Assembly (NCBI GenBank): GCA_016280595.1
Contig: JAEEHB010000014.1
Span: forward strand, 1-38,064
Origin: Clostridiaceae bacterium
GTDB taxonomy: Bacteria > Bacillota > Clostridia > Oscillospirales > Acutalibacteraceae
Direction of reading: 5' to 3'
Length of the DNA stretch: 38,064 nucleotides
Position numbers and translations under genes: made by a program. Below are positions 1 through 38,064 of the stretch, in pieces. The number at the start of each line of letters is the position of its first letter. The stretch's first letter is position 1. The notes under the pieces were generated by a model. The model saw only the letters and a program-made list of their open reading frames with translations, did no database searches and was not told the origin of the DNA.

Positions 1-20
1 GAGATTCCTCGACTTTCCCC

Positions 21-130
21 TCAGAAACATAGTAGTCTCACTCGCTGGTTCGCGTCGTGATACTCCTTGTTTCTTCATCTCAGCGTAACGCCTTTATCTG
101 CCACCGGCAGCGGCGTCACGCTTCGACCCG
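21..130 (+). repeat. Dispersed intergenic repeat, left copy
   Basis: About 110 bases, starting TCAGAAACATAGT, that align with a second copy near the right end (37884-37991). The shared blocks are the start, CTCGCTGG, TCTCCTTGTTTCTTC (ACTCCTTGTTTCTTC here) and TTCGACCC. An internal hairpin CTGCC-ACC-GGCAG becomes CCGCC-ACA-GGCGG in the other copy, so the stem survives a paired base change. The flanks (GAGATTCCTCGAC at 1, GGAATGACAAA after 130) look like halves of another common intergenic repeat type, which is an inference. No credible gene overlaps it. Confidence 0.7.
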
Positions 131-162
131 GAATGACAAAAAGGGGTTTTCGTAGGGGTGCG

Positions 163-333
163 GGTGTCCGGTGGACACCTCTGCCGCAGGCAGAAGCACC
201 GACCGAACCGACAGGTGAGACCGGATATTATCCGCCCGCCACACAGGATATGCGCGAGCATAAAACCGTAGGGCAAGCATATATGCCTGCCGGATATAAA
301 CGGCACGGATGTATCCGTGCCCTGCTTCAAATT
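163..333. repeat. Cluster of short palindromes
   Basis: Gene-free stretch holding several perfect or near-perfect hairpins in series: GGTGTCC-GGT-GGACACC (163-179), CTGCC-GCA-GGCAG (181-193), an imperfect GCAAGCATATATGCCTGC element (about 273-291) and GGCACGGAT-GT-ATCCGTGCC (302-321). They resemble the mobile palindromic intergenic repeats of many gut Clostridia. Together with the repeat at 21-130 they fill the gap before the MATE gene. Confidence 0.6.
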
Positions 334-334
334 C

Positions 335-362
335 AAAAAAGGACTGCGGTATTCCGCAGTCC
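335..362 (-). terminator. Intrinsic terminator of the MATE gene
   Basis: On the minus strand, a 9-bp stem GGACTGCGG / CCGCAGTCC with a four-base loop is followed by TTTTTT (plus-strand A run at 335-340). It lies just after the stop of the MATE gene. Confidence 0.9.
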
Positions 363-377
363 TTTGCTCATATGTTT

Positions 378-1754
378 TTATTCCGCGCAGGGTGATTCGC
401 CCTGCATTTCTTTTTTGAGTTTTTTCTTCGCGAAGAAATAGTAAATCAGGTGCACGAAGAAGGTTGCGCTCCACGAAATCGGGTAGGACCAGTAGAGGAA
501 GGCGAGCGTGCGGTTGAGGGGCAGAATGAAAAATACCCACACGAGTCTTATGCCGCAGCCGCCGAGGAAGGAGATGACCATCGGCTGAACGCTCTTGCCC
601 ATACCTCTGAGCTGACTTCCGCCCACATCCATGAGCGAGCAGAAAAAGAAGAACGGCATAATGAAACGCATTCTGGTGAAGGCAATCTGAGCCACCGCCG
701 GATCCTTTGTGAATATGCTTATAATCTCGGCGGAAAACGTGTAGCCGACACTCCCGATGATTACGCCGATAGCGGTCGCGGTGAGCAGGCAGATCCGGTA
801 AACCCTGCCGATGTTGTCAAATTTTTTCGCGCCCACATTCTGCGAGGTGAAGGTCATTGTTGTCTGCGCAATCGCATTGGTGCAGGTGTAAATGTAGCCG
901 TCAAAGTTTGAGCCCGCAGCTATGCCCGCCATAGCGTCCGAGCCGAAGGAGTTTACATTGCTCTGTATGATTACATTTGACACGGAAAAGAGCATATTCT
1001 GTATGCCCGCGGGTATGCCGATGCCGAGTATGTGTCTCAGCTCATCGCGGTGTATTTTCATTTCCTTGGGATTAAAACGGCAGTCGCCGTCAAGGCGCAT
1101 GAGGTGAACGGTGGACATCACGGCGGCAAGCACCTGTGAAATGACCGTGGGTATCGCCACGCCCTCAACCCCGAGGTGAAGCACAATCACGAAAAAGAGA
1201 TTGAGCAGCACATTGATAAGCCCGGTTGAAGCGAGTATGATGAAGGGCTTTCTCGTGTCGCCCGTAGCCCTGATGATTGAGGCGCCGAAGTTAAAAACGA
1301 GCATCGCGGGCGAGCCGAGGAAATAAAGGCGCAGGTAGAGCGAGGCGAGTTCAATCACGTCGCCCGGCACATTCATTATCCTGAGCATCGAGGTGCAGAA
1401 TATCACGCCGATTACCGACAGGGCAACCCCCGAAATGAGAGCCACGAGCATTGCGGTATGTACGCAGTTGTGTATTTTTTCTTTGTCTTTTGCGCCGATA
1501 TGCCTCGCGGTAACAACTCCGCTTCCCATTGAGATGCCCATAAACAGGTTTACAAACAGGTTTACGAGCGAGCCCGTTGAGCCGACCGCCGCGAGCGCCT
1601 CCTTGCCCACAAATCTGCCGACCACCGCGATATCAGCCGAGTGATAGAGCAGCTGAAGCAGACCCGTAAACATCAGCGGCACCGCGAAAATCAGGATTTT
1701 TTCGAGAAACGGACCGCAGGTCATATCGATTTCGTTTTTTCTTTTCACTTTCAT
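378..1754 (-). CDS. MATE family efflux transporter
   Basis: A 458-residue polytopic inner-membrane protein of the MATE (multi antimicrobial extrusion) family. These are normally 12-helix antiporters that expel drugs or metabolites using a Na+ or H+ gradient. Family features are an N-terminal DMTCGP segment leading into helix 1, the ADIAVVGRFVG segment, and a second half repeating the first. The frame stays open to 1781 with a TTG, but that lies at the predicted transcription start, so the ATG at 1754 is preferred; its Shine-Dalgarno is weak (GGGGA). The gene is divergent from the VWA gene, has its own promoter and is monocistronic. The substrate cannot be inferred; the fold is also used by flippase-like MOP relatives, but the N-terminus is MATE-like. 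Confidence 0.93.
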   Translation of the reverse strand: MKVKRKNEIDMTCGPFLEKILIFAVPLMFTGLLQLLYHSADIAVVGRFVGKEALAAVGSTGSLVNLFVNLFMGISMGSGVVTARHIGAKDKEKIHNCVHTAMLVALISGVALSVIGVIFCTSMLRIMNVPGDVIELASLYLRLYFLGSPAMLVFNFGASIIRATGDTRKPFIILASTGLINVLLNLFFVIVLHLGVEGVAIPTVISQVLAAVMSTVHLMRLDGDCRFNPKEMKIHRDELRHILGIGIPAGIQNMLFSVSNVIIQSNVNSFGSDAMAGIAAGSNFDGYIYTCTNAIAQTTMTFTSQNVGAKKFDNIGRVYRICLLTATAIGVIIGSVGYTFSAEIISIFTKDPAVAQIAFTRMRFIMPFFFFCSLMDVGGSQLRGMGKSVQPMVISFLGGCGIRLVWVFFILPLNRTLAFLYWSYPISWSATFFVHLIYYFFAKKKLKKEMQGESPCAE

Positions 1755-1786
1755 TTTCCCCGTCAAAGAATAATTCTTCAAATGAA

Positions 1787-1814
1787 ATTATATCACCGTT
1801 ATGATAAAATTCAA
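1787..1814 (-). promoter_or_regulatory. Promoter of the MATE gene
   Basis: Minus strand -35 TTGAAT (1809-1814), 16-base spacer, -10 TATAAT (1787-1792). The predicted start near 1780 argues against the TTG codon at 1781 as translation start. Confidence 0.7.
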
Positions 1815-1906
1815 CTCGAATTTCGGCAAAAAAGCACAAGTATTTTTATACAAATATGTGAGTTTTGCTCAAAAACGGCTTAAAAAATATTTTACAAAAA
1901 AATAAT

Positions 1907-1934
1907 TTGATTTTATCGTGATATATGATATAAT
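1907..1934 (+). promoter_or_regulatory. Promoter of the VWA gene
   Basis: -35 TTGATT (1907-1912), 16-base spacer, -10 TATAAT (1929-1934), giving a leader of about 75 bases before the ATG at 2017. Confidence 0.7.
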
Positions 1935-1985
1935 ATCTCGTATGATAAAAATAACTGTATATCGCATAAGACAATTTTCCCAGAA

Positions 1986-2019
1986 AGAGGTGATTGCCGG
2001 GCATCCGGCATTTGCAATG
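1986..2019 (+). promoter_or_regulatory. Ribosome binding site separated from its start codon by a hairpin
   Basis: The AGAGGTG Shine-Dalgarno (about 1986-1992) lies 24 bases before the chosen ATG at 2017, too far for normal initiation. A perfect 6-bp hairpin TGCCGG-GCAT-CCGGCA (1995-2010) fills the gap; folded, it would leave roughly ten unpaired bases between site and start. The encoded signal peptide begins exactly at this ATG, supporting the start. Confidence 0.5.
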
Positions 2020-3687
2020 ATGAAAAAGACCGTTGCCGTTCTTCTCGGTATTCTTACCGCCGTGGTTTTCACTGTTTCTCCCGCATTTGCGGCCGATATT
2101 TCCGGTATCGAGACTCAGGGCAATAAGATAACCGCCACCATCACTCCCGACAAGGGCTCAAAGGCGGAAAAAGATAAAATCTCCGCCACGCTTGACGGCA
2201 AGCCCCTTGCGGTTGAGAGCGTTGAAACGGCGGACGGCTCCACCGAGTATATTGTGATGATTGACACTTCCCTTTCCCTGTCAAACGCCCACTTTGAGGC
2301 GCAGAAGGGCGCGGTGAAATCACTCTATAACTCCAAGGGCAAAGACGATACTTTTATCCTCTACACTTTCGATAAAACGAGCAAAAAGATTCTTGACGGC
2401 AGCGAAAGCAGCGAAGACGCTGTCAAAAAGATTTCCGCCATCAAGGCTTCCGGCCAGGATACCGCCTTTTATGAAGCAATCGTCACCCTCACGGGCGAGG
2501 CGGGCAACAGCAAGGCGGACGCGACAGTCCCCGTTGTATTCACCGACGGCATAGAGACTCTTGACAAAGGCGCGAAATCCAAAGCCGAAAAGGCGCTCAA
2601 AGACACCGGCATTCCCGTTTACGGACTTTATCCGAGCGTAGAAAAAGAGAGCGATTCCGCAGCGCTCGGCAGTCTGCTCAAACTTTCGGGCGGCAGCGCA
2701 TCATCCTTCACGCCCGACAATATCGCAAAGAAACTCGCCGATGTTACAGATAAAGCAAAAGCGGCCACCGGCGATGTCACAGCCATATTCACCGCAAGCG
2801 AGCCGATAGAGGCAAACGACAAAGCGGTGCTCAGTATTGACCTGGGCGACGGCAAACCCGTTACCAAAGAGACTGCCGTAAAAGCCTGGCAGCCCGAAGA
2901 AACTTCCGAAACCGAAAGCACCAAAGAGACCGAAACTCAGACCGAGGCGCCCGTCACCGGGCAGACCACCGCTCAGGGCGGCGAAACTGAGCAGGGGCTT
3001 GATCTCATGAAGATTATCATCCCCGCCGCCGCGGCGCTTGTGCTGATACTCGCAGTGCTGCTTATATTCAGAAAACTTAAATCAGGCAAGAAGGATAAAC
3101 CCGAAGATAATCCTCCCGAGCCCGAAGTAACAGAAGAGCCCGAAATCACCGAAGAGCCCGAAGCCGCTCCCGAAGAGGAGCCGCAGGCTGAAGAAGAGCC
3201 CGAAGCACCTGCAGAAGAGGAGCCCGAAACTCCCGAAGAGCCCGCAGAAGAGGAGCCCGTGAGCGAAGCGGACACAGAAACTGAGGAAACTCCCGCCGAA
3301 GGCGAAGAAGCCGGAGCAGAGGGTGAAGAAGGCGCCGAAGGCGCAGAAGGCGAAGAACAGGCCGAAGAAGAGCCCGAATCGGAAGAAGAAGCCGCGGCAA
3401 AGGCCGAAGCAAAGCGCCGTGCCGAAGAGAGGGCCAGGAGAAGAGCCGCCAACCTCGAAAGAGCAAAGGCAAAGGCGGCGGAAAGAGCCGCGATGCTCTC
3501 AAATATGAGCAACGAAAACAAAGAGGCGGCTGAGGCTGCAGCGGCAAAAGAAAACGAAAAGAGAAGAAGGCGCGAAAAAGAAGAGGCTCAGGCAGCCAAA
3601 GAGCGCGCAAAGAAAGAAAAAGCGAACAAAAAGAAGATGAAGGAAGAAGGCGGCAACTTCCAGTTCTATTTCGTTGACAAAAAATAA
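2017..3687 (+). CDS. Secreted/membrane VWA-domain protein with highly charged C-terminal tail
   Basis: 556 residues. A signal peptide (about 1-25, ending SPAFA) precedes a von Willebrand A domain at about 75-245, with the MIDAS motif DTSLS at 83-87 and a TDG at 176-178. One membrane helix lies at about 332-352. VWA domains bind protein partners through a metal ion and here should face outside. After the helix comes a cytoplasmic tail of about 200 residues: first very acidic, made of E-E-P-E repeats (about 365-475), then Arg/Lys/Ala-rich and probably helical (about 480-545), ending NFQFYFVDKK. The start is set by the signal peptide. The function of the tail is unknown; a cytoplasmic scaffold or adaptor is inference. 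Monocistronic, divergent from the MATE gene. Confidence 0.85.
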   Translation: MMKKTVAVLLGILTAVVFTVSPAFAADISGIETQGNKITATITPDKGSKAEKDKISATLDGKPLAVESVETADGSTEYIVMIDTSLSLSNAHFEAQKGAVKSLYNSKGKDDTFILYTFDKTSKKILDGSESSEDAVKKISAIKASGQDTAFYEAIVTLTGEAGNSKADATVPVVFTDGIETLDKGAKSKAEKALKDTGIPVYGLYPSVEKESDSAALGSLLKLSGGSASSFTPDNIAKKLADVTDKAKAATGDVTAIFTASEPIEANDKAVLSIDLGDGKPVTKETAVKAWQPEETSETESTKETETQTEAPVTGQTTAQGGETEQGLDLMKIIIPAAAALVLILAVLLIFRKLKSGKKDKPEDNPPEPEVTEEPEITEEPEAAPEEEPQAEEEPEAPAEEEPETPEEPAEEEPVSEADTETEETPAEGEEAGAEGEEGAEGAEGEEQAEEEPESEEEAAAKAEAKRRAEERARRRAANLERAKAKAAERAAMLSNMSNENKEAAEAAAAKENEKRRRREKEEAQAAKERAKKEKANKKKMKEEGGNFQFYFVDKK

Positions 3688-3792
3688 CAGAATAACGGGG
3701 TTGTTGAGTATGTATGGTAAGCAAATCTGACAAAGCTCTGCGGTTTCAGTTTTCCGCGAAAACCAATACTGATTTACGAGTGCCCGCCCAAA

Positions 3793-3829
3793 CGGGGTTG
3801 TGTATATGCACGGCCCCGCTTTTGTTTTC
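3793..3829 (+). terminator. Intrinsic terminator of the VWA gene
   Basis: CGGGGTTGTG paired with CACGGCCCCG (G-U pairs included), followed by CTTTTGTTTT. Its T tract runs straight into the -35 box of the next promoter. Confidence 0.85.
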
Positions 3830-3859
3830 TTGACAAGAACGGACAGTATATAATATAAT
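3830..3859 (+). promoter_or_regulatory. Strong promoter of the large InlB-repeat gene
   Basis: Consensus -35 TTGACA (3830-3835), 18-base spacer, consensus -10 TATAAT (3854-3859). An alternative TATAAT at 3849 is too close. The ribosome binding site AAGAGGA lies six to seven bases before the ATG at 3908. Confidence 0.85.
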
Positions 3860-3907
3860 TAATTAGTTAGAGTTTTTTAATACTATATAAGTCCCAAGAG
3901 GATTTTT

Positions 3908-6900
3908 ATGAAGATACTCAAAAAAATTTCCGCAATACTGCTGTCGGCGGCGATGATTTTCACCGCATTCCCCGTTGCCTTTGCGGGCAACAGCGCCGAC
4001 TATGCAAACTCAGACTGTGAAGGTTACTTCGACGGTCTGTTTTACTGCGCCGGAAATGAAAAAGACCCCCGCGCCTACAGAGAAACCGCGATAGACGAAA
4101 ACAGGGAATACCTCACCTCGTATGCCGTTGACAGCGTTGCCCTTTATGACGGATATCTTTACGCGGGCACGGGCACCTCACTCAGAAGAATAAATATTGA
4201 CACTCTCGCCGATGAGAAAGTGTATGACTCTCGCGCGGGGATAGACGCGTTTGCCCTTTCCTGCTCAAAAGTCTATATGCTCATAAACGGCAGTGTTGTA
4301 AAACTTAATGAAAAAGACGGCTCGCTCACTACCGCCGTCGCCTCGGGCAAAATCACTTCCTTCTGGTTTGAGAGCGCGAATATGCTCTGCTATATGACCG
4401 ACGAAGAGATGATTTACTACTACAATCTTTTCAGCGGAAAGACTTCTCAGGAGAAAAACAACGCTACCGACCTCGGCGATTATATACCGCTTTACGGCTC
4501 GCAGATTCCCTCCGGCACCACAAACCCGGAGGCTATGGGTCTCGGCTCCCTGCAGGGGAAATTCCCCGCCGGCAGATACTGGAATCACGGCTCGGGCGCA
4601 AATAATCCCGACGGCACCACGGGCACAGGCTGCTACCACCACAGCGGCAACTGCGATTACGGCGGTTCCTGCGGCTGTAACTCCTTCCTCTCCGCCATCC
4701 AGTGTATGGGCTACGCCTACAAGTGCGGCTACGATGTTTACGGCACCTACCCCACGGGCTGGTCAAAATCAACCTCGTCCTCCTCGCTCAACAACGTCAA
4801 GGCGGGCGATGTAATCAGATACAGAAATGACGGCCACTCGATTTTCGTTACGGGTGTGAGCGGCAACACGGTCTATTTCACCGACTGTAACTGGGACGGC
4901 CACTGCGGCATCCGCTGGGGCGCCTCCGTCACAAAGTCAACCCTCAAGAGCAGTTTCACTAGCCTCAGGAGCGCTCCCTATGAAGCGCCCGGTGGCGGCA
5001 GTCCGCAGGTTACATACACCATCACCTTCAACGCAAACGGCGGCTCAGTTTCGCCCTCCACCGCGCAGTATAAGGGCGGCGACAAATACGGCGACACTCC
5101 CGTGCCCGAGCGTGAGGGCTATGATTTCCTCGGCTGGTTTACCGACGCGCAGGCAGGCACTCAGATTAAGGCCGACGACAAAGTCAGCGCCTCAATCACC
5201 GTTTACGCTCACTGGCAGTTAAAGACCTACACGGTGACCTTCGATAAAACGGGCGGCAACTACGCGCCCGCAGATTTCACCATAGATTATTTCTCGAGCA
5301 AGGTTATCGAAAACGCCAAAACGCCCACGAAAGAGGGCTACACCTTCGTGTGCTGGAATACCGCCATTGACGGCAGCGGCACCTCGTATAAACCGGGTGA
5401 CAGATACAGCGCGCACGAGAGCGTAACCCTTTACGCGATATGGAAAGGCAAGAGCATCCAGATTCACTTTGACCCGAACGGCGGCTCTCTTACGGGCGCG
5501 AGTTACAAGGCGGTCACTTACGGCGATCCGTTCGGCGAACTGCCCGTACCCGTGCGCACGGGCTACACCTTCAAGGGCTGGCATCTCGGCTCGGCAACCG
5601 GTGAACTTGTAACGGAAAACACCATTGTAAATATCTCCTCATCACAGCGTCTTTACGCTTCGTGGGAGGAAACCGTATATACAGTCACATATAACGCAAA
5701 CGGCGGCGAAAACGCCCCCGCTCAGCAGACCAAAACCTACGGCAGAATAATCACGCTCAGCAGCACAATACCCGTAAGAGCGCACTATACTTTCACCGGG
5801 TGGTTTACCTCATCCGCAGGCACGGGCACGAAATATGACCCGGGCGACACTTATTCCGACAATGCGGACATCGTGCTTTACGCGGGCTGGGAGGGTGACA
5901 AGTACACCATCACCTTCAATCCGAACGGCGGCACGAATCCTCCGGCAAACGCGACCAAGACTCACGGCACCGACCTTACGCTGCCCAAAGACGTGCCTTC
6001 GATGACGGGCTTCGACTTCGTCGCCTGGAATACCAAGCAGGACGGCACAGGCACTTCCTACAAAGCGGGCGCAAAATATACAAAAGAAGGCAACGCAACG
6101 CTCTACGCCATCTGGGAAGTGGCGAAGTACAGAGTAACTTATGATGCCTGCGGCGGCGAAAACGCCCCCGAAACCCAGGTTTTCATCTATAATTCATCCA
6201 CTGTTATTACGGATAAAGTCCCGTCAAGGACAGGCTTTGATTTCATGGGCTGGTTCACTCAGCCGGACGGCGGCGGCAGGCAGTACACTGCAGGCGAAAC
6301 TTACGCCGAAAACGCCGACCTTCCGCTTTACGCCTGCTGGCAGAGGGAGAGATACGCGGTCACCTTCAATCCCGGCGGCGGCACAGGTCAGCCCACAAAT
6401 CAGTATAAAGAATACGAACTTGATTATACCGTTCCCGACACAATTCCCGTAAGGCCCGGCTACAGATTTGACGGCTGGCGCACTTCAGCGGGCGCGGAAT
6501 ATGCTCCCGGCGATGTCTATAAAGAAAACGCTCCGCTCACTCTTTACGCGCAGTGGACAGCCGAAACCTACATGGTAACCTTCAATTCAAACGGCGCGGG
6601 AATTGCCGAAACGAGGGCGCAGTACACTTACGCAACGCTCTACCCGGCTCTGCCCGAACTGCAGAGAAACGGCTACACCTTCAAGGGCTGGTTCACACAG
6701 CCTTCGGGCGGCTCGCAGATAAAAGAGGGCGGCAGGGTGTCAATCACCTCCGATTCCGTCTTCTACGCGCACTGGAGCGCAAACACTTACACGGTTACAT
6801 TTAATCCCGCGGGCGGTCAGTGCTCGGAGAGCGAAAAGACCGTCACCTACGGCAGCGCTTACGGCACGCTTCCCGCGGCCTCAAAGCAGGGTTATTACTT

Positions 6901-8458
6901 CGCAGGCTGGTTTGACAAAGACGGCAGGCAGATAACCGAAACATCGAAAGTTGATTTTTATCAAAGCGGCGAGGTGCTCACGGCAAAATATGTTGCAGGC
7001 ACCTATACCGTGATTCTCGACCCCGCAGGCGGCACCTGTGACACCGTAAGCCTGCAGAGAAATTATACCGAAAAGCTCGGCACTTTACCCGTGCCCGTAA
7101 GGAGCGGCTGTGAATTCACAGGCTGGCAGACCTCGGGCGGAGTGACTGTTACCTCCGATTACGCGATGCCCGGTCACGACCTTACTCTGCGCGCTTCGTG
7201 GCGGCCTGCTTCCGCCCCCTCGGGCGAAAACCCGGACAGCAATCACACCCTCACCTGGAGAGCAGGGGAGAGCGAGATAAAAGAGACATATTACTACGGT
7301 CAGGATATTGAGATTCCGAAGTTTGACATACCCGCCGGCTACACCGTAAGCGGCTACGATAAAGCCGTGCCCGCCCGTATGCCGGACAGCGACCTTGAGA
7401 TTACAGCCGTGATAACGCCCGTCGAATACACAGCCGTATTCATTGACGGCGGCTCGCTCTGGGCAAAGGAAACCTACACGGTTAAATCGGAATCGCTTCC
7501 TTCTCCCGCGCTTCCCTCAAAGGACGGCTACACCGTTTCGTGGGAGCAGAAAGCACCCGCGCCCGGCGGAGTAAGCGTGCACGCGGTTTACACTCCCGTT
7601 ATCTACACCGCGACCTTCTTCGCCGACGGCAATCAGGTGAAGCAGGTACAGTTTACGGTTGAAGACGATTTCATATCCGAGCCCGCCGTGCCGGCAAAGA
7701 AGGGCTACACGGGTCACTGGAGCGATTATTCGCTCATACCCGGCGATATCACGATAAACGCTGTGTATGACCCCAACACCTACACGGTCACCTTCTATAA
7801 CGCGGGCAGCGTTTACGCGACGGTAGATTATGTTTACGGCGCGAAGTCGATAACCGAGCCCGCCTTCCCGCACAAAGAGGGCTACAACGGCAGATGGTCA
7901 ACCTACACGCTCGGCCCGCAGGATACCGTTTCGCACGCGGTATATAACCCGATTGAATACACAGCCACCTATATGGTTGAGGGCACGGTGCTCGCAAAGG
8001 TTAAATTCACGGTTGAAAGGCCGCCCGTTGAGCCGCCCGTACCTCCGCGCACAGGCTACTTCGCAAAGTGGAATCCCTACACGCTCACGGCGGCGGATAT
8101 CACAATCACCGCGAAATACATACCGAATTCCACCGTAATTATCCTCAATTACACGCAGAAGCGAGAAATAGATTATCTGACCACAATCACCCTGCGCTCG
8201 TTTGTGTCAAACGCGCCCGACGAATATGAAATTCACTGGTTTGTCAACGGGCACGATGAGGGCACGGGCAACGGCGACGGCACCTTCACCATGAAGGAAG
8301 CGACAGGCGATTTCGAGATATACGCGGTCGTTTATTCGGACGGCGAGTATTCCGACCCGAGTCAGACGGAGACCGTTGATGTAAACACGGGCTTCTTCTC
8401 GCGGATAAAGGGTTTCTTCCGCAGACTTTTCAGAAGACCGCACGTAATCACACAGTAA
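3908..8458 (+). CDS. Giant secreted protein: CHAP/NlpC-like cysteine hydrolase domain plus InlB-type repeats
   Basis: 1516 residues. Signal peptide 1-26 (ending PVAFA); a region with propeller-like strands (about 30-200); a cysteine hydrolase-like domain (about 205-355) with candidate nucleophile Cys257 (CGCNSF), general base His310 (DGHSIFVTGV) and polar third residue in DCNWDG. This layout fits CHAP or NlpC/P60 amidases that cut peptidoglycan peptides. Then come ten repeats of about 73 residues of the Listeria-Bacteroides/InlB B-repeat type (TYTVTFNxxGG...GYxFxGWFT...LYAxW; about 368-1090), five shorter repeats of about 58 residues (YTxTFxxxG...GYxxxWxxY; to about 1407) and a C-terminal module (1408-1516) ending GFFSRIKGFFRRLF. 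No LPXTG motif, so the tail may hold it at the surface. An adhesin or wall-remodelling role is inference. Confidence 0.85.
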   Translation: MKILKKISAILLSAAMIFTAFPVAFAGNSADYANSDCEGYFDGLFYCAGNEKDPRAYRETAIDENREYLTSYAVDSVALYDGYLYAGTGTSLRRINIDTLADEKVYDSRAGIDAFALSCSKVYMLINGSVVKLNEKDGSLTTAVASGKITSFWFESANMLCYMTDEEMIYYYNLFSGKTSQEKNNATDLGDYIPLYGSQIPSGTTNPEAMGLGSLQGKFPAGRYWNHGSGANNPDGTTGTGCYHHSGNCDYGGSCGCNSFLSAIQCMGYAYKCGYDVYGTYPTGWSKSTSSSSLNNVKAGDVIRYRNDGHSIFVTGVSGNTVYFTDCNWDGHCGIRWGASVTKSTLKSSFTSLRSAPYEAPGGGSPQVTYTITFNANGGSVSPSTAQYKGGDKYGDTPVPEREGYDFLGWFTDAQAGTQIKADDKVSASITVYAHWQLKTYTVTFDKTGGNYAPADFTIDYFSSKVIENAKTPTKEGYTFVCWNTAIDGSGTSYKPGDRYSAHESVTLYAIWKGKSIQIHFDPNGGSLTGASYKAVTYGDPFGELPVPVRTGYTFKGWHLGSATGELVTENTIVNISSSQRLYASWEETVYTVTYNANGGENAPAQQTKTYGRIITLSSTIPVRAHYTFTGWFTSSAGTGTKYDPGDTYSDNADIVLYAGWEGDKYTITFNPNGGTNPPANATKTHGTDLTLPKDVPSMTGFDFVAWNTKQDGTGTSYKAGAKYTKEGNATLYAIWEVAKYRVTYDACGGENAPETQVFIYNSSTVITDKVPSRTGFDFMGWFTQPDGGGRQYTAGETYAENADLPLYACWQRERYAVTFNPGGGTGQPTNQYKEYELDYTVPDTIPVRPGYRFDGWRTSAGAEYAPGDVYKENAPLTLYAQWTAETYMVTFNSNGAGIAETRAQYTYATLYPALPELQRNGYTFKGWFTQPSGGSQIKEGGRVSITSDSVFYAHWSANTYTVTFNPAGGQCSESEKTVTYGSAYGTLPAASKQGYYFAGWFDKDGRQITETSKVDFYQSGEVLTAKYVAGTYTVILDPAGGTCDTVSLQRNYTEKLGTLPVPVRSGCEFTGWQTSGGVTVTSDYAMPGHDLTLRASWRPASAPSGENPDSNHTLTWRAGESEIKETYYYGQDIEIPKFDIPAGYTVSGYDKAVPARMPDSDLEITAVITPVEYTAVFIDGGSLWAKETYTVKSESLPSPALPSKDGYTVSWEQKAPAPGGVSVHAVYTPVIYTATFFADGNQVKQVQFTVEDDFISEPAVPAKKGYTGHWSDYSLIPGDITINAVYDPNTYTVTFYNAGSVYATVDYVYGAKSITEPAFPHKEGYNGRWSTYTLGPQDTVSHAVYNPIEYTATYMVEGTVLAKVKFTVERPPVEPPVPPRTGYFAKWNPYTLTAADITITAKYIPNSTVIILNYTQKREIDYLTTITLRSFVSNAPDEYEIHWFVNGHDEGTGNGDGTFTMKEATGDFEIYAVVYSDGEYSDPSQTETVDVNTGFFSRIKGFFRRLFRRPHVITQ
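8129..8455 (+). other. C-terminal Ig-like module and amphipathic tail (shared with the 35.3 kb protein)
   Basis: Encodes residues 1408-1516 of the InlB-repeat protein. It matches the C-terminus of the protein at 35318-37750 along its length: VIILN/VIIIN, IHWFVNG/IRWFKNG, KEATGDFEIYA/TKATSGFRVQA and SQTETVDVNTGFF/SQEESVGVNGGFI, then an aromatic-basic amphipathic tail. A strand-rich Ig-like fold is inference. Confidence 0.7.
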
Positions 8459-8465
8459 AAGACGC

Positions 8466-8510
8466 AAAAAAGCGGCACAGTCAGTTGACTGTGCCGCGCT
8501 TTTTATTTTA
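8466..8510. terminator. Bidirectional terminator
   Basis: A perfect 12-bp stem GCGGCACAGTCA / TGACTGTGCCGC with a two-base loop (8472-8497). It has an A run on the left and CTTTTTATTTTA on the right, so it ends the convergent genes on both strands. Confidence 0.93.
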
Positions 8511-9926
8511 TCAGCCCATCGCGTCCGTCACATAGATTGTGTAGTCGCCGAGGTCATTTGAATACTCGTATGTTTCGGTATAGCCGGGGTTAAAATACAT
8601 ATTGAGGGGCTTGTAGTAATAGGGAAGAAGTTCCATATTGTCGGGCACCTCATAGGTCCTTGTAAGGTTTACGGTGTTGAAGTTATCGTCGTGAAGTTCG
8701 GCAACCACCGTCACCTTGCGAAGAGGTCTGTCCCATCCGTCAAGCACGCCGTAATCAACGGGCTCTTCGCCGTAGGTGAATACGGTCCTGCTGCTGTCGT
8801 CATCCATATCGGCAACGATTTCTTTAATCGCCAGCGTACCCTTGTCAACGGTATAAACGGGCACAAGGTTTTCTTCATAATACTCTTCTTCGCTTCTGCC
8901 CATATAGAAACTGTATGTGCCGTCCTTTTCCTCGAGGTCGGTCACGGCGCCGTAAACAATCATTTCGGAGATTGTGTAATTGAAGAAATATGAGAAACTC
9001 TCGCTGTCGCTCTCGAGGTCAAGGTATTCGTAAGAGCAGAGGTATGCGCCCGGCTCGCCCGGCATACCGCCCATGAGAGTGAAATCTCTTGAGCCGTAAA
9101 CGCCGTCAAGGCTGCCCGTGCCGCCCTGCGTGAATTTTGCTACGCAGGCGATTTCGCCGTTTTTCCTGAAGAAATACTTTTCATAATTCTTTTCGCCGTT
9201 GAAGTAGTATTCTTCCTTTACCGAGCCGTAGATATTCAGCAGGTTTTCGAGCGTATTTGCCTCGCGGAGCATCTCATAGTCGAAGTTTGCCTCGCTCTCG
9301 GTCGCGCCCTGCACTTCGGGAAGGCTCATTTCCTTGAGCACATAGGGGAATTCGCCGCCTACCGCCTCGTCCTTTTCGAAGGTGAATACATATTCTTCGT
9401 TTTCGCCGTCTTCGTTTGTAAGCACCACTTTCACCTTATCGCCGTCAAGGGCGGTGAGAGAGGGCTTGAGGGCTTCTGTCATTTCCTTGTAATTTTGCGT
9501 AAAGCCGGGGAAGGACCAGACTATTTCGCCGCCTTTGTCCTCGGTTGTCACGCTGCTGCCCACCCAGTTGTCGGGTATGGGCACATATTCGCCGCTCGCT
9601 CTTAGCGCGTGCTGAAGGGCGTAAACCTGAGTTGTGGTAAGCCCGCCGTCTTCGCCGTTTGCCTCACGCCAGCAGGAAAACCAGCCGATGGTATTCCAGA
9701 GCACGGAGGCGGAATCAAGGTATGAGGGGTCGTCAAAAAATCTCATACCGAGGGCGAGAGCAGTTGAAATGCCGAAAACCGCGTCTTCAAAACTTTCCGG
9801 TCTTTCAACCGAGTCCGAAAGCGAGGTTTCTTCGGGCTTTTCCGCAGGTTTATTGCCGCAGGCGGAAAGCGCGCCGAGAATAAGCACGGCGCAAAGGATA
9901 AGGGAAAGCGCTCTTTTTGTTTTCAT
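8511..9926 (-). CDS. Lipoprotein of unknown function
   Basis: 471 residues. A type II signal peptide with lipobox LSAC (lipidated Cys23) is followed by a short Pro/Glu linker. The mature part is acidic, starts with a helical segment (about 40-120) and continues with strand-rich Tyr/Glu/Asp sequence including EYYEENLVPVYTVDKGTLAI, reminiscent of beta-barrel-like lipoproteins. I do not recognise the family. It is the second gene of a two-gene operon, 23 bases after the transglutaminase-like lipoprotein, with a good GAGGTG ribosome binding site. The shared transcript suggests work at the outer face of the membrane beside that enzyme; this is inference. Confidence 0.8.
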   Translation of the reverse strand: MKTKRALSLILCAVLILGALSACGNKPAEKPEETSLSDSVERPESFEDAVFGISTALALGMRFFDDPSYLDSASVLWNTIGWFSCWREANGEDGGLTTTQVYALQHALRASGEYVPIPDNWVGSSVTTEDKGGEIVWSFPGFTQNYKEMTEALKPSLTALDGDKVKVVLTNEDGENEEYVFTFEKDEAVGGEFPYVLKEMSLPEVQGATESEANFDYEMLREANTLENLLNIYGSVKEEYYFNGEKNYEKYFFRKNGEIACVAKFTQGGTGSLDGVYGSRDFTLMGGMPGEPGAYLCSYEYLDLESDSESFSYFFNYTISEMIVYGAVTDLEEKDGTYSFYMGRSEEEYYEENLVPVYTVDKGTLAIKEIVADMDDDSSRTVFTYGEEPVDYGVLDGWDRPLRKVTVVAELHDDNFNTVNLTRTYEVPDNMELLPYYYKPLNMYFNPGYTETYEYSNDLGDYTIYVTDAMG

Positions 9927-9949
9927 ATCTGTTCACCTCATATTTTTAA

Positions 9950-11413
9950 TCAGGTGTAAAACTTCAGCGTGAGATTATCAGGGTCGTTATTGTATTTTAC
10001 CATCTTGCGTCCGGTGATTGCCCTTATGCAGTCCGTCAGTTTGCCGAAATCCGCGGCGGCAGCCTGATAGGCATCCGCATTAGTGAATTTAAGGTAGATA
10101 ACGGCGTTGTTTTTCTGCTTATCAATCACGGCGGCGGCGGTGTCATAATCGTAGGAATCAAGCACACAGCCCGTTTTTGTGAAATATGTCATTGCCTCGC
10201 TGGTAGCGTCGGGGTAGGCGTAATCGTTGCCGAAAACGTGATCTTTTGACATCTGCTTTTTCGTGATGCAGAAGTAATCGTAGTCGGTTGCAACGCCGTC
10301 GCCGTCATCCCAGGTGACATCCATATAGTAATATTCACCGTTTACTTTTATTATATTCCAGGCGTGATTCTGATTCTGACTCTTGCCCACAACCTGACCG
10401 CACTCGTAGCCGAGCTCGTGCATAATATAGACAAAGGCGCTCGCGTAGCCGTCACATACGGCCCTGCCGCCTACAAGCGCTCCGTAAGCGCAGTGGGCAA
10501 GCTGATAGTCGGGGCCCGTAAGCGCGCCGAAATAGGAGGCGTTGTTGTATTTGACGGTGTCGCACAGATAATCGTGAACATATTTGATGCGCTCAAAATC
10601 GGTTGAGAATGCTCTTGCCTCACCCGCGATTTTCTTCGCCTTTATCGCAATCGCGCTCTCCTGGCTTGCGCCGTTGTCCGTGCCGCAGAAACTGCAGAGT
10701 TTGAGCGTGACGGTGAAGTCAACCTTGCCCGAGTAGGGCGAATACTTTGTGGAAAAAGCGCGGTCAAGGCGGCAGTATTCGGGGTAATCATAGCAGAAAG
10801 CGTAAACAGCCTGTGCTATCACATCATTGTCAAATTCATTCTCGGGCACGCTCATTGAAAACGAGTTGCCGCCCGCCGCGACGGATTTATACAGCAGCGC
10901 GTACATCTCTTTCTGCCGCGAGTTGAGAAGTTTATAGCAGAAGCGGTTTGCAAAATTGCCCGTCTGCGCTGAGGATTCCTGCTTCGCAGTGGTTGAGGGT
11001 TTTGCAGTAGTTGACGGCTTTGTGGTCGTCGTCTGTTTCGCAGTAGTAGTAACGGGTTTGGTCGTAGTCGTCTGCTTCGCCGTTGTCGTAACGGGTTTTG
11101 TTGTTGTGGTTGCCGCGGCAGTCAGCACGGCGGAAGTCGCGGAGGTGTAAGAGGTGAGAGCGCTCGTTTCCGCAGGCAGAGTGCTTTCCGTAAGAGAAGT
11201 TTCCTCCTCTGTAATGCTCGCCGTTTCCTCCGTAAAATCTTCGTAAGTAAATTCGCTTTCGTCACTTATCACTTGAGAAAGCGTTTCTGTTTCGCTTAAA
11301 GTGACATCGCCGCTTTTCTCACCCGAAAAGCAGGATGCGAAAGTAAAGAGCAGCGCAAACACAATCAGCACCGCAAGAGCGGGCCTCGCGCCTTTTTTCA
11401 TTTTATATAACAT
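9950..11413 (-). CDS. Transglutaminase-like lipoprotein with Thr-rich stalk
   Basis: 487 residues. Lipobox FASC (Cys28), then an acidic Ser/Thr region and a threonine/lysine stalk (about 100-145) with tandem TTTKPVTTTAKQ units. A transglutaminase-like (papain-fold) core lies at about 270-375 with the triad Cys320 (GGRAVCDGYA), His350 (NQNHAWN) and Asp365 (YYYMDVTWDD), so the active site is intact. Members act as proteases or cross-linkers; bacterial secreted forms are poorly known. The start is the first ATG, eight bases after GGGAGG. It leads an operon with the lipoprotein at 8511. A second transglutaminase-like protein sits at 35318. The stalk probably carries the domain through the wall. 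Confidence 0.9.
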   Translation of the reverse strand: MLYKMKKGARPALAVLIVFALLFTFASCFSGEKSGDVTLSETETLSQVISDESEFTYEDFTEETASITEEETSLTESTLPAETSALTSYTSATSAVLTAAATTTTKPVTTTAKQTTTTKPVTTTAKQTTTTKPSTTAKPSTTAKQESSAQTGNFANRFCYKLLNSRQKEMYALLYKSVAAGGNSFSMSVPENEFDNDVIAQAVYAFCYDYPEYCRLDRAFSTKYSPYSGKVDFTVTLKLCSFCGTDNGASQESAIAIKAKKIAGEARAFSTDFERIKYVHDYLCDTVKYNNASYFGALTGPDYQLAHCAYGALVGGRAVCDGYASAFVYIMHELGYECGQVVGKSQNQNHAWNIIKVNGEYYYMDVTWDDGDGVATDYDYFCITKKQMSKDHVFGNDYAYPDATSEAMTYFTKTGCVLDSYDYDTAAAVIDKQKNNAVIYLKFTNADAYQAAAADFGKLTDCIRAITGRKMVKYNNDPDNLTLKFYT

Positions 11414-11454
11414 AAAGGATTCCTCCCGGATACAGTTCTTTGTTACATTATATT

Positions 11455-11482
11455 ATTATAGCACAGGCGCGCGGTAAAATAA
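11455..11482 (-). promoter_or_regulatory. Probable promoter of the lipoprotein operon
   Basis: Minus strand -10 TATAAT (11455-11460), with a second TATAAT at 11447-11452. The -35 is poor (TTATTT, 16-base spacer), so the exact promoter is uncertain. Confidence 0.4.
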
Positions 11483-11510
11483 AGACGCTTTTTTAACACT
11501 TCGTAACAAA

Positions 11511-11543
11511 TAAAAAAACCGCCTGAGTTTTCGCTCAGACGGT
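11511..11543 (-). terminator. Terminator of the small-protein transcript
   Basis: Minus strand ACCGTCTGAG-CGAAAA-CTCAGGCGGT, a 10-bp stem with one G-U pair, followed by TTTTTTT. It ends the transcript starting near 11806. Confidence 0.85.
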
Positions 11544-11649
11544 GGCGTCTTTATGGTACGAAGCCCTGCGGCTTCGGTATATGAAACCGGGCTGCCGAAG
11601 CTTGAAACGGCCGGCCGGTGGTTAAGCGGGATTTGCGCGAAGGGGAAAC
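11544..11649 (-). other. Structured 3' untranslated region
   Basis: Between the stop of the 42-residue gene and its terminator lie about 106 bases with strong folding potential: CGAAGCC-GCAG-GGCTTCG (11559-11576), a GGCCGGCC palindrome near 11610, and CAAGCTTCGGCAGCC elements that can pair alternatively. No second reading frame with a ribosome binding site is evident. It may be only a long UTR or the RNA part of a dual-function transcript. Confidence 0.4.
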
Positions 11650-11778
11650 TCAGGACATCCTGTAAAGGCTCTGGAGTTCCAAAATCTTAACAAATCTCTT
11701 GAATGAGAAGAATTTCTCGTGCTTGATTTCTTCCATAAGACGTTCTTCAAGTTTTTGAATTTCTCTGAAGTCTGACAT
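11650..11778 (-). CDS. Small charged protein, 42 residues
   Basis: The ATG at 11778 lies nine bases after AGGAAGG, and a consensus-like promoter sits 35 bases further up, so this short frame is well supported. The product begins MSDFREIQKLEERL and ends LQSLYRMS. It is rich in Glu, Lys and Phe and predicted as one or two amphipathic helices with no signal peptide or membrane segment. I recognise no family. It is transcribed alone as a message of about 300 bases with a structured 3' end. A longer overlapping frame (11622-11831) uses another phase, lacks a ribosome binding site and starts at the -10 box, so it is rejected. Confidence 0.7.
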   Translation of the reverse strand: MSDFREIQKLEERLMEEIKHEKFFSFKRFVKILELQSLYRMS

Positions 11779-11813
11779 ATTTCTGTGCCTTCCTTTCTTG
11801 ATTTGTTGTGCTC

Positions 11814-11841
11814 ATTATAGCACCTTCTCACAGAATGTCAA
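11814..11841 (-). promoter_or_regulatory. Promoter of the small-protein gene
   Basis: Minus strand TTGACA (11836-11841), 16-base spacer, TATAAT (11814-11819). Both hexamers are perfect consensus. Confidence 0.85.
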
Positions 11842-11847
11842 GACATA

Positions 11848-11887
11848 TTGCACAATGGCACGTACCCGTATATGTGCAACTTGCACA
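11848..11887. promoter_or_regulatory. TTGCACA operator-like sites
   Basis: A perfect 15-bp inverted repeat TGTGCAA-C-TTGCACA (11873-11887) plus a third TTGCACA (11848-11854) lie six to 46 bases upstream of the -35 box at 11836-11841. Regularly placed identical half-sites next to a strong promoter suggest a DNA-binding regulator, identity unknown. The remaining gene-free sequence to 12070 is A+T-rich and shows no other feature I can support. Confidence 0.55.
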
Positions 11888-12070
11888 AAGAACGATGTCA
11901 AAAACTTATTGTGAAAATTAACCTAAAAAACAGGGAAGGGGAGTAACTTTTGTTAAAAAAGCCACTAAATGTTACGGGTTTATGTATTCATATACCATAT
12001 TTTGTGTTTTTTCACTTTCCGGGTGTAATAAGTTTGTGAAAACAGCATATAAAAAAGCGGGTAAAAAGCA

Positions 12071-12101
12071 CAAAAAAGGGGCAGTCTTCGACAGACTGCC
12101 C
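12071..12101 (-). terminator. Terminator of the metK operon
   Basis: Minus strand GGGCAGTC-TGTCGAA-GACTGCCC followed by a TTTTTT run, directly after the last gene of the operon. Confidence 0.88.
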
Positions 12102-12119
12102 GATTTAAGAATACAATTG

Positions 12120-12818
12120 TTATTTCACTTCCCTGATAAGGCCCATCGGAGTCTGCTCGTGGCTCTGACCGAGCGGATTATCCTTAAGCACTCTTGCCAT
12201 CAGGTCTCTGTCAATGCTCTCGGGCCAGGCGCCCATTATAACGCCGCCCAGGTCATTGATATCAGTTACGAGCACGGGGCAGCCGAGCGCCTGTGAAACC
12301 TCTTTGCATACTTCGTCCGGGTTGAGGGGCGAGAGGGAAACGCACTCGTTGTAGGGCGGCAGGGTGCAGTCGCACGGACCGTCAATTGAGCGCGCCTTTT
12401 CGCCGGCTATCATATAAAACCAGCCTCTTTTGCCGAGCAGTTTGCCGAAGGCGGAAACCACGGCGGCAAAAAGAATTCTGAATGTGCCGCACTCCCTGAG
12501 CGCCATCTCCATTGTTTCGGGGATGCCGAGACCGATGCCGTAGGGGGTCTTGAGCACAAATTTGCACAGTATCTTCGCGAGAGGGCGGGGATGGATGTCT
12601 TTCATCGGTATTGCGCGCCCCTGAGTGCAGCCGACAGCCTTTTCGGTGATAAAGAAGATGTCGCCGGGCTGTATATGCTCAGATGCGTATTGCTTTGATA
12701 CGTCGACTATATTGTCCTTTTCGGTTATGACGTGAGTTTTGATTGCGTATCTTTCGTAAGTTTTGCCGTCAACCTCAATGTCTTTTACTTTTCTTTCGTT
12801 TACGGTGATGTTGTCCAT
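12120..12818 (-). CDS. Coenzyme F420-0:L-glutamate ligase (CofE) family protein
   Basis: 232 residues matching the CofE/F420 gamma-glutamyl ligase family fold: the early VDVSKQYASEHIQPGDIFFITEKAVGCTQGRA block, GIGLGIPETMEMAL in the middle and late LVTDINDLGG. True CofE adds glutamates to coenzyme F420-0 with GTP in archaea and actinobacteria. Nothing else of F420 synthesis is in this window, and gut Clostridia are not known to make F420, so the substrate is probably different (inference). The ATG overlaps the GT2 stop as TAATG, implying translational coupling and common SAM-riboswitch control. It lacks the nitroreductase-like domain of FbiB. Confidence 0.8.
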   Translation of the reverse strand: MDNITVNERKVKDIEVDGKTYERYAIKTHVITEKDNIVDVSKQYASEHIQPGDIFFITEKAVGCTQGRAIPMKDIHPRPLAKILCKFVLKTPYGIGLGIPETMEMALRECGTFRILFAAVVSAFGKLLGKRGWFYMIAGEKARSIDGPCDCTLPPYNECVSLSPLNPDEVCKEVSQALGCPVLVTDINDLGGVIMGAWPESIDRDLMARVLKDNPLGQSHEQTPMGLIREVK

Positions 12819-13759
12819 TATTCAGCCTCTTCCCGGTTTGATAAAATTTCTTTTGCGATATATATCGGTCTTTCTTTTGTCTGGATATATACCTTCGCGA
12901 GGTATTCGCCGATTATGCCCGCGCTCATAAGTATCATGCCGCCGATAAACATAAGCAGGAATATAATCCAGTTTGCGGCGGTAAACGGATGGTGGAAGCC
13001 GAGCCTCAGCACGGCGCTCACAATAAGGTAAACGAGCGACACGAGCATTGAAACTGCGCCCGCGTATGCCGGAATTCTGAGCGGCGCGGTGGTGAAGGAG
13101 ATTATGCCGTCAAGCGCGTAGGCAAAGAGTTTGCGAAGGCTCCATTTTGTTTCGCCGCTCGCCCTCTCCTGCACAACATAGGGCAGAAATTTGGTGTTGA
13201 AGCCCACCCAGGAGAAAAGACCCTTGCTGAATCTGAAATATTCTTTCATTCCGAGCACGGCGTCTACCATCGGGCGGCGGAAAGTCCTGAAATCGCTCGC
13301 TCCGGGCATAAACTCAACATCGGTGAATCTGTTTACCGTTTTATAGAATGAGTTTTTGAGAAAGACCATCGGGCCTTTTTCTTTTCTTGTTTCCTGATAA
13401 GCGGCAACGCAGTCAAACTCCGGCTCGCTTTTGAGGATGTTTACCATTTCGAGCGCTATTGCGGGCTGCTGCTGCAGGTCGGCATCGATTATCGTCACAT
13501 AGTCGCCGCTTGCGTTTTCGAGCCCCGCGTACATAGCCGCCTCTTTGCCGAAGTTTCTTGAAAAACTTACTACCTTAACGGGGATTTCGCCCGCAAGCAG
13601 TGCTTTGAGATTTGCGAGGGTGCCGTCTTTGCTGCCGTCGTTTACGAAAACGAGTTCATAGTCGAAAGAGGCGTTTGCAAAATCCTTTTTTACCGCTTCG
13701 TAAAAGAGAGGTATATTATCCTGCTCGTTGTAGCAGGGAACAACCAGACTGAGTTTCAT
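12818..13759 (-). CDS. GT2 glycosyltransferase, polyprenyl-phosphate type
   Basis: 313 residues. An N-terminal GT-A domain (1-225) has the nucleotide-sugar motifs VVPCYNEQDN and VNDGSKDGT, the metal-binding DAD at 92-94 and an acceptor-side RASGETKW. Two hydrophobic helices (about 230-290) follow. The arrangement is that of DPM1/GtrB-type enzymes that move a sugar from UDP or GDP to undecaprenyl phosphate at the inner membrane face, for later decoration of wall polymers. Start and stop overlap the neighbours as TAATG on both sides. A glycosyltransferase behind metK is not explained by SAM metabolism; co-expression may simply be economical. Confidence 0.88.
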   Translation of the reverse strand: MKLSLVVPCYNEQDNIPLFYEAVKKDFANASFDYELVFVNDGSKDGTLANLKALLAGEIPVKVVSFSRNFGKEAAMYAGLENASGDYVTIIDADLQQQPAIALEMVNILKSEPEFDCVAAYQETRKEKGPMVFLKNSFYKTVNRFTDVEFMPGASDFRTFRRPMVDAVLGMKEYFRFSKGLFSWVGFNTKFLPYVVQERASGETKWSLRKLFAYALDGIISFTTAPLRIPAYAGAVSMLVSLVYLIVSAVLRLGFHHPFTAANWIIFLLMFIGGMILMSAGIIGEYLAKVYIQTKERPIYIAKEILSNREEAE

Positions 13760-14895
13760 TATTTCACCTTCAGTTCTTCCGCTCTGTCAAGCCTCTCCCA
13801 GGGCAGGTCGATATCTGTCCTGCCGACATGGCCGAGTGCGGCAAGCGGGCGGTAGATGGGTCTTCTGAGCCCGAGAGTTTCGATTATGCCCTTGGGTGTC
13901 AGGCTGAATTTTTCTTTGACGAGATTTGCGAGGTCTTCGTCGGAGATAACGCCCGTGCCGAAAGTGTCGGCAAAAACGGATACGGGCTCTTCAACGCCGA
14001 TTGCGTAAGCGAGCTGAATTTCGCACTTCTTCGCGAGGCCTGCCGCTACGATGTTTTTGGCAACATAGCGCGCGGCATAAGCGGCAGAGCGGTCAACCTT
14101 TGTCGGGTCCTTGCCGCTGAAAGCGCCGCCGCCGTGGCGGGCGTAGCCGCCGTAAGTGTCAACGATTATCTTTCTGCCGGTAAGGCCGCTGTCGCCGTTG
14201 GGGCCGCCGATTACGAATCTGCCGGTGGGGTTAATGAATATCTTCACATTTTCATCGAGCATTTCGGGGGCGATGGCGGTCTTTATAACCTTTTCGGTTA
14301 TGTCTTTTCTTATCTGCTCGGTTGAAACGCTGTCGGCGTGCTGGGAGGAAACAACTATCGTGTCAATTCTCACGGCATTGCCTTCTTCGTCGTATTCAAC
14401 CGTAACCTGAGTTTTGCCGTCCGGTCTCAAGTAGGGCAGGGTGCCGTCTTTTCTCACAGCGGTCAGTTTCGCGGCGAGTTTGTGCGCAAGAGAAATGGGC
14501 AGAGGCATATACTCGGGCGTTTCGTCACACGCGTAGCCGAACATAATGCCCTGATCGCCCGCTCCCGCTCTGTCAACACCCATTGCGATGTCGGGGCTCT
14601 GCTTATCGAGAGCCACAAGCACTCCGCAGGTGTTTGCGTCAAAGCCTTTTTCGGAACTGTCGTAGCCGATTTCCTTTATCGTGTTTCTCGCGATTGAGGC
14701 GATATCAAGAGACGCGCTCGTGGTGATTTCGCCCATAACGAGAATCATACCTGTGGTGATTGCGCACTCGCAGGCAACTCTGCCGGCAGGGTCCTGAGCC
14801 ATAACGGCGTCAAGCACCGCGTCGGAGACAGCGTCGCAGATTTTATCGGGATGACCTTCGGTCACCGATTCGGATGTAAAAAAGTGATGAGCCAT
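13759..14895 (-). CDS. metK: S-adenosylmethionine synthase
   Basis: 378 residues, close to the family length of about 380-400. It makes S-adenosylmethionine from methionine and ATP in the cytoplasm as a tetramer. Hallmarks: [19 protein letters not shown] (ATP site) at the start, [12 protein letters not shown] in the middle and the Gly-rich loop with [18 protein letters not shown] and [16 protein letters not shown]. The start ATG is preceded by AAAGGT. A SAM-I riboswitch lies 5' of it, giving feedback control by the product. It leads the metK-GT2-CofE-like operon. Confidence 0.98.
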
Positions 14896-14938
14896 TTTGA
14901 TTTACCTTTCATAAACAGATGGATGTGTTTTTCTTAAT

Positions 14939-14965
14939 AAAAAAACCCGCCAAGGGTCCCCGGCG
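14939..14965 (-). terminator. SAM riboswitch expression-platform terminator
   Basis: Minus strand CGCCGGG-GACC-CTTGGCG followed by GG and seven T. It sits just 3' of the aptamer and 44 bases before metK; it should form when SAM is bound. Confidence 0.85.
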
Positions 14966-14975
14966 AGCGAAAACG

Positions 14976-15071
14976 CCTTATCTCTCGGCAATAATGCCGC
15001 AGGAATTGGCACCTTGATAATTCAGGTTGCCGGGCTTCACAGGGCCTGTCCCTCAGCCGCTCTTAATAAGG
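14976..15071 (-). ncRNA. SAM-I (S-box) riboswitch aptamer
   Basis: The minus strand reads CCTTATTAAGAG at 15071, then GGCTGAGGGACAGGCCCTGTG, GAAGCCCGGCAACC, GGTGCCAATTCC and GAGAGATAAGG at the end. These are the conserved S-box blocks in order. P1 is formed by CCTTAT (15071-15066) with ATAAGG (14981-14976). Followed by a terminator and metK, it is expected to switch transcription off at high SAM. Confidence 0.96.
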
Positions 15072-15102
15072 ATACAATATATAATTGTTTACAGCGATAA
15101 TC

Positions 15103-15131
15103 ATTATATAATGAGAATACCTGTTTGTCAA
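15103..15131 (-). promoter_or_regulatory. Promoter of the riboswitch-metK operon
   Basis: Minus strand TTGACA (15126-15131), 17-base spacer, TATAAT (15103-15108), ideal for the housekeeping sigma factor. It lies only 17 bases after the HAD gene stop, with no terminator between. Confidence 0.88.
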
Positions 15132-15148
15132 TACAAATAAAGCAAAAG

Positions 15149-15796
15149 TCAGCAAACAATGCCGGGAATTCCGGCGGGGGAATCGATTATGTAATCCGCC
15201 TTTTCCCTTTCAAGAAGGTCTCTGCCCCTGAATCCCCAGGTGCAGCCTATAACCGGCAGGCCCGCGTTTCTCGCCGTGGCGCAGTCCACTTCGGAGTCGC
15301 CCGCGTAAACGCATCTGCTTTTATCCGCGCCGAGTTTTTCAATCGCGAGGAAAACGCCGTCGGGCTCGGGCTTCTGCTTAAGCCCGTCAACCTGACCTAT
15401 GACAACATCGATTGTACCGCCGAAAAAGTTTTCGATTATATCCTTTGCCGCCTCTTCCATTTTATTGGTCACAACGGCGGTCTTTACCCCTGCTTCACTG
15501 AGCGCGGCGAGGGCTTCCTTTATGCCCGGATAGGGGGCGGTAAAGTCGAGCGAATGAGCCCTGTAATGCTCTTTGAAAATCGCGAGAGTTTCGGCAAACA
15601 CTTCCTCGTCCGCCTCTTTTGGCAGGGCTCTTCTCACGAGCAGGGCTACTCCGTTGCCCACGAAGTTTCTTATTTCGTCAAGGGTGCGAGCGGGATATCC
15701 TTTTTTGCCCAGCGCAAAGTTTACACTGTTTTTGAGGTCCTCGAGCGTGTCTATCAGAGTACCGTCGAGGTCAAATATTACTGCCTGATATTTCAT
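15149..15796 (-). CDS. HAD-family phosphatase, phosphoglycolate phosphatase/PpaX-like
   Basis: 215 residues. HAD motif I FDLDGTLID (nucleophile Asp9, acid Asp11), an alpha-helical cap (about 15-85), motif II VVTNK (about 115), a lysine in LKQKPEPDGV and motif IV AGDSEVDCATARNAG. The family hydrolyses small phosphate esters such as 2-phosphoglycolate or pyrophosphate; the exact substrate cannot be read. The ATG at 15796 is chosen because the HAD fold starts there; the upstream 90 codons of open frame run antiphase into the slipin gene. Third gene after nfeD and slipin, with a weak ribosome binding site and a strong hairpin just before it. Confidence 0.9.
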   Translation of the reverse strand: MKYQAVIFDLDGTLIDTLEDLKNSVNFALGKKGYPARTLDEIRNFVGNGVALLVRRALPKEADEEVFAETLAIFKEHYRAHSLDFTAPYPGIKEALAALSEAGVKTAVVTNKMEEAAKDIIENFFGGTIDVVIGQVDGLKQKPEPDGVFLAIEKLGADKSRCVYAGDSEVDCATARNAGLPVIGCTWGFRGRDLLEREKADYIIDSPAGIPGIVC

Positions 15797-15811
15797 AATC
15801 ACCACGTAAGA

Positions 15812-15837
15812 GCGGGGCCCGATTTTTCGGGTCCCGC
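15812..15837 (-). promoter_or_regulatory. Intercistronic hairpin without T tract
   Basis: GCGGGACCCGA-AAAA-TCGGGCCCCGC (11 bp, one G-U) lies between the slipin stop and the HAD start. No U run follows on the minus strand, so a processing or stability element is more likely than a terminator. Confidence 0.5.
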
Positions 15838-15854
15838 AATCTTTCTGTTTTTGC

Positions 15855-16772
15855 TTATTTAAGTACTTCTTTTGCCGCGGTCGCGAGGCTTGCGATGCCT
15901 TCAAGCTGACCGGGGATGATAATCTTGGTTGCCTGACCGTCAGCCGCCGCTTCAAAGGCTTCAAGGCTCTTGATTTTGAGATAGCCTTCGCCGGGCTTTG
16001 CTTCGTTGATAAGGTCAATGGCTTTCGCTCTTGCTTCTTCAACCTTGAGGATTGCCTGAGCCTCACCTTCCGCCTTGCGGATTTTGCTCTCTTTTTCTGC
16101 TTCGGCTGCGAGGATTGCCGCTTCTTTGTCGGCCTGCGCCTGAAGAATCTGGCTCTCCTTATGGCCCTGCGCCACGAGAATCTGGCTCTCTTTCTGGCCT
16201 TCTGCGGTCAGGATTGCCTCTCTGCGCTGACGCTCTGCCTTCATCTGCTTCTCCATCGCGTCCTGAATCTCTTTGGGGGGCAGAATGTTTTTGAGTTCAA
16301 CACGGTTTACCTTGATGCCCCAGGGGTCGGTTGCTTCGTCAAGAATGCCCCTGATTTTGGCATTGATGGTGTCACGGGATGTGAGAGTATGGTCGAGTTC
16401 AAGTTCACCGATTATGTTACGAAGGGTGGTGGCGGTGAGGTTTTCGATAGCCATAATGGGTCTCTCAACACCGTATGCGTAAAGTTTGGGGTCGGTAATC
16501 TGGAAGAATACGATGGTATCTATCTGCATGGTAACGTTATCTTTTGTGATAACGGGCTGGGGCGGGAAGTCCACAACCTGCTCTTTGAGCGAAACCTGCT
16601 TTGCGACCCTGTCAATGAACGGGATTTTAAGGTGAAGGCCTGTGTCCCACGTGGCGTTGTAAGCGCCGAGTCTTTCAAGCACGTATGCCTTTGACTGGGG
16701 AACAACCTTGATATTTGAAATGATAAGTGCAAGAAGAAGCACTACAAGAATGCCGATTACTACGAATTCCAT
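15855..16772 (-). CDS. Slipin/SPFH (band 7) membrane scaffold protein
   Basis: 305 residues. An N-terminal membrane anchor (about 3-22), SPFH/band 7 domain (about 25-180; VPQSKAYVLERLGAY, DNVTMQIDTIVFFQITDP, NIIGELELDHTL) and an Ala/Glu-rich coiled coil (about 190-265) made of Q-ILxAQADKEA-like heptads, then a short C-terminus. It oligomerises at the membrane, often with NfeD, to organise membrane microdomains or guard proteases. The gene begins two bases after the nfeD stop; its ribosome binding site AAGGAGAT lies inside the end of nfeD. Confidence 0.95.
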   Translation of the reverse strand: MEFVVIGILVVLLLALIISNIKVVPQSKAYVLERLGAYNATWDTGLHLKIPFIDRVAKQVSLKEQVVDFPPQPVITKDNVTMQIDTIVFFQITDPKLYAYGVERPIMAIENLTATTLRNIIGELELDHTLTSRDTINAKIRGILDEATDPWGIKVNRVELKNILPPKEIQDAMEKQMKAERQRREAILTAEGQKESQILVAQGHKESQILQAQADKEAAILAAEAEKESKIRKAEGEAQAILKVEEARAKAIDLINEAKPGEGYLKIKSLEAFEAAADGQATKIIIPGQLEGIASLATAAKEVLK

Positions 16773-16774
16773 AC

Positions 16775-17203
16775 TCAGATCTCCTTTACAATCAGTTTTA
16801 CGCCTTCGATTTTTTCGATTACGACGTTTTTATCTTTTTCAATAATTTCACCGCCGGATGAGCGCGCTGTCCACACAACGCCGCCGACCTTAACGGCACC
16901 GGTTGCCCGGATATTGTCAATTTCTTCGGTAACAACTGCTGTCTCTCCGATACATCGGTCGGCATTGAGGGGCTGCGTTTTTCGCTTGACAATCTTTTTT
17001 ACCAGCGGTCTTGTTGCTACGAGCGTGATGCCCGACACAACTACAAACAATACAACCTGAAGCCAGATCGGTGCGTGAAGAGCTGCGGCGATGAGAGCCG
17101 CAAGAGCCCCGGCGGCAAACCAAATGGTCACAAGTTGTGCCGTTGCTCCTTCAATGGCAAGGAGAACGACCAAAGCGACTGCCCAAATTACAATAGGCGA
17201 CAT
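16775..17203 (-). CDS. NfeD family membrane protein
   Basis: 142 residues. Three hydrophobic segments (about 5-70, beginning PIVIWAVALVV) precede an OB-fold (about 80-142; GETAVVTEEI, GAVKVGGVVWTARS). This is the short NfeD1b type that pairs with slipins. A GTG at 17212 is in frame, but AAGGGAG is best spaced for the ATG at 17203. It is the first gene of the nfeD-slipin-HAD unit. Confidence 0.93.
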   Translation of the reverse strand: MSPIVIWAVALVVLLAIEGATAQLVTIWFAAGALAALIAAALHAPIWLQVVLFVVVSGITLVATRPLVKKIVKRKTQPLNADRCIGETAVVTEEIDNIRATGAVKVGGVVWTARSSGGEIIEKDKNVVIEKIEGVKLIVKEI

Positions 17204-17226
17204 TTCAATCACTCCCTTTGTATATT

Positions 17227-17248
17227 AGGAAGAGGGGCATCTCTTCCT
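17227..17248 (-). promoter_or_regulatory. 5' leader hairpin of nfeD transcript
   Basis: A perfect 8-bp stem AGGAAGAG / CTCTTCCT with a six-base loop, located between the predicted -10 box and the nfeD ribosome binding site. It would stand near the very 5' end of the mRNA, possibly stabilising it. Confidence 0.4.
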
Positions 17249-17256
17249 TATGCTGA

Positions 17257-17285
17257 ATCTTACCATATTTCGGGAAAATTCTCAA
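17257..17285 (-). promoter_or_regulatory. Promoter of the nfeD operon
   Basis: Minus strand TTGAGA (17280-17285), 17-base spacer, TAAGAT (17257-17262). Confidence 0.55.
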
Positions 17286-17350
17286 TATTCCCCGTCCGAA
17301 TTTACAAATAATTCACAAATAATTCTCTGCTCTCAAAGCACTGTTTTTGC

Positions 17351-17380
17351 TTGACTCATAAGGGATAATAGGAATATAAT
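17351..17380 (+). promoter_or_regulatory. Promoter of the ROK-SIS-GH2 operon
   Basis: TTGACT (17351-17356), 18-base spacer, TATAAT (17375-17380), 29 bases before the GTG start. The leader is short and shows no obvious operator. Confidence 0.75.
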
Positions 17381-17409
17381 AATACACGGAAAAAGGGCGG
17401 TGAAAAAAA

Positions 17410-18363
17410 GTGAAACATTATCTCGGCTTCGATATCGGAGGCACAAAATGCGCCTGCGTTATGGCGGATGAAAACGGCAAAATAATTTCTAAAAAACGCT
17501 TTGACACTCTCGCCGCGAGAGGACCTGAGGCGGTAATAAACGACCTCATCTCTGCCGCCCGTGAATTGATGGAAGAAAACGGTCTTTCATCTGCGGATAT
17601 AATCTCAGCGGGTGTCAGCTGCGGCGGACCGCTTGACAGCGCAAAAGGGGTTATAATGAGCCCTCCGAATCTGCCCGGCTGGGATAATATTCCGCTTGCC
17701 GGTATCATCACCGACAGCCTCGGTGTGCCCTGCAAGGTGATAAACGACGCCGACGCCTGCGCCCTCGCCGAGTGGCGCTACGGAGCGGGCAGGGGATGCG
17801 ATAATATGATTTTCCTCACTTTCGGCACGGGTATGGGAGCAGGGCTTATCTTAAACGGAAAACTCTATTCCGGCACAAGCGGCACGGCAGGGGAGGTCGG
17901 CCACATCCGCCTCTCGGATTACGGCCCCGTAGGCTACGGCAAAGCGGGCTCGTTTGAGGGCTTCTGCTCGGGCGCGGGTATCGCCTCACTCGCCCGTATG
18001 ATGCTCGATGCCTGTGAAGGCGACACGCCTCTGAGGAGCGGAGAGATTACCGCGAAGACCGTTGCAGAGGCGGCAGACGGCGGCGATGAATTCGCGAAAT
18101 CCGTTTATGAAAAATGCGGCGAAATGCTTGGCAGAGGGCTCGCCGTGCTCATAGATATACTCAATCCGCAAAAGATTGTTATCGGCAGCGTTTACGCAAG
18201 GTCGGGGCATCTGATGAAGGAAAAGATGCTCGAAGTGCTTTCACGCGAGGCTCTGCCCGTAAACCTTGCCTCGTGCGAAATAGTGCCCGCCGCGCTCGGC
18301 GAAGAAACAGGAGATTACGCCGCGATAGGAGCGGCTGAGGAATACGGAGAAAACATAAAATGA
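17410..18363 (+). CDS. ROK family sugar kinase
   Basis: 317 residues starting with GTG after AGGGCGGTG. ATP-binding FDIGGTKCACV at the start, catalytic region VINDADACALAEW, phosphate loop FGTGMGAGL and GEVGHIRL with the sugar-contacting Glu/His. ROK enzymes phosphorylate hexoses such as glucose, allose, ManNAc or GlcNAc. The usual zinc motif CxCGxxGCxE is not present: only one Cys in FEGFCSG, so this is a non-zinc subgroup. No helix-turn-helix domain, so a kinase rather than a repressor. First gene; its stop overlaps the SIS gene as ATGA. The substrate is unknown. Confidence 0.9.
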   Translation: MKHYLGFDIGGTKCACVMADENGKIISKKRFDTLAARGPEAVINDLISAARELMEENGLSSADIISAGVSCGGPLDSAKGVIMSPPNLPGWDNIPLAGIITDSLGVPCKVINDADACALAEWRYGAGRGCDNMIFLTFGTGMGAGLILNGKLYSGTSGTAGEVGHIRLSDYGPVGYGKAGSFEGFCSGAGIASLARMMLDACEGDTPLRSGEITAKTVAEAADGGDEFAKSVYEKCGEMLGRGLAVLIDILNPQKIVIGSVYARSGHLMKEKMLEVLSREALPVNLASCEIVPAALGEETGDYAAIGAAEEYGENIK

Positions 18364-18983
18364 TAACAGAAACAATGACAGCAAAACTGATTGAAAGATA
18401 CCCCGCGCTCGCCCCCTGCAGTGACGATATCAAAGCCGCGGCGGATATGCTGATTATCTGCTTCGGTGCGGGAGGCAAAGTTATGTGCTGCGGCAACGGC
18501 GGCAGCAGCGCCGACAGCGACCACCTTGTGGGCGAACTTATGAAGGGCTTTCTTAAAAAACGAGCGCTCCCCGAAAACGAAAAAGCAAAGTTTGAAACAG
18601 AAGCGCTTGCCGACGGACTGCAGAAAGGTCTGCCCGCGCTCTCGCTCTCATCGCAGACGGCTCTCATCACCGCTTTCAATAACGACTGCGAGCCCGATTT
18701 CGTTTACGCACAGCAGGTTTACGCCCTCGCGGGCAAAAACGACGTGCTGATAGTTTTTTCAACTTCCGGCAATTCCGCCAATATCGTTTACGCGCTTGAG
18801 GCGGCAAACGCGGCGGGCATAAAAACCGTTGCCGTGACCGGAGAAAGCGGCGGCAGATGCGCCGCGAAGGCGGATATCTGCATTAAGATTCCTTCAGATG
18901 AAACCTGCGCAATTCAGGAACTCACCCTGCCTGTTTACCACTGCATAGCCGCAGCGGTTGAAGAATATTTTTTCAGTGAATAA
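18360..18983 (+). CDS. SIS-domain sugar-phosphate isomerase, GmhA-like
   Basis: 207 residues. The SIS fold has phosphate-binding CCGNGGSSADSDH (about 43-55) and FSTSGNSANI, with DHLVGEL (Glu59) and a late LPVYHCIAAAVE that match the catalytic Glu and His of sedoheptulose-7-phosphate isomerase. GmhA serves heptose synthesis; here no other heptose gene is present and the partners are a ROK kinase and a glycosidase, so it may instead isomerise a ketose or aldose phosphate. Translationally coupled to the kinase (ATGA), and followed 12 bases later by the GH2 gene. Confidence 0.85.
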   Translation: MITETMTAKLIERYPALAPCSDDIKAAADMLIICFGAGGKVMCCGNGGSSADSDHLVGELMKGFLKKRALPENEKAKFETEALADGLQKGLPALSLSSQTALITAFNNDCEPDFVYAQQVYALAGKNDVLIVFSTSGNSANIVYALEAANAAGIKTVAVTGESGGRCAAKADICIKIPSDETCAIQELTLPVYHCIAAAVEEYFFSE

Positions 18984-18995
18984 GGAGAAATGAAA

Positions 18996-20717
18996 ATGAG
19001 CATACCGAGAAACGAGCATCCCAATCCCCAGTTCAGAAGAGACAGCTTTGTAAACCTCAACGGTCAGTGGGAATTTGAGTTTGATTTCGGCAATTCGCAG
19101 ATAGCACAGGAAATGTGCGCGCGCGAAAAATTTTCAAAGGAAATCACTGTGCCCTTCTGCCCGGAGAGCGAACTTTCCGGCATAGGCTACAAGGATTTCA
19201 TCCCCGCCGTGTGGTACAGGCGCAAGTTTGAAATCACCCCCGCGCAGCTTGAGGGCAGAGTATTTATCTGCTTCGGCGCGGTTGACTTTACGGCAAATGT
19301 ATATATCAACGGCAAAAAGGCGGGCACGCATCACGGCGGCTACACCTCTTTCAGATTTGATATAACGGACTTGCTCACGAGCGGCGAAAACACGGTTGTG
19401 GTAAACGCGGTTGACGACACACGTTCGCCTTACCAGGCGACGGGCAAGCAGAGCGAAGAACTCTATTCTCACGGTTGCCTCTACACCCGCACAACGGGCA
19501 TATGGCAGACGGTTATGCTCGAATTCACTCCCAAATCATATATTGAATCTTTTCGCCTTTATCCCGACGCCGCCAATTCGGCACTCGGCGTGCAGGTAAA
19601 AGTCTGCGGCAAGGGCACGCTCACCGTGAGCGCCTCATACGAAGGCAGAGACGCGGGCTCATTCACAAAGACAGCCGAAAACGATGTGACGGGCGAAATC
19701 GCACTTTCGGAAACTCATCTCTGGGAGGCGGGCAACGGCAGGCTCTACGACCTTGAACTTAAGTTCGGCGACGATGTCGTTCACTCCTATTTCGGCCTGC
19801 GCGACCTCGCGCTCGACGGCTATAAATTCCTTATAAACGGCAAAAGCGTTTTCCAGCGCCTTGTGCTCGACCAGGGTTTTTATCCCGACGGCATCTACAC
19901 CGCCCCCGACGAGCAGGCGCTTATCAATGACATAAAGATTTCAATGGACGCGGGCTTCAACGGCGCGCGCCTGCACCAGAAAGTGTTTGAGCCGCTCTTC
20001 CTCTATCACTGCGACAGGCTCGGCTACCTCGCCTGGGGCGAATATCCCAACTGGGGTCTCGATTACTCCGACGCGAAAGTGACGGATGTTGTGGCAAGAG
20101 AGTGGATTGAAGCGCTTGACAGAGATTTCAACCATCCCTCGATAGTCGGCTGGTGCCCCTTCAACGAAACCTGGAATTACGCGGGCAGGGAGCAGAGAGA
20201 CGAACTGCTTGAAACGGTATATAAAATCACCAAGGCGTGCGACGGCACCCGCCCCTGCATCGACACGAGCGGCAACTATCATGTGATTACCGACATTTAT
20301 GATAACCACGATTACGAGCAGAGCGTAGAAATCTTTTCACAGAGATACGCGGACTTCGAAAACGGCGGCAAATTTCACGATCCCGTCAACGAGAGGCAGG
20401 ATATTGAATACGCCGACGACCGCCCTGTGTTTGTGAGCGAATACGGCGGCATCCGCTGGGCAATGGATGAAAGCGACCAAAAAGCCTGGGGCTACGGCAA
20501 CGGCCCGAAAACCCCGGAGGAATATATCGAAAGATACAGAGGGCTCACCAACGCCCTGCTTGACAACGGCAAGATGTTCGGCTTCTGCTACACCCAGCTT
20601 TACGATGTAGAGCAGGAGCAGAACGGCGTTTACACTTACGAAAGAGGCATAAAATTCGACCCCGCGATATTCAAGGAGATTAATTCAAGGAAAGCGAAGA
20701 TTGAGGATTTAATTTAA
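18996..20717 (+). CDS. GH2 family glycosidase (beta-glucuronidase/galactosidase-like)
   Basis: 573 residues. N-terminal sugar-binding jelly roll (about 10-180; GYTSFRFDITD), a short Ig-like domain and a TIM barrel (about 270-573). Acid/base Glu391 in CPFNETWN and nucleophile Glu482 in FVSEYGG are both present. Shorter than LacZ (about 1000), with no signal peptide, so intracellular. The ATG at 18990 is only two bases from AAGGAG; the ATG at 18996 is eight away and is chosen. The closest type by layout is the short GH2 enzymes acting on small beta-linked glycosides. Last gene of the ROK-SIS-GH2 operon, which suggests cutting an imported glycoside and phosphorylating one product. Confidence 0.88.
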   Translation: MSIPRNEHPNPQFRRDSFVNLNGQWEFEFDFGNSQIAQEMCAREKFSKEITVPFCPESELSGIGYKDFIPAVWYRRKFEITPAQLEGRVFICFGAVDFTANVYINGKKAGTHHGGYTSFRFDITDLLTSGENTVVVNAVDDTRSPYQATGKQSEELYSHGCLYTRTTGIWQTVMLEFTPKSYIESFRLYPDAANSALGVQVKVCGKGTLTVSASYEGRDAGSFTKTAENDVTGEIALSETHLWEAGNGRLYDLELKFGDDVVHSYFGLRDLALDGYKFLINGKSVFQRLVLDQGFYPDGIYTAPDEQALINDIKISMDAGFNGARLHQKVFEPLFLYHCDRLGYLAWGEYPNWGLDYSDAKVTDVVAREWIEALDRDFNHPSIVGWCPFNETWNYAGREQRDELLETVYKITKACDGTRPCIDTSGNYHVITDIYDNHDYEQSVEIFSQRYADFENGGKFHDPVNERQDIEYADDRPVFVSEYGGIRWAMDESDQKAWGYGNGPKTPEEYIERYRGLTNALLDNGKMFGFCYTQLYDVEQEQNGVYTYERGIKFDPAIFKEINSRKAKIEDLI

Positions 20718-20752
20718 CCCCAAGGGAGACAAATAATTGTTTTGGGGTTAAA
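20713..20752. repeat. 11-bp inverted repeat at the GH2/mosaic-gene junction
   Basis: TTTAACCCCAA (20713-20723) and TTGGGGTTAAA (20742-20752) are perfect complements with an 18-base loop; the left arm overlaps the GH2 stop codon. Followed by ACTGTTTT, it may act as a weak terminator. It also marks where composition becomes A+T-rich. Confidence 0.6.
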
Positions 20753-20779
20753 ACTGTTTTATGAAAGAAAGGAAAAGAT

Positions 20780-23248
20780 ATGATAAGGAAGACGCTTTCA
20801 TTTGTTATTGTTTGTGCATTGATTATTTCATCGCTTTGTCTTTCGTCAATTATGGTTAATGCCACGACATACAAAGTCGGTGATATAGTTGAATTTGGCA
20901 GTTATCCTCAAAGCAGGGTGACCGATGAGGAATTACTTGCCGAATTAAATGAACTCGATTTGGTTTGGCAATCGTTTTCCGATTATTATTATGGCACTGG
21001 CTCGGAAGGGACAATGATTGAGTCAGACTATATGAGATTTGCAAATGCAGAAATCGAAAACGAAAGATATTGTGCTGTCTATTTTACAAAATATAGACCG
21101 AGCCCTACTTATTACGAACCAATATCTAGATATTCACTCCAGGATGAATGCGGTTATTATACTGGCGAAACATATTGGTTTAAATATGAACCTATAAAAT
21201 GGATTGTTCTTGACCCAATCAACGGTCTTATGATTACACAATCTATTATTGATGGTCAGCCATATTGTAATAATATGTACAAAGTTTACATTTCATCTTA
21301 TTACAAGTATGGTTCAGACCCAAACGTTAGAATACCTTGTTATCAGTATTCAACAAGTGATATTAGAAAATGGCTTAACAATTCATTTTATGAAAGAGCT
21401 TTTTCATTAAATGAAAAGCAAAAACTAACGCTGTTTAATTCTGATGAAACTATCCCATACGAAAAAGTCAGTATTCTAACCCGCTTTGAGATCAAAGACG
21501 GATATGGTTTTAATTCTGATTTGTCCAGGAAAGCCATTGGTACCGATTATGCTTATTGTAATGGCTTGACTGTTGATATATATAATTATTCACCATATTT
21601 ACTTGCTAGTCCAGGTAATACTGAATATAATTGTTCAAGTGTAACTAAGGAAGGAGTAATAAGTTTAAATGAAACTCTTACTGCGAGTGTTTGTGGAGTA
21701 CGCCCAATAATCAAATGCTCAGAGATAACAAGTAATTCTCAGCACGAGCATAATTATAAAAAAACTGTCATTGAATCAACATGTACTGAAAACGGATATA
21801 CAGAATATAAATGCTTTGCTTGTGGCGATACCTATACAGACGAATATGTTAATCCTTTAGGCCATGATTACAAAGAAAGAATTACTCAACCGGCTACTTG
21901 TACCGCGGAAGGATTGAAAACATTTAAATGCAGCAGATGTGAAAAGAGTTTTACGGAAGTGATAGAGCCGACAGGCCATAAACCGACAACTGTTGTAATC
22001 AAAGAGCCTACTTGTACAGAACCCGGAACATCTTATGAAATGTGTTCGGTGTGCGAGGAAAGGTTAAGTGAGAACACTGAAATCACCTCAACAGGCATCC
22101 ACTCCTGGAAATATTCAACCGACAAATACACCATTACTGCTTCCTGCGAAAAATGTGACGAAGAGTTTTCGGTAACGGCAGTTCTGCCCGAGGTTTTGAA
22201 ATGTTCCGACACTCCGAAGGCAATCACGCTTGATGGCGAAGTTCCGGACGGATTTGTTACGGATATTATCTATGAAACCGAAGACGGACAGGCGCCGAAA
22301 AAAGCAGGCAAGTATACCGCTCACGTTTACCTCAGACCTGATGATTTATCCGATGTTATTCTTGCAAGTATAAATATTGAATTGAATATCGAGCACGACC
22401 TGACAAGTTACAGCGGAAAAGAAGCAACCTGCACCGAACCGGGCTATGAGCCTTATGAAGAGTGCAGTTATTGCGGATATACAACTTACTCTGCTATTCC
22501 CGAAAAGAATCACGATTATTCATTCTCTTATGTGTGGTCGGATGACGGTAAGTCCTGTGTAGCAACGGCAACCTGCGCAAATGACGAAAATCACAATTTC
22601 AGCGAAGAGGCTGAAATAAGCAGTGCAGTCAAGGCCGCGCCGACATGTGAAGAGGACGGCACAACAACTTACACAGCAACATTTATCAATGAATTGTTTG
22701 AAATCCAAACGAAGGATGTTAAAGACATACCGGCTTCAGGTCACGAGTACACAGCAAAATATGAATGGTCTGCCGACGGTAAATCCTGCGTGGCGACGGC
22801 GACTTGTGCTAAAGACAGTTCACATACATTCAGCGAAATCGCAACCGTAAGCAGTGCGGTAAAAGAAAAGCCGACCTGCACCGAAAAAGGCACAACCACA
22901 TATACCGCCGCTTTCAACAACAAGTTTTTCTTTGGTCAGACGAAAGATGTGGAAGATATTCCCGCGACCGGACATAACGCAGTAACGGTTCCCGCCAAAG
23001 AAGCGACTTGCTCCGAAAAAGGTTTAACCGAGGGCTCGCGCTGCTCCGTCTGCGGTAAAATTCTTGTTGAGCAGAAAGAAACGCCCGTAATCGATCACAG
23101 CGATGCCGACAATAACGGCTACTGTGATATGTGCAAGCAGATGATGACAGGCGGAAATCACTGTGTTCACTGCGGTCAGATTCACACGGGATTCTTTGGC
23201 GGAATAATTGCTTTCTTCCACAGAATAGCACATATATTCAGCCGATAA
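20780..23248 (+). CDS. Secreted DUF6273 protein with cysteine-pair repeats
   Basis: 822 residues. Signal peptide (1-28), a DUF6273-type domain (about 30-313; VGDIVEFGSYPQS, EPIKWIVLD, SDIRKWLNNSFY, SPYLLASPGN, GVRPIIKC), then repeats with CxxC pairs of the kind ATCTExGxxxYxCxxCG...GH (about 322-440 and later). Two tandem copies of a 79-residue unit (CVATATCA...YTATF...GH, about 577-735), a final zinc-ribbon-like NHCVHCGQIH and a tail TGFFGGIIAFFHRIAHIF. DUF6273 is common on Clostridia surfaces, function unknown. The 5' half is strikingly A+T-rich while the 3' half matches the genome. The ribosome binding site AAAGGA is good, but no clear promoter is seen. Confidence 0.85.
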   Translation: MIRKTLSFVIVCALIISSLCLSSIMVNATTYKVGDIVEFGSYPQSRVTDEELLAELNELDLVWQSFSDYYYGTGSEGTMIESDYMRFANAEIENERYCAVYFTKYRPSPTYYEPISRYSLQDECGYYTGETYWFKYEPIKWIVLDPINGLMITQSIIDGQPYCNNMYKVYISSYYKYGSDPNVRIPCYQYSTSDIRKWLNNSFYERAFSLNEKQKLTLFNSDETIPYEKVSILTRFEIKDGYGFNSDLSRKAIGTDYAYCNGLTVDIYNYSPYLLASPGNTEYNCSSVTKEGVISLNETLTASVCGVRPIIKCSEITSNSQHEHNYKKTVIESTCTENGYTEYKCFACGDTYTDEYVNPLGHDYKERITQPATCTAEGLKTFKCSRCEKSFTEVIEPTGHKPTTVVIKEPTCTEPGTSYEMCSVCEERLSENTEITSTGIHSWKYSTDKYTITASCEKCDEEFSVTAVLPEVLKCSDTPKAITLDGEVPDGFVTDIIYETEDGQAPKKAGKYTAHVYLRPDDLSDVILASINIELNIEHDLTSYSGKEATCTEPGYEPYEECSYCGYTTYSAIPEKNHDYSFSYVWSDDGKSCVATATCANDENHNFSEEAEISSAVKAAPTCEEDGTTTYTATFINELFEIQTKDVKDIPASGHEYTAKYEWSADGKSCVATATCAKDSSHTFSEIATVSSAVKEKPTCTEKGTTTYTAAFNNKFFFGQTKDVEDIPATGHNAVTVPAKEATCSEKGLTEGSRCSVCGKILVEQKETPVIDHSDADNNGYCDMCKQMMTGGNHCVHCGQIHTGFFGGIIAFFHRIAHIFSR
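23186..23245 (+). other. C-terminal amphipathic tail of the DUF6273 protein
   Basis: Encodes TGFFGGIIAFFHRIAHIFSR, the third local example of a GF-F-xx-I-xx-FF-xx-[LI] ending also found on the proteins at 3908 and 35318. Here the preceding Ig-like module is absent; a zinc-ribbon-like segment takes its place. Confidence 0.6.
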
Positions 23249-23261
23249 GCAAGCAAAAAAC

Positions 23262-23292
23262 AACGGCTCGCGAAAGCGAGCCGTTACTTTTA
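23262..23292. terminator. Convergent terminator with GAAA tetraloop
   Basis: AACGGCTCGC-GAAA-GCGAGCCGTT (10 bp) between the two converging genes; TACTTTTATA on the plus side and TTTTTTGC on the minus side. Confidence 0.9.
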
Positions 23293-23301
23293 TATTCTCT
23301 T

Positions 23302-24321
23302 TTACGCCGCGGCGGCGGTCGAAGTTTCTTCGGGTGCCACGGGTGCCGCTTCGGTTATGTCAGACTGAACTTCGGCGGTAACTTCATACTCCTGCTCGGA
23401 AGTTTCCTCTTCGCCGGGCTCATAGTCGCCCGCGAGCTGCTTCCAGTGAATCTTACAGTAGTTTTTGCCGTTGATGGGCGGATATTTTTCTTCGCCTATC
23501 CTCGCCTTGTTGTTGCAGTCATATTCCTGGTTGTAGGCGCATTTCACTTCGTCGCTCTCGGTGAGCAGTTTGCCGAAGGCGATGCCCCACACCGCGATTA
23601 CGAATACGGCGATGAGCGCGCCGCAGACCTTTGCGTTAATTCCGTTTTTGAAGAGTTTTCCAAGGTCAATCGCGTCGAGGAATTTAACCTTTGAAGCGAT
23701 GAGGCAGATAATCTTTGAAAGGACAAAGCCCGCAACGCCAGCGGTGATGCCTACGAGTGCGCCCGCGAAAACGTCGGTGGGGTAGTGGACCATAAGGTAA
23801 ATCCTTGAGCACATCGTGCAGAGCGCGAGCACCGGGGGAATCCACGCGATTCTGCCTTTTTTATCGGAGATAAGGCAGATGCAAAGCGCTGTGGCAACCT
23901 CAAAAGCGGAGGTCGTGTGGCCCGAGGGGAAGGAATAGTCGCTCTCTGAGAGCGAGCCTACTGCCTCATACCAGGTCCTGTACTGCGCCCAGAAATCGGT
24001 GAGCTGCAGGGTGTTGTAAGGCCTTACTCTGAGCACAAGGGGCTTGAGCCAAAGGTTTGTGATTATTGTGCCCACGGCAACGGCCATAAGCATCGCGAAG
24101 CCGTATTTCCTTGTCTTCTTGAAAAGGCAGAGGCAGAAGGCGAGAATTGCTATAGGGATGATGAAATTCTCATCGCCGAGCGAGGTGAACATTTTCGCGA
24201 GAATCGTGAAAAAGCCGTTCTGCAGATTGCCGAAGAAGGAAAATACCGCAGTGTCAACGCCAAAGAATGAAGAATCTATTTTGTCGCCGAGTGAGGCGGC
24301 AAGGGGTAACATATCAATCAT
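23302..24321 (-). CDS. PAP2 superfamily membrane phosphatase with Cys/His tail
   Basis: 339 residues. Membrane segments carry the three PAP2 signature blocks: Lys93-xxxxxx-RP (KPLVLRVRP), PSGH (132-135) and SRIYLMVHYPTD (Ser172, Arg173, His179, Asp183). Such enzymes remove phosphate from lipids such as undecaprenyl pyrophosphate or phosphatidate at the outer membrane face. After the last helix (about 231-252) there is an added tail with Cys261, Cys269, Cys289 and His292 (C-x7-C...C-x2-H), then an acidic Ala/Glu end. That tail is not usual for the family and may bind zinc. Start supported by AGGAG six bases before ATG. Last gene of an operon with the zinc-ribbon protein and MFS carrier. Confidence 0.9.
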   Translation of the reverse strand: MIDMLPLAASLGDKIDSSFFGVDTAVFSFFGNLQNGFFTILAKMFTSLGDENFIIPIAILAFCLCLFKKTRKYGFAMLMAVAVGTIITNLWLKPLVLRVRPYNTLQLTDFWAQYRTWYEAVGSLSESDYSFPSGHTTSAFEVATALCICLISDKKGRIAWIPPVLALCTMCSRIYLMVHYPTDVFAGALVGITAGVAGFVLSKIICLIASKVKFLDAIDLGKLFKNGINAKVCGALIAVFVIAVWGIAFGKLLTESDEVKCAYNQEYDCNNKARIGEEKYPPINGKNYCKIHWKQLAGDYEPGEEETSEQEYEVTAEVQSDITEAAPVAPEETSTAAAA

Positions 24322-24343
24322 ATCGGTCTCCTGAAACTAATCT

Positions 24344-25063
24344 TTATTGTCCCCTGTTGTTTTTGTTGTTTTTGCCTACATAGGAGAAGGCAAGCAGCAC
24401 AGCCGCCACGGAGATGAAGCCCGCGGCGAGAATCGGGGACCAGTGAAGGTTGTCAAAGCCCTTCTGGTGGGTGGCTTCAATTGCCAGCAGGTATATGCCC
24501 GCTTCGCCCGCGAGAGCGGCGAGTATGGTGAGCACCTCCACCTTCTTGTAACTTATCAGCATCACGTCTATCGCCACAAATACCGCAAAGAGCACAAACA
24601 GCGGCAGCGCCTGCTGATATATCCACTCGAGGTGGCCGGTCTTGTACATAACAAATGAAACATAGCCCATTATCGAGGCAAAGCTGATAAGAGCGTTTAC
24701 CGCGGGGTGGAAGAGTTTGAGCGCGGGCAGCACAAAGCATACCCATACAACCGCGAGCGCGCCTACCACATAGCCGAACCAGAAGTCGTATCTGTGAAAA
24801 CTCAGGTCAAATGCCGTGCATATTGCGGCGGGGAAGACGAGAGCGGCGGTGAGCAGGGCGGAGTAATTCTTTGAGCCGACGGGTATATCGGCAATCTTGC
24901 CCTGCGTGAGGCTGAATTTCTTTTTGGGTTTATTGTCAACCTTTTCCGCCTGAACGGTTTCGGGCTGCGGGGCGGAGGGCTGTTCGGGGGTGAATGCCGG
25001 TTTTCCGCAGTTGGGGCAGATTCCGCTTTCGGGAATCTGAGTTCCGCAATCGGGGCAAAACAT
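24344..25063 (-). CDS. Zinc-ribbon polytopic membrane protein
   Basis: 239 residues. An N-terminal zinc ribbon (CPDCG...CPNCG, residues 3-20), a Pro/Glu/Lys linker to about 60 and six or so hydrophobic helices (65-230). Proteins like this are common in Clostridia and lack an assigned function. AAGGAGG sits ten bases before the start. It lies 22 bases upstream of the PAP2 gene and 30 bases after the MFS gene, so it probably shares their transcript. Confidence 0.8.
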   Translation of the reverse strand: MFCPDCGTQIPESGICPNCGKPAFTPEQPSAPQPETVQAEKVDNKPKKKFSLTQGKIADIPVGSKNYSALLTAALVFPAAICTAFDLSFHRYDFWFGYVVGALAVVWVCFVLPALKLFHPAVNALISFASIMGYVSFVMYKTGHLEWIYQQALPLFVLFAVFVAIDVMLISYKKVEVLTILAALAGEAGIYLLAIEATHQKGFDNLHWSPILAAGFISVAAVLLAFSYVGKNNKNNRGQ

Positions 25064-25093
25064 AATTAAACGCCTCCTTATGAGTGCTTGTTA

Positions 25094-26659
25094 TCAGTCT
25101 TTTTCGGCTTCTTCAACCGCTTCTTTGAGCCAGGTGTCATCCTCGTCCTTGGAGAGTTCACCGTGCCTTACCTGGGTGATAACCGCAAGGCCGAGCGTAA
25201 ACATAATGGCGCAGAAGAGGAACATGAAGTTGTAGTCTTCCTTGAAGAGGCCTATCACAAGTCCGCAGAGAATGGGGCCTGTTACGCTGGCGGACATTGT
25301 AGCAGTGTAGTAATAGCCGGTGAATGTGCCTACATATTCTCTGCCGCCTATTGCAAGCACGAGGGGAAGGGTGTTGATGTTTATGCAGCCTACCGCGGCG
25401 CCGCCCACAACGAGAGCAACCCAGAGGGTGACCCAGGTGAAGGTGTTTACCTTACCCTCTTCGGAGGGCAGAATCTGCGACACGGTGAGATAAACCGCAA
25501 ACATCGCGACTATGGCGATAAGGCCTATGATGATGGTCTTCTTTCTGCCGAGTTTTCTGCCCATGATACCTGCGGGAATACCGAAGGCGGCGAGCGAAAC
25601 GGCGAATACTGCCATCATAAGGGTTGAGTAAATGGGAGCAACGTGAAGGGTGCCGTTTGCGAAGTTTGTGAAGTTGGGCACGATTGCCTCTGTTGCGTTA
25701 TTGATAAGGAAGAGAGCGGCAAGCATGATGAGCAGGCTGCGCTTTTCATCTTTTGTAATGGGCAGATTCCTGATTTTGATTTTCTCTTTTTTCTTCTCTT
25801 CGTTGTTGCCCTTTTCAAAGCCGACTTCCGCGGAGAGGTCATATTTCTTGTTTCTCTTGTAGAAGATGGTGAGCACGAGCAGGCAGAGAAGGGAGATTGC
25901 CGCCGTCACAACGAAAACGGGCGTGTAGTTTACATACTGAGCGTTGCCCGCCGCGTCGAGCACAAGGTTGCCCGCGTCATCCACTATCTGACCGAAGTCG
26001 TTGGTGGAGGCCTTGAGCGCCTGGCTCATTGTTGTGAAGCCGAGTATGCCGACTATTGCGGAGGCGATGATGCCTACCACGAAGCCGACCATCTGACCGA
26101 TGCCGCCCATGATGTTGATAACGGCATTCGCGTCACTCTGCAGGTGAGAGGGAGTGAAGTCCGGCATCAGGGAAACGACGGGGGAGCGCCAGATTGACAT
26201 CATGAAGTTGAAGCAGATAATGACGCTCATCATCAGCAGGATGCTCAGGCCTGCGGCCTTTACGGTAGCCGCAACGGGGATGAAACTGAAAGCGAGGGCG
26301 CACAGGGGCAGGAAAACGAGGATGTAGGGCATTCTCTTACCCATCTTGGTGTGCGTGTGGTCGCTCTTTTTGCCGAAGAAAGGCTGGAAGATAACGCCGA
26401 AAACATTATCGATTGTCATAACGGCGTTTACGAGCAGGGCAACGGAGAGCCAGCTCATCCACGGATGTGTGGTGATAAACTGGATAAAGGCGCTGTCACC
26501 GCTCCAGATTTCGGTCAGTTTGCCCCTGAGGATTACGGGCACATAGGAGTTGTAAACCGACCAGAGCACCATACAGCCCATAAAGCCGAAGCCGATGAGG
26601 AAGGTGCGTTTGTAATTGAGTTTGTCTGCCGCAGAAGCGGCGGTCTTGTCTTTTTTCAT
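25094..26659 (-). CDS. MFS sugar carrier (SLC45/GPH-like)
   Basis: 521 residues, twelve predicted membrane helices, long central loop with lysines (about 275-300, KGNNEEKKKEKIKIR) between the two halves. The cytoplasmic loop 2-3 motif FFGKKSDHTHTKMGKR is typical of sugar:cation symporters of the GPH/SLC45 kind, and the later GxxxGRKLGRK segment is the equivalent in the second half. Likely imports a glycoside or sugar; with LacZ divergently encoded nearby and the short GH2 enzyme at 19 kb this is plausible but not shown. Starts after AGGGGG. Followed by the zinc-ribbon gene in 30 bases. Confidence 0.88.
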   Translation of the reverse strand: MKKDKTAASAADKLNYKRTFLIGFGFMGCMVLWSVYNSYVPVILRGKLTEIWSGDSAFIQFITTHPWMSWLSVALLVNAVMTIDNVFGVIFQPFFGKKSDHTHTKMGKRMPYILVFLPLCALAFSFIPVAATVKAAGLSILLMMSVIICFNFMMSIWRSPVVSLMPDFTPSHLQSDANAVINIMGGIGQMVGFVVGIIASAIVGILGFTTMSQALKASTNDFGQIVDDAGNLVLDAAGNAQYVNYTPVFVVTAAISLLCLLVLTIFYKRNKKYDLSAEVGFEKGNNEEKKKEKIKIRNLPITKDEKRSLLIMLAALFLINNATEAIVPNFTNFANGTLHVAPIYSTLMMAVFAVSLAAFGIPAGIMGRKLGRKKTIIIGLIAIVAMFAVYLTVSQILPSEEGKVNTFTWVTLWVALVVGGAAVGCININTLPLVLAIGGREYVGTFTGYYYTATMSASVTGPILCGLVIGLFKEDYNFMFLFCAIMFTLGLAVITQVRHGELSKDEDDTWLKEAVEEAEKD

Positions 26660-26754
26660 AGGTTAACCCCCTATAAAAGTATTCGTATTATTATATCATT
26701 TTATATTATCGTTTAACAGACAGCAAAATGCCCAAAAACAGCCTTGAGTTTTGT

Positions 26755-27426
26755 TTATAATACATAATGATATATTGTGAAAAAATGGATGATACTGCCC
26801 AGAAGCACGAGTATATGAAAGTGCAGATGATAAACGGGATTTTTCATACCCAGGCGGCAGAATACCGCGCCTATGCCGTAAAGCACACAGCCGAGCAGAA
26901 GAAACATAAAGCCCTCTGAGCTTATATTTCCGAGCAGGGGCACCGCGCTGAAAAGCATTGCCGCCCCGCCTATGAAATAGACCGCCATACACACGGCTTT
27001 GAGTTTCTCGTTATTGAAGAAAAAGACTTTTGAAATAACGCCGATAAGGGCGATGAGCCAGCCCGCGCAGAAGACGATGATGCCGTGAATGTGGCTCACT
27101 CTGTAAAGCGAAACGAGGGCGCAGGGGGTGGTGGTGCCCGCAAGCAGCACGGGTATCGCTATGTGGTCGAGCCGCCTCATAACCGCCTTTGCCCGCCCGG
27201 GTTTAAGGCCGTGATATACTGCAGATATGCCATAAACCGCTATGAAGGACAGGCAGTAAACGAGGGCGGAAATCTGCTGAGTCATGCTGCCGAAAGCGCC
27301 CGTTTTGATAAACGAGGCAATCAGCGCGAAAACGCCGAAAACTGCGCCCGCCGCGTGAGAAACGCAGAAGGATATATCCTGCTTTCTCGTGTATTCTATA
27401 AGTTCAACCTTGTTGCCTTCGCTCAT
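26755..27426 (-). CDS. Hemolysin III / PAQR family membrane protein
   Basis: 223 residues with seven membrane helices. HlyIII motifs: SHAAGAVFG in helix 1, SAVYHGL, RRLDHIAIPVLLAGTTTP and the final HLHFHILVLLGSIIHF with the metal-binding His residues. These proteins are related to adiponectin receptors and act as membrane hydrolases or regulators of membrane fluidity; the haemolysin name is historical. A perfect AAAGGAGG lies before the ATG. Lies 95 bases upstream of the MFS gene on the same strand, with no clear terminator between. Confidence 0.92.
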   Translation of the reverse strand: MSEGNKVELIEYTRKQDISFCVSHAAGAVFGVFALIASFIKTGAFGSMTQQISALVYCLSFIAVYGISAVYHGLKPGRAKAVMRRLDHIAIPVLLAGTTTPCALVSLYRVSHIHGIIVFCAGWLIALIGVISKVFFFNNEKLKAVCMAVYFIGGAAMLFSAVPLLGNISSEGFMFLLLGCVLYGIGAVFCRLGMKNPVYHLHFHILVLLGSIIHFFTIYHYVL

Positions 27427-27491
27427 ATCACCGCCTCCTTTCCTTGAGCGATTATATCACATATCTGCCGAAAAATAAAGATTGCACAGCC

Positions 27492-31127
<3,636 letters not shown>

Positions 31128-31135
31128 CAGATAAA

Positions 31136-31170
31136 GAAAAGGACCGTACTAATCTACGGTCCTTGTTTTT
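31136..31170. terminator. Convergent terminator
   Basis: GGACCGTA-CTAATC-TACGGTCC (31141-31162) followed by TTGTTTTT on the plus strand and TTTTCTTTA on the minus strand; serves ybaK and the Nudix gene. Confidence 0.9.
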
Positions 31171-31178
31171 ATTCTCTT

Positions 31179-31916
31179 TTACACCGCTATGCCCTGAGTT
31201 TTAAGAAAGTCGTTTGCGTTTTTGAGCATATTGCGGTCGTTCGAAAACTTGAGGCGGCCCATCGCCTTGTTGAAGTTGAGCCAGGCGTAGTCGGCGATTT
31301 CCTCCTGCTGGATTTTTGTGTTCACATCGTTGGTTTTCGCGAGGAAAATCGTTACCGCCTTTTCGACCTTGCCCTGAATCGTATATTCGGATTTTGAGGC
31401 GAAGTCGGGCAGGATGGTAATGTGAATGCCTGTTTCCTCAAGCACTTCTCTGCGGGCGGTGTCCTTGTTAGTTTCGCCTCTCTCAACATGACCTTTCGGG
31501 AAGCCCCAGTTGGATGAGCGGCTGTTTTTAATCAGCAGAAAAACGAGTTCGCCGCCGATGAATCTGTAAACAATGGCACCGCAGGAGCGCTCGTAAAGGC
31601 AGTCGATTTTTTTGATTGTGCCTTCCTCCGCAAACTGCACGGCATCCTCAACCTGGTGGTTGATAAACCTTGTGCTTTTGGGTGCCACAACGTAGGCGGG
31701 AGGAGTTTCGTCGTTGTGCCTGATGACGGCTATCACCCTGCCGTCAAACGCTCTTACGGGATGATTTATCCCCATAATATATGCTCCGCTCGGGGTGCTG
31801 TCAAAATGCTTTTTGCCTTCAATAATGCCGTAATTCAGCCCGTAGGTAAAGCCGCGCTGCCCGTTTACGGAATGGATGGGGTTGGTGACCCTGACTCTGA
31901 CATATTTGCCGAGCAT
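31179..31916 (-). CDS. Nudix hydrolase with degenerate pyrophosphatase-like N-domain
   Basis: 245 residues. The first about 100 residues (LGKYVRVRVTNP, NYGIIEGKK, AYIMGINHPV, GRVIAVIRHNDE, YVVAPKS) resemble the small inorganic pyrophosphatase-like proteins of Clostridia that carry PDGEEQDAYILG. Here the acidic EEQD is replaced by TPSG, so this half is probably not catalytic. The second half (110-245) is a Nudix domain with a perfect box at 142-164: Gly142, Glu148, Arg156-Glu157, Glu160-Glu161, Gly163. It should hydrolyse a nucleoside diphosphate linked to another group. Start after AAAGGTG. Divergent from the sigma operon; a TGATCGTACGATCA palindrome sits just before it. Confidence 0.85.
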   Translation of the reverse strand: MLGKYVRVRVTNPIHSVNGQRGFTYGLNYGIIEGKKHFDSTPSGAYIMGINHPVRAFDGRVIAVIRHNDETPPAYVVAPKSTRFINHQVEDAVQFAEEGTIKKIDCLYERSCGAIVYRFIGGELVFLLIKNSRSSNWGFPKGHVERGETNKDTARREVLEETGIHITILPDFASKSEYTIQGKVEKAVTIFLAKTNDVNTKIQQEEIADYAWLNFNKAMGRLKFSNDRNMLKNANDFLKTQGIAV

Positions 31917-31935
31917 GATTCCACACCTTTCAAAA

Positions 31936-31949
31936 TGATCGTACGATCA
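31936..31949. promoter_or_regulatory. 14-bp perfect palindrome before the Nudix gene
   Basis: TGATCGTACGATCA is fully self-complementary and lies between the predicted -10 box and the ribosome binding site of the Nudix gene, a typical place for a repressor. The regulator is unknown. Confidence 0.5.
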
Positions 31950-31966
31950 CAACTGTTTATGGGTTG

Positions 31967-31995
31967 ATTATACTATCAGATTGTAATTATTACAA
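31967..31995 (-). promoter_or_regulatory. Promoter of the Nudix gene with internal palindrome
   Basis: Minus strand -35 TTGTAA (31990-31995), 17-base spacer, -10 TATAAT (31967-31972). The -35 box is part of a 17-bp palindrome ATTGTAATTATTACAAT (31980-31996). Confidence 0.55.
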
Positions 31996-32012
31996 TAGAT
32001 TTTATGTTTTTT

Positions 32013-32026
32013 TGTAAAAGTTTACA
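32013..32026. promoter_or_regulatory. TGTAAA-AG-TTTACA inverted repeat
   Basis: 6-bp half-sites TGTAAA/TTTACA share the TGTAA core with the palindrome at 31980-31996, 16 bases away. Paired sites in a divergent promoter gap suggest one regulator for the Nudix gene and the sigma operon. Confidence 0.4.
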
Positions 32027-32128
32027 TATTAACGCTTTTTTTAAGGGTGCAAATCCGCTATTATGTATGCAGTCAAAAAAATTTTTGCGCTTTTGTGCAA
32101 CAGTTTTTGCCTTATTATTCACTAATCA

Positions 32129-32686
32129 ATGAAAGCGGGTGGGGCTTTGGACAATCGGATAAACAAACTCGCGGCCCTTGCCCGTGAAGGCGACGCATCG
32201 GCTTTCGGCGAACTTTACGGCATTTTCAGCAAAGAGATGTACGCCTATGCTTTCAGCATCACGCGTGATCCTCACGCCGCGGAGGACGCGGTCAGCGAGG
32301 CGGTCCTGTCGGCTTTCAGGCAGATAGGCAACCTCAGGGATGTTTCATCCTTCAAGGGATGGCTTTTCAGAATTCTGCACGCGGAAAGCTGCAAGCAGTA
32401 TAACGCGCGTATGGCGCATATGACCCTTGACGATACCGTCAATGCCTCACGCACTGACGCGGGCGGAATAGAGGACCTCGAACTCTCTCTCGAACTGAGC
32501 GCGGCGCTCAGAGTGCTCACTCAGGAGGAAAAGGAGATAGTCCTTCTCAAAACCGTAAACGAATACACTTCAAAAGAAATATCCGAAATCACGGGTATCC
32601 CCCACGCCACCGTGAGATCAAAATTATCCAGGGCACTGGCAAAACTCCGCAAAGAAATAGAGAAAGGAGGTGGCACGGATGAATAA
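32129..32686 (+). CDS. ECF-type RNA polymerase sigma factor
   Basis: 185 residues. Region 2 (about 20-85: AFGELYGIFSKEMYAYAFSITRD, AEDAVSEAVLSAF) opens -10 DNA, region 4 (about 125-180: EIVLLKTVNEYTSKEISEITGIP, RSKLSRALAKLRKEI) binds -35 DNA. No regions 1 or 3, hence ECF group. The ATG at 32129 has no ribosome binding site; a TTG at 32147 follows GGGTGGGG closely, so the start may be six codons later. The stop overlaps the anti-sigma start, a normal regulator pair. TGCAAC at 32096-32101 in the leader could be an ECF -35 site and indicate autoregulation (inference). Confidence 0.9.
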   Translation: MKAGGALDNRINKLAALAREGDASAFGELYGIFSKEMYAYAFSITRDPHAAEDAVSEAVLSAFRQIGNLRDVSSFKGWLFRILHAESCKQYNARMAHMTLDDTVNASRTDAGGIEDLELSLELSAALRVLTQEEKEIVLLKTVNEYTSKEISEITGIPHATVRSKLSRALAKLRKEIEKGGGTDE

Positions 32687-34589
32687 ACAGGACAGAGAAA
32701 CCCTCTCGCGCCTTCAGAGCGCATTCAGGGAAGACGCAGAAAAAATGACTCTGCCGGACAGCCTCTCGCAGGAAAACATAACGGCCCTGCTTCAGAAAGA
32801 GGCGCAGGATAAGGTTGTACCTATCTCAAAAGCGCGCCGCTCGGCAAAACCCTACCGCAAAATTATCACCGTTGCCGCCTGCTTTGCGCTTGTGCTCGTT
32901 ATCGCCGCCGTGGCGAGAAACACCGCCGGGCGCAGAAACACGGGCATCAGAAACGCCTTTGAAGGCTTCAAGATTGATCAGCTCATAAAGAAAATCACTT
33001 CAAAAGAAGAACTTGATATAGCCGTAAGCGAGATAATAGAAGACAGCAACGCCCGCGAGAGCGCCTCACTCAGCGTGCAGACCTCCGGCGATTCTTCCTC
33101 AAACGCCAAGGGCGCTTCGGAAGCACCGATTGTTGTAGAAAAGCCCGAAAAGGGCTCGCTCATCGTCAATGACAGCACGAAAGAGGCGGATATAGTCAAA
33201 TACAGCGGCGGCTACCTCTATGTGCTCACCTCCGCGATTGATAAGGAAACATCCGCAGGCACGCAGGTGATAAAAGTTATAAAGACATTCGGCGAAAAGA
33301 TGCAGGAATGCGCCTCAATCACGCCCTGCACATCGGGCAACGTATCCGTGTGCGATGAGTGCATTGAGATGTATGTCAGCGGTGACAGGCTCGCGGCAAT
33401 AGTCAGCCGCAAAGATTTTACGGCGTCATCCTCCGAGCACCGCGCCCGCTGCAGCACCGTTACCCTTATCTATGATATTTCCGACCCGTCTTCACCCTCG
33501 CTCATTTCGGGCACTCAGCAGGACGGCTCCTACACCTTCTCGGAAATCGCAAACGGCGAAATCAGGCTTGTCACCACCGGGCCTCTCTCCGATTCCGATT
33601 CCGCTCCGGGCGTTACCGCAGGCTCACGCAGGCTGACTCTCAGCGCGGACAAAGGCGAAATCACCCTTTGCGAAAACGCCAGGGAAAACGCCTACCTTCT
33701 CATCACTTCCTCCGGCATTTCGGGCAAAGACGACAGCGTGTCAATGCTTGAAATTCTCGGCTGCGGAGCAAACGCGGAAATCACCGCCTGCGAAAACGGG
33801 CTTTATATAGCAAGGCAGATGAAAGCGCTTGAAACAGGTGAAAAGCGCACAGAGATTTACTATGTGAGTGCCGCCTCGGGCAAACTCTCGCTCGCGGGCA
33901 CCTGCTCGTTTGACGGCGGACTTGCCGCTCCTCTCAACCCGCGCCCCGACACCGGAGTATGCCTTGTTTATGATAAGGACGGCGGTCTTTACGCCGAAGT
34001 GCTTTCGGCTGACCTTAAGCAGACAGTCTGCGAAGCGGATCCCGGCCTGCCCGCAGGTTTGGACGTCACCTTCATAGGCTCAACCGCTTATGTTTCGGAC
34101 GGCGAAACGGGCAAAGCGCTGATTTTCACCAAAGACGGCATCACTGCCGAAGACGCTCCCGCGCACCCGTCGGGCAGTGAGATTTACTCCATGCCGGGCG
34201 GAGCCGTGCTCGAAATCGGCAGCGCAAACTCAAGCGGACGCACTCTTATAAATTATTACGCCGGGGGAGAGACCTCATCTTACACCCTCGAAGCAGGTAC
34301 CGAGCCCCTGCTCAGCGACTCAAGAGCCCTGCTCACGGATTCCGAAGGATATTTCGGCATCCCCGTCATAATCAGCGATTCGCTTCACGAGGAGAGCGCT
34401 TACATCCTGTTCAGAGTGTCCGGCTCATCGATTGAATACGCGGGCAGATTTGTTCACGAAAGTTCCTACTCGGGCGATGCCGCCACAAGAGCGGTCAGAG
34501 CAGGGGACATCCTCTACACCGTTTCAGGCGCAAAAATCACCGCCTTCTCCGTGCAGAGCGGAAAGCAGACCGAATCCTATATCTATTGA
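32679..34589 (+). CDS. Membrane anti-sigma factor with extracellular beta-propeller
   Basis: 636 residues. The ATG at 32679 is six bases after AGGAGGTG, inside the sigma gene; a GTG at 32670 is in frame but worse placed. Cytoplasmic part 1-60, one membrane helix (about 61-79) and an extracellular region: Ser/Thr-rich linker to about 135, then a beta-propeller of the secreted Cys-containing COG4880 type (SLIVNDSTKEADIVKYSGGYLYVLTSA, YVSGDRLAAI, TLIYDISDPSSPSLISGTQQDGSY). The cytoplasmic part should hold the sigma factor and the propeller sense an outside signal. Two Cys (about 215 and 223) and Cys at 249 may form disulfides. Assignment as anti-sigma rests on gene order and topology. Confidence 0.8.
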   Translation: MNKQDRETLSRLQSAFREDAEKMTLPDSLSQENITALLQKEAQDKVVPISKARRSAKPYRKIITVAACFALVLVIAAVARNTAGRRNTGIRNAFEGFKIDQLIKKITSKEELDIAVSEIIEDSNARESASLSVQTSGDSSSNAKGASEAPIVVEKPEKGSLIVNDSTKEADIVKYSGGYLYVLTSAIDKETSAGTQVIKVIKTFGEKMQECASITPCTSGNVSVCDECIEMYVSGDRLAAIVSRKDFTASSSEHRARCSTVTLIYDISDPSSPSLISGTQQDGSYTFSEIANGEIRLVTTGPLSDSDSAPGVTAGSRRLTLSADKGEITLCENARENAYLLITSSGISGKDDSVSMLEILGCGANAEITACENGLYIARQMKALETGEKRTEIYYVSAASGKLSLAGTCSFDGGLAAPLNPRPDTGVCLVYDKDGGLYAEVLSADLKQTVCEADPGLPAGLDVTFIGSTAYVSDGETGKALIFTKDGITAEDAPAHPSGSEIYSMPGGAVLEIGSANSSGRTLINYYAGGETSSYTLEAGTEPLLSDSRALLTDSEGYFGIPVIISDSLHEESAYILFRVSGSSIEYAGRFVHESSYSGDAATRAVRAGDILYTVSGAKITAFSVQSGKQTESYIY

Positions 34590-34662
34590 TTTTTTTCTTG
34601 ACAAACACAGTAAATGGTATTAACATATAATAAATATAAATAATGAAAAGGAATGATTACCA

Positions 34663-35187
34663 ATGAAAAAGTCACTTTCGATCGTGCTTGCAGTAATCTT
34701 TGCTCTTGCGGCAATCTTTGCTCTCACATCACTTGCGTTTGCAGATGAAACCACAACTACCACTACAACCACTACCACAACCACAACCACCAAAGCTGCT
34801 GAAACCAGACCGGCAGCCGGCAGAGATGACACCACCACTTCCACAACCAAGGCTGATGCAACTGCTACCACCGCATCCACAACAGTTAATGCTGACCTGA
34901 GCAAAGCTCTTGATTCTCTTTCAAGCGCAGTTGACAACATGAGCACAAAAGCAACTCTCCCCAACACCCCGACCAAAGATACTGCCGAAACAGTTACCAA
35001 TGCTCCCGGCGTTACCGCTTTTGTAAATGACGATACCACTGCACAGGCAGGCACCACCAAGACCGCCGCTCCCGTTAACACCTATGTTCCCAAGACCGGC
35101 AGTTCCTATGCTATCCCCGCAGTTGCTGTTCTTGCCCTTCTCGCAGGCACAGTAGCCGTTGTAGCAGTTAAGAAGAACGAAGACTGA
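34663..35187 (+). CDS. Poly-threonine surface protein with LPXTG-like anchor
   Basis: 174 residues. Signal peptide (1-27, ending LAFA), a run of 14 threonines (30-43), Thr/Ala-rich stretch, a short helical segment (about 77-95, LSKALDSLSSAVDNM), another Thr-rich linker, then VPKTG (142-146), a hydrophobic helix (150-169) and KKNED. The end is laid out like a sortase signal, with Val for Leu in LPXTG. No sortase is in the window. Thr-rich runs usually carry sugars or act as stalks. Encoded by mixed ACA/ACC/ACT codons. The -35 TTGACA (34598) and TATAAT (34626) are 22 bases apart, so the promoter is imperfect; AAAAGGAA precedes the ATG. Confidence 0.8.
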   Translation: MKKSLSIVLAVIFALAAIFALTSLAFADETTTTTTTTTTTTTTKAAETRPAAGRDDTTTSTTKADATATTASTTVNADLSKALDSLSSAVDNMSTKATLPNTPTKDTAETVTNAPGVTAFVNDDTTAQAGTTKTAAPVNTYVPKTGSSYAIPAVAVLALLAGTVAVVAVKKNED

Positions 35188-35205
35188 TTGTTAACTTAAT
35201 AAAAC

Positions 35206-35239
35206 TTCCCGCAGAGTTTTTACTCCGCGGGATTTTTTT
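35206..35239 (+). terminator. Terminator of the poly-Thr gene
   Basis: TTCCCGCAGAG-TTTTTA-CTCCGCGGGA (one mismatch) followed by seven T. Confidence 0.88.
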
Positions 35240-35246
35240 ATTGTAA

Positions 35247-35275
35247 TTGATTTTTTTATATGATATCATTATTAT
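35247..35275 (+). promoter_or_regulatory. Promoter of the secreted transglutaminase-like gene
   Basis: TTGATT (35247-35252), 17-base spacer, TATTAT (35270-35275). AAGGAGAG lies just before the ATG at 35318. Confidence 0.55.
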
Positions 35276-35317
35276 ATACATCCGTTTAACCTTAACCTCA
35301 TAAAAGGAGAGATAAGC

Positions 35318-37750
35318 ATGAGGACAAGAAAGATTATCGCCGTGATTCTCAGCATACTGTTTGTTCTGTCCGTTTTCCCGGTGGCGGCATCGGCGCAGAG
35401 TGCACCGGTTGACAAAGCAGTGCTCATCGACATTAAAGACCGCATTTTCAATGCGATTTATGATGAAAACACTCAGGTTGTTGACGGAATAATCGAACTG
35501 GATTTAAGAGATCTCGGTATTCCGGCAAACAGAACGATAATATCTTATATTTCGAGATATATTAACACAAGCGGCTCCCTTTTCGCCTGCAGAAACAGTT
35601 TTTCAGTTTATTCAAATAATGACATTGTCACAAGAATTGCTGTCAAAGCGAAAACCACTCCGGCGCAGAATAAGGCGATGCTCGAGCAGTGCGAGGTGGC
35701 AATGGCTTCCATCCTTTACGGAGTGAAAGGCAACACCTCTCTTTCCGACGCCGACAAATGCCTCATCGTTCACGACAGGCTCTGCGTATGGTGCGAGTAT
35801 GATTATGCAAATTACCTCAAGGGTAATATTCCCGATGTTTCATACACCGCTTACGGCGCGCTCGTTAACCGCATCTGCGTTTGCGACGGCTACACACTCG
35901 CTTACGGCTGGCTGCTTGAACAGCTCGGCATAGAAACGGAGTATGTCGATTCTGAAACGCTCGGTCACTCCTGGGTTAAGGTCTTTATTGACTCCGAGCC
36001 TTATTTCATTGACCTCGCTTTTGACGACCCCGTTTGGGATATCCCCGGCAGGGTTCTGCACTCGAATTGTCTGATTTCTTATTCGAGATTTGCTTCGCTT
36101 CATAACAGCGCTTCGGACTATGACACCGATGTGCCCTCAACGAAGTATGACAATTATTATCCGCAGGGCTCGGATACGCAGGTGCTTACCATAGGCGACG
36201 CAGTTTACTACTTGCGCGATTCGGCGGTAAATCCCGACAAATGCGCCCTTGTAAAAAGGGACGCGGCGGGCGAAGCGGAAGTGTTACTTCTTGACAAAAC
36301 ATATTCCTATCAGTCCGGCGCATATATTTATTCATTCAGCGCGAATCACAGAATTCTCAATATCGGCAATGAAATAATCTACACCATGCCCAGAGAAGTC
36401 CGCTCATACAACACCGCGACGGGCGTTGATAAATTAATCTACACCCCCACCTCAGCCATTTTACGCGGAGTTGATTATATTCTCAGCGGTATGAAACAGA
36501 TTGACGGCGAAATCTATGTGACCTCACAGCAAGGCCCGAATATTTACACCGACAACAGCAACCCCGACGGCTACGCGGCTATGATGGCCCGCAACACAGA
36601 GCACTTCACCTACTGCACTCACACCGACCGCGAATCCGAGATTTACGAATCGGTTGACTGCACTCAGAGCGTGGAAGTTATAATGGTCTGCAAGGCCTGC
36701 CGCAAAGCGGAAAAAGAAACAATTCAGGGTATGGACCATCAGTTTGAATGGACCGTAACCAGGGAGGCGAAGTGCGGAGTTGCCGGCGAGGAAACTCAGA
36801 TTTGCTCCGTATGCGGTGCTCACGGCCTTACGCAGGATATTCCCGCCCTTGAGCATAGTTACGGCTGGGTAACCGTCACCGAGGCAGACTGCGGCGCACC
36901 GGGTCTTAAGCAGTACAAATGCTCACTCTGCGGCGATATCAGCGACACGCAGGAAATCCCCGCTCTCGAGCACGATTATTCGATTACCTACACCTGGTCT
37001 AAAGACAAATCAACCTGCACCGCGCTTGCCGTATGCTCTCACAATTCCTCTCACACCGTAAGCGAGCAGGTTAATTCAAGAGTTGACACACAGAATCCCT
37101 CCTGCACAAAGCCCGGCGAGAGCGTTTACACCGCAACATTTACAAACGCTCTGTTTGAGGAAAAGACCGAAACGGTCCCTCTGCCCGCAACGGGTCACCA
37201 CTATAACGAGCAGATTATAAGAGAAGCCACCTGCACCGAAGACGGTGAGAAGAAACTCACCTGCCCGGACTGCGGCGATGAAAAGACCGAAACGATACAG
37301 CACACAGGTCACAGTGCATCGTGGAGGACTTCCGTTCCCGCAACAACCGAGAGAGAGGGCACAGAGGAATACTACTGCCCGAAGTGTAAGCAGGTGCTTG
37401 ACACAAGAACAATCCCCAAAACTCCCGTAATCATAATCAACAACACCTCCCACAGCGGCTCATCCGTTGACTACAAATCGACGGTTAAATTCACCGTCTC
37501 CACCGTGAATATGCCCGGCGACGCCGTGATAAGATGGTTTAAAAACGGCAGCCCGACAGATAAATACGGCGAGAGTTACACGGAGACAAAAGCAACCTCA
37601 GGCTTCAGAGTACAGGCGAAGATAATCAGAGGCAGCATCGTGCTCGCCGAAAGCCAGGAAGAGTCAGTAGGGGTTAACGGCGGGTTTATACAGATACTTA
37701 TAGCGTTCTTCAGGCAACTCTTCGGTAGCCTGCCCGTCGTCGACTGGTAA
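35318..37750 (+). CDS. Secreted transglutaminase-like protein with CxxC repeats and C-terminal module
   Basis: 810 residues. Signal peptide 1-26 (ending AASA). A transglutaminase-like core (about 140-240) with triad Cys189 (ICVCDGYTLA), His217 (LGHSWVKV) and Asp232 (YFIDLAFDD). A strand-rich region of about 180 residues (TQVLTIGDAVYYLRD, a DUF5050/propeller-like stretch). From about 430, cysteine-pair repeats (CSVCG, CSLCG, CPDCG) and one copy of the unit CTALAVCS...YTATF...GH that also occurs twice in the protein at 20780. Residues 701-810 form the C-terminal module and tail GGFIQILIAFFRQLF. No LPXTG. With the lipoprotein at 9950 this makes two transglutaminase-like proteins at the surface. 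Confidence 0.87.
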   Translation: MRTRKIIAVILSILFVLSVFPVAASAQSAPVDKAVLIDIKDRIFNAIYDENTQVVDGIIELDLRDLGIPANRTIISYISRYINTSGSLFACRNSFSVYSNNDIVTRIAVKAKTTPAQNKAMLEQCEVAMASILYGVKGNTSLSDADKCLIVHDRLCVWCEYDYANYLKGNIPDVSYTAYGALVNRICVCDGYTLAYGWLLEQLGIETEYVDSETLGHSWVKVFIDSEPYFIDLAFDDPVWDIPGRVLHSNCLISYSRFASLHNSASDYDTDVPSTKYDNYYPQGSDTQVLTIGDAVYYLRDSAVNPDKCALVKRDAAGEAEVLLLDKTYSYQSGAYIYSFSANHRILNIGNEIIYTMPREVRSYNTATGVDKLIYTPTSAILRGVDYILSGMKQIDGEIYVTSQQGPNIYTDNSNPDGYAAMMARNTEHFTYCTHTDRESEIYESVDCTQSVEVIMVCKACRKAEKETIQGMDHQFEWTVTREAKCGVAGEETQICSVCGAHGLTQDIPALEHSYGWVTVTEADCGAPGLKQYKCSLCGDISDTQEIPALEHDYSITYTWSKDKSTCTALAVCSHNSSHTVSEQVNSRVDTQNPSCTKPGESVYTATFTNALFEEKTETVPLPATGHHYNEQIIREATCTEDGEKKLTCPDCGDEKTETIQHTGHSASWRTSVPATTEREGTEEYYCPKCKQVLDTRTIPKTPVIIINNTSHSGSSVDYKSTVKFTVSTVNMPGDAVIRWFKNGSPTDKYGESYTETKATSGFRVQAKIIRGSIVLAESQEESVGVNGGFIQILIAFFRQLFGSLPVVDW
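37418..37747 (+). other. C-terminal Ig-like module and amphipathic tail, second copy
   Basis: Residues 701-810. Starts KTPVIIINNT and includes VIRWFKNG, TKATSGFRVQAK and SQEESVGVNGGF. It aligns with residues 1408-1516 of the InlB-repeat protein at nearly equal length (110 versus 109) and with the same order of blocks. Confidence 0.7.
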
Positions 37751-37806
37751 TCCTCTCGGTCGGTCGTAGCAATAAGCGCGAAAAGCGAAAAGAAAAAAGT
37801 TTTGAT

Positions 37807-37840
37807 GAACTGCGGGTTTTGAACTCGCAGTTCTTTTTAT
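37807..37840 (+). terminator. Terminator of the last gene
   Basis: GAACTGCG paired with CGCAGTTC across an 11-base loop, then TTTTTATT. Confidence 0.85.
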
Positions 37841-37883
37841 TGTTTTGCGGTAATTGATTATAAGGAAGAGATAGTAAAGCCCG

Positions 37884-37991
37884 TCAGAAACATAGTCGCC
37901 CTGCTCGCTGGCTCACTTCGCAGTTCTCCTTGTTTCTTCCTCTCACCGTCTCGCTTCATCCGCCACAGGCGGCGCATCGGCGGTTCGACCC
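37884..37991 (+). repeat. Dispersed intergenic repeat, right copy
   Basis: About 108 bases matching 21-130. The hairpin CCGCC-ACA-GGCGG replaces CTGCC-ACC-GGCAG. A third start (CCGTCAGAAACA) begins at 38051 and is cut by the window end. The gap 37751-38064 holds only the terminator and these repeats; no gene is seen. Confidence 0.7.
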
Positions 37992-38064
37992 AACGCCTTT
38001 ATTCGCTCGCCGTATCTCGATACTGTCTTCGCTCATAAATGAAAACTAAGACCGTCAGAAACAC

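Follow-up and report, generated by a model that had tools for sequence, protein, structure and literature searches.

The CTERM signals (PEP-CTERM, GlyGly-CTERM, MYXO-CTERM) and LPXTG are, in the accessible parts of their descriptions, C-terminal signals on many unrelated exported proteins of one genome. In Bacteroidota, the C-terminal domain (CTD) of Type IX secretion is Ig-like and guides the secreted proteins that bear it to attachment at the surface; it is not known to contain an amphipathic helix. A different mode of attachment is described for PBP5 of E. coli: its last 18 residues are reported to form an amphipathic helix that binds the membrane and is needed for localisation, which is spoilt when the helix is removed (PMC2909392). 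PBP5 (DacA) and PBP6 (DacC) are exported proteins whose last ~18 residues form an amphipathic helix with the pattern G-x-F-F-x-[KR]-[ILV], and the tails reported here are alike in these features. The anchor of PBP5 and PBP6 serves a few related enzymes of the Gram-negative periplasm, whereas the tail occurs on numerous Clostridial surface proteins that are unrelated to one another, and its helix is often found between an Ig-like carrier domain and a strand.

The window, the whole stretch of 38,064 nucleotides that was analysed, originates from a gut or rumen bacterium. Three exported proteins with the tail are encoded on its forward strand, each with a signal peptide recognised by eye. The first (3908..8458, 1516 aa) contains 13 InlB/List_Bact repeats (Flg_new; Pfam PF09479, E 8.5e-146, 13 stretches) and ends with a module of 109 residues directly before the stop codon (8129..8455, +). 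Translation, homology and AlphaFold2 characterise this module as a predicted Ig-like domain followed by an amphipathic helix and a short strand; its tail reads GFFSRIKGFFRRLFRRPHVITQ (8390..8455, +), and the predicted helix covers module residues 89-100 (8393-8428). The second protein (35318..37750, 810 aa) is transglutaminase-like, with a match to NF045980 of NCBIfam at E 4.7e-10 and 38.5 bits against a cut-off of 450. Its last 110 residues before the stop codon (37418..37747, +) are, on the same three lines of evidence, a module of the same composition, with the tail GFIQILIAFFRQLFGSLPVVDW (37682..37747, +) and the predicted helix at module residues 90-101 (37685-37720). The third protein (20780..23248, 822 aa) is DUF6273-like, although Pfam PF19789 remained with 21.7 bits (E 2e-4) under its cut-off of 23.5. 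The first-pass annotation had assigned to it the tail without the module, and this was confirmed: positions 23186-23245 encode TGFFGGIIAFFHRIAHIFSR up to the stop codon and match the annotated pattern, with the tail GFFGGIIAFFHRIAHIFSR (23189..23245, +) placed behind a CxxCGxxHT element and without an Ig module. A second transglutaminase-like protein (Transglut_core) is encoded on the reverse strand at 9953-11413. It is a lipoprotein with the lipobox FASC and a Thr-rich linker and lacks the tail, and it is a paralogue of the tail-bearing protein at 35318-37750 (35 of 100 residues identical). The two paralogues of the window show a swap: one has a lipobox and no tail, whereas module and tail are present in the other, which lacks a lipobox. 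Adjoining the tail proteins, a small Thr-rich exported protein (34663-35187, +) ends in VPKTG, a hydrophobic stretch and lysines, a signal of the sortase type.

The alignment of the two long C-termini, proposed from the sequence by the first-pass annotation, was reproduced by BLASTP over almost the full length, with 35 of 107 residues identical and an E of 6e-14 for the pair. Six-frame searches of the whole genome of the window with the first module found the second with an E of 3.4e-10 and another copy, on contig C46, with 2.1e-7; the second module as query yielded further copies on contigs C35 and C63. AlphaFold2 was run twice, once for each window module together with its relatives, and predicted for both an Ig-like sandwich, a helix of 12 residues and then a strand of three residues, with a mean pLDDT of 92.5 for the module at 8129 and of 92.6 (pTM 0.81) for the module at 37418. 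The best PDB matches in Foldseek were Ig domains, on top Dscam1 (E 9.2e-4, TM by query 0.62). The predicted fold is that of bacterial and eukaryotic Ig-like domains (Ig_3, I-set and Big families), but neither window module reached the cut-off of any Pfam or NCBIfam model. Ig_3 (PF13927) scored 19.1 bits for the 37418 module against a cut-off of 30 and did not match the 8129 module, and among 65 aligned modules at most three touched any one Pfam family at 0.01. With the Type IX CTD, compared by general description, the module shares the Ig-like domain at the C-terminus of secreted proteins, but it was found in MAGs of Clostridia.

In the family, a profile built from five modules had matches in 8 of 150 genomes, among them the genome of the window. 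The module occurred at six places in the latter, at 32 in the sister genome G015, at 11 in G014, six in G087, five in G148, three in G145 and at one place each in two others. Sixty of the 65 places were retrieved, one of them from the genome of the window. The first-pass annotation had asked whether profile matches are always C-terminal, and this proved correct for 58 of the 60 copies, in which the protein stops at most 31 residues past the match; one copy lay at a contig edge and one was internal. The one clear internal tail was seen in locus L239 (ORF 6494-11506), where module and helix are located 298 residues before the stop and are followed by another repeat region. With the tail profile at 9 bits or more, 819 ORFs, many from loci retrieved via the tail itself, presented 121 tails at C-termini and two internal ones. 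A pattern scan of named genomes confirmed 82 of 370 stretches, representing at least 79 loci, in MAGs labelled Ruminococcaceae, Oscillospiraceae, Clostridiaceae, Clostridiales or Clostridia; the sources, where stated, were rumen, omasum, duodenum, horse faeces and reindeer. The loci L166-L244 were retrieved by a pattern inside the tail, thus tail counts there are partly by construction and the distance to the stop and the signal peptides are the informative features. Profile A6 has its rows from the genome of the window, G015, G145 and G148, and these rows match by construction. Viral contigs contained 101 pattern stretches, among them no relative.

The tail is not bound to the module. Its recurrence in the genome of the window exceeds chance: the tail profile, which was partly built from them, detected ten tail ends there, among them a contig-edge fragment on C63 and one in an ORF of 91 residues on C46, besides a degenerate one on C55. 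Module-free tails were present there in the DUF6273-like protein and in ORFs on C5, C46, C48 and C60. The simple DNA pattern for the tail is weak by itself, since it occurred at 67 places of this genome against 34 for the reversed control, and only a minority of the places coincide with the end of a long ORF. A profile of the 20-residue tail matched 40 of 250 family genomes at 0.01, with up to 34 matches per genome. From genomes not already read for the module a second set of 60 places was collected; ten rows were dropped as not C-terminal, too short, located at a contig edge or broken by stops. The remaining 50 tails were C-terminal, and 45 of them, from 21 genomes, had no Ig part at E 0.01; the other five, all from G423, had one. 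Upstream of the second-set tails we observed linkers rich in Gly, Ser, Pro and Glu, a CxxCGxxHTGFFG element, a Big_2 domain or nothing recognised. A spread beyond the family is doubtful: at E 0.05 the class-wide tail search had matches in 49 of 196 genomes, with small ORFs accounting for many of them, but outside the family only G215, G313 and G244 reached 0.001. In the last 30 to 45 residues of L323 and L351, CxCH-like motifs precede the helix and CxCGxxH-like motifs follow it, an arrangement reminiscent of a metal site that keeps the two ends of the helix on the same side. This bracketed CxCH...CxCG tail had no match in the 196 class genomes, a set without positive control.

The carriers are diverse. 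Among 20 carrier proteins scanned with Pfam, three of them without any match, those with the module contained LRR_5, DUF6273, Flg_new, Big_3, CHAP with GBS_Bsp repeats, or papain with a lectin-like domain; one carrier of G423 combined DUF6273 with lipase_3. Module-free carriers had LRR_5, Peptidase_S9, purple acid phosphatase, BNR, pectate-lyase-like, Big_2 or Cthe_2159 domains. In two module proteins of G015, L132 on contig C63 and L136 on C73, Pfam recognised a ubiquitin domain (E 4.6e-30 and 5.5e-30) that directly follows the signal peptide and is succeeded by GLUG repeats and the module. Their ubiquitin sequence, which we take to be very close to eukaryotic ubiquitin, suggests a capture from a host or from a protist of the rumen.

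Signal peptides were identified with a simple rule of our own, not with SignalP. Only ORFs with a closed 5' end were counted, which removed 27 ORFs with tail and 124 without; the rule assigned a signal peptide to 85 of the 94 remaining tail ORFs, compared to 186 of 574 other ORFs. In the second set it was 39 of 43. Whether tail proteins always carry a signal peptide, a further question of the first-pass annotation, is thus answered in the affirmative by this rule for the large majority, while the remainder had no call. Several proteins (L107, L126, L137, L230, L231 and others) share an odd stretch behind the hydrophobic core of the signal peptide, within the first 50 residues, e.g., GGDGFAELLDLLSVKA or GGEGFADALGTLFDALSVRASA. 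An FFxxxxxFF-type helix was located at the N-terminus instead of the C-terminus in L067, L038 and L167:4303-6282; these may be unusual signal peptides or N-terminal anchors. An LPXTG-like motif was absent from the last 60 residues of all tail ORFs of the local set, as already noted for the window proteins. A strict lipobox occurred in none of 86 tail ORFs with signal peptide and in 13 of 158 ORFs without tail, polytopic proteins being dropped (Fisher p 0.005); this p value is post hoc, because the rule was tightened after loose hits had shown further cleavage sites, and at least one of the 13 tail-less ORFs looks spurious. The looser rule revealed no difference, with 11 of 86 tail ORFs and 30 of 158 others (p 0.28).

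The physical character of the helix was evaluated on 114 of 115 distinct module tails; the degenerate copy on C55 of the genome of the window was left out. The hydrophobic positions are nearly fixed, while the polar ones vary and favour Lys and Arg. Mean hydrophobic moment was 0.561 with a peak at 100 degrees, the mean charge near +2, and 4.7 aromatic residues were counted per 16. Segments with the same pattern elsewhere served as control, because the search pattern itself favours amphipathic matches; these 2017 16-mers had a mean moment of 0.251 and a charge near zero, and 29 of them reached the mean of the tails. The transmembrane threshold of 1.6 on a 19-residue scale was reached by 11 of 114 module tails and by one of 50 second-set tails; the window transglutaminase-like tail at 37682 has 1.68. 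Most tails are too polar or too short for spanning a membrane. Ten module proteins of G015 (L124, L127, L130, L131, L132, L134, L135, L136, L139, L150) have a cysteine as last residue; lipidation or a disulfide is possible.

A profile of the 45 module-free tails recognised the PBP5 anchor with 15.1 and the PBP6 anchor with 12.1, with a background maximum of 10.3 over 13,332 positions in 41 proteins. A mixed set of 53 tails, some with Ig part or not counted as C-terminal, ranked the E. coli anchors in the same order. With the module-tail matrix only PBP5 exceeded the background (10.0 versus 7.0), and PBP6b was not recognised at its anchor by the module-free-tail profile or in an earlier comparison. 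HMMER local scoring with the module-tail model gave 0.7 bits for the PBP5 anchor and -2.3 for PBP6. The relation to PBP5 and PBP6 is a likeness of design and not homology, because of this HMMER score for PBP5 and the failure with PBP6b. Peptidase_S11 had no match in 25 tail proteins scanned with Pfam. We do not count the tail as a member of the PBP5 family. The D,D-carboxypeptidase (Peptidase_S11) of the genome of the window was considered as a possible bridge to PBP5 and rejected, since its C-terminus is a transmembrane helix and the tail is absent. The first-pass annotation knew of no described system with this ending: this holds in so far as the window modules exceed no Pfam or NCBIfam cut-off, and has to be modified by the resemblance of the helix to the PBP5/PBP6 anchors in the partly accessible literature. 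A full-text literature search, with results seldom beyond the openings of abstracts and most subscription journals outside its scope, provided no published name for the tail.

The modular C-terminal cassette on exported proteins is real. By analogy, the tail probably acts as an in-plane amphipathic membrane anchor, PBP5-like in action and used as a portable retention signal. Retention is favoured because the tail is C-terminal, exported, amphipathic and modular, resembles PBP5/PBP6 and is free of a lipobox by the strict rule; in addition, none of the three enzyme families compared below tracks it. The first-pass annotation had offered sorting, membrane retention or secretion as the role of the shared C-terminus; its conservation on unrelated secreted proteins was established, and retention is the best fit of the three. 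After export through the signal peptide, the last 15 to 25 residues would fold into a short helix. The aromatic and aliphatic face of this helix would lie in the outer leaflet of the cytoplasmic membrane, the lysine/arginine face would meet the phospholipid head groups, and the protein would thereby be kept on the cell and not released. In the two long window proteins the Ig-like domain would be the stalk that bears the helix, and the short strand behind the helix may return to the Ig domain, so that both helix ends would be outside. Membrane insertion, orientation and retention are inferred. Against an anchor stands the presence of sortases in the same genome, and the need for a second anchor is unexplained.

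Rather unlikely, in our estimate, is a structural or docking role outside the lipid, in which the helix caps the Ig domain or binds a helix of a surface partner such as a scaffold or an S-layer protein. AlphaFold2 predicted the helix, and then the strand, with confidence in both models, so that the helix could pack its hydrophobic side against the Ig domain, and an LPxxxQ-like end recurs behind the helix in the main group. The docking or capping helix is disfavoured because module-free tails exist: tails also follow flexible linkers, cysteine-rich elements and unrelated domains, and the Ig part is missing from the great majority of the second set. Among the module copies the tail was better kept than the Ig part, with a mean identity of 50 versus 30 per cent and a higher tail identity in 1130 of 1275 pairs. 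In the 293 of 1275 pairs with an Ig part less than 20 per cent identical, tail identity still averaged 47 per cent, which also disfavours this role. The preservation of hydrophobic positions with variable polar ones also speaks against a docking surface.

We regard it as improbable that a specialised enzyme recognises the tail, cleaves close to the helix and ligates the protein to a different carrier, on the model of LPXTG/sortase, PEP-CTERM/exosortase, GlyGly-CTERM/rhombosortase and MYXO-CTERM/myxosortase. As far as the accessible descriptions go, the tail is like these signals in its C-terminal place and in its occurrence on numerous exported proteins of a genome that are otherwise unrelated; a genome-wide use on many proteins, here up to 34 tail matches, is typical of such systems. 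The terminal cysteines in G015 would also fit, as would a rhomboid match (G015 C63, 70280-70687) that starts ~300 bases past the stop of the ubiquitin-bearing module gene L132. Unlike CTERM and LPXTG signals, however, most tails lack the tripartite arrangement of a signature motif, a transmembrane stretch and a basic end. An alignment of 51 rows had no invariant column, and only three phenylalanines reached 90 per cent or more. The first-pass annotation had asked for linkage to a particular membrane enzyme, and among sortase, rhomboid and CPBP none was found in the comparison of 35 genomes. Sortase and CPBP were near-universal, each present in all 20 genomes that have the tail and in 14 of the 15 that lack it, with four sortase matches in the genome of the window, while rhomboid was present in few (4 of 20 and 2 of 15). 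A pairing of the tail with one of these families was rejected, as their presence does not separate tail from tail-less genomes; a protease that tracks the tail was not among the three.

Two further explanations have very little probability. The aromatic, cationic and amphipathic composition would suit a membrane-active peptide directed against other cells, freed by proteolysis or presented by the surface protein, but large adhesins and enzymes bear the tail in a fixed place at their very end, no conserved cleavage site precedes it, and a single genome can have it on tens of proteins. A likeness of the two window proteins solely by common ancestry of one Ig repeat, with a tail of no special role, would agree with the frequency of Ig-like domains in surface proteins and the weak touches of the module on Ig_3, PKD_3 and Big_7, and is contradicted by the better conservation of the tail (1130 of 1275 pairs) and its occurrence without the Ig part.

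The anchor reading can be extended to the whole secretome, which we propose tentatively, as possible rather than probable: an enzyme-free surface-retention code of rumen and gut Clostridia, in which the Ig-plus-helix cassette and the module-free helices would keep adhesins and hydrolases, tens of them in each genome, lying flat on the outward face of the membrane, with both helix ends outside by means of the return strand or paired cysteine motifs. The carriers are devoid of LPXTG and, when the strict rule is applied, also of a lipobox, hence the retention of these proteins on the cell needs explaining. If true, the tail would represent a general class of protein anchoring beside LPXTG, lipoproteins, SLH and CTERM tags. 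The tail is recognisable, and annotators could use it as a simple localisation rule, in some genomes calling tens of proteins cell-bound.
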